A program made the translations under genes and the position numbers. DNA of 64,000 bases from the NCBI RefSeq assembly GCF_020510445.1, contig NZ_JAHBAG010000001.1:3758501-3822500 (forward strand), written 5' to 3'. Of this stretch, positions 1 to 64,000 are shown piece after piece. Position 1 is the first letter of the stretch. The number at the start of each line of letters is the position of its first letter. The stretch is from Hydrogenophaga taeniospiralis. Lineage in GTDB: Bacteria > Pseudomonadota > Gammaproteobacteria > Burkholderiales > Burkholderiaceae_C. The notes beneath the pieces are model-generated. The model had not been told where the DNA came from. It saw only the letters and a program-made list of their open reading frames with translations, and did not search any database.

Positions 1-1449
1 CATGGGCGAGAGCGTGAGCGCCACGAAGCCCGAAACCACCACGGCCCCGGCCAGCGCCAGCGCGAACTCGGCGAACAAGCGCCCGGTGCGCCCGGGGGTG
101 AAGGCCAGCGGCGCGTACACCGCGGCCAGCGTGAGCGTCATGGCGACCACCGCGAAGCCGATTTCCCGTGCACCCTTGATGGCGGCGTCGAACGGTTTCA
201 AGCCCTCTTCGATGTGCCGGAAGATGTTCTCCAGCATCACGATGGAGTCGTCCACCACCAACCCGATGGCCAGCACCAGGGCCAGCAGCGTGAGGGTGTT
301 GATGGAGAAGCCGAACAGCGCCATCAGGGCGAACGAGCCGATCAGGCTGACCGGAATGGTGATGAGCGGGATGATGGACGCGCGCAAGGTGCGCAGGAAC
401 ACGAAGATCACCAGCGCCACCAGCACCACCGCCTCGGCGATGGTGAGGTAGACCGCCTTGATGGAACGGTCGATGAACACCGAGTTGTCGTTGGCGATGT
501 CCACGTTCACGCCCGGTGGCAGGTCCTTCTTGACCTTTTCCAGCAGCTCGCGCACGCCGGCCGAGAGCTCCAGCGGGTTGGCGGTGGCCTGCCGGATCAC
601 GCCCAGCGAAATCGAGTCGCGGCCGTTCAGGCGCACCGAGGTGCGCTCGTCCTGCGGGCCTTGCAGGACACGCGCCACGTCGCCCAGCCGGATGGTCTGC
701 CCGCTGACGTTGCGCAGGGCCACGTCGCGGAACTGCGCCGGGGTCTGCAGGTCGGTGGCCGCGGTCACGTTGAATTCGCGCAGCGTGCTTTCGATGCGCC
801 CGGCCGGCACCTCCAGGTTGGAGCGCCGCAGCGCATCTTCCACGTCCTGCACGGTCAGGCTGTAGGCGGCCAGACGGTCCGGGTCGATCCAGACGCGCAT
901 CGCGTACTTGCGCTCGCCGTACACCCGCACGTCGGCAGCGCCGGGCGCGGTCTGCAGCACCGGCTTGGCCAGGCGGTTGGCGAAGTCGGAGAGCTGCAGC
1001 GAGTCGTGGGTGTCCGAACTCAGGGCCAGCCAGATCACCGGAAAGGCGTCGGCCTCGACCTTGGCGATCACCGGCTCGTCGATGCCCTGGGGCAGGCGCT
1101 GGCGCACACGGCTGACCTTGTCGCGCACGTCGGCCGCGGCCGAATCGGGGTCGCGCTCGAGCTTGAAGCGCACCGTGATCTGGCTGCGCTCCTGCCGGCT
1201 GATGGAAGTGATGATGTCCACCCCCTCGATGCCGGCGAGCGAGTCTTCCAGCGTCTTGCTGACCTGCGACTCCACCACCTCGCTGGAGGCCCCGGTGAAC
1301 GTGGTGCTGACGGTGACGGTGGGCTCGTCGATCTTGGGGTACTCGCGCACCGTCAGGCCGTTGAACGCCACCCAGCCCACCAGCAGGATGAGCATGGACA
1401 GCACGGAGGCGAACACCGGCCGGCGGATGGATATTTCAGGCAATTGCAT
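1..1449 (-). CDS. RND efflux transporter permease (AcrB/MexB-type), C-terminal part missing
   Basis: Inner-membrane proton-driven pump subunit that would form a tripartite efflux system with the adaptor just upstream. Translation from the ATG at 1449 gives 483 residues before the window ends, out of roughly 1,000-1,050 expected for the family. Visible are the N-terminal first membrane helix (starting MQLPEISIRRPVFASVLSML), the periplasmic porter region and the start of the helix bundle with the conserved stretch VVDDSIVMLENI. It lies 33 bp after the adaptor stop, so the two are almost certainly co-transcribed. Substrate cannot be told from sequence. The missing end is due to the window edge, not a mutation. 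Confidence 0.93.
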   Translation of the reverse strand, partial: MQLPEISIRRPVFASVLSMLILLVGWVAFNGLTVREYPKIDEPTVTVSTTFTGASSEVVESQVSKTLEDSLAGIEGVDIITSISRQERSQITVRFKLERDPDSAAADVRDKVSRVRQRLPQGIDEPVIAKVEADAFPVIWLALSSDTHDSLQLSDFANRLAKPVLQTAPGAADVRVYGERKYAMRVWIDPDRLAAYSLTVQDVEDALRRSNLEVPAGRIESTLREFNVTAATDLQTPAQFRDVALRNVSGQTIRLGDVARVLQGPQDERTSVRLNGRDSISLGVIRQATANPLELSAGVRELLEKVKKDLPPGVNVDIANDNSVFIDRSIKAVYLTIAEAVVLVALVIFVFLRTLRASIIPLITIPVSLIGSFALMALFGFSINTLTLLALVLAIGLVVDDSIVMLENIFRHIEEGLKPFDAAIKGAREIGFAVVAMTLTLAAVYAPLAFTPGRTGRLFAEFALALAGAVVVSGFVALTLSPM

Positions 1450-1482
1450 GCGGGCTGTTCCTGTGCAAAGGCGCCTGGCGCG

Positions 1483-2751
1483 TCAACTGGCGGCCGGCAC
1501 CGGGCGGACGCCGGCGGGCGCGGGCGCCGGTGTGGCCGGTGCGGCATCCGGGCCGGCGGCCGGAGCCGTCTCACGGGGCCTCGCTTCAGGCGAACCCATC
1601 TCCACCACCCGCACGGCCGTGCCATCGCGCTGCAGCCGCTGCTGACCGGCCACGACCACCGTGTCACCCTCGCTCAGCCCGGTAACCACCTGCACCTGCG
1701 AGCCCTGGCGCACGCCCACCTGGACCTCGGTGCGGCGCGACACCAGCTTGAGCGCATCGCCCTCGCCTTCTTTCTCCAGGCGGAACACGAACTGTTTGCC
1801 GGCCTGCGGCACGATCGCCTCTTCGGGCACCACCAGCGCCTTGTCGTTCACCGAAAAAATCGTCAGCACGCGGGCAAACATGCCGGGGCGCAGATTGGCG
1901 TCGGGCGAAGGCGGCAGCAGCGCGCGCACGGCCACCGAGCGGCCGTTGGCGTCCAGCAGCGGGTCCACCGCTTGCACCCGGGCGGCGAAGGCCTTGCCAG
2001 GCAACGCGTCCAGCGTCACCTGCACGGTCTGGCCCGCAGCGATGCGGGTCTGGTAACGCTCGGGCAGGCGGAAATCCACCGTCAGGGCCGAGGTGTCTTC
2101 CAGGTTGACGAGGTCCGCGCCGTCCTTGACGTAGTCGCCCAGATCGATGCTGCGCAGACCCACCGTGCCATCGAACGGCGCGGTGATGCGCATGCGCTGC
2201 AGACGCGCCTGCGCCAGCGCCACCTGGGCCTCGGCCACCTGCAGGCTGGCCTGGCTCTCGTCCAGCACACGCTGCGCCACGAAGTTCTCGGCCACCAGTT
2301 CCTGGTTGCGTTTGAAATTGGCGCGCGCCATCGACAGCTGGGCCTGGGCCTGGCTGAGTTCGGCGCGCTGCAGCACGTCGTCGAGCTGCACCAGCAACTG
2401 ACCGCGCCGCACGCGGGCGCCGTCGGCGAAGGCGATCTGGGCGACGCGCCCGCTGACCTCCGGACGCAGCGTCACGCTCTGGCGCGAACGCAGCGTGCCC
2501 ACGGCCTGGGCGTCGTCCTGGATGCGCAGGGTCTTGACCTGCGCCACCTCGACCCCCGGCATGCCGGTGGCTCCCCCGGCACGGCCCGCGGGCGCGCCGG
2601 TCGATCCCTGGCGGGCACCGGTCGATGCCTGGTCCGCGCTTGTGGCGTTGGCCGAAGCCGGCGCCGCCCGGTGCTGGAACCACCAAGCGCCAGCGGACGC
2701 CAGCCCCAGGCCGGCAGCGGCCACCACCACATAAAGCGTCTTGTTTGCCAT
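1483..2751 (-). CDS. RND efflux periplasmic adaptor (membrane fusion protein)
   Basis: AcrA/MexA-family adaptor of 422 aa that links the RND pump to an outer-membrane channel. The ATG at 2751 starts MANKTLYVVVAAAGLGL, an N-terminal anchor, then a low-complexity Ala/Gly/Thr linker, a barrel-sandwich half motif, a coiled-coil hairpin (about residues 110-170, rich in Gln/Ala/Glu), the second barrel half (ITAPFDGTVGLRSIDLGDYV) and beta-barrel domains. The C-terminus is a Pro/Ala-rich tail. The reading frame stays open further upstream, but the hydrophobic anchor fixes the start. The permease follows after 33 bp. No outer-membrane channel gene is visible in the window. Confidence 0.92.
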   Translation of the reverse strand: MANKTLYVVVAAAGLGLASAGAWWFQHRAAPASANATSADQASTGARQGSTGAPAGRAGGATGMPGVEVAQVKTLRIQDDAQAVGTLRSRQSVTLRPEVSGRVAQIAFADGARVRRGQLLVQLDDVLQRAELSQAQAQLSMARANFKRNQELVAENFVAQRVLDESQASLQVAEAQVALAQARLQRMRITAPFDGTVGLRSIDLGDYVKDGADLVNLEDTSALTVDFRLPERYQTRIAAGQTVQVTLDALPGKAFAARVQAVDPLLDANGRSVAVRALLPPSPDANLRPGMFARVLTIFSVNDKALVVPEEAIVPQAGKQFVFRLEKEGEGDALKLVSRRTEVQVGVRQGSQVQVVTGLSEGDTVVVAGQQRLQRDGTAVRVVEMGSPEARPRETAPAAGPDAAPATPAPAPAGVRPVPAAS

Positions 2752-2888
2752 GGTTTGAAGCGTCTGGATCGGGGATTCGGCGCCAGCCTTGGCGCTGTTG
2801 CCAACAAAAAGTTGCAATGTATCAGTCAAGAGCGGCCATGGCCTGGGGAAGTTCAATCGCCCTGACCGACCGCAGGACACCGCGGGTT

Positions 2889-3323
2889 TCAGCCCGGCAC
2901 GCCCCGGTTGGCCAGGGCGTCGGCACGCTCGTTGCCCGGGTCGCCCGCGTGGCCTTTGACCCAGTGCCACTCGATGTGGTGCACGCCGTCGTGCACCAGC
3001 GCATCGAGCTTTTGCCACAGGTCGGCGTTCTTCACCGGCTCTTTGGCTGCGGTCTTCCAGCCCTTGGCCTTCCAGCCGTGAATCCACTCGGTGATGCCTT
3101 TGCGCACGTACTGGCTGTCGAGGTACACCGACACCTTGCACGGCCGCTTGAGCGCGGCCAGGCCCTCGATCACGGCGGTGAGTTCCATGCGGTTGTTGGT
3201 GGTCACGCGCTCACCGCCCCAGAGTTCCTTTTCGTGTCCGCCAGCCTTGAGAAAAACGCCCCAGCCGCCTGGGCCGGGGTTGCCCTTGCAGGCGCCGTCG
3301 GTGTAGATCACCACATGGTTCAA
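2889..3323 (-). CDS. rnhA: ribonuclease HI
   Basis: Cleaves the RNA strand of RNA-DNA hybrids. All four acidic catalytic positions are visible: Asp in [16 protein letters not shown], Glu in NNRMEL, Asp in YLDSQYV and Asp in NERADALA, plus the basic HWVKGHAG loop. The 144-aa length fits the family. The best start is the TTG at 3323 (product [12 protein letters not shown]); no ATG fits, and the frame runs open upstream without RNase H homology. The neighbouring methyltransferase and gloB recall the E. coli gloB-yafS-rnhA neighbourhood. Confidence 0.93.
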
Positions 3324-3367
3324 TCGATATGCTCCAGAGAAAAAACAGGACACCTCCCCGGCTGCGG

Positions 3368-3393
3368 CCCGTCCTGAGCCAGTCGAGGGGCGG
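3368..3393. repeat. short dispersed-repeat-like motif downstream of the methyltransferase gene
   Basis: The sequence around GTCCTGAGCCAGTCGAGGGG resembles the short dispersed motif built on CCTGAGC and GTCGAAGG that I recall from many proteobacterial genomes. A related half (TTCGACTGCGCTCAG) lies at 9401-9415 at the end of ybaB. Only this partial resemblance supports the call. Confidence 0.3.
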
Positions 3394-3453
3394 TTGCGCG
3401 CCGGCCTTGGCCTGTGCGTCGTTTCACGCGTTGCGGGCCGAGCGGCCCTGCGC

Positions 3454-4335
3454 TCAGTGTCGGTGGGCCACCGACACCGGGGCCGCCGAACTGGCGCGCC
3501 GCGGTTTCCAGGCCGGCCCCAGCAGGCGCACGCCGCGCACCCGCTTGACCGCGACCACGAAATACACCGCGCCGAAAATGGGCCACCAGCGTGCGCCAGC
3601 GCGGTCCATCCAGGCCGTTCGCTGCAACCACTTTTCGGTTCGCACCGCGGGCCGGTAGCAGCCAAAGCGGTCCGACTCTACTTCAAAACTGAGCAGGCGC
3701 AGCCAGTCGCGCAGACGCCAGGGGCCGATGAACTCGCCCGCCTCGGGCAGGTACAGGCTCTCGGCGCCGAGCGCCGTCAGGCCCAGGCGGGACCCGAGCC
3801 GGCCGCGCCCCTGCCGCAGGCCCCACAGGCTGGCCGGATTCAGGCCCGAGATCACCACCCGGCCCTCGGGCACCAGCACCCGCTCAACCTCGCGCAGCAC
3901 GTGGTGCGGGTCGGCACTGAGTTCCAGCGTGTGCGGAAGCACCACCAGGTCCAAGCAGGCGGCGGGAAACGGCAGCGCCGCGGCGTCGGTGATCAGGGCC
4001 ACGCGCGACGGCCCCGGTGGCTGCGCAGCACCCCGATTCGGGGTCGATCCCCCCGTTCGGGAGGCGTCTTGCCCGCCGTTGAAGCTTCCTCCCGCCAGCA
4101 GCGCATCGGGCGCCACCAGTTCCTCGGGCAGCGCCAGCCAGCGGTGTGGCATGCGGTTGGCCCGCAGGGTGGCGAGCTCGGGCAGGCCCAATTGCAAGGC
4201 GTTGTATCCGAACAGGTCGGCCACGGCCAGATCGAACTGGGCCTGTTCCCAGCCCAGCACGTACTGTCCAGGTGCGGTGCGCAGCCAGTCGGTCATGCCA
4301 TCGGTCGGCAGGCCCGGGGTGGTGTCGGGGTTCAA
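3454..4335 (-). CDS. class I SAM-dependent methyltransferase (YafS-like)
   Basis: Predicted methyltransferase of 293 aa, similar in place and character to YafS between gloB and rnhA. The SAM-binding core appears split: the usual first strand is weak, but the acidic and post-motif strands are clear ([19 protein letters not shown], then [19 protein letters not shown]). An unusual Gly/Ser/Asn/Arg/Pro-rich stretch of about 30 residues sits just before DAAALPFP and is encoded by hairpin-rich DNA (4025-4095). The start is TTG at 4335, with GGAG ten bases upstream; an in-frame ATG at 4296 (MTDWLRT) is an alternative. It is divergent from gloB. Substrate unknown. Confidence 0.85.
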
Positions 4336-4636
4336 TGCAAACGGTCTCCGGGTGGCACAGCGGGCAAGGGCAGCCCGCCGTCAAGCGGAGGCCATCGTAA
4401 TCGGTCGCCCGGCCCACCGCCACCGGGCCCTTGGAGAGCTCCGCCCCGGGGGCTCATCCGCCGCGGTTGGCCGGCCTTCCTGACGGGCGGGCCAGGGCCG
4501 TCTGTCGGTTCGTTTTTGAAACACGGACAGACCAGCTCCTCTGCGATACTCTCGGGCCGCCAGCTGCCGTGGCCCGCAAGGGTGGCGCGGCCGGGCCGAA
4601 GGCCCGCGCATTGCGCTGGCGAACCGAACGATTTCC
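4336..4636. other. divergent intergenic region between methyltransferase and gloB
   Basis: About 300 bp that must hold both promoters of the divergent pair. It is very GC-rich on the methyltransferase side, with one AT-richer stretch near 4511-4522 (TTTTTGAAAC) and GATACT at 4545-4550. The spacing does not make a convincing sigma-70 promoter. I see no tRNA, conserved RNA or good ORF. Confidence 0.4.
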
Positions 4637-5410
4637 ATGCAGTTACACCCCATTCCGGTCTTCACCGACAACTACATCTGGGTCTTGCACGATCAAGGTC
4701 GCGCACTGGTGGTCGACCCCGGAGAGGCCAGCCATGTGCGCCAGTGGCTGGAACATGAGGGTCTGGCGCTCGACACCATCCTGATCACCCACCACCACGC
4801 GGACCACACCGGTGGCGTGGCCGAGCTGCGGCAGGCCACCGGCGCACGGGTGATCGGCCCGGCCCGCGAACCCATGCCCGAACCTCTGCGGCGCGTGTCC
4901 GCGCACGATCGGGTCGAAGCCCTGGGTCTGGTGTTCGAGGTGCTGGAGGTCCCCGGCCACACCGCCGGGCACATCGCGTACCACTGCGCCGACGTGGACG
5001 GTGCGCCCCTGCTGTTCTGTGGCGACACGCTGTTTTCGGGTGGCTGCGGCCGCTTGTTCGAAGGCACGCCCGCGCAGATGCTGGACTCGCTGACCCGTCT
5101 GAGCGCCCTGCCCAACGACACCCGCGTCTGCTGCACCCACGAGTACACCCTGTCCAACCTGAAATTCGCGCAGGCGGTGGAACCGGGCAACGCCGCGCTG
5201 GCCGAGTACGCCGCGCATTGCCAGCAACAGCGCGCGCTGAACTTTCCCACGCTGCCCAGCTCCATCGGACTCGAGAAACGGATCAATCCGTTTCTGCGCA
5301 CCCGCGAGACGGCCGTGCGGCGGGCCGCCATCGCCCACGCTCCCCACACACCCGACGACGACGTGAGCCTCTTCGCCACGCTTCGTGAATGGAAAAACGA
5401 CTTCAGATGA
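4637..5410 (+). CDS. gloB: hydroxyacylglutathione hydrolase (glyoxalase II)
   Basis: Hydrolyses S-D-lactoylglutathione to D-lactate and glutathione, the second step of methylglyoxal detoxification. This is a metallo-beta-lactamase-fold protein of 257 aa, with the binuclear metal motif THHHADHTGG at residues 51-60, further ligands in VPGHTAGHIAYH and LFCGDTLFSGGCGR, and CCTHEYTLSNLKFA. The C-terminal substrate-binding part (LEKRINPFLRT) is complete. Its stop codon overlaps the proposed start of the next gene (ATGA at 5407-5410), suggesting translational coupling to the transglycosylase. Confidence 0.97.
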   Translation: MQLHPIPVFTDNYIWVLHDQGRALVVDPGEASHVRQWLEHEGLALDTILITHHHADHTGGVAELRQATGARVIGPAREPMPEPLRRVSAHDRVEALGLVFEVLEVPGHTAGHIAYHCADVDGAPLLFCGDTLFSGGCGRLFEGTPAQMLDSLTRLSALPNDTRVCCTHEYTLSNLKFAQAVEPGNAALAEYAAHCQQQRALNFPTLPSSIGLEKRINPFLRTRETAVRRAAIAHAPHTPDDDVSLFATLREWKNDFR

Positions 5411-7059
5411 CCCTTGCCATGCCCACCGCTCCCGCTCACCTTCTTTCCGCAGCGTCGCTGAATGGCTCCGCTCGCATCGGTTCGCCGCGCCCGTCAGCGC
5501 AACCGGCGCGCCTCGGGTTCTTCACACTGGTGGCCTCTGTGTTGCTGTTCGCGGGTTGCGCTTCGGTTCCACCGGGCACCACATCCCCGGCCACCACGAC
5601 TCCGGGCTCCACGGCCAGCACGGCCCCGCCGGCCCCCAGCGTGTTCCCCAACGCGCCCTTGAGCGAAATCGGCATCGCCAGCACCAACCTGCCCACCGTG
5701 GTCACCCTCGCGGCCCCCACCGACCTGTGGGACCGCATACGGCGCGGCTTCGCCATGAACGACCTGGACAACGAGCTGGTGCGCGACCGCGAGCAGTGGT
5801 ACGCCACCCGGCCCGACTACATCCAGCGCATGACCGAGCGTTCCAGCCGCTACCTGTTCCACATCGTCGAAGAGATCGAGCGCCGCAACATGCCGATGGA
5901 GCTGGCGCTGTTGCCCTTCATTGAAAGCGCCTTCAACCCCCAAGCAGTTTCCAGTGCGCGCGCGGCCGGCATGTGGCAGTTCATGCCCGCCACCGGTGAA
6001 TCGTTCGATCTCAAGCAGAACATCTTTCGCGACGACCGGCGCGACGTGCTGGCCTCCACCCGCGCCGCGCTCGACTACCTGCAGCAGCTGCACGGTCGCT
6101 TCGGCGACTGGCACCTGGCCCTGGCCGCCTACAACTGGGGTCAGGGCAATGTGAACCGCGCCATCACGCGCAACCAGCGCCTGGGCCAGCCGACCGGCTA
6201 CCTCGACCTGAGCATGCCGATGGAAACCCGCATGTACGTGCCCAAGCTGCAGGCCGTGAAGAACATCCTGAGCCGGCCGGAGGCCTTCAACACCACCCTG
6301 CCCCTGATCGGCAACCACCCATTCTTTGACACCGTCACGCTGGAGCGCGACATGGACGTGGCCGTCATCGCCCAGCTCGCCGGGGTCAGCGAAAGGGATT
6401 TCCGCGCGCTCAACCCCTCGCTCAGCCGCCCGGTGGTGATGGCCGCGGGCACGCCCAACATCCTGCTGCCCTGGGACAACGCGGTGGTGTTCCTGCAGAA
6501 CCTGCAGACCTTTGCGGGCCCGCTGGCCAGCTGGACCGCCTGGGTCGTGCCCACGACCATGACGGCCGCGCAGGCGGCCGCCCGGGTGGGCATGAGCGAA
6601 TCCGAGCTGCGCGAAGTCAACAACATCCCGCCGCGCATGAAGGTGCGTGCCGGCTCCAGCCTGCTGGTGCCCCGCACCCAGGCGCGCAACGGCGACGTGC
6701 CCCTGCACGTGGCCGACAACGGGCACCTGAGCCTGCAACCCGAGGTGATGCTGCGACGCAGCACGGTGCGCGCGCGCAAAGGCGACACCCTGAGCCGGCT
6801 GGCCAGCCGCTACGGCGTGAGCGCGGTCAGCGTGGCCGGCTGGAACAGCCTGGCGATCAACGCGCGGCTCAAATCGGGCCAGCGCGTCACGCTGATGTTG
6901 CCGCAGCGCCCGGCGGTGGCCAGTTCGCGGAGCGCGAAAAAATCCGTCAAGGTCGCCACGCGGAAGAAAGCGGTCCAGAAAACCGGCACCCGCACCGCCA
7001 AGGCCCGCACATCGTCCAAACGCGCGGTCACCAAAGTGGCGGCCAGCAAGAAGAACTGA
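5407..7059 (+). CDS. mltD: membrane-bound lytic murein transglycosylase D-like lipoprotein with LysM repeats
   Basis: Cleaves peptidoglycan glycan strands to anhydro-muropeptides at the outer membrane. Protein of 550 aa: an N-terminal signal ending in a lipobox (LLFAGC, Cys about 51), an SLT domain with the catalytic Glu in LALLPFIESAFNP followed by AAGMWQFMPATG and LALAAYNWGQGNVNRA, then LysM-like segments (about 380-425 and 455-500, the latter with ARKGDTLSRLASRYGVS) and a Lys/Arg/Ala-rich tail. I chose the ATG at 5407 because it overlaps the gloB stop as ATGA. An in-frame codon at 5389 is possible but would overlap gloB further. Confidence 0.93.
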   Translation: MTLAMPTAPAHLLSAASLNGSARIGSPRPSAQPARLGFFTLVASVLLFAGCASVPPGTTSPATTTPGSTASTAPPAPSVFPNAPLSEIGIASTNLPTVVTLAAPTDLWDRIRRGFAMNDLDNELVRDREQWYATRPDYIQRMTERSSRYLFHIVEEIERRNMPMELALLPFIESAFNPQAVSSARAAGMWQFMPATGESFDLKQNIFRDDRRDVLASTRAALDYLQQLHGRFGDWHLALAAYNWGQGNVNRAITRNQRLGQPTGYLDLSMPMETRMYVPKLQAVKNILSRPEAFNTTLPLIGNHPFFDTVTLERDMDVAVIAQLAGVSERDFRALNPSLSRPVVMAAGTPNILLPWDNAVVFLQNLQTFAGPLASWTAWVVPTTMTAAQAAARVGMSESELREVNNIPPRMKVRAGSSLLVPRTQARNGDVPLHVADNGHLSLQPEVMLRRSTVRARKGDTLSRLASRYGVSAVSVAGWNSLAINARLKSGQRVTLMLPQRPAVASSRSAKKSVKVATRKKAVQKTGTRTAKARTSSKRAVTKVAASKKN

Positions 7060-7080
7060 AACGACGGATGGGTGTGCGGC

Positions 7081-8136
7081 TCAGGCCTTGAACCGGGCCT
7101 TGGCCTTGCGCGCGAAATCGTTGGTGAAAGTGCGCGCGAGGTCCACCCGCTGCAACGGCGCCGAGGGGTCGAAATACGCCAGCATGCGCGCTGCGGTGGC
7201 TGGCCCATCCTCCGGCATCACACCGTCGGGCGCCCAGGCTTCACGCGCCCGGCTGAACGCGGCCAGATACAACGCCCGGTCACCCAGGAAATAGTGCTCC
7301 GGCACCGCCTTGATGATGTCGGACGGGCCTGCCGTCTGCAGCCACTTCAGGGCGTGCACCATCGCATTGGCCAGGGCCTGGCACTGGCGTGCGTTGCCAG
7401 CGAGAAAAGCACCCGGCGCGCTCAGACAGGCCGCCGGCAAGGTCCCGCCAAACACCTCGGCGCTGCCACGCACGGTGCGCGTGTCGGCCACCACCCGCAA
7501 CTCGCCCCCCTGCTCCAGCTGCGTGATGACCGGGTCGGTGTAGCAGATCGCATCGATCGTTCCGGCACGAAACGCCGCCACCGCGGAAGTCGCACTGGGC
7601 AAGGGTGTGTACTGAACATCCTGCACGCCCAGCCCGGCGCGCGCCAGCACCAGACGCGCCACCCGGTGCGTGCCCGATCCGTGCGCCATGATGCCCAGCT
7701 TCTTGCCACGCAGGTCCCGCAACCCGCTGTAATGCCCCAGCGTCTGAAGAGAGACACCCAACACGATCTGGGGCGCACGCCCCTGCAGCACGAACGACTG
7801 GAACATCTGGCCACGGGCCTGCATGTTGATGATGCTGCTGTAAGGCCCTGAGAACACCTGCGCCGAGCCCAACAGCACCGCCTGCAGGGCCTGCCCGCGA
7901 TCGGTGAACTCGCGCACCTGCACGTCCAGCCCTTCGCTGGCAAAGTAGCCCATGCGCTCGGCCACGGTCAGCGGCAGGTAGCAGAAAGCCGATTTGTCTT
8001 CCACCGCCACCACCACCCGGGCGCCGCCCGCGCGAGGCAAGGGAGCCGGTCCGGGCGCCTGAGCCCAGGTTGCGGGCGGCACCGTGCCCAGCAGCGCCGA
8101 CGCGCACACCCGACACCACCCACGACGAGTCCACAT
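7081..8136 (-). CDS. ABC-type solute-binding protein, NMT1/TauA-like
   Basis: Periplasmic binding protein of 351 aa of the NMT1/THI5-like (nitrate, sulfonate, thiamine-precursor) superfamily. It has an N-terminal signal (cut likely after TWAQA) and the family pattern of FCYLPLTVAERMGYFASEGL near the N-terminus, then GSAQVFSGPYSS and LRGKKLGIMAHGSGTH. No ABC permease or ATPase gene is adjacent, so the partner lies elsewhere or it acts as an orphan. It is convergent with the transglycosylase gene, leaving only 21 bp between stops. The ligand cannot be assigned. Confidence 0.85.
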   Translation of the reverse strand: MWTRRGWCRVCASALLGTVPPATWAQAPGPAPLPRAGGARVVVAVEDKSAFCYLPLTVAERMGYFASEGLDVQVREFTDRGQALQAVLLGSAQVFSGPYSSIINMQARGQMFQSFVLQGRAPQIVLGVSLQTLGHYSGLRDLRGKKLGIMAHGSGTHRVARLVLARAGLGVQDVQYTPLPSATSAVAAFRAGTIDAICYTDPVITQLEQGGELRVVADTRTVRGSAEVFGGTLPAACLSAPGAFLAGNARQCQALANAMVHALKWLQTAGPSDIIKAVPEHYFLGDRALYLAAFSRAREAWAPDGVMPEDGPATAARMLAYFDPSAPLQRVDLARTFTNDFARKAKARFKA

Positions 8137-8308
8137 GAAACATCCCTTCCTGCACTTGTACTCAAGCGACAGGCAAGGCTAAGCGAGGCCGGCCCCGACC
8201 GCATCGGGATCAATCCCGAGCGGGTTTCCACCGAGGGAAAACGCAAGCAAAAGTAACCGGTTGCCCCGCGGTTGCACGGACCCGGGGACGGTCAGAAAGA
8301 CCCGGTGT

Positions 8309-8713
8309 TCAGACGAACAGAATGGCGATGTTCACCAGCAGCGCCAAGGTCCAGGTCATGCTGCGCGCCAGGGCCAGATCGGCCACGTACATCATGATGT
8401 AGATCAGCCGCAGCACCACGAACACGAAGGCCAGCAGGTCCAGGCGCACCTGCGGCGCCCCCATCTGGTGGGCAATGATCACCGCCCCCATGAACAACGG
8501 CAGTGCTTCGAAGCTGTTGGACTGCGCGGCGTTGGCCCGTGCGCGCCAGTCGGTCTGGCGCGCCAGCCAGGCGCGCGGGTTGTGGTTGTCATAGCCCCCT
8601 TCGCGCCGGGACTTGCCCAGCTTGCCCCACTTGGCCAGGTAGCCACACAGGAAAGGCAACAACGCCGTCACCAGGACAGCCCAATAAGCCAGGGTCAGGC
8701 CCGCAAATTTCAT
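8309..8713 (-). CDS. MAPEG-family membrane protein
   Basis: Small integral membrane protein of 134 aa with about four hydrophobic helices and the MAPEG-like pattern NPRAWLARQTDWRARANAAQ followed by NSFEALPLFMGAVIIAH. The eukaryotic family includes microsomal glutathione transferases; the role of bacterial members is mostly unknown. It lies 34 bp after the recR start region on the same strand and may be read from the recR-ybaB-dnaX direction. Confidence 0.85.
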   Translation of the reverse strand: MKFAGLTLAYWAVLVTALLPFLCGYLAKWGKLGKSRREGGYDNHNPRAWLARQTDWRARANAAQSNSFEALPLFMGAVIIAHQMGAPQVRLDLLAFVFVVLRLIYIMMYVADLALARSMTWTLALLVNIAILFV

Positions 8714-8747
8714 GAATGAAAGGTCTTTCTGTCACCCGGCGCGTGGT

Positions 8748-9365
8748 TCAGCGCCGGTCCACCAGGGCATGGGCGATGGTGCCCAGGTCCACATATTCGA
8801 GTTCACTGCCCACCGGCACGCCACGCGCCAACCGCGTGACGTTGACGCCCCGGGCCTTGAGCCCCTGCGCGATCACGTGCGCCGTGGTTTCCCCCTCGGC
8901 CGTGAAGTTGGTCGCCAGGATCACTTCGCGCACCTCGCGCTCAGCGCCGGCTTCGCCACCGGCGGGCGCGTCGACGCGGTCAAAGAGCTTCTGCAGGCCG
9001 ATGTCGCGCGGGCCCACATCGTCCAGCGGGCTGAGCTTGCCCATGAGCACGAAGTACAAGCCTTTGTAGGCACCGGTGCGCTCCATGGCCGCCAGATCGG
9101 CCGGGTTCTCCACCACACACAGCTGGCTGTGGTCCCGCCGCGGGTCGCGGCAGGTGGCGCACACCTCGTCTTCGGTGAAGGTGTGGCAGAGCGCGCAATG
9201 GCGCACCTCGGCACAAGCGTTCTGCAGGGCCTGCGCCAGGTGCAGGGCGCCCCCGCGGTCGTGTTGCAGCAGGTGGTAGGCCATGCGCTGGGCGGACTTC
9301 ACACCCACCCCCGGCAGGCGGCGCAACGCCTGAACGAGCAGTTCAAGGGGGTGGTTTTCGGCCAT
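8748..9365 (-). CDS. recR: recombination mediator protein RecR
   Basis: Works with RecO/RecF to load RecA on gapped DNA. The 205 aa show a helix-hairpin-helix ([20 protein letters not shown]), a four-Cys zinc site (C57, C60, C69, C72) and a Toprim domain ([21 protein letters not shown]). The Walker-B-like C-terminal motif [18 protein letters not shown] is intact. A short acidic/Gly-rich insertion (about residues 133-142) sits inside the Toprim domain. Gene order dnaX-ybaB-recR is the usual one. Confidence 0.97.
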
Positions 9366-9412
9366 GGGAATTTTGTTTTTTGAATACCGGCCCGCGGCCG
9401 GTTCGACTGCGC

Positions 9413-9745
9413 TCAGAAGGGGAACTTCATCCCGCCGGGCAGGCCCGGCATGCCGGCCGTGAGCTTGCCCATCTTCTCGTTGGTGGTTTCTTCGGCCTTG
9501 CGCACCGCCGCATTGAAAGCCGCGGCCACGAGGTCTTCGAGCATGTCCTTGTCGTCGGCCAGCAGGCTGGGGTCGATGGTGACGCGCTTCACATCGTGCT
9601 TGCAGGTCATGAGCACCTTCACCAGCCCGGCGCCGGACTCGCCGGTGACTTCGATGAAGGCCAGTTCGTCCTGCGCCTTTTTCAGGTTGTCCTGCATGGC
9701 CTGGGCCTGCTTCATGAGGCCCGCGAGTTGTCCTTTGTTGAACAT
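9413..9745 (-). CDS. ybaB: YbaB/EbfC family nucleoid-associated protein
   Basis: Small dimeric DNA-binding protein of 110 aa: [18 protein letters not shown] start, a central [20 protein letters not shown] core and a Gly/Met/Pro-rich C-terminus. The ATG at 9745 is preceded by AAGGA, giving a good ribosome binding site. It sits between dnaX and recR as in most Gram-negative bacteria. The stop codon lies within a short motif (TGAGCGCAGTCGAA on the minus strand) that resembles a dispersed repeat. Confidence 0.96.
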
Positions 9746-9791
9746 GGCTTTTTCCTTGGTTGGGGGGTCGATTGCGAAAGAAATGAGGGGT

Positions 9792-11804
9792 TCAGCGATC
9801 CGCCGCCAGGCCGCCGTTGGAGGGGTGGGCCCGGTCGGGAGACGGCGATCCGCGCAGCGGCGCGGTGTGGGTTTGCATGGCCGCCGTGGCCTTGAGTGTG
9901 CCGGGCACGATTCTGCCGCCAAAGTCGCGCATCATGCTCTGCACGAACGGGTCGTCCATGATGCGCTGTTCGGCCTCGCGCTGGCGGCGTGCGGCCTCGG
10001 CGGCCAGGCGCAACGAGGGAGAGTCCTGCACCGGCCCGATTTCCACCGCCAGCCGGACCTCGTGCCCCACGGTGCCCAGCGCCGTGGCCAGCCGCTCGCG
10101 GATGTTGCCCTGGTTGAGCGACTCGCGCTCCACCCGCAACACCCACTGGCCGCTGTCGCGTGCCACCAGCTGGGACTGCAAGCCGAGCTCGCGCACCAGC
10201 GCGGTCACCGCTTCGGCGCGCACCAGTTGCATCACGGTGTCGAACCAGAAATCGCCCTCGGGGCTGGGCACCACCTCGGGCACGGGGCGGGCCTCGCCCG
10301 GGTCGCGCCGCTGGTCCAGCCGCGGCGAGGGCCCCGGGTCGCGCACCGGAATCGCCACCACGCGGCGCGAGGTCTGCACGCCCTCTTCGGGTGGCGCGGG
10401 TTCCTCGTCAACCCAGGGTGGCAGATCTTCGTCTTCGGGCGCAGGGTCGGGCTCCGGCATCGGTGCACGCACGGAGGCAGCAGGTGCGGACGGCGGCACC
10501 GGCGCATCGGTTCGCGCGGCGGCGGTGGGCGCCGCCGCTGTCGGGGTTTGTGGTGGGTGGGCGGGCGCGGCCACCGGGGCCGCTGGCGCCTGCGGGGCTC
10601 GTGCGAGAGGCGCGGGAGCCGCCGGGGACGGGGTGTTTGGGGCCTCAACCCCTGTTTTCAGTGTTTTTTTTTCCGCCGGTGCGCGGGTTTCGGCGCTGGC
10701 GGGTTTGAACGCCAGCAGGCGCAGCAGCACCATGGTGAGCGCCGCGTACTCGTCCGGCGCCAGGCCCAGCTCGCCGCGGCCGTGCAGGCACAGGCTGTAC
10801 AGCAGCTGGGTTTCGTCGGCGGGCAGATCGTCCGCCAGGCGCACGATCTCGGCCGCGTCCGGGTCGTCCAGATCCTGCGAGCCGGCACGTTCGGGCACCG
10901 CCTGCAGCACCGCCATGCGCTGCAGCACGCCGGTCATCTCTTCCAGCGTGGAGGCCGCGTTCAGGCCATCCACACGCAGGGTCTCAATGGTGTTCACCAC
11001 GGTGGCGCCATCGCCCCGCGCCAGCGCATCGATCAGGCGCAACACATGCGAGCGGTCCACCGCGCCCAGCATCTGGCGCACCGTGGCCTCCTGCAACTGG
11101 CCGCCGCCAAAGGCGATGGCCTGGTCGGTCAGCGAGAGCGCGTCGCGCATGGAGCCGCGCGCGGCGCGCGAGATCAGGCGCAAAGCCTGCGCCTCGGCCG
11201 GCACGCTCTCGGACTGCAGCACCTGCCGCAGGTGTTCCAGCACCGTTTCAGGCGCCATGGGGCGCAGGTTGAACTGCAGGCAACGCGACAGCACCGTCAC
11301 CGGCACCTTCTGGGGGTCGGTCGTGGCCAGCACGAACTTCAGGTACTCGGGCGGCTCCTCCAGCGTCTTGAGCATGGCGTTGAACGCGTGCCCGGTGAGC
11401 ATGTGAACCTCGTCGATCATGAAGACCTTGAAGCGGCCCTGCACCGGCTTGTAGACCGCCTGCTCCAGCAGCGCCTGCACCTCGTCCACGCCCCGGTTGG
11501 ACGCGGCATCGAGTTCGGTGTAGTCCACAAAACGGCCGGCGTCGATGTCGGTGCAGGCCTGGCACACGCCACAGGGTTCGGCGGTGATGCCGCCCTGCCC
11601 GTCGGCACCCAGGCAGTTGAGCGACTTGGCCAGGATGCGCGAGACGGTGGTCTTGCCCACGCCCCGGGTGCCGGTGAACAGGTAGGCGTGGTGCAGCCGC
11701 TGGGTGGTCAGTGCGTTGGACAGCGCCCGGACCACGTGCTCCTGCCCCACCATTTCGGTGAAATTGCGCGGGCGGTATTTGCGGGCCAGGACGACATAGG
11801 ACAT
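9792..11804 (-). CDS. dnaX: DNA polymerase III subunits gamma and tau
   Basis: Clamp-loader ATPase and replisome organiser. The start is ATG at 11804 ([20 protein letters not shown]), giving 670 aa; the frame is open 48 bases further upstream without similarity. Seen are Walker [14 protein letters not shown], the four-Cys zinc module ending EPCGVCQAC, Walker [11 protein letters not shown], the sensor region [16 protein letters not shown], and domain III ending near LLRLLAFKP (about residue 367). A Pro/Ala-rich linker and the tau-specific C-terminal domains follow. Codons 378-381 contain a run of nine A that could yield the short gamma form (separate entry). The 4.5S RNA gene lies immediately upstream and divergent. 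Confidence 0.97.
10664..10672 (-). other. A9 slippery run in dnaX (candidate frameshift or transcript-slippage site)
   Basis: On the coding strand GAA AAA AAA ACA encodes E378-K379-K380-T381 and contains nine consecutive A. Reading in the -1 frame gives N-T-E-N-R-G then TGA; reading in the +1 frame gives CAC then TGA. Either slip therefore truncates the product to about 381-386 residues, at the end of domain III, the expected size class of gamma. A GGGG/CCCC hairpin (GGGGTTGAGGCCCC) begins about 12 bases downstream. Use of the site is inferred. Confidence 0.55.
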
Positions 11805-11856
11805 GGCTTCGATTCTAAGCGGCGCCCCCACCCCGGCAGACCCGCTCGCCATCGCC

Positions 11857-11862
11857 TACAAT
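11857..11862 (+). promoter_or_regulatory. -10 element of the 4.5S RNA promoter
   Basis: TACAAT lies 7 bases before the first paired base of the SRP RNA (11870), the right distance for a sigma-70 -10 box. No good -35 match is visible in the GC-rich sequence upstream. Confidence 0.6.
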
Positions 11863-11869
11863 CGACCCC

Positions 11870-11963
11870 GACGGGCCTTCCCGCATGGTGAAGCGGCCAA
11901 CCGGGTCAGGTGGGGAACCAAGCAGCCCTAACTGTGAATCCAGTGCCGGGGTCAAGGCTCGTC
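11870..11963 (+). ncRNA. ffs: 4.5S signal recognition particle RNA
   Basis: RNA that with Ffh targets nascent inner-membrane proteins to the membrane. The hallmark domain IV core is present at about 11903-11930: GGTCAGG, GGAA tetraloop context and AAGCAGCC (sequence GGGTCAGGTGGGGAACCAAG). The ends pair perfectly with one G-U: GACGGGCCTT at 11870-11879 with AAGGCTCGTC at 11954-11963. The predicted length of about 94 nt is close to small bacterial SRP RNAs. It is divergent from dnaX. Exact ends are set by pairing only. Confidence 0.9.
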
Positions 11964-12001
11964 ACCTTCCATTTTCGATTCAGCCCCCCTGCCGACCGTC
12001 C

Positions 12002-12994
12002 TCAGAACGCGTCGATCTTCAGGTTCTGGCGCTGAACCACGTTTTTCCAGCCTTCAAAATCTTTCCGCAGGAAGCTCGCCAGCGCGGCGGGTGTGCCTGT
12101 GGCGGGCTCCAGCGCGTCCAGCGCCAGGCGGGCTTTCACCTCCGGCATGTCCACCAGTTGCGCGAGCGCCGTGTTGAGCCGCTCCACCACCGACGCGGGG
12201 GTGTCGCGTGGCGCCATCAGGGCGAAATAGTTCAGCACGTCAAAACCGGACAAGCCGGCCTCGGCCATGCTGGGCACCTGCGGCAGGGCCGGGCTGCGGC
12301 GCTCGCTGGTGACCGCCAGGGCCTTGAGCCGGCCGTCGCGGATGTAGGGCGCGAGGGCGGGAATGGTGCCGGTCAACAGCTGGATCTCGCCCGACAGCGC
12401 GTCGATGGTGGCGGGCGCGATGCCGCGGTAGGGGATGTGCGTGATGAAGGTGCCGGTGCGCGCCTTGAGCGACTCCAGCACCAGGTGGTTGATGCCGCCG
12501 ACACCGGCCGAGCCGTAGTTGAGCGCGCCGGGGCGCTGGCGGGCCAGGGCCACGAGTTCCTGCAGTGTGTTGGCCGGCAACCGGTTGTTGGCCGCCCAGA
12601 CCAGCGGGCCCTGGGCGATCATGCCCACCGGCGCGAAGTCGGCCAGGGGGTCGTAACCGGCGCCGGGCAAGGCCGCAGGCACGGTGGTGAAGGGCGCGGC
12701 CGCCAGCAGCAGGGTGTGTCCGTCGGGTGCGCTTTGCGCCACCGCCTGGGCGCCCAGCGCGCCTGACGCGCCCACCCGGTTTTCCACCACCACCGCGACC
12801 TTGAGCAACTCGGCCAGCTTGGCCGCCACCAGGCGCCCCATGGCATCGGTGCCGGCGCCGGGCGCGAAGGGCACGATGATCTTGATGGGCTGCTCGGAAA
12901 TGCCAGCGGCCTGGCTGGCGAGCCCGCTCAGCCCCAGGGAAGCGACGGCCAGGTGGCGGAGGAATGTGCGGCGGTGGGGTGCGTGGAAAGACAT
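12002..12994 (-). CDS. tripartite tricarboxylate transporter receptor (Bug/TctC family)
   Basis: Periplasmic solute receptor of 330 aa of the family greatly expanded in Burkholderiales. It starts with an Arg-rich (twin-Arg-like RRTFLRHL) signal sequence ending near SQAAG, then the typical IKIIVPFAPGAGTDAMGRLV, VVENRVGASGALGAQAVAQS, GHTLLLA and LNYGSAGVGGINHLVLESL blocks. No tctA/tctB transport genes are adjacent, as is common for this family. Ligand unknown; the family binds carboxylates and amides. Confidence 0.92.
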   Translation of the reverse strand: MSFHAPHRRTFLRHLAVASLGLSGLASQAAGISEQPIKIIVPFAPGAGTDAMGRLVAAKLAELLKVAVVVENRVGASGALGAQAVAQSAPDGHTLLLAAAPFTTVPAALPGAGYDPLADFAPVGMIAQGPLVWAANNRLPANTLQELVALARQRPGALNYGSAGVGGINHLVLESLKARTGTFITHIPYRGIAPATIDALSGEIQLLTGTIPALAPYIRDGRLKALAVTSERRSPALPQVPSMAEAGLSGFDVLNYFALMAPRDTPASVVERLNTALAQLVDMPEVKARLALDALEPATGTPAALASFLRKDFEGWKNVVQRQNLKIDAF

Positions 12995-13075
12995 GGTTTC
13001 AACTCCTGATCCGGGTCCGGTGACCGGGTTGTGACCACTGTACGCAGCCCGTGTGAAAACGGAATGACGTCCGTC

Positions 13076-14434
13076 TCAGGTCGCGGCCGCGTTCAACCAG
13101 GCGACGGCGCCCTGGCCGGCGGCCACGCCGCTGGCCAGGCAGGCGGTGAGCAGGTAGCCCCCGGTGGGCGCTTCCCAGTCGAGCATTTCACCCGCGCAGA
13201 ACAGGCCCGGCGCGGTTTTCACCATCAGGTGTTCGTCCAGCGCCTCCCAGCGCACACCGCCCGCGCTGCTGATGGCCTCATCGATCGGGCGTGGCGCGAC
13301 CAGCGTGATGGGCAGCGCCTTGATGGCCGCGGCCAACCGTGCGGTGTCGTGAAGCGTGTCTTTGTCGAGGCATTCGTTCAGCAGCGCCATCTTGATGCCG
13401 TCCAGACCCAGGCGGCTCTTGAGATGACCCGAGAGGCTGCGCGAGCCGCGGGGGTGCGCCACCTGGGTCAGCACGTGTTCCGCACCGCGGTCGGGCAGCA
13501 GATCGAGCTCGAACGTGGCGCGGCCGTTGCGGGCGATCTCGTCGCGCAGCAGGCCGGAGGCGGCATAGACCAGGCTGCCCTCCACACCGGTGGCGGTGGC
13601 GACGAATTCCCCCTTGCGCTGAAAATGCCGACCCTGGCTGTCGGTGAACCGGATGGCCACGGATTTGAACGGCTGCCCCGCAAAGCGGCTGGCGAAATGG
13701 GGGCTCCAACCTGCGGCGATGCCGTGCACGGCCGACCCCGCCACGTCAAAACCGCAATTGGCGGGCTGCAGGGGCGCCACGTCGATGCCGGCCTGCCGCA
13801 ACCACGGCACCCAGGCGCCATCGGAGCCCAGACGGGCCCAGCTCGCGCCGCCGAGCGCGAGCACGGTGGCGCGGGCATGCACCCGCAGCGCACCGTGTGG
13901 AGTCGCCAGGCACAGGGCCGGGGCTGCGGTCCCGTTGGCGGCCCAACCCTGCCAGCGGTGCCGCATGTGGAACACCACCGGCGGCCCGCCGGCTTCGGGA
14001 CGGCGCAGGCGCTGCAGCCAGGCGCGCAACAGCGGCGCGGCTTTCATGTCGGTCGGGAAAATCCGCTGCGAGGTGCCGACGAAGGTCTCGATGCCCAGTC
14101 CCGCCGCCCAGTCGCGCACCGCCTGCGGGCCGAAAGCCTGCAGCAGGGGGCGCAGCGCTTCGGCGCGCTCGCCGTAGCGGCCGATGAAGGCCTCCAGCGG
14201 TTCGGCATGGGTCAGGTTCATGCCGCCCTTGCCCGCCAGCAGGAACTTGCGGCCCACCGAGGGCATGGCGTCGAACAGGTGCACCTGCCGACCCGCCCGG
14301 CTCAGCACCTCGGCCGCCATCAGCCCGGCGGGGCCGCCACCGATGACGGCCACGTCGACGCTCAGCGCCGGCAAGCCGGCGCCGGCCGTGGTCGGGGTGG
14401 CATGGGGCTGGGTGTCTGCGTCTGAATCGGTCAT
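13076..14434 (-). CDS. NAD(P)/FAD-dependent oxidoreductase (HI0933/YhiN-like flavoprotein)
   Basis: Flavoprotein of 452 aa of the HI0933-like family. The N-terminal dinucleotide motif is VDVAVIGGGPAGLMAAEVLS, followed by VGRKFLLAGKGGMNLTH typical of the family. The C-terminal FAD motif includes GLFCAGEMLDWEAPTGGY and LLTACLASGVAAG. Its biochemical role is not established for the family. The ATG at 14434 overlaps the addA stop (ATGA), so it is translationally coupled to the recombination nuclease genes, an association whose meaning is unclear. Confidence 0.9.
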   Translation of the reverse strand: MTDSDADTQPHATPTTAGAGLPALSVDVAVIGGGPAGLMAAEVLSRAGRQVHLFDAMPSVGRKFLLAGKGGMNLTHAEPLEAFIGRYGERAEALRPLLQAFGPQAVRDWAAGLGIETFVGTSQRIFPTDMKAAPLLRAWLQRLRRPEAGGPPVVFHMRHRWQGWAANGTAAPALCLATPHGALRVHARATVLALGGASWARLGSDGAWVPWLRQAGIDVAPLQPANCGFDVAGSAVHGIAAGWSPHFASRFAGQPFKSVAIRFTDSQGRHFQRKGEFVATATGVEGSLVYAASGLLRDEIARNGRATFELDLLPDRGAEHVLTQVAHPRGSRSLSGHLKSRLGLDGIKMALLNECLDKDTLHDTARLAAAIKALPITLVAPRPIDEAISSAGGVRWEALDEHLMVKTAPGLFCAGEMLDWEAPTGGYLLTACLASGVAAGQGAVAWLNAAAT

Positions 14435-17400
14435 GGGGTCTGGGGTTCGGCCGGCAGTGCGATCAGCCGGCCCATGGGGTTGATGAAGGCCAGGCGCAGT
14501 GGCGCACCGGGGCGTGCCTGGGCCATGGCCTGCTGGTAATGGCGCATCTGCGCGACCAGTTCGGGTTGGCGCTCGGGGTGTTCGGCGCTTTTGAAATCGA
14601 GCACCCACCAGATGCCGCTGGCGCGCTCGCGCACCAGCCGGTCCAGCCGCAGCAGCGCGCCCTGGTGAAACAGTTCGACTTCGTTGCCCCAGTGGTCGAG
14701 CCACTCGGCGTCCCAGGCCCAGGCCGCTTCGCCGGCCACGATGCGCTGCGCCATGGCCAGCGCCTCGCGCGCCTGGGCCGGGTCCAGCGCAAATTCGCGC
14801 GCGACGGCCTGGAGGTGCTCGCCGGTCCAGTCAAAGCCCTGGGCCGGCGTGGGCCGCCATTGCAGCAGGCGGTGCAGCGCCAGCCCGAGGCGGGTCGCTG
14901 CGTCGTCCACCGGCGGCGCGGGGCTGACCGCTGCGCCTGCGGCCTCGCGCGGCACGCTCACCGGGGGCAAACCGGGCAAATTGAAGGCGCCGTTATGGGC
15001 CGTGTGGGGTGTCCCGTCAGCGGCTGGTGGCGGCGCGTCCACCATGTTGGCCAGCGGCTGCAGGCGCTGGTACCAGCTGGTGGCGCTGCCGCGCTGATGG
15101 GGCTCGAAGCTGGAGATCACCAGCCGCTCTTCGGCCCGCGTCAGGGCCACGTACAGCGCATTGAGCTCTTCCAGCGCGCGCGCCTGCTGCTCCAGTTCCA
15201 GCGCACTGGCGGCGCAGGCGGGGGGCGACTTTTCGCTGGCGAGAAACACGAAACGGCGCGGCGCGGCATCTTCGCCGGGCCAGTCCACCAGCACCCCCAT
15301 GTTCTCGGGCCGCGAGGGGCCGGCGTCGGTGTCGAGCATGAGCACGGTGTGGGCTTCCAGGCCCTTGGCGCCGTGGATGGTGAGCAGCCGCACGGCGCCC
15401 GGGGTCTGGCTCGGCGTGGCCTTGATGCCACCGGCCTTGAGCGCGCGCACCAGGCGGTAGGGCGAGAGAAAACGCCCGCCGTCCTGCGCCAGCGACTGCG
15501 CCAGCAGATCGCGCAACTGGGCCAGGGTCGCACCGCGCTGGCTGGGCGGCACGGCCTGGGCGAACCGTGCGAGCACGTCGCCGTGGTCGTACAGGGCCGA
15601 GAGCGCGTCGTGCGGCGGCAGGCTGTGGACCCAGGCGCGGTACCGCGCCAGCCGCTCGGCCGTGGCGCAGAAGTCGCGCGCCTGCTCGTGGGCTTGTTGC
15701 GGATCGCCACCCGGCCGCAGCAACAGACCGGGCTGCTCGTCCGACGGCGTGCCGGCGAAGCGCTGCAGCACATCCCACCACGACGGCTTCGCAGGGGCCG
15801 GCGTGGCACCGCCGTCGGCCCGCACCGTCCAGCGCTGGCGCAGCCGCGCCAGCTGGGCCAGCGCGTCGTCGCTCCAGCCAAACAGGGGCGACTTGAGCGC
15901 GCGCGCCAGGCTCAGGTCGTGCCGCGGCGAGACCAGCGCATCGAGCAGGGCCACCACGTCCTGCACGGCGGGCGCTTCGCAGAGGTCGAGCTTCTCGGGC
16001 TGCTCGCTGGCGATACCGCGTTCGAGCAAGGCGTCGTGCATCCAGGCCAGGCGCTCGCGCCGGCGCGAGAGCACCATCACGTCGTCGGCCTGGATGCGGC
16101 CCGAGGCGATCTCGGCCGCCACCCAGTCGGCCGCCTGGCGCGCTTCCAGCGCAGACATGGTGTCTTCGGGCAGCAGACGCGGCGTGGTCAGGCTGTCGCG
16201 CCAGAGTGGCTCATCGCCTTCCCCGCCCGCAGCCCGTTCGCGCAGGCTGCGCGCGAGCTGGGGCAAGGCGATCACCTCGCCGGGCCGCGTGCTTTCGGTG
16301 GTGTGGGCGCGGTAGCCACTGCTGTAGTCACCCGCCTCCACCGCGGCCAGCATGGCGCTGTTGAGCGTGGCGACCACGCCCTGCGCGCAGCGGCGGGTGT
16401 GGTCGCAGCTGAGCAGCGCCCCCGACAGTCCCTGCACCACAAAGGCCTGCGCGGCCTTGAACACCTGGGGCTCGGCGCGCCGGAAGCGGTAGATGGATTG
16501 TTTGGGGTCGCCCACCAGGAACACACACGGCGCCTCGCCCGAACCCGCTCCGGCGTAGGCCGAGAGCCAGCCGTACAGCGCCTGCCATTGCAGCGGGTTG
16601 GTGTCCTGGAATTCGTCGATCAGCACGTGGCGCACACGCGCGTCCAGCCGTTGCTGCATCCAGCCGGAGAGTTCGGCGTCGCCCAACAGGCGCAGGGCCG
16701 CGCCTTCGACGTCGTTCATGTCCACCCAGCCGCGCTCGCGCTTGAGTTCGGCGTAGGCCACGAGCAGCACGCGGGTCAGGCGGGCCATGCGCTGGTGGTG
16801 CTGCCACGCGGCCTGCTGCAGGGTGGCGCCGTGCAGGCGCAGCGCGAACTCCTGCGCGGCCCGCACCGTTTCGATGCCCGCGATCTTTTCGCCGAACTTG
16901 CGCGCCTTGTTGTCCTTGGTGAGCAGCGCGTCCAGCACGCCCTGGAAGCGGCGCGCCGTCAGGGCCTGTTCAAGCTCCACACCCTTGGCCGAAAACGTGG
17001 GCGCGCTGGCCGCGCCGAGCGCGCGCGCGGCCGCCCACAGCGTATCGTGCGGTGCGTCGCCGGCTTCGATGGCCTGAGCGGGGGTGTCGAACGCGGCCAG
17101 CTCGGGGTACACGGCGCCGAAGGGCTCCACCGAGCTGTCCACCACCCCGGCGGCATCGGCCAGTGCGAACTCCACCCGCTTCTGCAGCGCGTTGCCCAGC
17201 GCCTTGAGGGTCTGGTGGCGGCCGTGTTCGGCCACGCTGTCCATGAAATCCTGTTTGTCGTCGGCACTGGCCGAGAGCGCGGCGTAAAAACGCGGCCAGA
17301 CCAGGGCCACGGCCTGGGCATCGTCTTCCAGCAGCTCGTATTGGGCCGGCAGTTGCAGCTCCTGCAACACCGACAGCGGCGCCCCACGCAGCAACGCGGC

Positions 17401-17808
17401 GAACCAGCTGTGAAAGGTGCGCACCTGCACCGTGCGGCCCAGCGCGGTGACGCGCGCGTGCAGGCCACGCGCCTGCGGCAGGCGCCGCGCGGCATCGGCC
17501 TCGGACAGGCCACGGGCGCGCAGTTCAGCGGCCAGCGCGTCGTCCGGCAAATGGGCCCAGCGGCGCAGCTCGCTGTTGAGCCGGTCGCGCATTTCGCCCG
17601 CGGCCTTCTTGGTGAAGGTGATGGCCAGGATGTCTTGCGGCGCGCAACCATCGAGCAGGGCGCGCAGGATGCGCGAGACCAGCATCCAGGTCTTGCCCGC
17701 GCCAGCACAGGCTTCCACCGCGATGCTGCGCGCCGGATCGCAGGCCAGCGCGTAGAACGCTTCGCGTGGCACCTGGGCGCCGTTGATGCGGTAGGCGGCG
17801 GGGGTCAT
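14431..17808 (-). CDS. addA: AddA-type helicase-nuclease subunit (UvrD family)
   Basis: Superfamily 1A helicase with a C-terminal nuclease domain that acts with AddB on double-strand breaks. The start is ATG at 17808 (MTPAAYRINGAQ), 1125 aa, overlapping the addB stop as ATGA. Seen are Walker A EACAGAGKT (residues 32-40), ILAITFTKKAAGEMRDRL, Walker B VLIDEFQDTNPLQW, motif III FLVGDPKQSIYRFRRAEP, motif V/VI VRLLTIHGAKGLEAHTVLML and LNALYVALTRAEERL, and near the C-terminus the PD-(D/E)XK core WWVLDFKSAEHP. The open frame runs on upstream to 18930 but that part is antisense-like and overlaps addB. Confidence 0.93.
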   Translation of the reverse strand: MTPAAYRINGAQVPREAFYALACDPARSIAVEACAGAGKTWMLVSRILRALLDGCAPQDILAITFTKKAAGEMRDRLNSELRRWAHLPDDALAAELRARGLSEADAARRLPQARGLHARVTALGRTVQVRTFHSWFAALLRGAPLSVLQELQLPAQYELLEDDAQAVALVWPRFYAALSASADDKQDFMDSVAEHGRHQTLKALGNALQKRVEFALADAAGVVDSSVEPFGAVYPELAAFDTPAQAIEAGDAPHDTLWAAARALGAASAPTFSAKGVELEQALTARRFQGVLDALLTKDNKARKFGEKIAGIETVRAAQEFALRLHGATLQQAAWQHHQRMARLTRVLLVAYAELKRERGWVDMNDVEGAALRLLGDAELSGWMQQRLDARVRHVLIDEFQDTNPLQWQALYGWLSAYAGAGSGEAPCVFLVGDPKQSIYRFRRAEPQVFKAAQAFVVQGLSGALLSCDHTRRCAQGVVATLNSAMLAAVEAGDYSSGYRAHTTESTRPGEVIALPQLARSLRERAAGGEGDEPLWRDSLTTPRLLPEDTMSALEARQAADWVAAEIASGRIQADDVMVLSRRRERLAWMHDALLERGIASEQPEKLDLCEAPAVQDVVALLDALVSPRHDLSLARALKSPLFGWSDDALAQLARLRQRWTVRADGGATPAPAKPSWWDVLQRFAGTPSDEQPGLLLRPGGDPQQAHEQARDFCATAERLARYRAWVHSLPPHDALSALYDHGDVLARFAQAVPPSQRGATLAQLRDLLAQSLAQDGGRFLSPYRLVRALKAGGIKATPSQTPGAVRLLTIHGAKGLEAHTVLMLDTDAGPSRPENMGVLVDWPGEDAAPRRFVFLASEKSPPACAASALELEQQARALEELNALYVALTRAEERLVISSFEPHQRGSATSWYQRLQPLANMVDAPPPAADGTPHTAHNGAFNLPGLPPVSVPREAAGAAVSPAPPVDDAATRLGLALHRLLQWRPTPAQGFDWTGEHLQAVAREFALDPAQAREALAMAQRIVAGEAAWAWDAEWLDHWGNEVELFHQGALLRLDRLVRERASGIWWVLDFKSAEHPERQPELVAQMRHYQQAMAQARPGAPLRLAFINPMGRLIALPAEPQTP

Positions 17809-20483
17809 GTCCAGAAGTCCTTGCGGCACAGACCGCGCGCGGCGCAGAAGTCGCACACCCGGCCCTCGCCCAACGCGGGCATGGGCTGGCCGGCGGCGAC
17901 ACGCGCCATGTCGTGCGCCAGGCCCTCGCGCAGCTGCTCGCGCGCCATCAGCACGTCGGGCTGTTCCACCAGCAGGGTCGGCGCCTCCCGGGCGTCGCCA
18001 CGTTTGTCGGTGATGCTGAGGTAGGCGGCGCGCAGGTTTTCGTCCGGCAGCAGCGCGGCGTAAAAAGCCAGTTGGGTGTCTTCCAGCGGCTCCTTCACGC
18101 GCTCCAGGGTGCCGGGGCGGCCCTCGGTCTTGTAGTCGATCACGAATGGAATGGCGCCCTCGGGGCTGTCCTGCCGGTCGATGCGGTCGAGCTTGCCGTA
18201 GAGCTTCCAGGGTCCCGCCTGGGCGGTCAGCGCGGCTTCGGCCCGCTCGAAGCGAGGGCCCGCCCGCCCTTCGGCCGCTTCGAAACCGGCGAGCCAGTCC
18301 AGGTAGCCGTCGCGCAGCGCGGGCCAGACCGCCTGGTACGGCAGGAAGCCGGCCCCGCCCTCCCCGGCGTTGAGCCCCATGGCCTCGGCCGTGCTGTCGG
18401 CCAGCCGGTCCAGCGCATCGCGGTCGGCCGCCGTGCCGGGCCGGGCGTCGCCACGCTGTTCGTGAAAAGCGCGCAACACGGCGTGCAGCCAGTTGCCCAT
18501 GTCGCGTTGGTCGGGCTCTGCCTCGAGCTCGGGCGCCTCGGCCAAGCGCAGCTGGCGCAAGGCAAAAAACCGGTAGGGGCAGTCGCGCAGGTCCTGGTAG
18601 GCACTGGCGGAAAGTGACTCGGGCAACACGTCGCCGGCCGACGGCTGGGGGCGCGGCTGGGGCAACGGATCGAGCAGTCGGGCCACACGTGGATCGGCGG
18701 CAGATTCGATTGCCGACAAGGCCTGCACCCAGGCACTGGGCAGCACCGTCTCGCCGCGCTCCTGCGTGCGCCACAACACATCGAGCCGTGGCATCGCCAA
18801 CACGGCCTGCCAGGCCTGGGCCGCGGCCTCGGCCAGCGCTTCGCGCGTGGGCAGGCCCAGGGCCTCGCGCTGTGCCGTGGTCCACAGGCCCGGTGGCTCC
18901 GGGCTGGGGTTGAGGTGCGCCTCGTCGCAACCGGGCACCACCGTGGCGGCGAAACCGCGGCCCAGCAATTGCGCCATGGGCAGGATCACCACCGCGGCCT
19001 CGCCTTCGCTGCGGGGCATGAAGCTCGCGCCTTCAAGCACGTCGCGCACCCAGGCGGTGAAGGCCGCGAGCGACAGGCGAGCGCCCGAGCGCCCCGGCGC
19101 TCGCGCGGCCGGGGCATCCGTCGCGGCGCCCGAAAGCGCCTCGCTCACCAGCCCGAGTTCCTGCGCCGCGCCATCGCCCAGCCGCAAGGCCTGGAGCATT
19201 TGCTGGCCCGCCGGGTCGCTCTGCAGCCGCTCCCACAGCCCGCAGGCCTGGAGCGCCGCGGCCAGGTCCGTCAGCCAGGGCACCAGGGCGCGCGCCGGCT
19301 GCAGCCCTTCCAGCAGGGTCGGCAGCCCCTCGGGCAACGCGGGGGCCAGGCGGGGCGACCGCAGAGCGGCGCGCCAGAGCGACACCCCGGCGTCGCGGGC
19401 GAGCTGCTCCAGCAACTGCACCTGCGCTTCGGGCCAGGCCGAGGCCTGCTTGAGCAGGTCCAGCACGTCGTCCATGCGGGCCCGGGCATCGGCCGCTCGC
19501 AGCAGGCTCATCAGCTCGGCCGCCGCGTGTGTGGTCGAGAGCTTCCAGCCGGTCTCGTCGCGCACGGTCAGGCCCGCGCCGTGCAGCATGGCGCTGACGC
19601 GGCGCGTGAGCAGGCGGTCGTTCGCCACCAGGGCCACCGGCACCTGCCCGGCGTTGATGCGCTCGATCACGCAGGCGGCGGCGCGCTGGGCCTCGTCTTC
19701 CGCATCGCCGCAGGCGTGCAGGCGCGGCGGCGGGCCGAAGGCCACGGCGTCGCTTGCGGCCTCGTGCAGCGACAGCGCCGTCGCGCGAACGCCCCAGTGG
19801 CTGGCCAGCGCGCTGGCCAGCGGGTCGTGCTGGAAGCCCTGCAACACGACCAGGGCATCGGCACCCGTCCCCGGCACGGCCAGCGGACCCCACAACACGT
19901 CGGTGGCGTAGGCGGAGGTGCTCGCCCAGGCCAAAGCCAGCGTGGCCAACAGGGCCTCCCAATGCAGGGCTTGCTGGGCGGGCTCGATCGTTTCGCGCAG
20001 ACGCTCGGCCCAGGCCAGGCGCTGTTCGGGTGGCACGGCGGCGGCCAGCGGAGCGAGTTGACGTGCGGCCTCCACCAGGCGGGCCACCATGACCGAGCGC
20101 AACGACGGATCGGTGCGACCCTGGGCCACGCGGTCAATGAAAGCGGCCGCCACCAGGCTGTCGCGCGCCATGTCCATGCAGAGATCGGTCGGACCCGGCA
20201 GGAACGGCTGCAGCGACGCGGCCCAGTTGCGGCTGGACTCGAACCGGGGAGGGAAACCGCTGGGGTGGGCCTGCGCCCAGGCGCGCCGCCCGGCGTCCAT
20301 GAGCTGGGCGTACGGCACCAGCACAAGGGTGCGACCGGCGTCGGCCTGGCACCGGTCCATGGACGTTTCGATGCGTGCGATCACCGCGTCCCAACGCAAC
20401 GACACAGGGTGTGGCGTGGGCCCGGCACCGGACAGGCCCGCAGTGGCGTCACCGGGTTCTGGGAACAGGCTGGCAGGCGTCAT
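17805..20483 (-). CDS. addB: AddB-type PD-(D/E)XK nuclease subunit
   Basis: Partner of AddA, 892 aa from the ATG at 20483 (MTPASLFPEPG). The C-terminal third carries the nuclease: DCPYRFFALRQLRLAE, then IPFVIDYKTEGRPG (the D...K pair), and CDFCAARGLCRKDFW at the very end. The isolated Cys in DCPYRFF plus the terminal Cys cluster fit the four-Cys iron-sulfur nuclease seen in AddB and Cas4. The N-terminal part lacks an obvious Walker A, fitting the inactivated helicase expected for this subunit. Together addB, addA and the flavoprotein gene form a chain joined by two ATGA overlaps. Confidence 0.88.
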   Translation of the reverse strand: MTPASLFPEPGDATAGLSGAGPTPHPVSLRWDAVIARIETSMDRCQADAGRTLVLVPYAQLMDAGRRAWAQAHPSGFPPRFESSRNWAASLQPFLPGPTDLCMDMARDSLVAAAFIDRVAQGRTDPSLRSVMVARLVEAARQLAPLAAAVPPEQRLAWAERLRETIEPAQQALHWEALLATLALAWASTSAYATDVLWGPLAVPGTGADALVVLQGFQHDPLASALASHWGVRATALSLHEAASDAVAFGPPPRLHACGDAEDEAQRAAACVIERINAGQVPVALVANDRLLTRRVSAMLHGAGLTVRDETGWKLSTTHAAAELMSLLRAADARARMDDVLDLLKQASAWPEAQVQLLEQLARDAGVSLWRAALRSPRLAPALPEGLPTLLEGLQPARALVPWLTDLAAALQACGLWERLQSDPAGQQMLQALRLGDGAAQELGLVSEALSGAATDAPAARAPGRSGARLSLAAFTAWVRDVLEGASFMPRSEGEAAVVILPMAQLLGRGFAATVVPGCDEAHLNPSPEPPGLWTTAQREALGLPTREALAEAAAQAWQAVLAMPRLDVLWRTQERGETVLPSAWVQALSAIESAADPRVARLLDPLPQPRPQPSAGDVLPESLSASAYQDLRDCPYRFFALRQLRLAEAPELEAEPDQRDMGNWLHAVLRAFHEQRGDARPGTAADRDALDRLADSTAEAMGLNAGEGGAGFLPYQAVWPALRDGYLDWLAGFEAAEGRAGPRFERAEAALTAQAGPWKLYGKLDRIDRQDSPEGAIPFVIDYKTEGRPGTLERVKEPLEDTQLAFYAALLPDENLRAAYLSITDKRGDAREAPTLLVEQPDVLMAREQLREGLAHDMARVAAGQPMPALGEGRVCDFCAARGLCRKDFWT

Positions 20484-20527
20484 GGATCGGGGGTTTCTGT
20501 CACAATGGAGCGAATCACGCCCCTGGG

Positions 20528-20546
20528 GGTATGTGCGGTACATACC
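20528..20546. promoter_or_regulatory. inverted repeat between addB and trxA
   Basis: GGTATGT-GCGGT-ACATACC, a perfect 7-bp inverted repeat with a 5-bp centre. It lies in the 122-bp divergent gap, 45 bp before addB and 60 bp before trxA, where an operator could act on either gene. No bound regulator can be named. Confidence 0.45.
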
Positions 20547-20605
20547 GGCCTGTGATGCGCGTGCCCAAACTTTAACCTCCCTGTTCAACGTTCTTAGGAT
20601 GAATC

Positions 20606-20938
20606 ATGGCCAGCGACCTGATCAAACACGTTTCTGATGCAAGCTTCCAGGCCGATGTGCTCGACGCACAGGCTCCCGTGCTGGTCGACTTCTGGGCCGA
20701 GTGGTGCGGCCCCTGCAAGATGATTGCCCCGATCCTGGACGAAGTGGCCGGCTCGTACGACGGCAAACTCAAGGTCACCAAGATGAACGTGGACGACAAC
20801 CGCGATGTGCCCGCCAAGTTCGGCATCCGCGGCATCCCCACGCTGATGCTGTTCAAGGATGGCCAGTTGGCCGCCACCAAAGTGGGCGCCATGAGCAAGG
20901 CCCAGCTCACCGCCTTCATCGACCAGCAACTCGCCTGA
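20606..20938 (+). CDS. trxA: thioredoxin
   Basis: General protein disulfide reductase, 110 aa. The redox site is [16 protein letters not shown] (C34 and C37), with the cis-Pro loop [14 protein letters not shown]. It precedes rho as in E. coli, and a hairpin with a T-run lies between the two. Confidence 0.98.
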
Positions 20939-20970
20939 TCGTCGGCCCGCAGCCCGCAAGACCCGCCCAG

Positions 20971-21008
20971 GTGCAATGCCCGGGCCTTGATTTCCGGGCT
21001 GCACTTTT
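20971..21008 (+). terminator. intrinsic terminator-like hairpin after trxA
   Basis: Arms GTGCA...CCCGG and CCGGG...TGCAC enclose a 10-nt loop and are followed by TTTT at 21005-21008. It could end trxA transcripts or attenuate read-through into rho. CATAAT at 21014-21019 just after it could be a -10 box for rho, without a clear -35. Confidence 0.5.
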
Positions 21009-21135
21009 CCTGTCATAATTTGCGGCATCGCTGGCCAGACAAAGACCAGCCCTCTCATTGCGTACCGTCCGACAACCGGACGCCAGCGCCCCCTCCCCCG
21101 ATTTTTTGACTCAACTCCCTCACGGAGTGAATTCC

Positions 21136-22398
21136 ATGCACCTCAACGAACTCAAGGCACTGCACGTGTCTGAAGTCCTCAAGCAGGCTGAAGCACTTGA
21201 GATCGAGAACACTGGCCGCATGCGCAAACAGGAACTCATGTTTGCCATCATCAAGAAGCGCGCCAAGGGCGGCGAACTGGTGAACGCCGACGGTGTGCTC
21301 GAGGTTCTGCCCGATGGTTTTGGTTTCCTGCGCGCGCCGGACACCAGCTACACCGCCAGCACCGACGACATCTACATTTCGCCCAGCCAGATCCGCCGAT
21401 TCAATCTGCACACCGGCGACATGATCGAGGGCGAGGTGCGCATCCCCAAGGACGGCGAGCGCTATTTCGCGCTGAACAAGCTCGACAAGATCAACGGCCT
21501 GCCCCCCGAGGACAACAAGCACAAGATCATGTTCGAGAACCTGACGCCGCTGTTCCCCAAGGAACAGATGCGCCTGGAACGCGACATCAAAAGCGACGAG
21601 AACATCACCGGTCGCGTCATCGACATCATCGCCCCCATCGGCCGCGGCCAGCGCGCCCTGATCGTGGCACCGCCCAAGAGCGGCAAGACGGTCATGATGC
21701 AGCACATCTGCCACGCCATCACCGCCAACCACCCCGAGGTGGAACTGATGGTGCTGCTGGTGGACGAACGCCCGGAAGAAGTGACCGAAATGCAGCGCAC
21801 CGTGCGCGGCGAGGTCATTGCATCCACCTTCGACGAGCCCGCCGCGCGCCACGTGCACGTGGCCGAGATGGTGATCGAGCGCGCCAAGCGCCTGGTCGAA
21901 CTGAAAAAAGACGTGGTGATCATGCTCGACTCGATCACCCGCCTGGCCCGCGCCTACAACAACGTGCTGCCCTCGTCCGGCAAGGTGCTGACCGGTGGCG
22001 TCGACGCCAACGCCCTGCAGCGCCCCAAGCGCTTCTTTGGCGCCGCCCGCAAGATCGAGGAAGGCGGCTCGCTCACCATCATCGCCACCGCGCTGGTCGA
22101 CACCGGTAGCCGCATGGACGAAGTGATCTTTGAAGAATTCAAGGGCACCGGCAACTGCGAAATCCACCTCGACCGCCGCCTGTACGAAAAGCGCGTCTTC
22201 CCCTCGATCCAGCTCAACCGCAGCGGCACCCGCCGTGAAGAACTGCTGCTGCAGCCCGAGATCCTGCAGAAGACCCGCATCCTGCGGCAGTTCATGTACA
22301 ACATGGACGAAATCGAGGCCATGGAGATGGTCTTGAAGAGCATGAAGTCGACCAAGAACAACTCCGAGTTCTTCGACATGATGCGACGGGGTGGATAA
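21136..22398 (+). CDS. rho: transcription termination factor Rho
   Basis: Hexameric RNA helicase for factor-dependent termination. The start is ATG at 21136 ([16 protein letters not shown]) with GGAG upstream; 420 aa, the usual length. The N-terminal RNA-binding part has [20 protein letters not shown], Walker A is APPKSGKT (179-186), and [16 protein letters not shown] and the Q/R loops ([20 protein letters not shown]) are present. The long leader (about 130 bp after the hairpin) leaves room for autogenous control known for rho genes. Confidence 0.98.
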
Positions 22399-22399
22399 A

Positions 22400-22476
22400 G
22401 CTCCCCCCGCGCCGCCTTCGGCGTCACCCCCCAGGGGGCAACACCTGCGGCCCGGCAAAGCCGGTTCCGCGGTGTT
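22400..22476. repeat. intergenic GC-rich double-hairpin repeat, copy A
   Basis: Starts CTCCCCCCGCGCCGCC, then a CCCCCC-A-GGGGG hairpin and a long hairpin with arms AACACC..GCGG..CCGG and CCGG..CCGC..GGTGTT. Relatives lie at 26889-26926 (inverted, partial), 49126-49209 (inverted) and, more diverged, 55635-55707. All sit directly after or between genes. Here it follows the rho stop within 2 bases. Confidence 0.7.
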
Positions 22477-22520
22477 CTGGGTTTCAGGCATCTCGCTCTG
22501 GCCAGGTCCATTCTCCAGGC

Positions 22521-22526
22521 TATAAT
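22521..22526 (+). promoter_or_regulatory. -10 box of the rpmE promoter
   Basis: A perfect TATAAT in otherwise GC-rich DNA, 79 bp before the rpmE start. The -35 position shows no good match. Confidence 0.6.
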
Positions 22527-22604
22527 CAGCGGCTTTATTAATTTGCGACAAGTACAGCGGAATGGTTCCGTTGCGGCTGCCGCACCTGACCTCAAGGAAA
22601 CGTC

Positions 22605-22868
22605 ATGAAAGACGGCATTCACCCCAACTACCGCGAAGTCTGTTTCGTGGACCTGTCGAACAACTTCCAGTTCGTGACGCGCTCCTGCGCCAACACGAAG
22701 GAAATGATCAAGCTGGAAGACGGCCGCGAACTGCCGCTGTACAAGCTCGATACTTCCAGCGAGTCGCATCCCTTCTACACCGGTACGCAGAAGAGCGTGG
22801 ACAACATGGGTGGTCGCGTGGAACGTTTCCGCAACCGCTACGGCAAGGGAACCCCGGCCGCCAAATAA
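22605..22868 (+). CDS. rpmE2: 50S ribosomal protein L31, type B
   Basis: 87 aa starting MKDGIHPNYREVCFVDLSNN. It lacks the four-Cys zinc ribbon (only Cys 13 and Cys 28), so it is the zinc-independent type B form. The conserved SHPFYTGTQKSVDNMGGRVE region is complete. GGAA (in CAAGGAAACGTC) gives a good ribosome binding site. A strong intrinsic terminator follows, so it is probably a single-gene unit. In many bacteria type B forms are made under zinc limitation, but there is no visible Zur site here. Confidence 0.96.
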   Translation: MKDGIHPNYREVCFVDLSNNFQFVTRSCANTKEMIKLEDGRELPLYKLDTSSESHPFYTGTQKSVDNMGGRVERFRNRYGKGTPAAK

Positions 22869-22911
22869 GCTGGCCGCAGTCTGGAACCTCTGGGTTCCTG
22901 CAGTCTCCTGC

Positions 22912-22944
22912 AAAAGCAGCCGGTCACCCCGGCTGCTTTTTTTT
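22912..22944 (+). terminator. intrinsic terminator after rpmE
   Basis: Stem AAAAGCAGCCGG / CCGGCTGCTTTT of 12 bp with a 5-nt loop, running into eight T. The clearest Rho-independent terminator in the window. Confidence 0.93.
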
Positions 22945-23048
22945 GCACTGTCTCTCTGACATCTCTCTGAAAAAGGCCAGGCGACACCCGCTACCAGGAC
23001 ACCCGGCCAAGCCTTGTCCGCCCTCTTGAGCCCTGTATATTCCCCGCA

Positions 23049-24782
23049 GTGAACCCGACCACCCCCGCCATCGTCAGTCAGACGGCCGTGCGCCGCCTGC
23101 CCCGGCTTGCACTCATCCTGTTCTGCGTCGCCTACGTGCTGCCCGGTTTCCTGGGGCGCGAGCCTTGGAAGAACGCCGACGTGACGGCATTCGGCGTGAT
23201 GCTGGAGATGGCGGCCGGCCACAGCGGCTGGTGGCAGCCTCAGGTCCTGGGCTGGGCGGTGGAAGAGGCCGGCCCCCTGCCCTACTGGCTGGGCGCCATC
23301 TTCATCCAGTGGTTGCCGCTGCTGCCCGCCGACCTCGCTGCGCGCGTTCCTTTTGCGCTGTTGCTGGCCCTGACCCTGATCTGCACCTGGTACAGCGTCT
23401 ACCACCTGGCCCGCCAGCCGGCGGCTCAGCCGGTGAGCTTCGCGTTCGGCGGTGAGGCCAACCCGCTGGACTACGCGCGCGCCCTGGCCGACGCCGGACT
23501 GCTGGCCCTGGTGGCCTGCCTGGGCTTGGCCCAGCTTTCACACGAAACCACACCCGATCTGGCCCGCCTGGCCATGGTTTCGGCCATGCTCTATGCAGCG
23601 GCCAGCCTAGCGCATGTGACATCGCGCCACCCGTGGCGCGCGGTGCTGGTGTGGGGACTGGCCGCACTGGGCCTGGTGTTCAGTGGTGCGCCCTGGACCA
23701 TGATCCTGCTGGGGAGCGGCCTTCTGGTGATTGTGTTGGTGGCCCGCCAGACGCAGGCCAGAGCGGAGTCCGACGGCGGCTCCTTGGGCGCCGCCGCTCC
23801 CCCTTGGGCGGACCCATGGCTGTGGTCCGTCGCACTGCTCGTGATCGTGTTGGCCGTGTCGTCACTGGCGGGGCAGATGCCCATGCCCAGCCTGCCGACC
23901 CTGCCCGATCCGATGAACTGGCCCAGCTGGGGGCGCCTGCTGGTGTGGTTCACCTGGCCCGCCTGGCCTCTGGTGCTCTGGACGCTGTGGCGCTGGCGCC
24001 GCCAGCTTTTCCGGCCCCACGTGGCCCTGCCCTTGTGGGCCACACTGGTGGGCGTGGCCGCCAGCGCCCTGTCCGAACGGCACGACCGCACGCTGCTGTT
24101 GGCCCTGCCTGCGCTGGCCGCACTGGCCGCGTTTGCGCTGCCCACGCTGCGACGCAGCATGTCGGCGCTGATCGACTGGTTCACATTGATCTTCTTCACC
24201 GGTTGCGCCCTGATCATCTGGGTGATCTGGTTCGCCATGCAGACCGGCATGCCCGCCAAACCGGCGGCCAACGTGGCACGGCTGGCCCCGGGTTTTGTGC
24301 CCGAGTTTTCCTGGCTGCTGTTCGGGCTGGCCCTGCTGGCCTCCGCCGCCTGGGTCTGGCTGGTGGCCTGGCGTGTCGGCCAGCACCGCGAGGCCATCTG
24401 GAAAAGCCTGGTGTTGCCTGCCGCGGGCAGCACGCTGTGCTGGCTGCTGCTCATGACCTTGTGGCTGCCGCTGCTCGACTTCGGACGCAGCTACGGCCCG
24501 ATTTCGCGCCGCATCGCCAGCATGGTGCCCGCGGGCAGCTGCGTGATCGCCGATGGGCTCACACAGGCCCAGATCGCGGCGCTGCAATACCACGGCCGCC
24601 TGCGGCTGGTGCGGAGCACCAGCGGGCCGGCCCCGGCCTGTCGCATGCTGGTGGTGGCACCCGCGAGCCAACCCACGCTGGACGAGCGGATCACCCTCAC
24701 ACAATGGGCCTACCGGGCCAAGGTGCGCCGACTCACCGACAACAAGGAAAGTCTTTTGATCTACCGACGGGTTGGCGGCTGA
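23049..24782 (+). CDS. ArnT-like membrane glycosyltransferase (GT39/GT83 type)
   Basis: Integral membrane protein of 577 aa with about 11-12 hydrophobic helices. The N-terminal periplasmic loop has the family pattern REPWKNADVTAFGVMLEMA (acidic residues after the first helix), followed by LPYWLGAIFIQ, as in ArnT/PMT-like polyprenyl-phosphate sugar transferases. A short soluble C-terminal domain ends the protein. The start is GTG at 23049, as no suitable ATG exists. It follows the rpmE terminator. Sugar and acceptor are unknown; lipid A or protein modification are both possible. A Gly/Ala/Pro loop near residue 245 is encoded by hairpin-rich DNA. Confidence 0.82.
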   Translation: MNPTTPAIVSQTAVRRLPRLALILFCVAYVLPGFLGREPWKNADVTAFGVMLEMAAGHSGWWQPQVLGWAVEEAGPLPYWLGAIFIQWLPLLPADLAARVPFALLLALTLICTWYSVYHLARQPAAQPVSFAFGGEANPLDYARALADAGLLALVACLGLAQLSHETTPDLARLAMVSAMLYAAASLAHVTSRHPWRAVLVWGLAALGLVFSGAPWTMILLGSGLLVIVLVARQTQARAESDGGSLGAAAPPWADPWLWSVALLVIVLAVSSLAGQMPMPSLPTLPDPMNWPSWGRLLVWFTWPAWPLVLWTLWRWRRQLFRPHVALPLWATLVGVAASALSERHDRTLLLALPALAALAAFALPTLRRSMSALIDWFTLIFFTGCALIIWVIWFAMQTGMPAKPAANVARLAPGFVPEFSWLLFGLALLASAAWVWLVAWRVGQHREAIWKSLVLPAAGSTLCWLLLMTLWLPLLDFGRSYGPISRRIASMVPAGSCVIADGLTQAQIAALQYHGRLRLVRSTSGPAPACRMLVVAPASQPTLDERITLTQWAYRAKVRRLTDNKESLLIYRRVGG

Positions 24783-24797
24783 GCGCGGATGCTTGCC

Positions 24798-26117
24798 TCA
24801 GCCGGTGACCCGCTCGCGCACACGCGAAGCGGGTAGCACCACCTGGAAGGTCGAGCCCTGCCCCGGCGTGCTCTGCACCTCCACCTGACCGCCATGGCGC
24901 TGGGTCACGTGTTTGACGATGGCCAGGCCCAGGCCGGTGCCGCCGGTTTCGCGTGAACGGCTGCGGTCCACACGGTAAAAGCGCTCGGTCAGGCGCGGCA
25001 GGTGTTCGGCCGCGATGCCCGGGCCCGTGTCGGTGACGAAAAACTCGCCCCCGCCATCGGGCCGCAAACGCCAGCCAGCCTCAATCTGGCCGCCACCGGG
25101 TGTGTAGCGCACCGCGTTGCTGAGCAGATTGGACATGGCGCTGAGCAGCTCGGTCTTGGCGCCCGAGACCCAGAACGGGGTCGAAGCAACGGCGCGGATC
25201 TCGTGTGGCGGCTGTGCAATCGCCTGCGTCAGGCCCTGCGCCTCCTGAATCACGTGCGTGAGCAGTTCCCCGCTGTCAATCCACTCGCCCGGCCCCGGCG
25301 CCGGACTGCCTTCCAGGCGTGAGAGCGTGAGCAGATCGCTCACCAGCGTCTGCATGCGCTGCGCCTGCTGGCTCATCAGGCCCAGGTAGCGCGCGCGATC
25401 GTCCTCTTCGAGCGGAATGCTCTGCATGGTTTCCACGAAGCCGCTGAGCACCGTGAGCGGCGTGCGGATCTCGTGCGACACGTTGGCCACGAAATCGCGG
25501 CGCATGGCTTCGGCCAACTGCACGGCGGTGACATCGCGCGTGAGCACAAGCTTGCGCTTCTTGCCGTATGGGTGGATCTGCAGCGATATCTTCGCCGGCT
25601 GCGAGGGGCGCACACCCGGGCCATCGATCTGTATCTCGTGGCTGAAATCGCCACCGGCCATGTAGGCCGTGAACGCCGGCGCGCGCACCATGTTGCGCAC
25701 GTACTGGCCCAGATCGCGCTGGGGGTCGAAGCCCAGATGGGCCGCCGCGGTGAGGTTGGACCACTCGATGCGCCCTGCGGAATCCAGCAGCACGACGCCG
25801 TTGGGCGAGGCCTGGATGGCGGCGAGGAAATCCTCCAGCCGGGCGTCGCTGTTCTGCGCCTTCTTCTCCAGTTTCTTGATCAGCTTGCGGCAGCGTTCGA
25901 CCAGTTCGCCCCAAGTGCCCGACACATGGGGGGAACGTGAGGCATCGGCCTTGTTGAGCCAGCGCAGCACGCTGCGTGCACGCAGGCCGTCGAAAATGCT
26001 CCAGACCAGCGCACCCACCAGGGCACCGGCAAACGTCCAGGCCGCTGCGTCGTGGGCCCAGCCCCACACCGCTCCCAGCGCCACCAGGAGCAGCAGCTCG
26101 ATCGCACGCCGCGTCAT
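24798..26117 (-). CDS. phoR: phosphate regulon sensor histidine kinase PhoR
   Basis: Membrane sensor kinase of 439 aa that phosphorylates PhoB in low phosphate. Two N-terminal hydrophobic helices with almost no periplasmic loop, a PAS domain (AAIQASPNGVVLLDSAGRIEW), the H-box FVANVSHEIRTPLTVLSGF, N-box NLLSNAVRYTPGGG, G1 FFVTDTGPGIA and G2 ETGGTGLGLAIVKHV are all visible. The short loop fits sensing through PhoU and the Pst transporter rather than direct ligand binding. The ATG at 26117 overlaps the phoB stop (ATGA). Confidence 0.96.
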   Translation of the reverse strand: MTRRAIELLLLVALGAVWGWAHDAAAWTFAGALVGALVWSIFDGLRARSVLRWLNKADASRSPHVSGTWGELVERCRKLIKKLEKKAQNSDARLEDFLAAIQASPNGVVLLDSAGRIEWSNLTAAAHLGFDPQRDLGQYVRNMVRAPAFTAYMAGGDFSHEIQIDGPGVRPSQPAKISLQIHPYGKKRKLVLTRDVTAVQLAEAMRRDFVANVSHEIRTPLTVLSGFVETMQSIPLEEDDRARYLGLMSQQAQRMQTLVSDLLTLSRLEGSPAPGPGEWIDSGELLTHVIQEAQGLTQAIAQPPHEIRAVASTPFWVSGAKTELLSAMSNLLSNAVRYTPGGGQIEAGWRLRPDGGGEFFVTDTGPGIAAEHLPRLTERFYRVDRSRSRETGGTGLGLAIVKHVTQRHGGQVEVQSTPGQGSTFQVVLPASRVRERVTG

Positions 26118-26845
26118 GCGGTGGCGGTGTCTGTGCCCTGGGCCGGACGTCCCGTGGAGTTCAACGCCGTGAGGCGGTAGCCAGCGCCGCGCACGGTCTC
26201 CACCATGCCCGCGGCTTCGCCCAGTGATTCCCTCAAACGTTTGACATGCACGTCCACGGTTCGCTCCTCGATGAAGACATGATCTCCCCAGATCTTGTCA
26301 AGCAGCGTACCACGGGTGTGCACCCGCTCAGCGTGCTTCATGAGGTAGTGCAGGAGCTTGAATTCGGTCGGACCGACCTTGAGTTCGGCCCCGCGAAACG
26401 TGATGCGGTAGGTGCCCGCGTCCAGGGACAGATCGCCCACCTGCACCGAGTCTTTCACGATCTCGGGCGCGCGGCGGCGCAGCACGGCGCGGATGCGCGC
26501 GAGCAGTTCCTGGGTGGAGAACGGTTTGGTGATGTAGTCGTCCGCCCCGGCATCGAGTCCCTGCACCTTGTCGGACTCGTCGCTGCGCGCGGTCAGCATG
26601 AGAATCGGCACGGTCTTGGTGCGCTCCTGCTTGCGCCACTGGCGCGCCAGTGTGGCTCCGCTCTCGCCGGGCAGCATCCAGTCGAGCAGGATCACGTCGG
26701 GCAGCACCGCATCGACCTCGCGCTGAGCCGCCGCGCCGTCGAACACCACGGTGGGTGCAAACCCGTTGTGCCGCAGGTTGACGGCGATCAACTCGGCGAT
26801 CGCCGGCTCGTCCTCCACGACCAGCACGCGTGGCAGTTTTCTCAC
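26114..26845 (-). CDS. phoB: phosphate regulon response regulator PhoB
   Basis: OmpR-family activator, 243 aa. The receiver domain has the acidic pair in VLVVEDEPAIAE, the phospho-acceptor Asp55 in VILLDWMLPGESG and the Lys in DDYITKPFSTQELLARI. The winged-helix DNA-binding domain includes LKVGPTEFKLLHYLMKH and TVDVHVKRLRESLG. The start codon is GTG at 26845. PhoB is the expected reader of the 11-bp direct repeats described upstream of pstS, ppk1 and olsB. Confidence 0.97.
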   Translation of the reverse strand: MRKLPRVLVVEDEPAIAELIAVNLRHNGFAPTVVFDGAAAQREVDAVLPDVILLDWMLPGESGATLARQWRKQERTKTVPILMLTARSDESDKVQGLDAGADDYITKPFSTQELLARIRAVLRRRAPEIVKDSVQVGDLSLDAGTYRITFRGAELKVGPTEFKLLHYLMKHAERVHTRGTLLDKIWGDHVFIEERTVDVHVKRLRESLGEAAGMVETVRGAGYRLTALNSTGRPAQGTDTATA

Positions 26846-26888
26846 GACAGAAACCCCTGATTCAGGACGGGCTGCGGCTGGCGCCCTC

Positions 26889-26926
26889 CACCCAGGGGGG
26901 AGACGCGGAGCGGCGCGGGGGGTGTT
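26889..26926. repeat. intergenic GC-rich repeat, copy B (partial, inverted)
   Basis: On the minus strand this reads ACACCCCCCGCGCCGC...GCGTCTCCCCCCTGG, matching the first half of the copy at 22400. It fills most of the 88-bp gap between phoU and phoB. Confidence 0.6.
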
Positions 26927-26933
26927 CTCTTGC

Positions 26934-27635
26934 TCATCCGACCACCGACTCCACCTTGTCCATGGACGTGTGGCGCACGTCCTCGCCCATCACGATGAAG
27001 ATGATCTGCTCGGCGATGTTCTTCGCGTGGTCGCCCACGCGCTCGATCGACTTGGCCAGGAACAGCAGGTCCAGGCTGGGCGAGATCGTCCGGGGATCTT
27101 CCATGATGTAGGTGATCAGCTTGCGCATGAAGCCGTTGTACTCGTCGTCGATCTGGTGATCTTCCTTGATGATGGACACGGCCATGGCGGTGTCGAGCCG
27201 GGCGAACGAATCCAGCGTCTTGCGCAGCAGAGCCGCGGCCAGATCGGCCGCCACGCGCAGCTCCTTGCTCGGCAGATTGCGCGGCGAGCCGCTCTGGATG
27301 ATCGATTTGACCATGCGCGCGATGCGCGCCACCTCGTCACCGGCGCGCTCCAGGTTCTGCGTGGTGCGCGAAATGGCCATCAGAAAGCGCAGATCGCGCG
27401 CCGTGGGTTGCCTCCGGCCGATGGTGGAGATGATCTCGTGATCGATCTGCATTTCCATCTGGTTGATTTTTGCCTCATTGGCCAGCACCTGGTCGGCCGA
27501 CTCGGTGCTCAGGTTGACCAGCGCGTACACCGCCTGGTGCAGCTGCGATTCGACCAGCCCGCCCATTTCCAGGACGTGGGTGGAGATGGAGTTCAGTTCC
27601 GCGTCGAACTGGCTGGAGATGTGTTTGTCGCTCAT
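26934..27635 (-). CDS. phoU: phosphate transport system regulator PhoU
   Basis: Negative regulator that connects PstSCAB to PhoR. It is all-helical, 233 aa, with two repeats each carrying the acidic metal-binding stretch: NEAKINQMEMQIDHEI and, in the second half, KEDHQIDDEYNGFMRKLI. It lies 42 bp after pstB and before phoB in a continuous leftward cluster. Confidence 0.96.
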   Translation of the reverse strand: MSDKHISSQFDAELNSISTHVLEMGGLVESQLHQAVYALVNLSTESADQVLANEAKINQMEMQIDHEIISTIGRRQPTARDLRFLMAISRTTQNLERAGDEVARIARMVKSIIQSGSPRNLPSKELRVAADLAAALLRKTLDSFARLDTAMAVSIIKEDHQIDDEYNGFMRKLITYIMEDPRTISPSLDLLFLAKSIERVGDHAKNIAEQIIFIVMGEDVRHTSMDKVESVVG

Positions 27636-27677
27636 GAAAGCACTCCCGTTACACGAATGGATGAACGTTGGGCCATG

Positions 27678-28454
27678 TCAGCCGAACCGTCCGGTGATGT
27701 AGTCCTCGGTCTCTGTCTTGGTGGGCTTGAAGAAGATCTGTTCGGTGGCACCGAATTCGATCAGCTCACCCAGGTACATGTAGGCGGTGTAGTCGCTGCA
27801 GCGCGCGGCCTGCTGCATGTTGTGCGTGACGATGGCGATGGTGTAGTCCTGCTTGAGCTCGTGCACCAGTTCTTCCACCTTGCCGGTGGAGATCGGGTCC
27901 AGCGCCGAGGTCGGCTCATCGAGCAACAGCACCGAGGGCTTGACCGCCACGCTGCGCGCGATGCACAGGCGCTGCTGCTGGCCGCCGGAGAGCGACAGGC
28001 CGCTCTGGTTGAGCTTGTCCTTCACCTCGTTCCACAGGGCCGCCTTCGTCAGCGCCCACTCGACCCGGTCGTCCATGTCGTCGCTGCTCAGATTCTCGTA
28101 GAGCTTCACGCCGAAGGCGATGTTGTCGTAGATCGACATCGGGAACGGTGTGGGCTTCTGGAACACCATGCCGATGCGGGCGCGCAGCAGGTTGATGTCC
28201 TGCTTGTCGTCCAGGATGTTCTGGCCGTAGAAGTTGATCTGGCCTTCGGCGCGCTGGCCCGGGTACAGGCTGTACATGCGGTTGAGCGTGCGCAGCAGTG
28301 TGGACTTGCCACAGCCCGACGGGCCGATGAAGGCCGTGACCTTGCGTTCCTCGATGTTCATGTTGACCTGCTTGAGGCCCTGGAACTTGCCGTAGAAAAA
28401 ATTCAGGTTGCGCAGTTCCAGCGCGTTCCTGGCGGGCGTGGCGGTGTTGGTCAT
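27678..28454 (-). CDS. pstB: phosphate ABC transporter ATP-binding protein PstB
   Basis: ATPase of the high-affinity phosphate importer, 258 aa. Walker [18 protein letters not shown], signature [16 protein letters not shown], Walker [16 protein letters not shown] and the switch His in [16 protein letters not shown] are all intact, and the C-terminus [17 protein letters not shown] is typical of PstB. Confidence 0.98.
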
Positions 28455-28510
28455 GGGTCAGATCCAGAAGAAATGGAATATGGCGGTAGCGGTGGCCAGG
28501 TGGACGGGCC

Positions 28511-29365
28511 TCAGGCGGTGTTCTTCTCGCGCAGGAACACACGGGCCACGATGTTGAGCACCAGCACCGACAGGGTGATGAGCAGCGCGCCGCCCCAGGC
28601 CAGGCGGATCCAGTTGTCGTACGGGCTCATCGCGAACTGGAAGATCACCACCGGCAGGTTGGCCATGGGGCGACTCATGTCGGTGCTGAAGAACTGGTTG
28701 TTCAGCGCGGTGAAGAGCAGCGGCGCGGTTTCGCCGCTGATGCGGGCCACGGCCAGCAACAGGCCGGTCATGACGCCGCTGCGGGCCGCGCGCAAGGTCA
28801 CCATGGTGGCGACCTTCCAGCGCGGCGCGCCCAGCGCGAAGGCCGCTTCGCGCAGGCTGCCGGGCACCAGGCGCAGCATGTTTTCGGTGGTGCGCACGAC
28901 CACCGGGACGGCGATCAGCGACAGCGCCAGCGTGCCGGCCCAGCCCGAGAAGGTGCCCACCGTGGCCACCGCGATGGCATACACGAACAGACCCAGCACG
29001 ATGGAAGGTGCCGACAGCATGATGTCGGTGACGAAGCGGGTCAGCTCGGCGGTCTTGCTCTGGTCGCCGTATTCGGCCAGGTACACCCCGGCCAAGATGC
29101 CGATCGGGGTGGACACCAGCACCGAAAAACCGACCATCAGCAGGCTGCCGACGATGGCGTTGGCCAGGCCACCGCCTTCGGTGCCCGGCGCGGGGGTGGA
29201 CTGGGTGAACATGTTCCAGTCGAGCGCGGCAACGCCGTTGCTGAACAGCACGACCAGAATCCACAACAGCACCGCGAGGCCCAGCGCCATGGACGCCATT
29301 GACAGGGTCAGACCGATGGCGTTGGTCCAGCGGCGCTGGCGGTAGAGCGATTGATTGAGTTCCAT
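28511..29365 (-). CDS. pstA: phosphate ABC transporter permease PstA
   Basis: Inner-membrane permease of 284 aa with six predicted helices. The start is ATG at 29365 ([15 protein letters not shown]); the open frame extends 63 bases further but overlaps nothing useful. The ABC coupling-loop region reads [22 protein letters not shown]. It is 23 bp after pstC. Confidence 0.96.
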
Positions 29366-29388
29366 GTTCTTGTGTGGGTATGGGAGTG

Positions 29389-30387
29389 TCAGAGACCCTT
29401 GGCCTTTTCGGCCCGCAACAGCATCCACTTGGCCAGGCCGAGCACGATGAAGGTGATGACGAACAGCAGGAAACCCAGCGCGAACAGCGCGGAGATGTGG
29501 AAGTCGGCCGCCTCACCAAACTCGTTGGCCAGCGTGGACGCGATCGAGGTGCCGGGTGAAAACAGCGAGGTGGGCATGCGGTTGGCGTTGCCGATCACGA
29601 AGGTGACCGCCATGGTCTCGCCCAGCGCACGGCCCAACCCCAGCATGACCCCGCCGATCACGCCCTTTTGCGTGTAAGGCAGCACCACCTTGCGCACCAC
29701 TTCCCAGGTCGTGCAGCCCAGGCCGTAGGCCGATTCGCGCAGGATGGGTGGCACGATCTCGAACACGTCGCGCATCACCGCCGCCACGAAAGGCAGCACC
29801 ATGAACGCCAGCACGATGCCCGCGGCCAGAATGCCGAAACCGTTGGTGCTGCCGCCGAACAGGAAACCGATCAGCGGCATGCCACCCAGCACGTTCTGCA
29901 TCGGCACCTGGGCGTAGTCGGCGAACAGCGGCGCGAACACGAACAGACCGAACATGCCGTAGATGATGGACGGCACGGCCGCCAGCAGCTCGATGGCGGT
30001 GCCCAGCGGGCGGCGCAGCCAGGTGGGGCAGGTTTCGGTCAGGAACAGCGCGATGCCGAAGGCCAGCGGCACGGCGATCAGCAGCGCGATGGTGGCGCTG
30101 GCCAGGGTGCCCACGATGGCGATCGCGGCACCGAACTCTTCGTTGATGATGTCCCACTCAACGTACCAGATGAACTTCAGGCCGAATTTCTGGAACGCCG
30201 GCCAGGCGTTGATGAACAGCGAAACGATGATGCCCAGCAGGGCCATCAGCACCAGCAGCGAAAAGCCCTGGGTCAAACGGTGAAAGACGATGTCCTGGAG
30301 TCGTTGCCTTCTGGCGATCGACACCATGTTGGGGTTGCCCGTTTCAAGGGGCATGCTTGGCGCATTCATGGTAGTTCCCATGCTCAT
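29389..30387 (-). CDS. pstC: phosphate ABC transporter permease PstC
   Basis: Partner permease, 332 aa from the ATG at 30387, chosen because GGGAG lies five bases upstream; ATGs at 30381 and 30369 are alternatives. Six helices follow an N-terminal cytoplasmic stretch. The coupling loop reads [20 protein letters not shown] and is followed by [20 protein letters not shown], typical of PstC. Confidence 0.95.
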
Positions 30388-30428
30388 GTTGACTCCCGTC
30401 GGTTGGCTTCGAACCCACCACAAAACAG

Positions 30429-30463
30429 CATCCGCCGGCGAGCTCAGCGCCGGCCGGCGGATG
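30429..30463 (-). terminator. intercistronic hairpin between pstS and pstC
   Basis: Perfect 11-bp inverted repeat CATCCGCCGGC / GCCGGCGGATG with a 13-nt loop, followed on the transcript by CUGUUUUG. Probably a partial terminator or 3'-end stabiliser giving more pstS than pstCAB mRNA, as reported for other pst operons. Confidence 0.7.
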
Positions 30464-30482
30464 TCTTCTTACCCGGTCCGGT

Positions 30483-31514
30483 TTATTTCTGGACCTGGTT
30501 CCAGACCTTGGCGCGGATCTGATCGGTCAGGGAGTCGGGCAGCGGCACGTAATCGAGGTCGGAAGCCAGCTGCTTGCCGTTCTTGAAGGCCCAGTCGAAG
30601 AACTTGAGCGCTTCGGCGGACGCCACCTTGTCGGCAGGCTGCTTGTACATCAGGATAAACGAAGCGGTGCTGACGGGCCAGCTCTCGGCGCCCTTGGCGT
30701 TCACCATGGACACGCCCATGCCCGGCACGCTGAACCAGTCAGCGCCGGCCGCGGCGGAGGCGAAGGTCTTGTCGTCAGGACTGACGTACTTGCCTTCGGC
30801 ATTCTGCAGCTGCATGAAGTTCATCTTGTTCTTCTTCACGTAGGCGTATTCCACGTAACCCAGCGCACCCTTGACGCGGTTCACGTTGGCGGCCACGCCT
30901 TCGTTGCCCTTGCCACCCACCGACGAAGCGGCGGGCCACTTGACGGCGGCGCCCTTGCCGACCTTGTCCGCCCAATCCTTGCTGATGGTCGTCAGGTAGT
31001 CGGTCCAGTTGTAGGTGGTGCCCGAACCATCGGCGCGGTGCACGATGGTGATGGCCTGGTCGGGCAGCTTCTTGCCCGGGTTCAGTGCGGCCAGCTTGGG
31101 GTCGTTCCAGTTGCTGATGTTGCCCAGGAACATGTCGGCCAGCACGGGGCCGGTCACGCGCAACTCGCCCGGCTTGAAGCCTTCCAGGTTCACCACGGGC
31201 ACGGTGCCACCGATGATGGCCGGGAACTGGACCATGCCGTCCTTGTCCAGCTCTTCACCCTTGACCGGGGCGTCCGAGGCACCGAAGGTCACGGTCTTGG
31301 CGCGGATCTGCTTGAGACCACCCGAAGAGCCGATGGACTGGTAGTTCAGACCCGTGCCGGTGGCTGCCTTGTAGGCTTCGGCCCACTTGGCGTAGACCGG
31401 GAACGGGAAGGTGGCGCCGGCACCGGTGATGTCGGCGGCCAGGGCCGAGCCCATGGCCATGGAGGCGAATGCCGCAGCGGCGATGGTTTTCAGCAGGGTG
31501 CGTTTGGTGTTCAT
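30483..31514 (-). CDS. pstS: phosphate ABC transporter substrate-binding protein PstS
   Basis: Periplasmic phosphate receptor, 343 aa. The signal peptide ends ALAADIT, followed by GAGATFPFPVYAKWAEAYK, the phosphate loop in YQSIGSSGGLKQI, FGASDAPVKGEEL and HRADGSGTTYNWTDYL, all characteristic. It is the first gene of the pst-pho cluster and is preceded by a clear Pho box 56-72 bp upstream. Confidence 0.98.
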   Translation of the reverse strand: MNTKRTLLKTIAAAAFASMAMGSALAADITGAGATFPFPVYAKWAEAYKAATGTGLNYQSIGSSGGLKQIRAKTVTFGASDAPVKGEELDKDGMVQFPAIIGGTVPVVNLEGFKPGELRVTGPVLADMFLGNISNWNDPKLAALNPGKKLPDQAITIVHRADGSGTTYNWTDYLTTISKDWADKVGKGAAVKWPAASSVGGKGNEGVAANVNRVKGALGYVEYAYVKKNKMNFMQLQNAEGKYVSPDDKTFASAAAGADWFSVPGMGVSMVNAKGAESWPVSTASFILMYKQPADKVASAEALKFFDWAFKNGKQLASDLDYVPLPDSLTDQIRAKVWNQVQK

Positions 31515-31569
31515 GGAAGTCCTCGCGTTGGTTGAAGCAGATTCACAACCCGGACTCTAGGGAGTCAAT

Positions 31570-31586
31570 GTGACATCTCTGTGACA
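31570..31586 (-). promoter_or_regulatory. Pho box upstream of pstS
   Basis: On the minus strand two direct TGTCAC units spaced exactly 11 bp (TGTCACAGAGATGTCAC), a near-consensus PhoB site. The last unit is about 55 bp before the pstS start codon. Confidence 0.88.
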
Positions 31587-31696
31587 TTCACAAGACCGTT
31601 TCCCGAATCGACGTGGCCGCCCCTCCCCGCCGAAAAAAACGGACCCTGCAACACGGGCCGCGGGCCGATACACTGCGCAACCCATCTGGAGCCCCC

Positions 31697-32131
31697 ATGA
31701 GCAAAGTCACGATTTACCACAATCCGAAATGCGGAACCTCCCGCAACACGCTGGCCATGATCCGCAACAGCGGCACCGAACCCGAGGTGATCGAGTACCT
31801 GAAAACCCCGCCCGACCGCGCGACCCTGTTGCGGCTGATCGCCGACAGCGGCCTGGGCGTTCGCGACCTCATGCGCAGCAAGGAAGCCCTGTGCAAAGAG
31901 CTGGGGCTGGACGATCCCCGGCGCAGCGACGAAGAGCTGATCGCCGCCATGCTGGCCCACCCGATCCTGATCAACCGGCCCATCGTGGTCACGCCGCTCG
32001 GCACCCGCCTGTGCCGCCCGTCCGAACAGGTGTTGGACATCCTGCCCCAGCCGCAGCGCGGCGCATTTGCCAAGGAAGACGGCGAGCCGGTGGTGGACAC
32101 GGCGGGGCGGCCGGTCAAGGCCGCTCGCTGA
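31697..32131 (+). CDS. arsC: arsenate reductase, glutaredoxin-linked ArsC type
   Basis: Reduces arsenate to arsenite using glutathione and glutaredoxin. The 144 aa begin MSKVTIYHNPKCGTSRNTL with the catalytic Cys12. The three Arg positions typical of the family include NRPIVVTPLGTRLCRP. The start is ATG at 31697 with GGAG upstream; the frame is open further upstream without similarity. It sits alone, divergent from pstS, away from the ars operon at 50-54 kb, which carries a different, phosphatase-like arsenate reductase. Confidence 0.94.
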   Translation: MSKVTIYHNPKCGTSRNTLAMIRNSGTEPEVIEYLKTPPDRATLLRLIADSGLGVRDLMRSKEALCKELGLDDPRRSDEELIAAMLAHPILINRPIVVTPLGTRLCRPSEQVLDILPQPQRGAFAKEDGEPVVDTAGRPVKAAR

Positions 32132-32188
32132 CCCGCTCGTTGACGCGGGGTACCCAATCGTGCCGGCCGGGCGCGCCGGCTGGATGCG

Positions 32189-33106
32189 TCACAGGGGGCG
32201 CACGTCGCCGCACAGCGGCATGAAGGGCTCGCGCACGGCCTGCAGCGTCACGTGGGTGATCTCGAAGCGCTCGTGCAGCAGATCGGTGGCGGCGCGGTAG
32301 AACGCATCGTCCGGGTGGCCCTTGGGGGTCACCAGATGCGCCGTCATGGCGATCTGCGAGGTGCCCATGGCCCAGACGTGCAGGTCGTGCACCTGCGTCA
32401 CCCCGGGCAGGTCCAGCAGGCTCTGGCGCACGGCCATCAGGTCCACGCTGTCGGGCACACCGTCAAACAGCAGGTGCAGCGACTGACGAAACAGCGTCCA
32501 GGTGCCGAACAGGATCACCGCCGCAATCACCAGGCTCACCACCGGGTCCAGCCAGGCCCAGCCCATCCACAAGGTGAGCGCGCCCGCCACCACCACACCG
32601 ACGGACACCAGCGCGTCCGCCGCCATGTGCAGAAAGGCGCCGCGGATGTTCAGGTCCCTTTCGCCGCCTCGCATGAACAGCAGCGCGGTGACCGTGTTCA
32701 CCACAATGCCCACCCCCGCCACCGCCATGATGGTCACCCCTTCGGCGCCCGCCAGCGGGTCGGGGGACATCAGGCGCCCCACCGCTTCCCAGGCCAGCGC
32801 ACCAATGGCCACCAGCAGCAGCAACGCGTTGGCAAGGGCGGCCATGATGCCGCCGCGCTTCCAGCCGTAGGTATGGCGGGCGTTGGGGCGCAGCCTGCCC
32901 GCCAGCGCCCCACCCCAGGCCAGCACCAGCCCGGCCACATCGCTCAGGTTGTGCCCGGCATCGGCCAGCAGCGCCAACGAATTGATCTTCCAGCCATAAA
33001 ACGCTTCGATCACCACGAAGACGGTGTTGAGCCCGATGCCGATGGCAAAGGCCCGGCTGAAGTTGGCGGGCGCGTGGTCGTGGTGATGGTCGTGGCCGGT
33101 GTTCAT
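32189..33106 (-). CDS. cation diffusion facilitator (CzcD/ZitB-like metal exporter)
   Basis: Zn/Cd/Co-type efflux protein, 305 aa from the ATG at 33106, starting with a His-rich metal-binding tail (MNTGHDHHHDH). Six helices carry the transport site: NSLALLADAGHNLSDVAGL in helix 2 and HMAADALVSVGVVVAG in helix 5. The C-terminal cytoplasmic domain includes LPGVTQVHDLHVWAMGTSQI. An upstream ATG at 33139 would add 11 residues. It is convergent with arsC. Confidence 0.92.
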   Translation of the reverse strand: MNTGHDHHHDHAPANFSRAFAIGIGLNTVFVVIEAFYGWKINSLALLADAGHNLSDVAGLVLAWGGALAGRLRPNARHTYGWKRGGIMAALANALLLLVAIGALAWEAVGRLMSPDPLAGAEGVTIMAVAGVGIVVNTVTALLFMRGGERDLNIRGAFLHMAADALVSVGVVVAGALTLWMGWAWLDPVVSLVIAAVILFGTWTLFRQSLHLLFDGVPDSVDLMAVRQSLLDLPGVTQVHDLHVWAMGTSQIAMTAHLVTPKGHPDDAFYRAATDLLHERFEITHVTLQAVREPFMPLCGDVRPL

Positions 33107-33384
33107 GCGGATGTTCAGGTGGCGCGATGCACCGAGCATCGCACGCCCGCGCGCTGCGTCAAGCCGGGTCACCACGGCTTGGGCCGGGGTGCAAGGTTCG
33201 TCGCAGCCGGCAGCCCGCTGCGACCGTCCGGGGCCGCGACGCAGACAAACGGTTTCAATTTTCCGCACGCCCGCGCGGGCGACCGTGGGCGCTGGGGGTG
33301 CACTCCATGCGTCACAATCCGGGCTCCTCATCCGACTTCCCGGACCACCGGCCCCCACGGGAGCCGCCGTGGTCATCTCTCCCT

Positions 33385-34869
33385 ATGCAAAACGGAACCC
33401 TCCTGGCCGCGATCGACCTCGGCTCCAACAGCTTCCGGCTCGAAATCGGCCGCTTCCACTCGGGCCACATCGAACGCATCGAATACCTGAAAGAGACCGT
33501 CCGCCAGGGCAGCGGCCTGGACGAAAACAAGGTGCTGAACCAGGCCTCCATGCAGCGCGGCTGGGAGTGCCTGGCCCGCTTTGCCGAGCGTCTGCACGGT
33601 TTCAAGAAACAGCAGGTGCGCGCCGTGGCCACGCAGACCCTGCGCGAAGCCAAGAACCGCGACGAATTCCTGCGCAACGCACAAGCCATCCTGGGCTTTG
33701 CCATCGAAGTCATCTCGGGCCACGAAGAAGCCCGGCTGATCTACCAGGGCGTATCGCGCCTGCTGCCGCAATCCGACGAAAAGCGCATGGTGGTGGACAT
33801 CGGCGGGCGCTCCACCGAAATGATCCTGGGCGAAGGCTACGAAGCCCGCCGCATGGAGTCGTACCGGCTGGGCAGCGTGGCCTGGTCCACGCGCTACTTC
33901 CCCAAGGGCCAGTTCACCGCCCCCACCTTCAAGACCGCCGAAGTCGCGGCCAAGGCGGTGCTCGACGAGGCGCTGGACACCTTCCCTCCTTCGGAATGGA
34001 ACGTGGCCTACGGCTCCTCGGGCACGGTGGGCGCGGTGGCCGACATCCTGGCCGCCAACGGCTGGGCCTCCGGCGTGATCACCCGTTCCGGGCTGGACTG
34101 GCTGGTGGAGCGGCTGATCAAGGCCGGCAACCTGGAACAGGTCCGGCTCGACGGGCTCAAGGACGACCGCCGGGCCGTGCTGGGCGGCGGCGTGAGCGTG
34201 TTGCGCGCCATCTTTGACCTGTTCGACATCCAGCAGATGCTGCCCGCGCAGGGCGCGCTGCGCCAGGGCGCCCTGTACGACCTGATCGACCGCGACACCC
34301 ACGGCGGCGACGTGCGCGAGCGCACCGTGCGCTGGCTTGCCGAGCGCTTTTCCGTTGACGAAGCCCAGGCGCAGCGGGTCAGCACGGTGAGCACCGCCCT
34401 GTTCTCCCAGATCGCCGCGGTGGACGCGCAGAACGAACGTTATTCGCAGAAGCTGGCCTGGGCCGCGCGCCTGCACGAGATCGGCACCCACATCTCGCAC
34501 GATCGCTCGTACCACCACGGCGCCTACATCCTGGACAACGTGGACGCACCCGGCTTTTCCTTCCCCGAACTGCACCGCATGAGCCAGCTGGTGCTGGGCC
34601 AGCGCGGCAAGCTGCGCAAGCTGGAGCAGGCGCTGGGCGACGAGCTGTTCGCCAAACAGCTCATGAGCCTGCGGCTGGCGGTGCTGCTGTGCCATGCGCG
34701 CCAGATGCCCGAACACGAGTCGGTGAAGCTCAGCTTCAAGCCCGGCGCGTTCAGACTCGCCACCAACCCGGGCTGGGCCAAGCGCTACCCACAGTCGGCC
34801 TGGCTGCTGGGAGAAGAGGTGCTGGCCTGGCAAAAAACGGCCTGGAAGTTCACCGCGGACATCCGGTGA
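33385..34869 (+). CDS. ppx: exopolyphosphatase (Ppx/GppA family)
   Basis: Degrades polyphosphate from its ends. The start is ATG at 33385 (MQNGTLLAAIDLGSNSFRLE), 494 aa. Phosphate-loop motifs of the actin-like fold are clear: AIDLGSNSFRLEIGRF, VRAVATQTLREAKN, VVDIGGRSTEMILGEGYE and YGSSGTVGAVADIL. A C-terminal HD-like helical domain has WAARLHEIGTHISHDRSYHHG, which places it with Ppx. ppk1 and sixA lie about 10 kb away with the pilin operon between. Confidence 0.95.
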   Translation: MQNGTLLAAIDLGSNSFRLEIGRFHSGHIERIEYLKETVRQGSGLDENKVLNQASMQRGWECLARFAERLHGFKKQQVRAVATQTLREAKNRDEFLRNAQAILGFAIEVISGHEEARLIYQGVSRLLPQSDEKRMVVDIGGRSTEMILGEGYEARRMESYRLGSVAWSTRYFPKGQFTAPTFKTAEVAAKAVLDEALDTFPPSEWNVAYGSSGTVGAVADILAANGWASGVITRSGLDWLVERLIKAGNLEQVRLDGLKDDRRAVLGGGVSVLRAIFDLFDIQQMLPAQGALRQGALYDLIDRDTHGGDVRERTVRWLAERFSVDEAQAQRVSTVSTALFSQIAAVDAQNERYSQKLAWAARLHEIGTHISHDRSYHHGAYILDNVDAPGFSFPELHRMSQLVLGQRGKLRKLEQALGDELFAKQLMSLRLAVLLCHARQMPEHESVKLSFKPGAFRLATNPGWAKRYPQSAWLLGEEVLAWQKTAWKFTADIR

Positions 34870-34957
34870 TGCCGTGAGGCGGTGATGCCGGGGCCTGCGC
34901 CAGCGGCATGGCCGCCCTGCCCGCCCGGACCGCGCCGAGAGGCGGTTCCGATATTGT

Positions 34958-34981
34958 TATAAACTGTATATACCGTTTATA
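34958..34981. promoter_or_regulatory. 24-bp AT-rich palindrome upstream of the ribbon-helix-helix-like gene
   Basis: TATAAAC-TG-TATATA-CC-GTTTATA: 7-bp perfect outer arms and a self-complementary TATATA centre, 11 of 12 pairs matching. It ends 18 bp before the start codon at 35000 and stands out as the most AT-rich stretch in this region. It probably overlaps the promoter and is a candidate autoregulatory operator. Confidence 0.6.
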
Positions 34982-34999
34982 CCTTTATGGAGCTTCCCC

Positions 35000-35527
35000 A
35001 TGGCCAGCAAGAACACCGCCAAGACCCCCAAACTCGTGCGCGACAGTTTCACCATCCCCAAGGCCGAATACGCCGTCATCGACCTGCTCAAGACCCGCGC
35101 CATCGCGCTGGGCACCTCGGTGAAGAAAAGTGAATTGCTGCGCGCCGGCCTCACCGTGCTCAAGGGCCTGAACGACGGCGCCTTCAAGTCCGCCCTGGCC
35201 GCCGTGCCCACCCTCAAGACGGGCCGCCCCAGCGCCAAGGGCAAGGGCCCCGCCAAGGCATCCGCCAAAGCCGCACCGCCCGCTCCGACGACCGCGATCC
35301 CTTCGGTGCCCGCGGCGGCCAAACCCGCAACCCCCAAGGCAACGGCAACGCCGGTGGTGAAAAAAACCGCTGTGAAGGCCGCAGCGCCCAAAGCCGCACC
35401 CAAAGCTGCCACGAAGACCGCAACAAAACCCGCCGCAAAAGCCGCTCCCCGCAAGCCGGCCCAACCCGCCTTGAAGACCCCGGCAAAAGCGGCCACCAGG
35501 AAGGTCGCCGCCCAACCGGCGCCTTGA
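35000..35527 (+). CDS. ribbon-helix-helix-like protein with Lys/Ala/Pro-rich histone-like tail
   Basis: 175 aa in two parts. Residues 1-65 have a strand-helix-helix pattern (RDSFTIPKAEYAVIDLLKTR, then an SVKKSELLRAGLTVLKGL helix) like a ribbon-helix-helix DNA-binding domain. Residues about 70-175 are almost only Lys, Ala, Pro and Thr with AAPKAAPKAATKTATK-type repeats, like AlgP or histone H1 tails. GGAG lies upstream of the ATG and a palindrome precedes it. The role is unknown; a nucleoid-binding regulator is the simplest reading. The domain call rests on pattern only. Confidence 0.75.
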   Translation: MASKNTAKTPKLVRDSFTIPKAEYAVIDLLKTRAIALGTSVKKSELLRAGLTVLKGLNDGAFKSALAAVPTLKTGRPSAKGKGPAKASAKAAPPAPTTAIPSVPAAAKPATPKATATPVVKKTAVKAAAPKAAPKAATKTATKPAAKAAPRKPAQPALKTPAKAATRKVAAQPAP

Positions 35528-35537
35528 ACCACCCTTT

Positions 35538-36104
35538 TCAGGCCCCGGGGCCGAAGAACAGCTCAATGTCCATTTCGGTCGCCACATCGACCGCGTCCCG
35601 GCGCGCGGGAACAAACGCTGTGTGTGAAAGCACCCGGCTGATAGCCTCCATCACCTCGGGCGCTTCCGACGAAGAGAGCACGATCACGTCACGGACCTGA
35701 CCAAGGTCGTCGATGACCAGCCGCAGGCGGATCGGCAGTCCAGAGAACGTCAGGCCTTGAAGCTGCTCCAGGTCTGGGGCCGACCGTGGCATGGGGGCTC
35801 GCAGTCCCTCCCCGGCAACTTCCTGGGTCACATTGTCGGCCTTGGGCAATGAAGAAGCCACTGAAACGGTGGCCTGCCCTCCTGCCAATGCCTCGCTCTT
35901 GGGGTTGGATCTGGGTGAGGCCATGGCCGGAGCTGGAACCGCAGCCGACCGACCACCCCCCTCCGGCAACATACGGGCCTGCACGAACAGGGGCCCGTTC
36001 GGAGCCAATGGCCGGACGACGCGCTGCCCCCCCCACCAGGCGATGGCGGCAACGTGAAGCGCCAATACCATGGCCGTGATGCAAATGCGGGCACCGAGAC
36101 CCAT
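35538..36104 (-). CDS. TonB C-terminal-like protein, last gene of the pilin operon
   Basis: 188 aa: one N-terminal membrane helix (ARICITAMVLALHVAAIAWW), a Pro/Ala/Ser-rich periplasmic stretch, and a C-terminal domain (about 115-188) with the TonB_C-like layout LPIRLRLVIDDLGQVRDVIV, SSEAPEVMEAI and FVPARRDAVDVATEMDIEL. It starts one base after the pilY1 stop, so it is translationally linked to the pilus operon. No ExbB/ExbD or receptor gene is near. It could span the periplasm to brace pilus assembly, or be a TonB paralogue. Confidence 0.7.
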   Translation of the reverse strand: MGLGARICITAMVLALHVAAIAWWGGQRVVRPLAPNGPLFVQARMLPEGGGRSAAVPAPAMASPRSNPKSEALAGGQATVSVASSLPKADNVTQEVAGEGLRAPMPRSAPDLEQLQGLTFSGLPIRLRLVIDDLGQVRDVIVLSSSEAPEVMEAISRVLSHTAFVPARRDAVDVATEMDIELFFGPGA

Positions 36105-36105
36105 G

Positions 36106-39100
36106 TCACTTCGACGAAGTCACACCGCGCCAGTTCATTTGTTTCAGGCCAGATGCGGTCGTCAGCTTGGCAGGAGCCTTCGCAACGGTCGGGTCCCCAT
36201 TGGCATCGTTGCCGCCGACGATGAGCCGCAGGTTATCGTCCACACGCTGAATCGCGACATCCGTCAGCACCCCATTGGTGGGCGACAACCAGGCAACGGC
36301 CTTGCCATCCGTGCCCGTCAGCACGGTCTTGCCATCCGCAAAGGCCGTGGCGTAGAGGGCACCGACGCCGCCTGGCGAGCATGCCTGCCCATTGGGAAGG
36401 TTCGCCACGAACGCGACCACGCCCTGGTTGGCGGTCGGATTCACGTTCACGCGCTGCGCAATGCCTTTGGTGACTGGCAAGTCAAAGTACCACCCCATGC
36501 TGGAGGTCGGCTTACTGCCAATGCCCACCAGCAAGTCTTTGTTCTCTTCCAGTTTCGAGCGCGTGACGGGAAAAATGACACCAGTGGGCAAGGTCGATCC
36601 GGTGTAGAAGTCCCCATGTTTGCCGGTGCCGTCGACGATGGCGTAGAGGCTCTGCACGTCGCCGTTGGCGATATCACTGTCGGCCAGCAACTTGCCGGTA
36701 CCCAGGAGAACATAGCGCTTGCCGGAGTTGGGCTCCACCTCGATCAATGGGCGGGTACTGACCGGCTGCGCGACGTCCTTGGCATTGGCCAAGGTGGCGA
36801 TCAGTTTCGGTGCATCGTAGGTTCCAATCTTGCCTGTGAGATCCAGCCGCCAGACATTGCCCGCCAGGTCGCCAGCGTACACAGCGTCCGCCGTCATGTC
36901 GTTGTAGTTGGACACGTAGGCGGTGTGCTCGCCGATGTTCAGAGGATCGGAGCTTGATCCCCCTGGGGCTTCCACTGCCTCGAGCAGCTCTCCGTTGGCG
37001 GGATTGACGATGAAGAAATAGCCCTTCCCGTCGCTGTTGTTGTAGCCCGAGGTGAACAGCACCACCCAACCGTATTTGGCGGTCTTGACCACGCTGGGTC
37101 GCCCGTAGGTGTAACCCATGCGCTCGTCGGTGAATTCCCAGAGAACCTTGCTCGCCACCTTCGACTCATCGGTCCATTCCGAGGGATCGGTCACATCGAT
37201 CGCAAAGTAGCCTTTGCCCCCCTTTCCCAAGCCGCCGATAAGCACTGTGCGCCAGTCGCGCGTTTTTGCGTCGGCCGCACCGTGCGTTTTTGAGAAGTCG
37301 AGATCAAAGTGGGCCGCGGTCGCGTCCACATAGTAGCGGTGGCTGTAGCTGGGGTTGCCCAGGGCCGCCAGGCCGGACGTGGCGGCGGTGTTCTTGTCGC
37401 CATAGACAAAGCTGGGCACGTAGGCAAACAGCTCCTTCCCGGAATCGGTTTTGTCGATGCTTCCGTCAAAGGCATGCAGCATGCCGTCATTGGCGCCGAC
37501 ATACACCACGGTCGAACGCTTGGCATGGGTCGTCTTGAACGCGCTGTAACCCGGGTTGTAGACGTCGAAATAAGGGAAATCGGGCTTGCCCACGGCATTG
37601 GGCTTGGCGTTGACGATGTCGCCAAGCCGGTACGACCGCGTGCGGTAGGCACCACCGTTGGCCACTTCCTGTTTCGTGTCGCCACGCAGGTACTTGATGT
37701 AGTTCTCGGTCGACTGTGCGTCCCCAGAAACGCCCGGTACCTTGGCAAAGCTTGAGAGATCGGTCCTGCTGATCAGTGACGCATCTTTCATGGCGTCGTA
37801 CGTGAAAGGCAATGCGGCCCCGCTCTTCTTGCAACACGTCACGATCTTGCGCTTCGATTCGGTCATCGTGGACGCGCTCAGCAAGGCCCTCGCATTCCAT
37901 TTTTCGGCACTGGTCGGATTCCCCTTGCTGTCGTAGGTGAGCTGATAAGCGACCAGTTCTCCCGTCCAGTTGGTGGGGTCGTAGGATGCGGCATAGCTCG
38001 CGGTCCCGGCACTGGACACATTGGGCGACACCGTGGACAACGCCGTGCCGGTGGCCGATTCGGTCTCATTGACAATCTTGGCGAACGCCGCCGTCAGACC
38101 CGACTTCATCAGCTCTGGGCGATTGCCGGGGAAATAATTGTCCGGCCGCTTGTCCGTTTCGTCCTCGCTGATCACCATCGTGTCGGAAGACGTGTACCAG
38201 TCCTTTTCGGCAATGGTGCTGGTCCCGTTGCTGGAGGCGTAGGGAGAGAAATCGGATGGAACGTTGAAGCCCCCGTACTTGGCAGCCAGCCAGTACTGGT
38301 TCTTGGAAGCGTATTTCTGCTTCTCAAGGACATCCATGAAGTAGCTGTTGACCGTCTGCGACCCGATCAGGTCGGGCCGTATGTCTTTGGTATGGGCGTC
38401 ATAGGCCAAGCCAGCCAGGTAATAGCTGTTGCACCGATTCAAACTGCGATCGTCGTCTTTCGATTCAGTCGTAAGGCAGCTACGTCCGCCGAGGTCAACG
38501 AATCTGTCCCCGAGCTTGTCGAGCCCCTCGAGTTGCCCCACCATGTTGGTGGCCGCCGCCACGTCGACAGGATCGTCCGTGACGGCCGGGTTGGTGCTAT
38601 CCAACGTGCTTTTGCTGCGCAGTGTGCTGCCGGGGAGGTTGGCGTCCCGGTGTGTGTTGACATCACCGATGCCCAGGACAAAGTTCTTCTGACAGGTATA
38701 GGCAATCGGGTCTTTCCAATCGGTGATGGCAGGAAACCCATCCAGCCAAGTGTTGGCCGTTGCCGCGGAATCTGCCCCCTTCAAGTCGGTGTACTGATTC
38801 AGGTTCCCCTGCTTCTTGAAGTAACGCAACGCGGCATAGTAAAGCTCGCTGACCGGATCGTGCGACTTGTACGATTTGGCCGAATAGCCGAACTTGTTGA
38901 GGTAATTCATGACCCCGCTGTTGGGGATGGAGACGGTGTAATTCGCCTTCTTGGCATCAGCCTCGGTTTGAGTGGCAGCGCTGCTGTCCGGGTTGGTGAG
39001 CATGACGCCGGTCTGTGCGTCCCACTCCGTCGCATCGTTGGTGATGGCAGGCTTGCCAGGAACCGGTGCCTTCGGGCCGATGAATTTCATCCCCGCCCGC

Positions 39101-40017
39101 ATCACCCCTCCATCGCGCTGATGGCTTGCTGAACCATTGTGGTTGTAGTAACCAAAGGCGGAGTAGCGCAGCTTTGATGCGTATTGCTGCATCAGCCCTT
39201 CCGGTTTCGCATATTTCGAAGGGTAACTGGTGCAATTGCTCTCCAGCCCAAGGCCCGCATCACACACCTTGACATTGATGTAGACGCGGTAGACGGTGCT
39301 ATCACTCACCTTCTCCGGGTTGGTGTAGTCGACCGGAACCGTCGTTTCGCCGTCGATGCTCCCGCTCTTGGTGATGTGCATTGCCGTTCCCAGGGCGCGC
39401 AGCCGGGTGGTAGCCGCGTCCCAAGCCAATGGTGTCGCACCAGAAACCGAAGACAATCCAGAAATGGTCTTGTTCGGAATCGTCGAACTGCTGTTCTGCG
39501 CAGCGTAGGTCTTGGTGAGAATCGTGGTGTCTTTCGTGTCGGTGCTGCGGTAGCCCCCGGTCATGACCCATCGAAACGCGTCCAGGGTCTGCATCGCCGC
39601 CCAGTTGAGGTAGTTGCCGCTCCACTTGCCACTGCAGCTGTGTTTCGACGCGAACGAGCTCGGAGAGAAATAGCTGGTCGAATAGTCTGGCGAGTCCTTC
39701 CCCCCCGTGTTGACGGCTTCGTACACGTAGCATTTTTCCGGGTCGAAGTACCCCAGGTAGGTGTTGGAAGCGTTGTAGGGAATGATCTTTTTACCGTCGA
39801 TGCTGTTATAGGCAGGCGTTGTCGCCGTCGGCCATTCCACCGACAGGGCCAGAATCAGGTTGCCCGGCACGTTGACGGTGGACAGCATGGGCTGGTCGGC
39901 CAGGTCCACGGCCTGGCTCGTGCCCGGCCCGAGCAATGACAGAACGCTCAGGCTGGCACACAGCAGTGCCTTGGCGTGTCGGCCGATACGAAAGGAAAAA
40001 AGGCGTGGCTGTTCCAT
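36106..40017 (-). CDS. pilY1: PilY1-like type IV pilus tip-associated protein
   Basis: Large exported protein linked to pilus assembly, adhesion and surface sensing; 1303 aa from the ATG at 40017 (MEQPRLFSFRIGR) with a signal peptide ending TSQAVD. The N-terminal half is adhesin-like. The C-terminal half carries the PilY1 beta-propeller: VVYVGANDGMLHAFDGSID, KGYFAIDVTDPSEW, VVLFTSGYNNSDGKGYFFIV and ADAVYAGDLAGNVWRLDLTG. It follows pilX by 23 bp and is followed after one base by the TonB-like gene. The region looks less GC-rich than its flanks. Confidence 0.92.
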   Translation of the reverse strand: MEQPRLFSFRIGRHAKALLCASLSVLSLLGPGTSQAVDLADQPMLSTVNVPGNLILALSVEWPTATTPAYNSIDGKKIIPYNASNTYLGYFDPEKCYVYEAVNTGGKDSPDYSTSYFSPSSFASKHSCSGKWSGNYLNWAAMQTLDAFRWVMTGGYRSTDTKDTTILTKTYAAQNSSSTIPNKTISGLSSVSGATPLAWDAATTRLRALGTAMHITKSGSIDGETTVPVDYTNPEKVSDSTVYRVYINVKVCDAGLGLESNCTSYPSKYAKPEGLMQQYASKLRYSAFGYYNHNGSASHQRDGGVMRAGMKFIGPKAPVPGKPAITNDATEWDAQTGVMLTNPDSSAATQTEADAKKANYTVSIPNSGVMNYLNKFGYSAKSYKSHDPVSELYYAALRYFKKQGNLNQYTDLKGADSAATANTWLDGFPAITDWKDPIAYTCQKNFVLGIGDVNTHRDANLPGSTLRSKSTLDSTNPAVTDDPVDVAAATNMVGQLEGLDKLGDRFVDLGGRSCLTTESKDDDRSLNRCNSYYLAGLAYDAHTKDIRPDLIGSQTVNSYFMDVLEKQKYASKNQYWLAAKYGGFNVPSDFSPYASSNGTSTIAEKDWYTSSDTMVISEDETDKRPDNYFPGNRPELMKSGLTAAFAKIVNETESATGTALSTVSPNVSSAGTASYAASYDPTNWTGELVAYQLTYDSKGNPTSAEKWNARALLSASTMTESKRKIVTCCKKSGAALPFTYDAMKDASLISRTDLSSFAKVPGVSGDAQSTENYIKYLRGDTKQEVANGGAYRTRSYRLGDIVNAKPNAVGKPDFPYFDVYNPGYSAFKTTHAKRSTVVYVGANDGMLHAFDGSIDKTDSGKELFAYVPSFVYGDKNTAATSGLAALGNPSYSHRYYVDATAAHFDLDFSKTHGAADAKTRDWRTVLIGGLGKGGKGYFAIDVTDPSEWTDESKVASKVLWEFTDERMGYTYGRPSVVKTAKYGWVVLFTSGYNNSDGKGYFFIVNPANGELLEAVEAPGGSSSDPLNIGEHTAYVSNYNDMTADAVYAGDLAGNVWRLDLTGKIGTYDAPKLIATLANAKDVAQPVSTRPLIEVEPNSGKRYVLLGTGKLLADSDIANGDVQSLYAIVDGTGKHGDFYTGSTLPTGVIFPVTRSKLEENKDLLVGIGSKPTSSMGWYFDLPVTKGIAQRVNVNPTANQGVVAFVANLPNGQACSPGGVGALYATAFADGKTVLTGTDGKAVAWLSPTNGVLTDVAIQRVDDNLRLIVGGNDANGDPTVAKAPAKLTTASGLKQMNWRGVTSSK

Positions 40018-40040
40018 GGCAGAGATGCTGTGCTGAACGT

Positions 40041-40622
40041 TCAAAGCGCGAACGTCGATTGAAAGAAGGCTTGGGTGTTGCGCGGCCCCGTCACACGGAC
40101 ACTGACGCGGTACAAAGGTCGCCTCTCGCTCCCGGGCTTGCGCAACCAGCTGGAGCCGGAAGCGTCTGATGAACCGGCGGAGGTCTCGCAATTGGCCTCG
40201 TTGAACGCGCCCGCGGCGAGGCACTGACGATCGATAACGAAGCGCACGGTCACGCCGTTTTCGCTGATGTCGGCGACGGAATATTTCGCATCCTTGTAGG
40301 TGCTCTCGCTGGTGAGGACCTTGGGTATTCCGCTGGCATTGGTGGTCAGTCTCGCGGCCGCGTAATTGCCCGAGGCCAGGCTCGACTCCCGTGCCGACTC
40401 GGTCGCCAATGCGCCAGAACCCATGAGTTTTCGTGCCGCGGCGAAGCCTCGCTCGGCCTGGTTGGTGAGGTCGCGCTGGAACGACAGGTTGCCCGCCAAC
40501 ATGGCCGAGATGTCCGACGACCTCAGCATCGCGGCGGCGGCCAGCATCAACAAGACCAGGGCAAACAAGGTACCGATGAGTACAACGCCTTGCTCCTGGC
40601 GACGAAAGAACACGGTTTTCAT
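40041..40622 (-). CDS. pilX: PilX-like minor pilin
   Basis: 193 aa with an N-terminal prepilin-type hydrophobic helix (QEQGVVLIGTLFALVLLMLA), a PilX-like spacing of charged residues after it (MLRSSDISAML) and a C-terminal domain with CETSAGSS. The ATG at 40622 overlaps the pilW stop as TGATG; a GTG at 40625 is also in frame. Located between pilW and pilY1 as in other pilVWXY1 operons. Confidence 0.83.
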   Translation of the reverse strand: MKTVFFRRQEQGVVLIGTLFALVLLMLAAAAMLRSSDISAMLAGNLSFQRDLTNQAERGFAAARKLMGSGALATESARESSLASGNYAAARLTTNASGIPKVLTSESTYKDAKYSVADISENGVTVRFVIDRQCLAAGAFNEANCETSAGSSDASGSSWLRKPGSERRPLYRVSVRVTGPRNTQAFFQSTFAL

Positions 40623-41812
40623 CACAGGAAGTTGTTGCGCAAAGGGATGGTGGATTCCAGCGTTCTGTAGCGGTAGTGCCGCTCGCTGGACGTCAAGTCA
40701 CGCGTGTGGGTCAGGCCATTGATGTCGTTGAACAACGTCACCGTTGCGGAGGACACTTCGTCGCGCTCTGGCAGAGCCGTTCGCAGAATCAAACCGACCC
40801 GGATCGCCTTGATGTTTCGCAGCTTGCCCGCCGCCGCCAGGCTGCCGTCCGACAGATCGGACAGCCCGTACCCCGACTTGCTGTCTGTGGGCGAAACCCA
40901 CAGGTCAACCTTCTTGTCGGTATTGGTATCGATGCCATAGAGCGCGTGCAGCTCGAACACGCCTTCGGCCGTGGCCTGCAGGGGCGTGTCCGTCGTCTGG
41001 AGCAGGTCGTGCGTATAGAGCGTGTTGTTGTCACCCACGCCCATGAGCACGAATTCGGGCAGTCGACCCAACCCGGCGTTGCCCAGCACGGTCGCCGTCC
41101 CGGTTTCCGAATAACCGGTCACAGCCGTTTTGTCCACCGTTGCGGAATACCAGGTGCCGGCCAACGCCAGGGCGTTGGTGGCCGAGCCCGTCGTGGCCGA
41201 CGAGCTGACCTGCGTCACCAGGCAAGGCGCCACGCCACCGGCTTCGGCGGGCTGCTCATCACTGAGCAACATCAGATCGTTGCGAGAGAACGGCAAGGTG
41301 TTGGCCAGTGTCAATGCAGCGGCTTGCGCGGCCTCGGTGAACGGCGCGGGAACACCGCCCCAGGCCGCCGCCGATGCCATGATCACCAGCACGTCGGACG
41401 CTTTGCCGCTGGCTCCGGGCGTGGTCTGCCCGGGAAGGATCAGTGCCGGCGCCAGCCGAAAAACGCCTAAGGTTCCGGGGTCCACGCTGGCAAACGGTGC
41501 AGCGAGGGCATCTTTGGCCGGAAGAATCTGTTGGTCAGACTTCGACGCGTGCAGCGCACAACCATAGGCAAAGCTGGCGGCCTGTGCAAACCCGCTGCCG
41601 GCGCTGCGCAGCTGGCGATCGATCTGCGCCATGGCCAGTGCCCCTGCCTTGTCGAGTTCCGAGCCCGCGGTGTTGGTGCGTCGCCTCGACTCGAAGTTGC
41701 TCATCACCATGTAGACCGCCAGCGTCAGGAACAGGCCCACCAACAAGGCAACCATCAACTCGATCAGCGTGACGCCCCGCTGGCGATGACGCAAGGAATG
41801 GGCAAAGTTCAT
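40622..41812 (-). CDS. pilW: PilW-like minor pilin
   Basis: 396 aa, the largest minor pilin. Type III prepilin leader and helix: RQRGVTLIELMVALLVGLFL with Glu at +5 of the mature protein, then RSAGSGFAQAASFAYGC typical of PilW. The ATG at 41812 overlaps the pilV stop as ATGA. An open frame continues upstream but only this start gives a prepilin. Confidence 0.9.
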   Translation of the reverse strand: MNFAHSLRHRQRGVTLIELMVALLVGLFLTLAVYMVMSNFESRRRTNTAGSELDKAGALAMAQIDRQLRSAGSGFAQAASFAYGCALHASKSDQQILPAKDALAAPFASVDPGTLGVFRLAPALILPGQTTPGASGKASDVLVIMASAAAWGGVPAPFTEAAQAAALTLANTLPFSRNDLMLLSDEQPAEAGGVAPCLVTQVSSSATTGSATNALALAGTWYSATVDKTAVTGYSETGTATVLGNAGLGRLPEFVLMGVGDNNTLYTHDLLQTTDTPLQATAEGVFELHALYGIDTNTDKKVDLWVSPTDSKSGYGLSDLSDGSLAAAGKLRNIKAIRVGLILRTALPERDEVSSATVTLFNDINGLTHTRDLTSSERHYRYRTLESTIPLRNNFL

Positions 41813-42234
41813 GGGATCGCCACCTGTGTCAGGTATGTTTGATCGGGTTCGGTCGCCGCGCGCCATGGGGGGTGCCAGGTGATCGTGACCGTCGCCACCC
41901 CCTCCTTCGCACTCACCACGCCCTTGCCGCTGGGCAATCCCCCGTGCGCGGTGTCTGCCACGCGAGCGTTCCATGCCTTCAGCGCATCCTTTGAAAGATC
42001 GCTGGTCTGGTTGGTCCACATCAGCGTCACGACCTCGTTGGCCAGATCCGCCGCGCGGTTTCTGTCGCCGGCTTGTGTATCCACTTGGATCGCGTGCGCC
42101 TGAAGCCTGACCAGCCCGAGCACACCGACCGAAAAGATCACGAGCGACACCATGACCTCGATCAGGCTCATGCCAAGTGCTGCGCTTCGCCGGGCAGTGC
42201 GGCCGCCCCTTGGCAGATTTCGTTGTGTTGTCAT
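41809..42234 (-). CDS. pilV: PilV-like minor pilin
   Basis: 141 aa from the ATG at 42234, two bases after the fimT stop; an in-frame ATG at 42243 overlaps fimT. Prepilin motif LGMSLIEVMVSLVIFSVGVL followed by GLVRLQAHAIQVDTQAGDRN, typical of PilV, and a pseudopilin-like RAADLANEVVTLMW. Confidence 0.9.
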   Translation of the reverse strand: MTTQRNLPRGGRTARRSAALGMSLIEVMVSLVIFSVGVLGLVRLQAHAIQVDTQAGDRNRAADLANEVVTLMWTNQTSDLSKDALKAWNARVADTAHGGLPSGKGVVSAKEGVATVTITWHPPWRAATEPDQTYLTQVAIP

Positions 42235-42236
42235 CG

Positions 42237-42830
42237 TCAGCATCCGTCCGGATCTTTGTCGGACAGTTCCTTGGCCGGGTCGCACATGCGTACCCGACCG
42301 CCCAAATAGACACGCAGCCGCAAGGCCCTGCCCGCACCCCGTGTCACGTCAAACTCGGCGGGGTTCGCCACGTCACAGGCCGCATCAACACCGGTTTCAT
42401 CTTTTGTGCGGCTGACCAGATGACCTTGCGCACCAAAGCAGAGCACCGAAGGGCCCGCGATGCTCACGCCGTTTTGGGTACCGAGACTGGTGGCTTGAAC
42501 AAGATCACCTGCGCTGGCCTTCTCGTCCGAGTCGGCCAGCGGGAGCGCACGCACGTACCAGTTGCTTCCCGCGGAACTGGCGGGGGCATTCCAGGCGGGT
42601 GCAGCAGCCGTGCGCACCAGCATGGTGGTCTTGCCCCGGGTAACGGCGGTGGACTGCGCCACCCGCAACGCCCCCATCAGTGATTCCGAGGTGTTGCGAA
42701 TGCTGGCATCCGCCACCCAGGTCCCCAACGAAGGCACGGAAAGCAGCACCAACACGGCGACGATCACGATCACGACCATCAGCTCGATGAGCGTAAACCC
42801 CCACTGGGAGGAACGCCGGGCGCGGAGCAT
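42237..42830 (-). CDS. fimT: FimT/GspH-type minor pilin
   Basis: 197 aa. Prepilin segment WGFTLIELMVVIVIVAVLVLL, then VPSLGTWVADASIRNTSESL and a GspH/FimT-like domain with WNAPASSAGSNWYVRA and a Cys pair near the C-terminus. The ATG at 42830 overlaps the pilE-like stop as TGATG; an in-frame GTG at 42836 is possible. Confidence 0.88.
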   Translation of the reverse strand: MLRARRSSQWGFTLIELMVVIVIVAVLVLLSVPSLGTWVADASIRNTSESLMGALRVAQSTAVTRGKTTMLVRTAAAPAWNAPASSAGSNWYVRALPLADSDEKASAGDLVQATSLGTQNGVSIAGPSVLCFGAQGHLVSRTKDETGVDAACDVANPAEFDVTRGAGRALRLRVYLGGRVRMCDPAKELSDKDPDGC

Positions 42831-43303
42831 CAGCACGTTCCACCCTTCTTGGCGATCCAGCAGGCGTAGCCGGCCTTGGGAACTTCACCCCAGGCCTTGG
42901 GCAAACCGGTCGTGGCCTGGGTTCCGTTGTTGTCCATCGTGAAGACAAAGCCAACGGTCGACCCCGCTCCCTTGGCCTCCAGCAGGTAGCTGGTGTCCTC
43001 CAGCGTGGGGCAGCTCACGGTGAATGTGCCCGCTATGCTGCTGTTGGCACATGGACTGACAATGGTTTTGCTCACGCTTTTGTAGGTGCGGTTGTCCTGG
43101 TAGTACTGCTCCATGCGTGCTCGCAGCGACGACAACGCCGTCGTGGCATCGACCAGACGGCCCCGCAAGACATAGTCCTGGTAGGAAGGCAAGGCCAGCG
43201 CGGTCAGGATGGCGACCACGGCCACCGTGATCATCAATTCGATCAAGGTGAAGCCCTGGTGCCTTCCCTGACCATGGGGAAGGCACCGGCCAGTCCGGGA
43301 CAT
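42830..43303 (-). CDS. pilE: PilE-like type IV pilin, first gene of the operon
   Basis: 157 aa. Leader and helix HQGFTLIELMITVAVVAILT, then ALPSYQDYVLRGRLVDATTA and ARMEQYYQDNRTY, the PilE pattern, with a C-terminal CW...GGTC disulfide region. In several betaproteobacteria this gene ends the pilVWXY1 operon; here it comes first. The start at ATG 43303 lacks a strong ribosome binding site. The long upstream gap carries outward-facing promoter-like motifs. Confidence 0.88.
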   Translation of the reverse strand: MSRTGRCLPHGQGRHQGFTLIELMITVAVVAILTALALPSYQDYVLRGRLVDATTALSSLRARMEQYYQDNRTYKSVSKTIVSPCANSSIAGTFTVSCPTLEDTSYLLEAKGAGSTVGFVFTMDNNGTQATTGLPKAWGEVPKAGYACWIAKKGGTC

Positions 43304-43611
43304 CAACGCGGTTTCATGCGTCCATCCTGAGGACCCAGCCCCGATTGACGCGGGCGGGCCGACCCACGATGGGCCATCGGAAAAACACTTCAACGGTGAT
43401 CGGTTCATGAGCAAACCATGCGAGCTGCAGCCTCTCAGGGTTTGCGTTGGTGAACGCATCTGGTGGACCGCGTATCGGTCACCAAGCTGAGGGCGGTGAA
43501 TGAGGAGCGCGATTCTGGGAGAACGCACTTCGTGCGAGTGTCAAACTTTTTACAGTGTGTTGACATGTAACAACTATGCTTACATCGACTACTGCAATCG
43601 TTTGTTTTTTT
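43304..43611. promoter_or_regulatory. divergent control region between pilE and the Crp/Fnr-type gene
   Basis: About 308 bp with no gene. It becomes AT-rich from 43540. Two outward-facing TTGACA motifs form an inverted repeat: TGTCAA at 43539-43544 (facing pilE) and TTGACA at 43560-43565 (facing the regulator), 15 bp apart. The second is part of TTGAC-ATGT-AACAA (43560-43573), which matches 8 of 10 positions of the FNR/Dnr half-sites TTGAT-N4-ATCAA. No good -10 boxes at standard spacing. Confidence 0.5.
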
Positions 43612-44343
43612 ATGAAAAACGTCACACTTCGTCGCGCCCTCAGTTCGGACCGTTGGTACCGCTCCTGCCACAGCGAGCTGCAAATGGCCCTGGTGTCCAT
43701 GGCCCGACCCGTGCGGCTGGCCCATGGGGAGGATCTGTTCCTTCAAGGGGAACCCAGTCAGGGACTGTTCTGCGTCCTGGACGGTGCGCTGCTGGTCAGC
43801 AATGTGGACAGGGATGGCAAGGTGGCCGTGTTGTCGCAGGTGGAACCCGTTCAGTGGTTTGGAGAGATCTCCACCCTGGATCGCGGGCCGCGGCACTTCT
43901 CTGCCCATGCCAATGGCGACACCAAGGTTCTGTGTGTCGATGGGGCGGTGTTGGAACCCTGGCTCAATGCGCACCCGCTGTGTTGGCGGGACCTTGGCGT
44001 GCTGGCCAGCGGCAAGCTCCGTGTGGCCCTGGACGTCATCCAGGAACAGGCCTTTCTCCCACTGGAGCAACGCGTCTTCAGGCGTCTCGAACGCATCGCT
44101 TCCGGTTACGGCAGTCGGGTCACGCCCAAGAAGCGGGTCCGAATCCCGCAAGAGGTGATCGCCCAGATGTTGGGCGTGAGCCGTCAGAGCGCCAACCGCG
44201 CACTGAAGTACCTGGAAGAGGTGGGCTTGATATTCCGAAGCTACGGCATCGTCGAACTGCGCACCCGCGCAGCCAGCGATGAAAAATCGTGTGGCGGCCC
44301 AACCACGTCGAGCCCCCCATGGGCCATGGAGCCAGGCCCTTGA
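43612..44343 (+). CDS. Crp/Fnr-family transcriptional regulator
   Basis: 243 aa from the ATG at 43612 (MKNVTLRRAL); an upstream in-frame ATG at 43576 would lie within the likely promoter. The cyclic-nucleotide-binding-like fold spans about 15-130 (GEDLFLQGEPSQGLFCVLDG, VAVLSQVEPVQWFGEISTLD), with the dimer helix next, then a winged helix with PQEVIAQMLGVSRQSANRAL and KYLEEVGLIFRSYGIVEL. No N-terminal Cys cluster, so it is not an oxygen-sensing FNR; the ligand is unknown. It is divergent from the pilus operon. Confidence 0.88.
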   Translation: MKNVTLRRALSSDRWYRSCHSELQMALVSMARPVRLAHGEDLFLQGEPSQGLFCVLDGALLVSNVDRDGKVAVLSQVEPVQWFGEISTLDRGPRHFSAHANGDTKVLCVDGAVLEPWLNAHPLCWRDLGVLASGKLRVALDVIQEQAFLPLEQRVFRRLERIASGYGSRVTPKKRVRIPQEVIAQMLGVSRQSANRALKYLEEVGLIFRSYGIVELRTRAASDEKSCGGPTTSSPPWAMEPGP

Positions 44344-44352
44344 AAGGGCCCC

Positions 44353-44835
44353 TCAGAGCAGCTCGGGCGTCTGCACGGTGAGCAGCAGGGTCTGCAGGGT
44401 TCCGTTGCGTTCGCGCTGGCGCAACCACCAGAGCGCGCCCTTTTTCATCGGGCAGTCCTCCTCGGCCAGACCAAGCAGGCGCGCGATCACGCGGCCGAGC
44501 GTGGGTTGGTGGCCGATCACCACCACGGTGGATTTGCCGTGGGGCCACTGCACCAGCTCCAGCAGGGCCAGCGGGTCGCCCTCGGGCGCGAGTTCGTCGC
44601 GCAGCTTGAACTTGCGCCCCAGTGCCAGCGCCGTCTGCTCGCAGCGGTGCGCCGGGCTGGCGTAGATGCGCGCGCCGTTGGGCAGTTGCCGGTCGAGCCA
44701 GGCGGCCATGCGGGCGGCCTGCTTTTCACCGCGCGGCGTGAGCCGGCGGGCCATGTCCTGCGCATCGCCCTGCTGCCCCCCGAGCGGATCGGAGTGCTCC
44801 TGGGCTTCGGCGTGGCGCCACAGAATCAGGTCCAT
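44353..44835 (-). CDS. sixA: SixA-type phosphohistidine phosphatase
   Basis: Histidine-phosphatase superfamily protein of 160 aa. The catalytic RHAEA motif is at residues 7-11 (MDLILWRHAEAQEH), with IYASPAHRCEQTALAL and VVVIGHQPTLGRVIARLL giving the other active-site Arg/His. It lies 10 bp after ppk1; a pairing with polyphosphate kinase occurs in other proteobacteria. It is convergent with the Crp/Fnr-type gene (9-bp gap). Confidence 0.94.
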   Translation of the reverse strand: MDLILWRHAEAQEHSDPLGGQQGDAQDMARRLTPRGEKQAARMAAWLDRQLPNGARIYASPAHRCEQTALALGRKFKLRDELAPEGDPLALLELVQWPHGKSTVVVIGHQPTLGRVIARLLGLAEEDCPMKKGALWWLRQRERNGTLQTLLLTVQTPELL

Positions 44836-44845
44836 ACCGTGGCTC

Positions 44846-46924
44846 CTAGCCTTTGCTGCCGTAGCGCGCCATCAGGCTCGCCTGGGCCGAATGCAGCACG
44901 GCGCGCGTCTTGCCCGTGCCGGTGATGGCCGCGGGCACGTACCGGCCGTCGGGCTGGAGCAGCCAGGCGTCCTTGGTATCGTGCAGGTAGGCCGAGAGGC
45001 ATTCGTCCATGATGCGGCTGCGCAGGGCCGCGTCGGTCACGGGCCAGGCCAGCTCCACGCGGCGCAGCATGTTGCGGTTCATCCAGTCGGCGCTGGCAAG
45101 CCAGAGTTCGTCCGTGCCATCGACCCGGAAATAGAACACCCGGGAGTGCTCCAGCAGGCGCCCGATCACCGAGCGGATGTTCACGTTGTCCGTCACCCCG
45201 GGCACCTGGGCCGGCAGGATGCAGGCGCCGCGCACGATGAGGTCGATCTTCACGCCCTGCTGCGACGCCAGCGCCAGCGCGCGCGCCAGCGGCTCGTCGG
45301 TCAGCGCGTTCATCTTGAGGATGATGCGAGCCTCTTTGCCGGCCTTGGCGGCCGCGCCCGCGGCCTCGACCTTCTCCAGCATCGCCTTGTGCAGATGAAA
45401 CGGCGCGATCAGCGCCTTGTTCAGCCGCGGCAGGCGGTTCTGGCTCGCCAAGTGCAGAAAGATCTGTTCCAGATCGGCGGTGAGCGCGTCGTCGGCCGTG
45501 AGGTAGCTCAGGTCGGTGTAGAGGCGCGCGGTGCCGGGGTTGTAGTTACCGGTGGACAGGTGGCCATAACGGCGCAGCCGGCCGTCTTCGCGGCGGGTGA
45601 TCAGCAGCATCTTGGCGTGGGTCTTGAGACCCACCACGCCGTAGACCACCTGGGCGCCCACCGACTCCAGCCGCTCGGCGTAGTTGATGTTGGCCTCTTC
45701 GTCGAAGCGCGCCTTGAGCTCCACCACGGCGGTGACTTCCTTGCCCCGGCGCACGGCCTCGCGCAGCAGGTCCATCAGCTCGGATTTGGCGCCGGTGCGG
45801 TAGATCGTCTGCTTGATGGCGAGCACGTTCGGGTCTTCCACCGCCTCGCGCAAGAAGGCCAGCACGGCGTCAAAACTCTCGTAGGGCTGGTGGATCAGCA
45901 CGTCGCCCTGCTGCAGCCGCTCGAAATACGACTGCCCCGGGTTGAGCTGCATCGGCCAGCCGGCGTTGTAGCGCTCGAAGCGCAGCGCGGGCGCGTCCAC
46001 CTGGTCGATCAGTTGGTTCAGCCGCACCAGGTTGACCGGACCGGGCACGCGGTAGAGCGACTGCACGGGCAGCGCGAACTGCGCCAGCAGGAACGCAGAC
46101 AGGTATTCCGAGCAGCCGGCCGACACCTCCAGCCGCAGTGCCTCGCCATAGTTGCGCTGCTGCAGCCCCTTGCGCAGCGCGGTGCGCAGGTTCTTCACCT
46201 CTTCCTCGTCCACCGCCAGATCGGAGTGGCGGGTGACGCGGAACTGGGAAAACTCGGTCACCTGGCGGCCCGGAAACAGGTCGGTCAGGTGCGAGCGGAT
46301 CAGGCTGGAGATGGAGACGAAGTGGGTCTGCTTGGAGCCCTTGACCGGGGGCATGCGGAAAAAGCGCGGCAGGATGCGCGGCACCTTGACGATGGCGATC
46401 TCGTTTTCGCGGCCAAAGGCGTCCTTGCCGGTGAGCCGCACGATGAAGTTGAGCGACTTGTTGGCCACCTGGGGGAACGGGTGCGCCGGGTCCAGCCCCA
46501 CGGGCAGCAACAGCGGCTGCACCTCGCGCGCGAAGAAGTCCTTCACCCAGCGGCGCTGGCGCGGGTTGCGCTCGCCATGGGCCACCAGCTTGATGCCCTT
46601 TTTCTCCAGCAGGGGCAACAGCTCGTCGTTGTAGATCGCGTACTGCTGGGACACCAGCTCGTGCACCTTGGCAGACACCTGATCGTGCGTGGCGGCGGTG
46701 TACAGACCGCGCTGCTCGTTGGCCTTGTACGCGCTCAGGTGCGGCGCCATGCGCACTTCGAAGAACTCGTCGAGGTTGCTCGACACGATGCTCAGGTAAC
46801 GCAGCCGCTCCAGCAGCGGCACGTCGGGGCGGCGGGCCCAGTCCATGACCCGCTCATTGAAAGCCAGGATGCTGTGGTCCCGGTCCAGGAATTGCAGGCG
46901 GTTGTTGTTGATGTTGGCGCTCAT
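44846..46924 (-). CDS. ppk1: polyphosphate kinase 1
   Basis: Makes polyphosphate from ATP reversibly; 692 aa from the ATG at 46924 (MSANINNNRLQFLDRDHSIL). The N-terminal domain has the FNERVMDWARRPDVPLLERL block. The phosphohistidine region GLKTHAKMLLITRRE and the second catalytic His in LLEHSRVFYFRVDG are intact, as is LSTGNYNPGTARLYTDLSYL. A TTG at 46936 could add four residues. PhoB-like repeats lie 68-106 bp upstream. Confidence 0.97.
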   Translation of the reverse strand: MSANINNNRLQFLDRDHSILAFNERVMDWARRPDVPLLERLRYLSIVSSNLDEFFEVRMAPHLSAYKANEQRGLYTAATHDQVSAKVHELVSQQYAIYNDELLPLLEKKGIKLVAHGERNPRQRRWVKDFFAREVQPLLLPVGLDPAHPFPQVANKSLNFIVRLTGKDAFGRENEIAIVKVPRILPRFFRMPPVKGSKQTHFVSISSLIRSHLTDLFPGRQVTEFSQFRVTRHSDLAVDEEEVKNLRTALRKGLQQRNYGEALRLEVSAGCSEYLSAFLLAQFALPVQSLYRVPGPVNLVRLNQLIDQVDAPALRFERYNAGWPMQLNPGQSYFERLQQGDVLIHQPYESFDAVLAFLREAVEDPNVLAIKQTIYRTGAKSELMDLLREAVRRGKEVTAVVELKARFDEEANINYAERLESVGAQVVYGVVGLKTHAKMLLITRREDGRLRRYGHLSTGNYNPGTARLYTDLSYLTADDALTADLEQIFLHLASQNRLPRLNKALIAPFHLHKAMLEKVEAAGAAAKAGKEARIILKMNALTDEPLARALALASQQGVKIDLIVRGACILPAQVPGVTDNVNIRSVIGRLLEHSRVFYFRVDGTDELWLASADWMNRNMLRRVELAWPVTDAALRSRIMDECLSAYLHDTKDAWLLQPDGRYVPAAITGTGKTRAVLHSAQASLMARYGSKG

Positions 46925-46991
46925 GGGTTCCGTCAAGGTGTGCGGCCATGCCCGCCTCGCCTCCCCCGACGAACGGCAAGGGCACGCCTGT

Positions 46992-47030
46992 TTGACGATT
47001 ATTCAACGGCGGGATGACGTTTGTGTGACA
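46992..47030 (-). promoter_or_regulatory. PhoB direct-repeat array upstream of ppk1
   Basis: Minus-strand units TGTCAC, CGTCAT, CGTTGA and CGTCAA start exactly 11 bp apart (plus-strand positions 47025, 47014, 47003, 46992). The first two match a Pho box well; the third is weak. The array overlaps the last codons and stop of the upstream glycosyltransferase gene. Confidence 0.68.
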
Positions 47031-48117
47031 GTTTGACACGCTTGAGCACCGGCCCCTGCGACGCTGGCGCACCCGGGCGGGTACTGCGCGGCGTCGTGGT
47101 CCTGGCGGGCGCCACCGCCAGAAACGATACGAACAGCTCGGCCGCCCGGCCCCAGCCAAACAGCAGCGCGCGGTCGCGGGCCTCGTGGCGCTTGACCTTG
47201 AGGGCGTCCACCCAGGCCTCGTGCAGGTCGTCGCGCAGCGCGCCAGCGCCGCTGTCGGCCACCACCTGCAACGGCCCATCCACCGGGTAGGCCGCCACCG
47301 GTACCCCGCAGGCCATGGCTTCGAGCATCACCAGGCCAAAGGTCTCGCTGCGGCTGGGAAACACGAACACGTCGGCGGCCGCGTACACCTGCGCCAACTC
47401 GTGGCGCGGCAGCACGCCGAGCCAGTGCACGTTGGGGTAGCGCTCGCGCAGGGCCGTCTCCAGCGGGCCGACGCCACACACCACCTTGCTGCCCGGCACG
47501 TCCAGGTCGAGGAAGTCCCCGATGTTTTTTTCATAGGACAGGCGCCCCACGAACAGGCTCACCGGCCGGGCCAGTTGGCCCAGCGGTGGATACACCTGCG
47601 CTTCGTCGGCCAGGGCAAAGAGGCGGGTGTCCACCCCGTGCGTCCACTCGCGCAGCTGGCCGAACCCGCGCTGGCGCAGCATCTGCAGCACCCCCACGGT
47701 GGGCACCATCACACCGCTGCTGGGGCGGTGAAAGTGGCGAAACAGCGCGTAGCCCCAGGACAGCGGCACCCCCAGGGCGGCGTGCAGGATCTCCGGGAAC
47801 TTGGTGTGAAACGCGGAGGTGAACGCGAGGCGGCGACGCAGGCAATGGCGCCGGGCCGCCCAGCCCAGCGGGCCTTCGGTGGCGATGTGGATGGCGTCGG
47901 CCTGGGCCGCGTCAATCAGCCGCGACAGCTGGCGCCCGGGAAACAGGGCCAGGTCGATGCCCGCGTACCCCGGGCAGGGCCGGGTGCGGAACTGGCCGGG
48001 CTGGATCACCACCACCTCGTGGCCGCGGGCCTGCAACTCGCGCACCAGCTCCACCAGCGTGGTCACCACGCCATTGACCTGGGGTTGCCAGGCATCCGTC
48101 ACCAGCACGATCTTCAT
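46999..48117 (-). CDS. glycosyltransferase, GT4 type (Agt-like lipid glycosyltransferase)
   Basis: 372 aa from the ATG at 48117 (MKIVLVTDAWQPQVNGVVTT), a cytoplasmic/peripheral GT-B enzyme. The C-terminal donor site reads FVFPSRSETFGLVMLEAMAC with the E-x7-E motif; the middle has LFVGRLSYEKNIGDFL. It belongs to the group with Agt, which makes glyco-diacylglycerols in phosphate-starved bacteria, and it lies 44 bp after the PlcP-like gene that would supply diacylglycerol. Its end carries the ppk1 Pho repeats. A role in another glycolipid or in polysaccharide synthesis remains possible. Confidence 0.83.
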   Translation of the reverse strand: MKIVLVTDAWQPQVNGVVTTLVELVRELQARGHEVVVIQPGQFRTRPCPGYAGIDLALFPGRQLSRLIDAAQADAIHIATEGPLGWAARRHCLRRRLAFTSAFHTKFPEILHAALGVPLSWGYALFRHFHRPSSGVMVPTVGVLQMLRQRGFGQLREWTHGVDTRLFALADEAQVYPPLGQLARPVSLFVGRLSYEKNIGDFLDLDVPGSKVVCGVGPLETALRERYPNVHWLGVLPRHELAQVYAAADVFVFPSRSETFGLVMLEAMACGVPVAAYPVDGPLQVVADSGAGALRDDLHEAWVDALKVKRHEARDRALLFGWGRAAELFVSFLAVAPARTTTPRSTRPGAPASQGPVLKRVKLSHKRHPAVE

Positions 48118-48161
48118 ATCTGTGTCTCCCCTGTTCTCCAAATTCGGTGGCGCGCGGCCGC

Positions 48162-49082
48162 TCAGGCGCTGCTGCGTTCGCGCCATGCCTCGTCCATGGC
48201 CCGGGCCGCGGCCGGCGCCGGCTGCTCCGCGGATGCGGCCACCGCCGGGCTGGCGCTCGGGCGCCAGTGCACCAGCTCCAGCCGGCCATTCATGTGTTCC
48301 ACCAAGGCCGACAGGCTCTCGACCCAATCGCCATCGTTGCAGTAGAGCGTGCCGTCGATGGTGCGCATTTCGGGCCGGTGGATGTGGCCGCAGACCACGC
48401 CCTGGTAGCCCCGCTGCCGCGCCTCGGCCGCCACGGCGCGCTCGAAATCGGTCACGTAGTTCAGCGCGCTCTTGACCTTGTGTTTCAGATACTGCGAGAG
48501 CGACCAGTACGGCAGGCCCAGGCGAGCGCGCAGCGAGTTCAGGTGGCGGTTCAGGCGCAGCGTGAACTCGTAGAGGTTGTCGCCCACGTAGGCCAGCCAC
48601 TTGGCGCACTGGATCACGCCGTCGAAATGGTCGCCGTGCACCACCCACAGGCGCTGCCCGTCGGCCGTGGTGTGAACAGCCTCGTTGCTGACCTCGATGC
48701 CGCCGAAGTTGTGGCCGTGGAACTGGCGCGCGAACTCGTCGTGGTTGCCCGGCACGAACACCACGCGGCAGCCCTTGCGGGCACGGCGCAGCAGTTTCTG
48801 CACCACGTCGTTGTGCGCCTGCGGCCAGAACCATTTGCGGCGCAACTGCCAGCCGTCGATGATGTCGCCCACCAGGTACAGCGTCTGGCTCGGGTGGTGT
48901 TTCAGGAACGCCAACAAGGCCCCCGCCTGGCAGCCCGCCGTGCCCAGGTGCAGATCGGAAATGAAAACGGCCCGGTAGCGGGGCGCTTCACTGCCACCCG
49001 GGTGGTCATCGCCAACGTCCTGGGTCGGCGGCAAACCCGCCACCAAACCCCAACCGCCCAATGCTTCAAAGGTCGTTCTCAT
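48162..49082 (-). CDS. PlcP-like metallophosphatase (phospholipase C-type)
   Basis: Calcineurin-like metallophosphatase, 306 aa, with metal motifs FISDLHLGTAGCQAGALL, YLVGDIIDGW, VFVPGNHDEFARQ and GVVCGHIHRPEMR. Such proteins are usually labelled UDP-2,3-diacylglucosamine diphosphatase, but the blocks KWFWPQAHNDVVQKLLRRAR and RLGLPYWSLSQYLKHKVKSA are those I associate with PlcP of phosphate-starved rhizobia, which converts phospholipids to diacylglycerol. The neighbouring glycosyltransferase supports that role. The 40 residues before VFISDLHLG are low in similarity. AAGGA before the ATG gives a good ribosome binding site. Confidence 0.82.
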   Translation of the reverse strand: MRTTFEALGGWGLVAGLPPTQDVGDDHPGGSEAPRYRAVFISDLHLGTAGCQAGALLAFLKHHPSQTLYLVGDIIDGWQLRRKWFWPQAHNDVVQKLLRRARKGCRVVFVPGNHDEFARQFHGHNFGGIEVSNEAVHTTADGQRLWVVHGDHFDGVIQCAKWLAYVGDNLYEFTLRLNRHLNSLRARLGLPYWSLSQYLKHKVKSALNYVTDFERAVAAEARQRGYQGVVCGHIHRPEMRTIDGTLYCNDGDWVESLSALVEHMNGRLELVHWRPSASPAVAASAEQPAPAAARAMDEAWRERSSA

Positions 49083-49125
49083 CTTTGTTCCTTTGGATCA
49101 CAGCAAACCCAGCAGAGCAGAAGTG

Positions 49126-49209
49126 ACTCCCCCCAAGGGCACCGCCGGGCCGGCTTTGCCGGACGGCCAGTGCCGCCCCCTGGGGGGTCGCGCGTAGCGC
49201 GGCGGGGGG
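49126..49209. repeat. intergenic GC-rich double-hairpin repeat, copy C (inverted)
   Basis: Reads on the minus strand as CCCCCCGCCGCGCTACGCGCGACC-CCCCAGGGGG followed by a CCGGCAAAGCCGG hairpin, matching copy A at 22400 in order. It begins right after the olsB stop codon and fills the gap to plcP, so it may act as a transcription or mRNA 3'-end signal. Confidence 0.68.
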
Positions 49210-50076
49210 TCAATCCTTCAAGAAGTGCTTGCGATAACGCGCCGGCAGGTCGGCGATGCGCATCAGCATGGGCAGGTCGGCGGCGTTGAAGTCCGGGTCC
49301 CAGGCCGGTGGGCCCAGCACCTTGGCGCCCAGGCGCAGGTAGCCCTTGATCAGCGCGGGCGGCTCCACGTCCAGCGTGTCGTCGAGCTGCTCGATGGGCA
49401 GCGGCAGGCGCGGGCGCACATGGCAGTCGATCGGGGCCAGGTGTTTCTCTTTCACCTGGCGCCAGATGCTGGCCGCGGCGTGGCCGCCGCCCACCACACC
49501 GTGCGGGCCCTCGTATTGCATGGGGATGCTGGCGCAACCGATCATGGTGTCGAGCTGGTTGCGCACCATGAACTCGGCCAGCGCGCCCCACAGGGCCATG
49601 ATCACGCCGCCGTGGCGGTGGTCCTTGTGCACGCAGCTGCGGCCCAGCTCCACCATGCGCTCGCGCACACCGCGCAGGCGGGTCAGGTCGAACTCGGTGT
49701 CGCTGTAGGTGCTGCCCACGCGGCGGGCCTGGGCCGGCGTGAGCACGCGGTAGGTGCCGATCACCCGACCACTGGCGGCGTCGCGCACCAGCAGGTGTTC
49801 ACAGAAGTCGTCGAACAGGTCCACATCGTGGCCGGGCACGGCGTTGGACAGGATGGCCCCCATCTCGCCGGCGAACACGGCGTGCCTCAGCCGTTGGGCT
49901 TCACGAACCTCGTCCAGATGCCGGGCCCACGAGACATCGATGCCGCTCCCTGCGGCAGGCGTCCCCAGCGCAGGCGCCACCAGGGCTTGTGGCTGGAAAT
50001 CGGTGCGGGGATGAAGTGACCTCCGTGGCCGGGTGACCGGCGAGAAGTCCAGCGTCGGGGTGGGCAGTTCTTTCAT
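49210..50076 (-). CDS. olsB: OlsB-like L-ornithine N-acyltransferase (GNAT fold)
   Basis: Transfers a 3-hydroxyacyl chain from ACP to ornithine, the first step of phosphorus-free ornithine lipids. The GNAT-like core includes VREAQRLRHAVFAGEMGA, DLFDDFCEHLLVRDAASGRVIGT-type strands (split here), ELGRSCVHKDHRHGGVIMAL and IGCASIPMQYEGPHG, the OlsB pattern. The start is ATG at 50076 (MKELPTPTLDF) with GGAG six bases before it, 288 aa; an ATG at 50136 would add 20 residues. No olsA is adjacent. The four-unit PhoB array upstream suggests induction by low phosphate. Confidence 0.85.
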   Translation of the reverse strand: MKELPTPTLDFSPVTRPRRSLHPRTDFQPQALVAPALGTPAAGSGIDVSWARHLDEVREAQRLRHAVFAGEMGAILSNAVPGHDVDLFDDFCEHLLVRDAASGRVIGTYRVLTPAQARRVGSTYSDTEFDLTRLRGVRERMVELGRSCVHKDHRHGGVIMALWGALAEFMVRNQLDTMIGCASIPMQYEGPHGVVGGGHAAASIWRQVKEKHLAPIDCHVRPRLPLPIEQLDDTLDVEPPALIKGYLRLGAKVLGPPAWDPDFNAADLPMLMRIADLPARYRKHFLKD

Positions 50077-50160
50077 GTTCGGCTCCAGGTTCGTTGCGCC
50101 TGCCAGAGGCGCGGTGTTGATTGGGCTGTTGTTCATGAACCTGCATTCTGGGAACCGGGC

Positions 50161-50199
50161 GTGACCCGTCTGTGGCACTTGCGTGAAGCTTTCGTGACA
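50161..50199 (-). promoter_or_regulatory. four-unit PhoB direct-repeat array upstream of olsB
   Basis: Minus-strand units TGTCAC, CTTCAC, TGCCAC and GGTCAC begin at exact 11-bp steps (plus-strand starts 50194, 50183, 50172, 50161). All four keep the CAC core. That is two adjacent Pho boxes' worth of half-sites, ending 85 bp before the chosen start. Confidence 0.75.
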
Positions 50200-50242
50200 G
50201 GGCCGGCACACCACAAAAACCCAGCGCCGACAGGCCTGGCCA

Positions 50243-50275
50243 TTGCACGATTCCATATTTCAAGTATTATTGAAA
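50243..50275 (+). promoter_or_regulatory. arsR promoter with overlapping ArsR operator; likely leaderless start
   Basis: -35 TTGCAC (50243-50248), 16-bp spacer, -10 TATTAT (50265-50270). The palindrome TTTCAA-GTATTA-TTGAAA (50258-50275) covers the -10 and ends one base before the ATG at 50277. Predicted transcription start is at or next to the start codon and there is no ribosome binding site, so the message may be leaderless. Confidence 0.68.
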
Positions 50276-50276
50276 C

Positions 50277-50630
50277 ATGGAAATCACCACCCCCCAGGAA
50301 TCCCAGGCCTTGAGCGCGCTGGCCGCGCTCGCCCAGGTGCAGCGCCTGCGCGCCTTCCGTGCGCTGGTCGTGGCCGGCCCCGATGGCCTCACGCCCGGCG
50401 TGTTGGCCGAACAGCTGGGGGTGTCGCCCAGCGCGCTCTCGTTCCACCTCAAGGAACTGGCCCACGCCGACCTGGTGAGCGCCGAGCCGCAGGGCCGCCA
50501 CCTGATCTACCGCGCCAGCTTCGACCGCATGAACGCCCTGCTCGGCTACCTCACCGAACACTGCTGCGCCGGTCAGACCTGCGAAGTGCCGGCGGACGCC
50601 GGCTGCACCGACTGCGGGACCGCACCATGA
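50277..50630 (+). CDS. arsR: ArsR-family metalloregulatory repressor
   Basis: 117 aa winged-helix repressor: LAALAQVQRLRAFRALVVAG, then the recognition region LTPGVLAEQLGVSPSALSFH and HLIYRASFDRMNALLGYLTE. The C-terminus has CCAGQTC, and two more Cys (GCTDCG), a thiol cluster suited to bind trivalent arsenic outside the DNA-binding helix, as in ArsR types with C-terminal sites. It overlaps the next gene by ATGA and heads the ars operon. Confidence 0.93.
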   Translation: MEITTPQESQALSALAALAQVQRLRAFRALVVAGPDGLTPGVLAEQLGVSPSALSFHLKELAHADLVSAEPQGRHLIYRASFDRMNALLGYLTEHCCAGQTCEVPADAGCTDCGTAP

Positions 50631-51937
50631 ACCTGGCCGACGCCATCAACCTGGGCTGCGCCTGCCAGACCCTGCGGCCCTCACGCCTGCGCGAGCAGCT
50701 GGAAACCAGCCCGGCGCTCGGCGGCCTGACCGCGCGGCTGGCTGAGAGCCACCCGCACCTGTTTTCGGCCAGCGCCGTGTTCCTCGACCCCGGGGTGCGG
50801 CAGCAGATCGTGCAAGCCGTGGAGGCGATGGAACGCGTCATCGCCCTGCCCGCCTGGCGCGAGCAGGCCCTGGCGCGCGCGAACCCGATCGCGGCTTTGG
50901 ACTGGGGCCCGGCCGGTGTTTTCATGGGCTACGACTTCCACCTCAGCGCCGATGGCCCCAAGCTGATCGAGATCAACAGCAACGCCGGCGGCGCCCTGCT
51001 CAACGCCGCGCTGGCCAGGGCCCACCGCGCCTGCTGCGCCGGCTTCGAACCGCTGTTCGACCCGGCCGACACGCTGCTGCGGCTCGACGAGGTGTTCGTC
51101 GCCATGTTCCGCGCGGAATGGCAATCGCAGCGCGGCGACGCACCGCTGCGCAACGTGCTGATCGTGGACGATGCACCCGGCCAGCAGTACCTGGCCCCCG
51201 AGTTTCAGATGGCGCGCGCGCTATTCGCCGCCCAGGGCCTGATCGCCGTGGTGGCCGATGCGCACGAGCTGCAGTGGCGCGACGGCGCGCTCTGGCACCC
51301 GGCCCTGCCGGATGGCATGCCGGTGGACCTGGTCTACAACCGCCTGACGGATTTCTACCTGCAGGACAACGGCCACGAAGCGCTGCAACAGGCCTACCGC
51401 GCGGGCGCGGCCGTGGTCACGCCGCACCCGCGCACGCATGCGCTGTACGCCGACAAACGCAACCTGATCGCCTTGTCCGACCCCGCGCTGCTCGAAACCT
51501 GGGGCGTGAGCGAAGCCGACCGCGCCGTGCTGCGCCAGGTGGTACCCGCCACGCAGCGCGTCACCGCTGCCAACGCCGACGCGCTCTGGGCCCAGCGGCG
51601 CACACTGTTCTTCAAACCCGCCGCCGGCTTCGGCGCGCGCGCCGCCTACCGCGGCGACAAGCTCACCCGGCGCGTGTGGGGCGAGATCCTCGCGGGCGAC
51701 TACGTGGCCCAGACCACCGTGCCGCCCAGCGAGCGGCTGGTGTCCGTCGATGGCCAGACCACGCTGCTCAAGCTGGATCTGCGCGCCTACACCTACCGCG
51801 GCCAGGTGCAGCTTCTGGCCGCGCGCACCTGGTCGGGCCAGACCACCAATTTCCGCACCGAAGGCGGCGGCTTTTCGCCAGTGGTGGTGCTGCCGCCCGC
51901 CGCCTCGCTCCCCAACCCCTTTCCTTTCCAAGCCTGA
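50627..51937 (+). CDS. ATP-grasp-like protein of unknown function in the ars operon
   Basis: 436 aa; not a known Ars protein to me. It has ATP-grasp features in permuted order: the Mg-binding-type motif PKLIEINSNAGGALLN lies at 112-125, whereas the Lys and Gly-rich loop TLFFKPAAGFGARAAYRG come later at 326-343, followed by LKLDLRAYTYRGQVQ (381-395). Glutathionylspermidine-synthase-like enzymes are circularly permuted this way. Cys pairs C11/C13 and C136/C137 could touch arsenic. Its ATG overlaps the arsR stop and the Cys-rich peptide follows 12 bp later. It may ligate a small thiol or amino acid, but this is inference. Confidence 0.75.
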   Translation: MNLADAINLGCACQTLRPSRLREQLETSPALGGLTARLAESHPHLFSASAVFLDPGVRQQIVQAVEAMERVIALPAWREQALARANPIAALDWGPAGVFMGYDFHLSADGPKLIEINSNAGGALLNAALARAHRACCAGFEPLFDPADTLLRLDEVFVAMFRAEWQSQRGDAPLRNVLIVDDAPGQQYLAPEFQMARALFAAQGLIAVVADAHELQWRDGALWHPALPDGMPVDLVYNRLTDFYLQDNGHEALQQAYRAGAAVVTPHPRTHALYADKRNLIALSDPALLETWGVSEADRAVLRQVVPATQRVTAANADALWAQRRTLFFKPAAGFGARAAYRGDKLTRRVWGEILAGDYVAQTTVPPSERLVSVDGQTTLLKLDLRAYTYRGQVQLLAARTWSGQTTNFRTEGGGFSPVVVLPPAASLPNPFPFQA

Positions 51938-51949
51938 CTGGAGCTACCG

Positions 51950-52147
51950 ATGAAACGCTTTCACGTCTGGGAACAGTTCCACACGCTGGACAAAATTCCC
52001 GTGTTCAGCGAGACCCGTGCGCCCGAGCCGGCGACCTCGGCCTGCTGTGCCCCCCAGACCCCGGCGGCCCGGCCCGTGTCCATCCCGCTGGCGGCCGCGC
52101 CGTGCTGCGGCCCTGCGTCGTCCGCCCACCCCTCCGGCTGCTGCTGA
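51950..52147 (+). pseudogene. internally deleted ArsI/CadI-like protein keeping its Cys-rich tail
   Basis: 65-aa in-frame ORF with GGAG before the ATG. It begins MKRFHV, the typical start of ArsI/CadI glyoxalase-fold proteins, then jumps to WEQFHTLDKIPVFSETRA, which resembles the C-terminal end of those proteins, followed by ACCAP, PCCGP and GCC. About 100-120 central residues with the metal and arsenical sites are missing. It is therefore a remnant, or a re-used small thiol-rich peptide with three Cys pairs (32-33, 52-53, 64-65). The comparison to ArsI is from memory. Confidence 0.65.
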
Positions 52148-52176
52148 GCGCCTACCTCAACGAATCCACTTTCGCC

Positions 52177-52698
52177 ATGACCACCCCGAACCAGACCCTG
52201 AACGTCCTCTTTCTCTGCACCCACAACTCGGCCCGCAGCATCTTGGCCGAGGCCGCCCTGAACCACCTGGGAAAGGTCAAAGGCGTGCAGCGATTCCGCG
52301 GCTTCTCCGCCGGCAGCAGCCCACGCGACAACCAGCAACCCAACCCGCTCGCCCTTCGCGCCCTGCAGGACGCCGGCATCGCCACCGAGGGCCTGAGCAG
52401 CAAGAGCTGGGACGTGTTCGCCCTGGCCGATGCGCCCCGCATGGACCTGGTGATCACGGTCTGCGACAACGCCGCTGGCGAGGTCTGCCCGTACTGGCCC
52501 GGCCAGCCGGCCACCGCGCACTGGGGCTATGCCGACCCGTCGAACGCGCCGGGCAGTGAAGCGGACAAACTCGCGGCCTTCAAGCAGACGCTGCTCGCCA
52601 TCCACCGCCGGCTGGAGCTGCTGATCAACCTGCCCCTGGCGAGCGTGGACCGCCTGCTGCTGCAACAACAGGCCCGCGATCTGGCGCAGAAAGACTGA
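52177..52698 (+). CDS. arsC: arsenate reductase, low-molecular-weight phosphatase type
   Basis: 173 aa from the ATG at 52177. The P-loop is [17 protein letters not shown] (C14-x5-R20), and the redox region [18 protein letters not shown] provides the extra Cys. C-terminal [18 protein letters not shown] has the catalytic-type Asp. This is a different family from the glutaredoxin-linked enzyme at 31.7 kb. It lies 5 bp before acr3, giving reduction followed by export. Confidence 0.94.
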
Positions 52699-52703
52699 GC
52701 ACC

Positions 52704-53732
<1,029 letters not shown>

Positions 53733-53760
53733 GCCCACGCCCCTGCCAGAATACGGGGCT

Positions 53761-54411
53761 GTGACGCCCGACGCCCCCACGCCAACCCCTTCCCGCCTGC
53801 AACGGCCTGCCGCGGCGCAGCCCCTGCTGTGCCATCCGGCCACCCCTTGCGCGCTGGATCTGCGGGTGAGCGTGTCGCTGGCGGTGGCCGGCTCCGAACA
53901 GGGCCCCGGCTGGCTGCTGAGCTACCAGCTGCGCGGCGAGGTGGGCCGCTTGCGCCTCCCGGAGCCGGCGTTGCCGGGTCCGGCCGACGGCCTGTGGCAA
54001 CACACCTGCTTCGAGGCCTTCGTGGCCCGCGCCGATGAGGTGGCCTACCGCGAATTCAACTTCTCCCCCTCGGGCCAGTGGGCGGCCTACCGCTTCAGCG
54101 CCGAGCGTGTGCGCGACCTGCCGGCCGAAGCCGCGGAGGCGCCCGTCGTGCCCGATCTGCAACGGGAAACCACCGAGCACATCCTGACCCTGCTGGCCTG
54201 GCTGCCCCGCCACGCCCTGCCCGCGCCAGCGGCGGGGCAGCCTCTTCACCTCGGCCTGTCCGCAGTGATCGAGGACGCCGAGGGCCGGCTCAGCTACTGG
54301 GCCCTGCGGCACCCGGGCGCGCGCCCCGACTTCCACCACCGCGACGGCTTCGCGCTGACGCTGACGCAGCCCCTCTTCGACCCACCCACCGCCTCCCGAG
54401 ACACCGCATGA
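53761..54411 (+). CDS. DOMON-like domain protein
   Basis: 216 aa, GTG start at 53761. An immunoglobulin-like beta fold is suggested by alternating strands: GWLLSYQLRGEVGRLRLP, DGLWQHTCFEAFVAR, YREFNFSPSGQWAAYRF and LHLGLSAVIEDAEGRLSYWA, a pattern annotated as DOMON-like in Burkholderiales. No signal peptide. Its stop overlaps the start of namZ (ATGA), so the two are a translationally coupled pair. Function unknown; a sugar- or heme-binding role is known for other DOMON proteins. Confidence 0.75.
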   Translation: MTPDAPTPTPSRLQRPAAAQPLLCHPATPCALDLRVSVSLAVAGSEQGPGWLLSYQLRGEVGRLRLPEPALPGPADGLWQHTCFEAFVARADEVAYREFNFSPSGQWAAYRFSAERVRDLPAEAAEAPVVPDLQRETTEHILTLLAWLPRHALPAPAAGQPLHLGLSAVIEDAEGRLSYWALRHPGARPDFHHRDGFALTLTQPLFDPPTASRDTA

Positions 54412-55610
54412 AATTCGGCATCGAACGCTTCATCGAAAACCCCGCGCTGCGCACACCGCTGGCCGGCCGGCGCGTGGCCCTGCTCGCCCACCCGGCCTCG
54501 GTCACGCGCGATCTCACGCATTCGCTCGACGCCCTGGCAGCCCTGCCCGATGTGAACCTCACCGCCGCCTTCGGCCCGCAGCACGGCCTGCGCGGCGACA
54601 AGCAGGACAACATGGTCGAGTCGCCCGACTACCTCGACCCTCGTCTGGGCATCCCCGTGTTCAGCCTCTACGGCGAGGTGCGCCGCCCCACCGACGCGAT
54701 GGTGGACAGCTTTGATGTGTTGCTGGTCGACCTGCAGGACCTGGGCTGCCGCATCTACACCTTCATCACCACGCTGCGCTACGTGCTCGAAGCCGCGGCA
54801 CAGCACGGCAAGGCGGTCTGGGTGCTGGACCGCCCCAACCCGGCCGGCCGCCCGGTGGAGGGCCTCACATTGCGCCCCGGCTGGGAGAGCTTCGTCGGCG
54901 CCGGCGCCATGCCCATGCGCCACGGCATGACCATGGGCGAACTCGGCCACTGGTTCATCGCCACGCTGGGGCTGGCGGTCGACTACCGCGTGATCACCAT
55001 GGACGGCTGGGCGCCCGACGCGGCGCCCGGTTTTGGCTGGCCCACCGAGCGCACCTGGGTCAACCCCAGCCCCAACGCGGCCAATCTCTGGATGGCGCGC
55101 GCCTATGCGGGCACCGTGATGCTCGAAGGCACCACGCTCAGCGAAGGCCGCGGCACCACGCGTCCGCTGGAGCTGTTCGGTGCGCCCGGCATCGACGCGC
55201 GGCGCCTGATCGCCGACATGCGCCGCATCGCGCCGCAATGGCAACGCGGCTGCGTGCTGCGCGAATGCTTCTTCGAACCCACCTTCCACAAACACGCGGG
55301 CCAGCTCTGCGCCGGTGTGCAGATCCACGTGGAAGACCCGACGCACTACGACCCCACCGCGTTCCAACCCTGGCGCCTCCAGGCACTGGCGTTCAAAGCG
55401 CTGCGTGTGCAGGCGCCCGGCTACCCGCTGTGGCGCGACTTCGCCTACGAATACGAACACGACCGCCTGGCGATCGATCTGATCAACGGTGGGCCGGCGC
55501 TGCGCGAGTGGGTGGACGATCCGAAATCAACGCCCGAAGACCTCGACGCGATCACCCGGCCGGACGAAGCCGCCTGGATGGAGACGCGGAAACCCCACTT
55601 GCTCTACTGA
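54408..55610 (+). CDS. namZ: NamZ-like exo-N-acetylmuramidase (DUF1343)
   Basis: 400 aa, DUF1343 family; the founder releases terminal MurNAc from peptidoglycan fragments. Conserved blocks: GRRVALLAHPASVT, LTAAFGPQHGLRGDKQDNMVE-type loop (AFGPQHGL), FDVLLVDLQDLGCRIYTFI, VLDRPNPAG, WVNPSPNAANL and VMLEGTTLSEGRGT. The ATG at 54408 overlaps the DOMON-like stop. There is no signal peptide, so cytoplasmic recycling is more likely than a secreted enzyme. Confidence 0.9.
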   Translation: MKFGIERFIENPALRTPLAGRRVALLAHPASVTRDLTHSLDALAALPDVNLTAAFGPQHGLRGDKQDNMVESPDYLDPRLGIPVFSLYGEVRRPTDAMVDSFDVLLVDLQDLGCRIYTFITTLRYVLEAAAQHGKAVWVLDRPNPAGRPVEGLTLRPGWESFVGAGAMPMRHGMTMGELGHWFIATLGLAVDYRVITMDGWAPDAAPGFGWPTERTWVNPSPNAANLWMARAYAGTVMLEGTTLSEGRGTTRPLELFGAPGIDARRLIADMRRIAPQWQRGCVLRECFFEPTFHKHAGQLCAGVQIHVEDPTHYDPTAFQPWRLQALAFKALRVQAPGYPLWRDFAYEYEHDRLAIDLINGGPALREWVDDPKSTPEDLDAITRPDEAAWMETRKPHLLY

Positions 55611-55634
55611 GCAACGAGGAACTGCCTACCAGGA

Positions 55635-55707
55635 TGCGGCGGAACCGGCGTCGCCGGGCCGCTCACATCGCTCCCGTGAGGAGGTCGCGCGCAGCGCGGC
55701 GAGGGTG
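55635..55707. repeat. intergenic GC-rich repeat, copy D (diverged)
   Basis: GCGGCGGAACCGG, then GTCGCGCGCAGCGCGGCGAGGG; shares the order and the CGCGC.GCGCGGCG end with the copy at 49126 but differs in the middle. It lies between the namZ stop and the convergent GNAT gene stop and may act as a two-way terminator. Confidence 0.5.
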
Positions 55708-55714
55708 GGTCTGT

Positions 55715-56215
55715 TCACAGCCACTTCTGCATGAACTGCGCCGTGCCCATGGCCGGATCGAGCTGGTAACCGGCGTAGCCGATGCGCTGGTAGAGCTTGA
55801 CCGCGGGCGCATTGCCCGAGAGCACCTCCAGCGTCATCTTCACCGCGCCGCGCTCGCGCGCGATCGTTTCGGCCAGTGCCAGCATCAGCTCGGCGATGCC
55901 ACGCCCGCGGTGGCTGGCCAGCACCGCCACATCGTGCACGTTCACCAATGGCCGGCAAGCGAAGGTGGAAAAACCCTCGATGCAGTTGACCAGCCCCACC
56001 GGTGCATCGCCTTCAAACGCCAGCACGCTGTAGGCCTGCGGGCGGGCGGCGAGCTCGGACACCAGATGCGCCTTGGCAAAGTCGGACAGCGGCTCGCCAC
56101 CGCCGGCCGGGTCGCTGGCATAGGCGTCGAGCAGCATCACCAGCGCGGCCCGGTGCTGCTGGTCGGCGTAGTCGGCGCGCTGCACCGTGATGGCCGATAC
56201 CGGTTGCGGGGTCAT
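55715..56215 (-). CDS. GNAT-family N-acetyltransferase
   Basis: 166 aa from the ATG at 56215. Acetyl-CoA-binding site VNVHDVAVLASHRGRGIAEL (the R/Q-x-x-G-x-G/A loop is SHRGRGIAE), followed by VLSGNAPAVKLYQRIGYAGY. Substrate unknown. It lies downstream of glmM on the same strand, 127 bp away, with GC-rich sequence between. Confidence 0.9.
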   Translation of the reverse strand: MTPQPVSAITVQRADYADQQHRAALVMLLDAYASDPAGGGEPLSDFAKAHLVSELAARPQAYSVLAFEGDAPVGLVNCIEGFSTFACRPLVNVHDVAVLASHRGRGIAELMLALAETIARERGAVKMTLEVLSGNAPAVKLYQRIGYAGYQLDPAMGTAQFMQKWL

Positions 56216-56342
56216 TGGCGTGTTTTCGCCCCGCGGGCTGCGGTGCGGGATTTCTGGGGGACGGCCCGGCGCGGCGGTCACTGAATTGCCCTCCGCGCCA
56301 CGCGCTGCGGGGCTGAGCGCCTTCGGAGCGGCCGGGCGGCGC

Positions 56343-57686
56343 TCATACCGGCACCTGCGACTTCACGGCCTCGACCAGCCGCTCGGCGCACGACCGAGCC
56401 TGCTGCGCATCGCGCGCTTCGACCATGACGCGCAGCAGCGGCTCGGTGCCGCTGGGCCGGATCAGCACCCGGCCGGTCTCGCCCAGCTCCGCCTCGACGG
56501 CGCGAATCTCCTCGTCCAGGCGGGTGTTGGTCTTCCAGTCCTGGCCAGGTTGCAAGCGCACGTTGATGAGCGTCTGCGGAAACAGCGTCACCTCGGACAA
56601 CAACTGTGCCATGGTCTGGCCGCTGTCCATGCAGGCGGCCAGCACCTGCAGGGCCGACACCAGGCCGTCGCCGGTGGTGTGGCGGTCGAGCACCAGCAGG
56701 TGGCCCGAGCCTTCGCCGCCCAGGCTCCAGCCGTGCCGCTCCAGTTCTTCGAGCACATAGCGGTCGCCCACGCGGGCGCGCACGAATTTCACACCCTTGC
56801 GCTTGAAGGCCACCTCCACCGCCATGTTGGTCATGAGCGTGCCCACCACGCCGGGCACGTCGATGTCGCGAGCGATGCGGTCGGCCGCGATCAGGTACAG
56901 CAGCTCGTCGCCATTGAAGAGGCGCCCGGTGGTGTCCACCATCTGCAGCCGATCAGCGTCGCCATCGAGCGCTATGCCGTAGTCGGCACCGTGCGCCTTC
57001 ACCGCCTCCACCAGCGCCTGTGGGTGGGTGGCACCCACGTCCTGGTTGATGTTCAGCCCGTTGGGCGCGCATCCGATCCGGACCACTTCGGCGCCGAGTT
57101 CGTGGAACACATCGGGCGCGATGTGGTACGCCGCACCGTTCGCGCCGTCCACCACGATCTTGAGGCCCTTGAGCGTGAACAGGTGGGAACAGGTGCTCTT
57201 GCAGAACTCGATGTAGCGCCCCGCCGCGTCATCGAGCCGGCGCGATTTTCCCAGGCTGGCCGAATCGGCCCAGGCCGGCGGCTGCGCCAGCACGGCCTCG
57301 ACCGCGAGCTCCCATTCGTCGGGCAGCTTGGTGCCCTGGGCGCTGAAGAACTTGATGCCGTTGTCGTCGAACGGATTGTGGCTGGCGGAGATCACCACGC
57401 CCAGGCTGGCACGCTGGGCACGCGTGAGGTAGGCCACGGCCGGCGTGGGTACCGGGCCAAGCAGCACCACGTCGACGCCCGCCGAGTTGAAGCCCGATTC
57501 CAGCGCGCTTTCCAGCATGTAGCCGGAAATGCGCGTGTCCTTGCCGATCAGCACCGTGGGCCGGCTTTCGTGCTGCTTGAGCACCCGCCCCACGGCGTGG
57601 GCCAGGCGCAGCACGAAGTCGGGCGTGATGGGGGGCTGGCCAACCGTGCCACGTATGCCGTCGGTGCCAAAGTATTGTCGTGTCAT
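56343..57686 (-). CDS. glmM: phosphoglucosamine mutase
   Basis: Converts glucosamine-6-phosphate to glucosamine-1-phosphate for peptidoglycan and LPS. 447 aa from the ATG at 57686 ([16 protein letters not shown]). The phospho-Ser is S102 in [14 protein letters not shown], the metal loop is [13 protein letters not shown] and the sugar loop is GGEGSGHLL, with a C-terminal [14 protein letters not shown] phosphate site. In relatives folP commonly lies upstream; here a type IV secretion gene occupies that side. Its own promoter is visible. Confidence 0.97.
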
Positions 57687-57752
57687 AGGGGAAAGAAAGA
57701 TGGGCGGACTCGACCGCAAGGGGCAGGGGCCGCTCCGGGCGGCCTGGTCGGC

Positions 57753-57781
57753 ATTTTAGGACTTGCCTGTATCGCCCTCAA
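57753..57781 (-). promoter_or_regulatory. sigma-70 promoter of glmM
   Basis: On the minus strand TTGAGG, a 17-bp spacer and TAAAAT. The predicted transcript starts about 60 nt before the glmM ATG. It lies in the 199-bp gap after virD4, giving glmM independent expression. Confidence 0.7.
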
Positions 57782-57885
57782 AGGCCCCGGGAGCGACTCG
57801 GTGGCGCGAAGGTGGTTGCGGGGTTCGTTGGGTTGACCGACGGCAACGGCGCCCGTTGGCACCCCGGCCCGTCGCCACGGTGTGC

Positions 57886-59799
57886 CTACCGTTCCAGTTG
57901 GTGCAGCAACCCGTCCACCTCGTGTTGAATCCCCGCCAGCCCGGTGTATTCGCTGGGGGTCGCGGGCATGCGCTGGCGATGCGCCTCGTACTGCTGCGCC
58001 AACGAGGACTCAACGCTCTCCTGTACCACCGGCGGTGGGGTCTGCGGCATCGGATCGCGGGCCAGCGCGGGGTCGGCCCGGGTGCCTGGAACCAGGGGCT
58101 CGCTGCCCGGCAGGGTCAGCAACGGCACCGGCACCTTGGGCAACAGCCGCTCCTTGAAGGCCGGGTCCTGGTAGTAGCGGATCTTGTCCGCCATCACCGG
58201 GTGGGCCATGCCCTCGACGAGGAGAATTTCCTTGTCGTCGCCCATGGCCTTGAGCTCCTGCGGCAGCATCAGCGCGCGACGCTCGTCGCTCTCGCTGCGC
58301 GTGTAGCTGCTGTCGCGCGACCTGCTGCGGCTCACGCTGTCCTTGCGCATGCTGGTGTAGCCCAGCATGTCGCTGTACTCGTTGGCGTCGTGCTGTTCGC
58401 GCGGTGCAAAGATGATCTGCAGCGCGTGGTTGGTCATGATGGTGCGCGCCTGTTCCTTGCCGTAGGTCGATTCCAGTTGGGACAGGCTCTGGACGATGGG
58501 CATCAGGCGCAGGTTGTAGCCGGCCATGAAACTGACCGCGCTGGCGATGATGTCCACCCGACCGATGCTGGTGAACTCGTCCATCAGCAGCAGGCACTGG
58601 TGCCTCAGCGCCGGGTTGGCCTGGGGCAGTTCCCGGGTGTTCTGGTTGATCAGCTGGCTGAAGAACAGGTTGAGCATCAAGCGGCTTTCGGCCAGCTTGT
58701 TGGGCTGGATCGCCACGTAGATGCTCATCTTCTTCTTGCGCACGTCGCGGATGTCGAAGTCGTTGGCGCTGGTGGCGGCGTCCACCACGGGGTTGAGCCA
58801 GGGGTTCAGCGGCTCCTTGAAGGTGCCCATGATGCTGGCAAAGGTTTCGTTCGCCTGCCCCAGCAAGGTGGCGAACGCCGCTTTCGCGCTCGGGCTCAGG
58901 TGGGGCCAACTGGCCAGGTCGGCCAGATAGGTCTTGATGTCCTGGCCCGCGCGGCCGGACGCCAGGCGGTAGAGCCCCCCCATGGTGGGCGCTTGGGGAC
59001 GGTCCTCGCCCGAGCCGAAGAAGCGGGCCAGGTAGGCGGCCTGCTCGAACGCGTAGAGCGCGAACGCGACAAAAGCGTTCTGGGCCTGGTTGGCCCAGAA
59101 CGGGTCCTTGTGCAGATCCGTGGCCGGGTACAGCATGGCCGCGATGCTCTGCACATCGCTGACCCGGAAGTTCGGGTCATCGGACACATAGCCCAGCGGG
59201 TTCCAGCGGTGGGTCCGCAGGTCTTCCGCGAAGGGGTTGAACAGGTAGACCTCCTGTCCGTAGCGGGCGCGAAAACCACTGGTCAGATCGAAGTTTTCCT
59301 GCTTGATGTCCAGCACCACCACCGAGCCCTGGTAGCTCAGCAGGTTCGGAATCACGAGGCCCACGCCCTTGCCCGAGCGGGTCGGCGCGGCCAGTATGGC
59401 GAACTGCTGCCCGTTGAAGTACAGGTACTTGCCGTCTTTCTTGCCCACCACCAGCGCGGTGTCCGAGGGTGCAAGCATCTTGCGCTGGCGAAGATCGGCC
59501 ATCTGGGCAAAACGGGCCTCACCGTACAGGTTCGGGCGCTGTTTCTTCAGCACCAGCACCAGCGCGCCCAGGAGCACCAACAACGGCAGGGCAAAGCCCA
59601 TCAAGCCGCTGGTCTGCACGGTTTTCCCGAACTGGGGGTGTGCCGAATGGGCCCACCAGTACGCCGGGTAGCTGGTCAGGCCAAGCTCCTCCAACGGCAA
59701 ACCCAGGCGCCAGAACAGGATCAGGCCACTGAGGTAAGCACCACCAAGACAGGCCACCAGCAGCACGGCCACCAGGAACATCAACCGGGTCTGGCGCAT
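57886..59799 (-). CDS. virD4: VirD4/TraG-type type IV secretion coupling protein
   Basis: Inner-membrane ATPase of 637 aa that brings substrates to the secretion channel. Two N-terminal helices (about 5-33 and 65-84), Walker A FAILAAPTRSGKGVGLVIPN (138-147), VVLDIKQENFDLTSGFRARY, and Walker B QCLLLMDEFTSIGRVDII. The C-terminal tail beyond 520 is Pro-rich. It starts 7 bp after the LprI-like lipoprotein gene and is the last gene of the cluster before glmM. Whether it moves DNA or proteins cannot be told without the relaxase or effectors. Confidence 0.95.
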   Translation of the reverse strand: MRQTRLMFLVAVLLVACLGGAYLSGLILFWRLGLPLEELGLTSYPAYWWAHSAHPQFGKTVQTSGLMGFALPLLVLLGALVLVLKKQRPNLYGEARFAQMADLRQRKMLAPSDTALVVGKKDGKYLYFNGQQFAILAAPTRSGKGVGLVIPNLLSYQGSVVVLDIKQENFDLTSGFRARYGQEVYLFNPFAEDLRTHRWNPLGYVSDDPNFRVSDVQSIAAMLYPATDLHKDPFWANQAQNAFVAFALYAFEQAAYLARFFGSGEDRPQAPTMGGLYRLASGRAGQDIKTYLADLASWPHLSPSAKAAFATLLGQANETFASIMGTFKEPLNPWLNPVVDAATSANDFDIRDVRKKKMSIYVAIQPNKLAESRLMLNLFFSQLINQNTRELPQANPALRHQCLLLMDEFTSIGRVDIIASAVSFMAGYNLRLMPIVQSLSQLESTYGKEQARTIMTNHALQIIFAPREQHDANEYSDMLGYTSMRKDSVSRSRSRDSSYTRSESDERRALMLPQELKAMGDDKEILLVEGMAHPVMADKIRYYQDPAFKERLLPKVPVPLLTLPGSEPLVPGTRADPALARDPMPQTPPPVVQESVESSLAQQYEAHRQRMPATPSEYTGLAGIQHEVDGLLHQLER

Positions 59800-59806
59800 G
59801 GCCCGC

Positions 59807-60763
59807 TCACTCCTTCTGACTCGACAGCCGCGCCAACCGCACCTTGTACTGCTGGATCTGCGAGCGCGACAGGTCGTAACGACAGGCCTCGATGGCCGAG
59901 TTGAACAAGGCCGCGGGCAGGGCCTGCTCGCGCACGAACAAGGCGCAGCGCGCGTTGCGGTAGCGCAGCCAGGTGGCGTGCGAGATGGCCAGGTTGCGCG
60001 AGAAGGCCTGCACGTAGTCGCGACTCTGGTTCTGCTGCAACAGCTGGCGCTGGGCGCTGCGGTATTCGCGCACCACGTCCTGCATTTCCTTGTCCGCTTC
60101 CAGCCTCGACTTGCGGCAACCCAGCAACTCGGGGGTGGGCCCCTGGCAGGCCTGATCGGCCGGTGCCTGCGCCCACCCCGTGCCCTGCCCCAGCTGGCGG
60201 ACCCATCGGGCCGCCTGGGTGGAATAACAATGGGTCTCCTGGGCGGTGTGTCCGGCCTCGATGGCGAAGCGCAACTGCAGGCAACCCCGGCCGGCCGGCA
60301 TCAGTTCACCCAGATGCGACAGCGGCTCGACCGCCACGAAGGTGCGGGTCTGCGGCTCGTACTGGTACAGCACCGACACGGGCAGCCGGCTCTCGGGGGC
60401 CAGCAAGCGCACCACCGCAAAATCCTGCCAGCCATCGCCGTTGGCGTCCCAGAACTTCAACCACTGCCGGCCATCGATGTTGTCGCGTGGCAGCTCGAAC
60501 GCATGCGGTATGGCCTGCAGCTCCTTGTCGCCCTGGCTCACCACCACAAAGCCCGCGCCATAGACCTGATCGTCATCGTCGGCGCTGTCGTCAAACACGA
60601 AGTCGAACCGGTAGGCCTCGCCGTCTGGCGCCAGTTGAACCAGCATGGGCTCCAGACCCCGATCAACCATGTTCTCCAGCCCGGCGCACGCGGTCAGCAA
60701 ACCGCCCACCAGACCCGCGCCGACCCAGCGGCATACCGTCCACCAGCCCTTCTTTTTCATCAT
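59807..60763 (-). CDS. lipoprotein with C-terminal LprI-like (DUF1311) domain in the secretion cluster
   Basis: 318 aa. A lipobox (GGLLTACAG) ends the signal. The first part contains KFWDANGDGWQDFAVV, a calcium-binding-like DxNxDGxxD loop of FG-GAP type. The last 110 residues have the Cys-rich helical pattern CRKSRLEADKEMQDVVREYR, then ATWLRYRNARCALFV and ACRYDLSRSQI, resembling LprI/DUF1311 lysozyme inhibitors. The ATG at 60763 has GGGAG upstream; GTG 60766 and ATG 60760 are alternatives. It is not a standard VirB component. Confidence 0.72.
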   Translation of the reverse strand: MMKKKGWWTVCRWVGAGLVGGLLTACAGLENMVDRGLEPMLVQLAPDGEAYRFDFVFDDSADDDDQVYGAGFVVVSQGDKELQAIPHAFELPRDNIDGRQWLKFWDANGDGWQDFAVVRLLAPESRLPVSVLYQYEPQTRTFVAVEPLSHLGELMPAGRGCLQLRFAIEAGHTAQETHCYSTQAARWVRQLGQGTGWAQAPADQACQGPTPELLGCRKSRLEADKEMQDVVREYRSAQRQLLQQNQSRDYVQAFSRNLAISHATWLRYRNARCALFVREQALPAALFNSAIEACRYDLSRSQIQQYKVRLARLSSQKE

Positions 60764-60825
60764 CACTCCTACTCCCTCATTTCACGCTCACGCGACATCG
60801 ATCCATTGCCCGGCAGACGCCATCC

Positions 60826-61290
60826 CTAGACGCAACGGACATACACCGAGGTTTCAACCCGCTCCGTCACCAAGTCAACGACTCTTCTGGACCAGCGCAG
60901 CTCGTCCTTTCGGACCTCGAAAACATAGGTCTCCAGCACCTTGGGCGCCTCGTACGGATACGTGTCCAGGAGTCCCTGGAGACGCCAGGTCGAACGCCGC
61001 TTCGCCCGGACATCAACCACAAAAACCACCTTGTGTTGACCCACAGGGCCCCACTCCATGATGTTCTGGTCGCCGATCTGCAATGCGCCGGGGTCCAGCT
61101 CCACCGGGCGCCGCCGGACATACCGTGCGCACTGCTGTGCGCCGGCTTCGGTCTTCGGGTACCAGATGCCGCGCATTCCGATCGGTGTCAGATCGGAGCG
61201 CGCACGGGGCGACGCGGCCTGGGCACCACCTGCCAGCACCATGGCCATGCCCAGCGCCAACACACACGAAGCAAAAAACTTGTTCAACAT
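60826..61290 (-). CDS. small secreted protein of the type IV secretion cluster, unknown function
   Basis: 154 aa with a signal peptide (CVLALGMAMVLAGGAQAASP). The mature part is strand-rich and basic, with a Cys near residue 54 and a C-terminal VYVRCV. I do not recognise a family. It starts 3 bp after the virB11 stop, so it belongs to the same transcript and likely acts in the periplasm with the secretion machine. Confidence 0.75.
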   Translation of the reverse strand: MLNKFFASCVLALGMAMVLAGGAQAASPRARSDLTPIGMRGIWYPKTEAGAQQCARYVRRRPVELDPGALQIGDQNIMEWGPVGQHKVVFVVDVRAKRRSTWRLQGLLDTYPYEAPKVLETYVFEVRKDELRWSRRVVDLVTERVETSVYVRCV

Positions 61291-61293
61291 GGG

Positions 61294-62340
61294 TCAGTCC
61301 ATGGCCAATCGGCGTTGTGGGTCGAAGTCAATGCCCGTGATGTAGCGCCGCCCCGCGTGGGCCTTGATGTGCACCACCACATCGATGGTCAACATCAGGA
61401 GCCGCTTGATCTCGGCGAACGCCAGGCCCGAACCTTCGGGCGAGGCCTTGATCATCAAGGCCATCTGGTCCCAGGTCTGGCTGGTGCTGCCAGCGTGGCA
61501 ACTGGTGATGGAGCCCGGATGGCCCGAGGCACAGTTGCGGATGTAGTAGAACGACTCGTCCCCCCGGATTTCCGCCAGGATGATGCGGTCGGGCTTCATG
61601 CGCAGGCAGGCCTCCATGCAGCCCTTGGCCGACACGTTGGCCGTGCCCTGCCCGCCCCGCGAATAGATCAGGTGCACCGCGTTGGGCTGCTCGATGAACA
61701 GCTCGCGGGCGTCTTCGATCGTGATCAGGCGTTCGTCGTCGGGAATGTGCGTCACCAGCGATTTCATAAACGTGGTCTTGCCACTGCCGGTGGCCCCCGA
61801 CACCACGATGTTCTTCTTGTAGTGCACGGCCTGGCTGAAAAATCCGTGGTAATCGCGGGCTCTCTTGAGCTCCAGGAGCTCCTGATCCATCGCGCTGATG
61901 CTTCCGTCTTCTTCGAGGATCCGGTCGAAGAAGCCGTCGCTCTGGTACTGGCTCAGCGTCTTGGTGTAGCGCGAAGGCAGGCGGATGGTGATGGAAACGT
62001 GATCAGCCGGTACTGCGGGCGGCAGCACGAACTGGGCGCGCTGCCCGGTCGGAAACGTCAGCGATACCACCGGGTCCACGTTGGTGATGCGCTGCCCCGT
62101 CTTGCTCTCGTTGACCACCGTGGTGCAGAACTGGCGCGCCCGGTCGAACGTGAGACCGGGCACGTCCATCCGTTGCCAGCCCGCCGCCGTTTCCAGGAAC
62201 ACCTCGCCTGGGCGGTTGATGCAGATTTCGGTGACGTTGGGGTCGCTCAGGTAGCCGGAAATCCCCAGCACGTGGTACTGGTACTCCAGAAACTCCGTTG
62301 AAATGTTCGCAATCGGTTCGTCGTTCGGCTGTTCCGTCAT
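61294..62340 (-). CDS. virB11: VirB11-type secretion ATPase
   Basis: Hexameric ATPase of the secretion channel, 348 aa from the ATG at 62340. Walker A VVSGATGSGKTTFMKSL (182-189 core), Asp box LITIEDARELFIEQ, Walker B RIILAEIRGDESFYYI and His box SGHPGSITSCHAGS are intact. An in-frame TTG at 62349 could add three residues. Confidence 0.97.
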   Translation of the reverse strand: MTEQPNDEPIANISTEFLEYQYHVLGISGYLSDPNVTEICINRPGEVFLETAAGWQRMDVPGLTFDRARQFCTTVVNESKTGQRITNVDPVVSLTFPTGQRAQFVLPPAVPADHVSITIRLPSRYTKTLSQYQSDGFFDRILEEDGSISAMDQELLELKRARDYHGFFSQAVHYKKNIVVSGATGSGKTTFMKSLVTHIPDDERLITIEDARELFIEQPNAVHLIYSRGGQGTANVSAKGCMEACLRMKPDRIILAEIRGDESFYYIRNCASGHPGSITSCHAGSTSQTWDQMALMIKASPEGSGLAFAEIKRLLMLTIDVVVHIKAHAGRRYITGIDFDPQRRLAMD

Positions 62341-62359
62341 GTTGTGCAAACGCCCGCGA

Positions 62360-63439
62360 TCACCGCATCACGCTGGAGAAGTCGACGTCGCGGGCCGCAA
62401 AGATGTTGATCACCGTGCCGTTTAGCACGGTCACCGTGGCCTTGCGGTTGGCCGATCGGGCCAGCATGTCCGAAGCCGCCTTCTTCACCGTGGTGGCGGT
62501 CTGGGACTCCCAGGGGTCGACCCGCGTACTGGCCAGACGACCATCGCTGTCGTATTGAGACGTCTCACGCCCGCGAATGTCGTTGCGGTCCGCGAACTTC
62601 TGCGCGCCAGCATCAATGCCGTCCGCGAGCAGACTGACCAGCAGAGCCGAGCCAATGCGCTCCCCCCAGTGACCGTCGTAGTGGCCAGGAACCCCGGTAC
62701 CGCCCAGCGCGTCCGTGCCGGCGCTGTCGATCCGCACGTCCAGACCGGTCGTGGTCAGCACACGGGTCCAGACGATACCGACACGGTCGTAGTGCTCATC
62801 GGCGTATTTGTATTCACCCGTGACCTTGGAGCCCTTGTCGATCAACAGGCGTCGACCGTTCACCGAATAGATCGGCTCGGTGACGATGCACGAGGTCATG
62901 CCGGGCAGGGTGGACACCACCTTCGTTTCCAGCGAGCAACGGATGAAGGTGCCACGCGTCAGGGTGAAGTCGGCGTTGGCCAGAACCTCCACGGCGCCCC
63001 GCTTCACGGCGGAGAACTCGTCTTCGAAGAACGGGTTCTTTTTGCCCTTGTCGGTCGCCGCGGTCAGGTTGTCCCGACTGGCCATGCGCCGCTCCAGCAG
63101 ATCGTCCCGGGTTGCGGGCGCGTCGGCCATGGCCGCCGATTCTGGCAATGGGGGCGCCACGGTCGGCGCAGCCTGCGCCACCGGAGGGGGCGGCAGCTTC
63201 AACACCGGTTTCTCTGGCACCGTCACCTCTTCAAAGGTGACCCGCTTCTTGTCGTCGCCATCGGCGGAGAACGCATTGCTGGCCACCCACAGCGTCATGC
63301 CGATGGTGGCCAGCGACACCAGGACGATGTAGGCCACCGCCGTCTTGTTCACGCCGCGCGTAAGGCCCGCCGACAGCTTGGGCATGTTGTCCGACAGCGC
63401 CGGGCCCGGGGCACTCCCATTGGGAAATTGCATGCTCAT
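62360..63439 (-). CDS. virB10: VirB10-type secretion channel protein
   Basis: Spans both membranes; 359 aa. A cytoplasmic N-terminus, one helix at about 33-53, a Pro-rich stretch at 75-100 (KPVLKLPPPPVAQ), then the C-terminal TrbI-like beta barrel: TLTRGTFIRCSLETKVVSTL, DKGSKVTGEYKY and the C-terminal VTVLNGTVINIFAARDVDFS. The ATG overlaps the virB9 stop (ATGA). Confidence 0.96.
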   Translation of the reverse strand: MSMQFPNGSAPGPALSDNMPKLSAGLTRGVNKTAVAYIVLVSLATIGMTLWVASNAFSADGDDKKRVTFEEVTVPEKPVLKLPPPPVAQAAPTVAPPLPESAAMADAPATRDDLLERRMASRDNLTAATDKGKKNPFFEDEFSAVKRGAVEVLANADFTLTRGTFIRCSLETKVVSTLPGMTSCIVTEPIYSVNGRRLLIDKGSKVTGEYKYADEHYDRVGIVWTRVLTTTGLDVRIDSAGTDALGGTGVPGHYDGHWGERIGSALLVSLLADGIDAGAQKFADRNDIRGRETSQYDSDGRLASTRVDPWESQTATTVKKAASDMLARSANRKATVTVLNGTVINIFAARDVDFSSVMR

Positions 63440-64000
63440 TTGTTCCTCCTCAATCCAACCACATCGTTGCCCAGGCGCATCACCAGGTACGGGTAGACGC
63501 CCAGGACCACCATCACGTTCTTTTCGCTTTTGGTGTTCACCAGAAACTCCTCACCGGCACGCTCGTGGCGGCCAAAAACCGCTGGGAAGTTCGCCATGGG
63601 TGGCAGATGGATGTAGGTGAACTGCTGGTTGTCATAGACCCGCGTCGGCACGATGGTGGAGTCCTCGCGAACCGCCGAATAGTCGTAATTCAGGTGGTAG
63701 TTGTTCTGCGAGTTCAGCGCACCCGGCGACGGCGACAGCACCGCATTCACCGCCGCCATGCTGCTCGCCTTGTCGGGCTCATCGCTGCCATAGACAAAAC
63801 GCACCTTGTAGAAGACCCCCGCGCTCTTCGCTTCCTCCAGCGTGCGCCACTTGGTGGCCGACACCCGCAGATCCAGCAGGTACGAACGCATGTTCGTGCG
63901 GATGTACATGTTGGTGTCGACGTCCACATTCTTCGGCCGGATGTAGAAGATGTTGTCGCGCCGCACCAGCTCCCAGCCGTCGCTGAAACCCGTGCCGAAG
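63436..64000 (-). CDS. virB9: VirB9-type outer-membrane complex protein, N-terminus outside window
   Basis: The last 187 residues of a VirB9/TrbG-like periplasmic protein: YIRPKNVDVDTNMYIRTNMR, YLLDLRVSATKW, TRVYDNQQFTYIHLPPMANF and the C-terminal VMVVLGVYPYLVMRLGNDVV, which in relatives interacts with VirB7 and the outer membrane. It enters from the right edge; more virB genes are expected beyond 64000. Confidence 0.95.
   Translation of the reverse strand, partial: FGTGFSDGWELVRRDNIFYIRPKNVDVDTNMYIRTNMRSYLLDLRVSATKWRTLEEAKSAGVFYKVRFVYGSDEPDKASSMAAVNAVLSPSPGALNSQNNYHLNYDYSAVREDSTIVPTRVYDNQQFTYIHLPPMANFPAVFGRHERAGEEFLVNTKSEKNVMVVLGVYPYLVMRLGNDVVGLRRNK

Follow-up and report, generated by a model that had tools for sequence, protein, structure and literature searches.

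A permuted ATP-grasp protein of an unnamed subfamily in a Hydrogenophaga arsenic operon, with relatives in copper and mercury resistance islands

Results

Gene content of the arsenic operon

The window, meaning the whole 64,000-nucleotide stretch of Hydrogenophaga taeniospiralis DNA analysed here, belongs to a genome of 5.28 Mb in 3 contigs (G000). Between positions 50277 and 53732 of its forward strand it carries, in this order, arsR, a 436-aa open reading frame, an arsI remnant, arsC and acr3 (Table 1). The 436-aa frame proved to be real at the position given to it by a first-pass annotation made from the letters alone. It was noted that the acr3 of this operon was the sole acr3 match in a profile search of the genome, and that the nearest named relatives of the 436-aa protein, among the best 80 of 329 relatives, were Hydrogenophaga records.

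Table 1. Features of the arsenic operon, in window positions
Feature	Position	Strand	Basis
Candidate ArsR operator: perfect dyad TTTCAA-N6-TTGAAA, 6-nt arms	50258..50275	.	Exact inverted repeat by script; just 5' of arsR; putative operator role
arsR, ArsR/SmtB-type metalloregulator	50277..50630	+	NCBIfam NF033788 55.8 bits (cut-off 55); Pfam HTH_20, HTH_5
CP ATP-grasp-fold protein, 436 aa	50627..51937	+	Fold; sub-threshold PF14403 match only
C11-x-C13 codons	50657..50665	+	Conservation over 143 sequences
LIEINSNAGG, residues 113-122, Mg-ligand pair E115/N117	50963..50992	+	Invariant in 143/143; Mg role by analogy
C136-C137 codons	51032..51037	+	Conservation over 143 sequences
FFKPAAGFGA, residues 328-337, ATP-binding Lys330 and Gly-rich loop	51608..51637	+	Conservation; equivalent of the GspS K533 loop
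arsI remnant, 65 aa: first 6 residues and Cys-rich C-terminal tail	51950..52147	+	DNA alignment with L021, L081, L022
arsC, LMW-phosphatase-type arsenate reductase	52177..52698	+	PF01451 5e-14; TIGR02691 6e-18, under its own cut-off
acr3 arsenite efflux permease	52704..53732	+	TIGR00832 415 bits (cut-off 283)

The first-pass annotation had described the gene as translationally coupled to arsR, and the two genes do share a 4-nt ATGA overlap. This coupling is conserved: across 81 loci (the window and L021-L100), a co-directional ArsR gene lies within 400 nt upstream in 42, with exactly the same 4-nt overlap in 22 of the 42 and a gap of -7 to +26 nt in 36. The other six spacings comprise two values near -305 that are stop-search artefacts and four of 53-282 nt. 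The window ArsR itself possesses a C-terminal cysteine cluster (C96-C97-x4-C102), a layout similar to that of the As(III) site of the Acidithiobacillus ArsR.

A thiol-rich peptide, arsC and acr3 had been listed as following the gene. Profile matches bore out arsC and acr3; the peptide's reading frame is real but is what remains of arsI. By DNA alignment, the 65 codons correspond to the arsI of L021 (170 codons) or L081 (168 codons) with the middle removed in frame. Approximately 105 internal codons, including the VOC domain, are missing relative to the 170-aa L021 product, so that MKRFHV joins WEQFHTL... at the deletion junction and the Cys-rich tail CCAP...CCGP...GCC is retained. The intact L081 product matched NF041414 (ArsI/CadI) above the cut-off, and the 65-aa peptide, in which the VOC domain is absent, does not qualify as an ArsI C-As lyase. 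Nor is it an independent short, conserved Cys-rich gene, as full-length products of 144-184 aa occupy the arsI position in 9 of 14 relatives (L021, L022, L023, L081, L026, L037, L046, L048 and L055). Because it is an arsI remnant, the peptide was rejected both as a peptide-ligase substrate and as a metallothionein. Three of the 14 relatives yielded short products (L051, 69 aa; L027 and L028, 54 aa), and two yielded none, L024 ending at a contig edge and L075 carrying a 165-aa ArsI-family frame found by another script. In L027 and L028 (7324-7488) and in L051 (7323-7532), only short frames occur at the arsI position, and the loss of arsI beside a gene of the 436-aa type therefore seems recurrent.

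Fold and family membership

The AlphaFold model of the 436-aa protein (pLDDT 92.6) gave strong whole-length matches to YgiC, glutathione synthetase, glutathionylspermidine synthetase (GspS) and Cp1B, all of which are circularly permuted (CP) ATP-grasp enzymes. Its top Foldseek matches were glutathione synthetases (E 2.5e-15), and its best VIA match was YgiC. The structure prediction and fold comparison proposed in the first-pass annotation thus returned the permuted fold that it had read from the order of two motifs: E115-I116-N117, within residues 113-122, lies ahead of the Lys/Gly-rich lid at 328-337, in a whole-chain fold of the glutathione synthetase/GspS type. On the strength of the model, the predicted class, CP ATP-grasp, is a secure assignment, and it is a class of amide ligases.

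Assignment to a named family was a different matter. No NCBIfam match was found for the protein at E up to 1, and it scored 14.7 bits against PF14403 (CP_ATPgrasp_2), for which the cut-off is 32 bits. Among 46 family members, 8 reached E 0.01 with this profile, and the best listed score (26.2 bits, L164) was also under 32. PF03738 (glutathionylspermidine synthase) matched neither the protein at E up to 1 nor anything genome-wide at E 0.001, and membership in GSP_synth or CP_ATPgrasp_2 was ruled out by the curated cut-offs. A sequence search of the PDB with the family profile returned no true relative, with only two matches at E 0.39 and 0.66. The protein represents a new subfamily within a known class, the ATP-grasp enzymes that form amide bonds; it is well conserved but has no name.

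Conservation of active-site residues

We aligned 143 sequences including the window protein, of which one is a fragment (L202), 125 share at least 40% identity and 18 are more distant. D103, H105, E115 and N117 were invariant in all 143. K330, K382, D384, R386 and R400 were found in all 142 sequences with a residue there; for K330 this comprises 125/125 at the 40% level and 17/17 distant ones. K277 was kept in at least 97% of the aligned sequences. Position 101 is glycine in 136 of 143 (119/125 at 40% identity or more, 17/18 below).

This glycine stands out in comparison with GspS of E. coli MG1655, in which GR316MDF...YEYN aligns with G101YDF...IEIN. The hhalign comparison as a whole was not significant (E 0.28), with the D/E/N motif placed; D318, E330, N332, K498 and K533 of GspS correspond to D103, E115, N117, K277 and K330, and R316 to G101. 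From the complete set of R-x-D ... E-x-N and two ATP lysines, only the arginine is therefore replaced. According to PMC12568646, Cp1B is inactive or less active when R139, D141, E163 or N165 is changed to alanine. Since the arginine of GspS, which is needed in Cp1B, is missing here, the known substrate mode cannot be assumed, and with the catalytic arginine so widely replaced by glycine, gamma-Glu-Cys or GSH may be bound unlike in the known enzymes. Given the conserved D/E/N and lysine residues, the replaced arginine and the affected Cp1B mutants, the alignment suggests an enzyme that is probably active, with its carboxylate substrate bound differently.

The cysteine quartet and its distribution

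Four cysteines, C11, C13, C136 and C137, occur together in 118 of the 125 closer sequences (at least 40% identity) and in none of the 18 more distant ones. Within the closer set, three sequences have neither cysteine pair and four have only one; over all 143, both pairs were present in 118, neither in 20 and only one in 5. By genomic context, the quartet was found in 61/62 arsenic, 23/24 copper and 34/56 unassigned members, and three of the four cysteines are present in the sole mercury-context member. In a tree made by a quick method from 127 of the 143 rows (L202, L075 and most of those at 70% identity or above being omitted), 16 distant Cys-less rows formed a clade of their own with 100% SH-aLRT. 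A few long-branched rows lacking the full quartet (L014, L173, L176, L185, L186 and L163) fell on the other side of the tree. The linkage of the two pairs runs largely by clade and therefore demonstrates co-occurrence, not contact. On this sequence-based tree, the arsenic and copper labels are clustered yet switch several times (16 changes for arsenic vs a shuffled mean of 40.0; 13 vs 22.3 for copper).

A quartet so widely kept could belong to a metal-binding or metal-sensing protein that is past the need of catalysis, with the four cysteines doing the work. We consider this highly improbable, because such an inactive scaffold would not need the ATP/Mg residues that virtually every aligned sequence retains.

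Arsenic context of the near relatives

The search of genome contigs recovered 329 relatives, and the best 80 of these (49-94% identity) were analysed. Neighbouring ars genes were scored with reference proteins, which mostly owed their names to NCBIfam or Pfam, for ArsC, Acr3, ArsB, ArsI, ArsH, ArsJ, ArsA and ArsP. A strong ars gene was found in 59 of the 80 loci. The fetched DNA of the other 21, shorter than 10.1 kb in 10 cases, held none, and ArsR lies directly upstream in four of them (L024, L025, L053 and L061). Homologues lying mostly outside ars loci, named by the first-pass annotation as evidence against its arsenic reading, are thus not the rule in the best 80 of 329, and they are the rule among the plasmid and distant relatives described below.

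We also searched 24 genomes of the genus for acr3. Ten carry a close copy of the gene (approximately 75% identity or more), and acr3 lies within 3.8 kb of it in 8; in G025 the distance is 118 kb, and in G014, where the gene is partial, no acr3 was found. By simple arithmetic, a random gene would fall so near a single acr3 in 5.28 Mb with a chance of about 0.2%. The gene is accessory, as acr3 over the cut-off occurs without a close copy in 10 of the 14 other genomes. In a separate gammaproteobacterial branch (L093, L095, L096 and L100) the gene lies near arsJ, as in some Hydrogenophaga loci. Four Sphaerotilaceae loci (L068, L073, L078 and L083) place it between a CDF cation transporter gene and a glutathione S-transferase gene, with no strong ars gene.

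These neighbourhoods bear on whether the target could be a macromolecule. A RimK-like ligase might modify a protein or peptide of the resistance system with an amino acid or polyamine, altering the target's metal binding or turnover; YgiC, the best VIA match, is annotated in RefSeq as a peptide--spermidine ligase, and Cys-rich ArsI tails lie near the gene in some loci. We judge such protein tagging unlikely, however, as there is no constant protein partner among the 80 loci (ArsI in 14, Acr3 in 33, LMW-type ArsC in 47), and none of the 20 plasmid loci considered next gave an ars match.

Plasmid relatives in copper and mercury islands

A tblastn search of plasmids returned 32 records, all below 60% identity; the matched segment was annotated as a (conserved) hypothetical protein in 30 and carried no feature in 2. 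Twenty of the 32 were examined for context. Strict copper markers (P-type ATPases, CopA/CopB, azurin, DUF305 and the like, omitting CueR and RND matches as unspecific) were found in 14. In the non-copper loci there was an RND match only (L147, L155 and L164), a CDF match (L156), or nothing from the marker set, though with DUF305 annotated nearby (L161), and on pMR68 the family gene is preceded upstream by merA and a gene for an alkylmercury lyase. No ars genes were detected in these 20 loci, ArsI, ArsJ, ArsH and ArsP included. The arsenic link drawn in the first-pass annotation therefore stands for the near relatives but is not exclusive: an arsenic-only family is ruled out by the copper markers and the merA locus, and the association of the family is with loci for thiophilic metals. 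CueR-like sites were found upstream in only 3 of 27 scanned loci, all in shared divergent regions.

A C-terminal extension of approximately 110-150 residues is present in some members of the copper branch (L152, 6965-8674; L012, 1492-3264; L148, L155 and L164), and a Pfam scan of these five found no added domain. In L088, a MAG labelled Bacteriovorax stolpii, the gene has P1B ATPase, CueR-type and multicopper oxidase matches as neighbours; provided that the label is correct, this locus lies outside Pseudomonadota.

Distant relatives lacking the cysteines

In the GTDB-family f206, the gene immediately after the homologue, at most about 150 nt away, passes the TIGR04283 cut-off in 20 of 23 genomes, the exceptions being G467, G483 and G512. 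A TIGR04282-type gene, called from sequence clusters with one member per cluster named by NCBIfam, is close by in five of the six f206 loci that were read. The Cys-less homologues L199-L203 of this family sit in a tight cluster with both genes. Other Cys-less homologues (L187-L197) lie partly near genes for a Rad50-like ATPase, an MFS transporter or a PstS-type protein, with no metal genes of the marker set. We further compared 25 distant-clade genomes, chosen for carrying the homologue (18 being f206), with 14 control genomes, and ArsS (TIGR04167) exceeded its cut-off in 24 of the 25 vs 1 of the 14 controls.

These associations, together with the ArsJ/GAPDH or ArsI neighbours of part of the near loci, would fit a ligase that joins an arsenic-containing carboxylate to an amine, with the copies in metal islands as a re-use of that chemistry. 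Organoarsenical conjugation of this kind appears decidedly unlikely: TIGR04283 and TIGR04282 are both "arsenosugar biosynthesis glycosyltransferase" in NCBIfam by annotation only, ArsS lies far from the homologue or on another contig in the genomes listed, and the organoarsenical genes scored were not detected in the plasmid loci.

The same genomes were searched for glutathione synthesis. GCS2 matched in 24 of the 25, and TIGR01380 (GshB) passed its cut-off in none, a result that does not prove GshB absent because only 3 of the 14 controls pass. Full-length GshB-like matches at approximately 195 bits occurred in three of the 25 genomes, none of them f206. PF02955 was over its cut-off in 16 of 25, three matches being strong and the rest weak; within f206, weak matches were found in 12 of 18 genomes and none in 6, and the GshB gap there is uncertain. 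The GshA family PF08886 matched no control either and so shows nothing. From the GCS2, TIGR01380 and PF02955 counts we draw, as a lead only, that in some distant lineages another ligase may be producing glutathione or something similar.

Read more broadly, this lead and the top Foldseek matches would suit a metal-tolerant back-up synthetase of the eukaryotic glutathione/homoglutathione type, sustaining the thiol pool when metals poison the normal pathway. It is quite unlikely to be the role of the family, given the glycine in place of the R-x-D arginine, the GshB that the host already has, and the GshB-like and PF02955 matches in the distant genomes themselves.

Discussion

A proposed role in metal resistance

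The usual account of arsenic and copper resistance in bacteria invokes reductases, pumps, oxidases and binding proteins. Our preferred reading, held tentatively and with less than even confidence, is that the 436-aa protein would be a metal-induced CP ATP-grasp amide ligase that makes a small glutathione-type thiol ligand for metals. We infer catalysis from the conserved residues and induction by ArsR from the operon order. ArsR would induce the ligase together with the arsenic operon, its translation being coupled to arsR. Using ATP and Mg2+, the enzyme would phosphorylate a carboxylate through E115, N117, D103, K277 and K330, and the acyl phosphate would then be joined to an amine. The product would most likely be a small thiol ligand of the glutathione type that buffers As(III), or Cu(I) or Hg(II) in relatives, until Acr3 or another pump exports the metal. 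For the four conserved cysteines, the probable role is a metal site on the enzyme that stabilises it or reports metal.

A thiol product is suggested by the chemistry that As(III), Cu(I) and Hg(II) have in common, by the kinship of the fold with glutathione ligases and by the possible gap in the distant genomes. Since copper and mercury resistance islands contain relatives too, the product is probably a small compound against thiol-loving metals in general. Several observations count against the thiol-ligand reading. The host's own GshB is one, and the arsI origin of the 65-aa peptide is another, because that peptide had suggested thiols. The replacement of the arginine at position 101, the 21 loci without a strong ars gene, the accessory distribution and the rarity of CueR-like sites also weigh against it. 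The first-pass annotation, whose observations at the locus are confirmed, had suggested a thiol ligand for arsenic, made or attached by the enzyme, and that interpretation is partly supported. A bolder version, in which the family is a metal-inducible ligase dedicated to making a novel low-molecular-weight ligand, equipped with a Cys4 metal site of its own and serving against arsenic, copper and mercury alike across Pseudomonadota, is doubtful.

A widespread unnamed ligase in metal operons, plasmids included, suggests that a dedicated small molecule is made under metal stress. Substrate screens and mutants can be designed directly from the cysteine quartet, the Gly-for-Arg change and the operon partners.

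Comparison with known enzymes

The first-pass annotation knew of no described Ars protein of this kind, and in the open-access literature we likewise found no description of the family in arsenic, copper or mercury resistance; an earlier description elsewhere is possible. The accessible parts of PMC7826186 and PMC9144182 hold no description of it in metal resistance. PMC10092412 reports an unnamed ATP-grasp gene of Nitratiruptor that is up under Cd and Cu and that may or may not be related to this family.

Among characterised folds, E. coli YgiC and YjfC (PDB 7uka, 7uk6) share 9-10% identity with the window protein, and YgiC has no EIN/EYN string. GspS (E. coli gss; 2io7, 3o98) has R316 where the window protein has Gly101; the latter is shorter, lacks the separate N-terminal domain and has no PF03738 match. 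Cp1B (9cjn), an amide ligase of the fungal E-64 pathway, needs R139 and belongs to a fungal natural-product context. PF14403 is the Pfam family that matches this family, but below its cut-off of 32 wherever a score is listed. Human glutathione synthetase has an EIN motif and the arginine of the R-x-D motif. The eukaryotic glutathione and homoglutathione synthetases (8fbz, 1m0w, 3kal) share the permuted order with the window protein and are its top Foldseek matches, but differ from it in sequence (11-16% identity), in operon partners and in the R-x-D arginine, which is glycine in the window protein.
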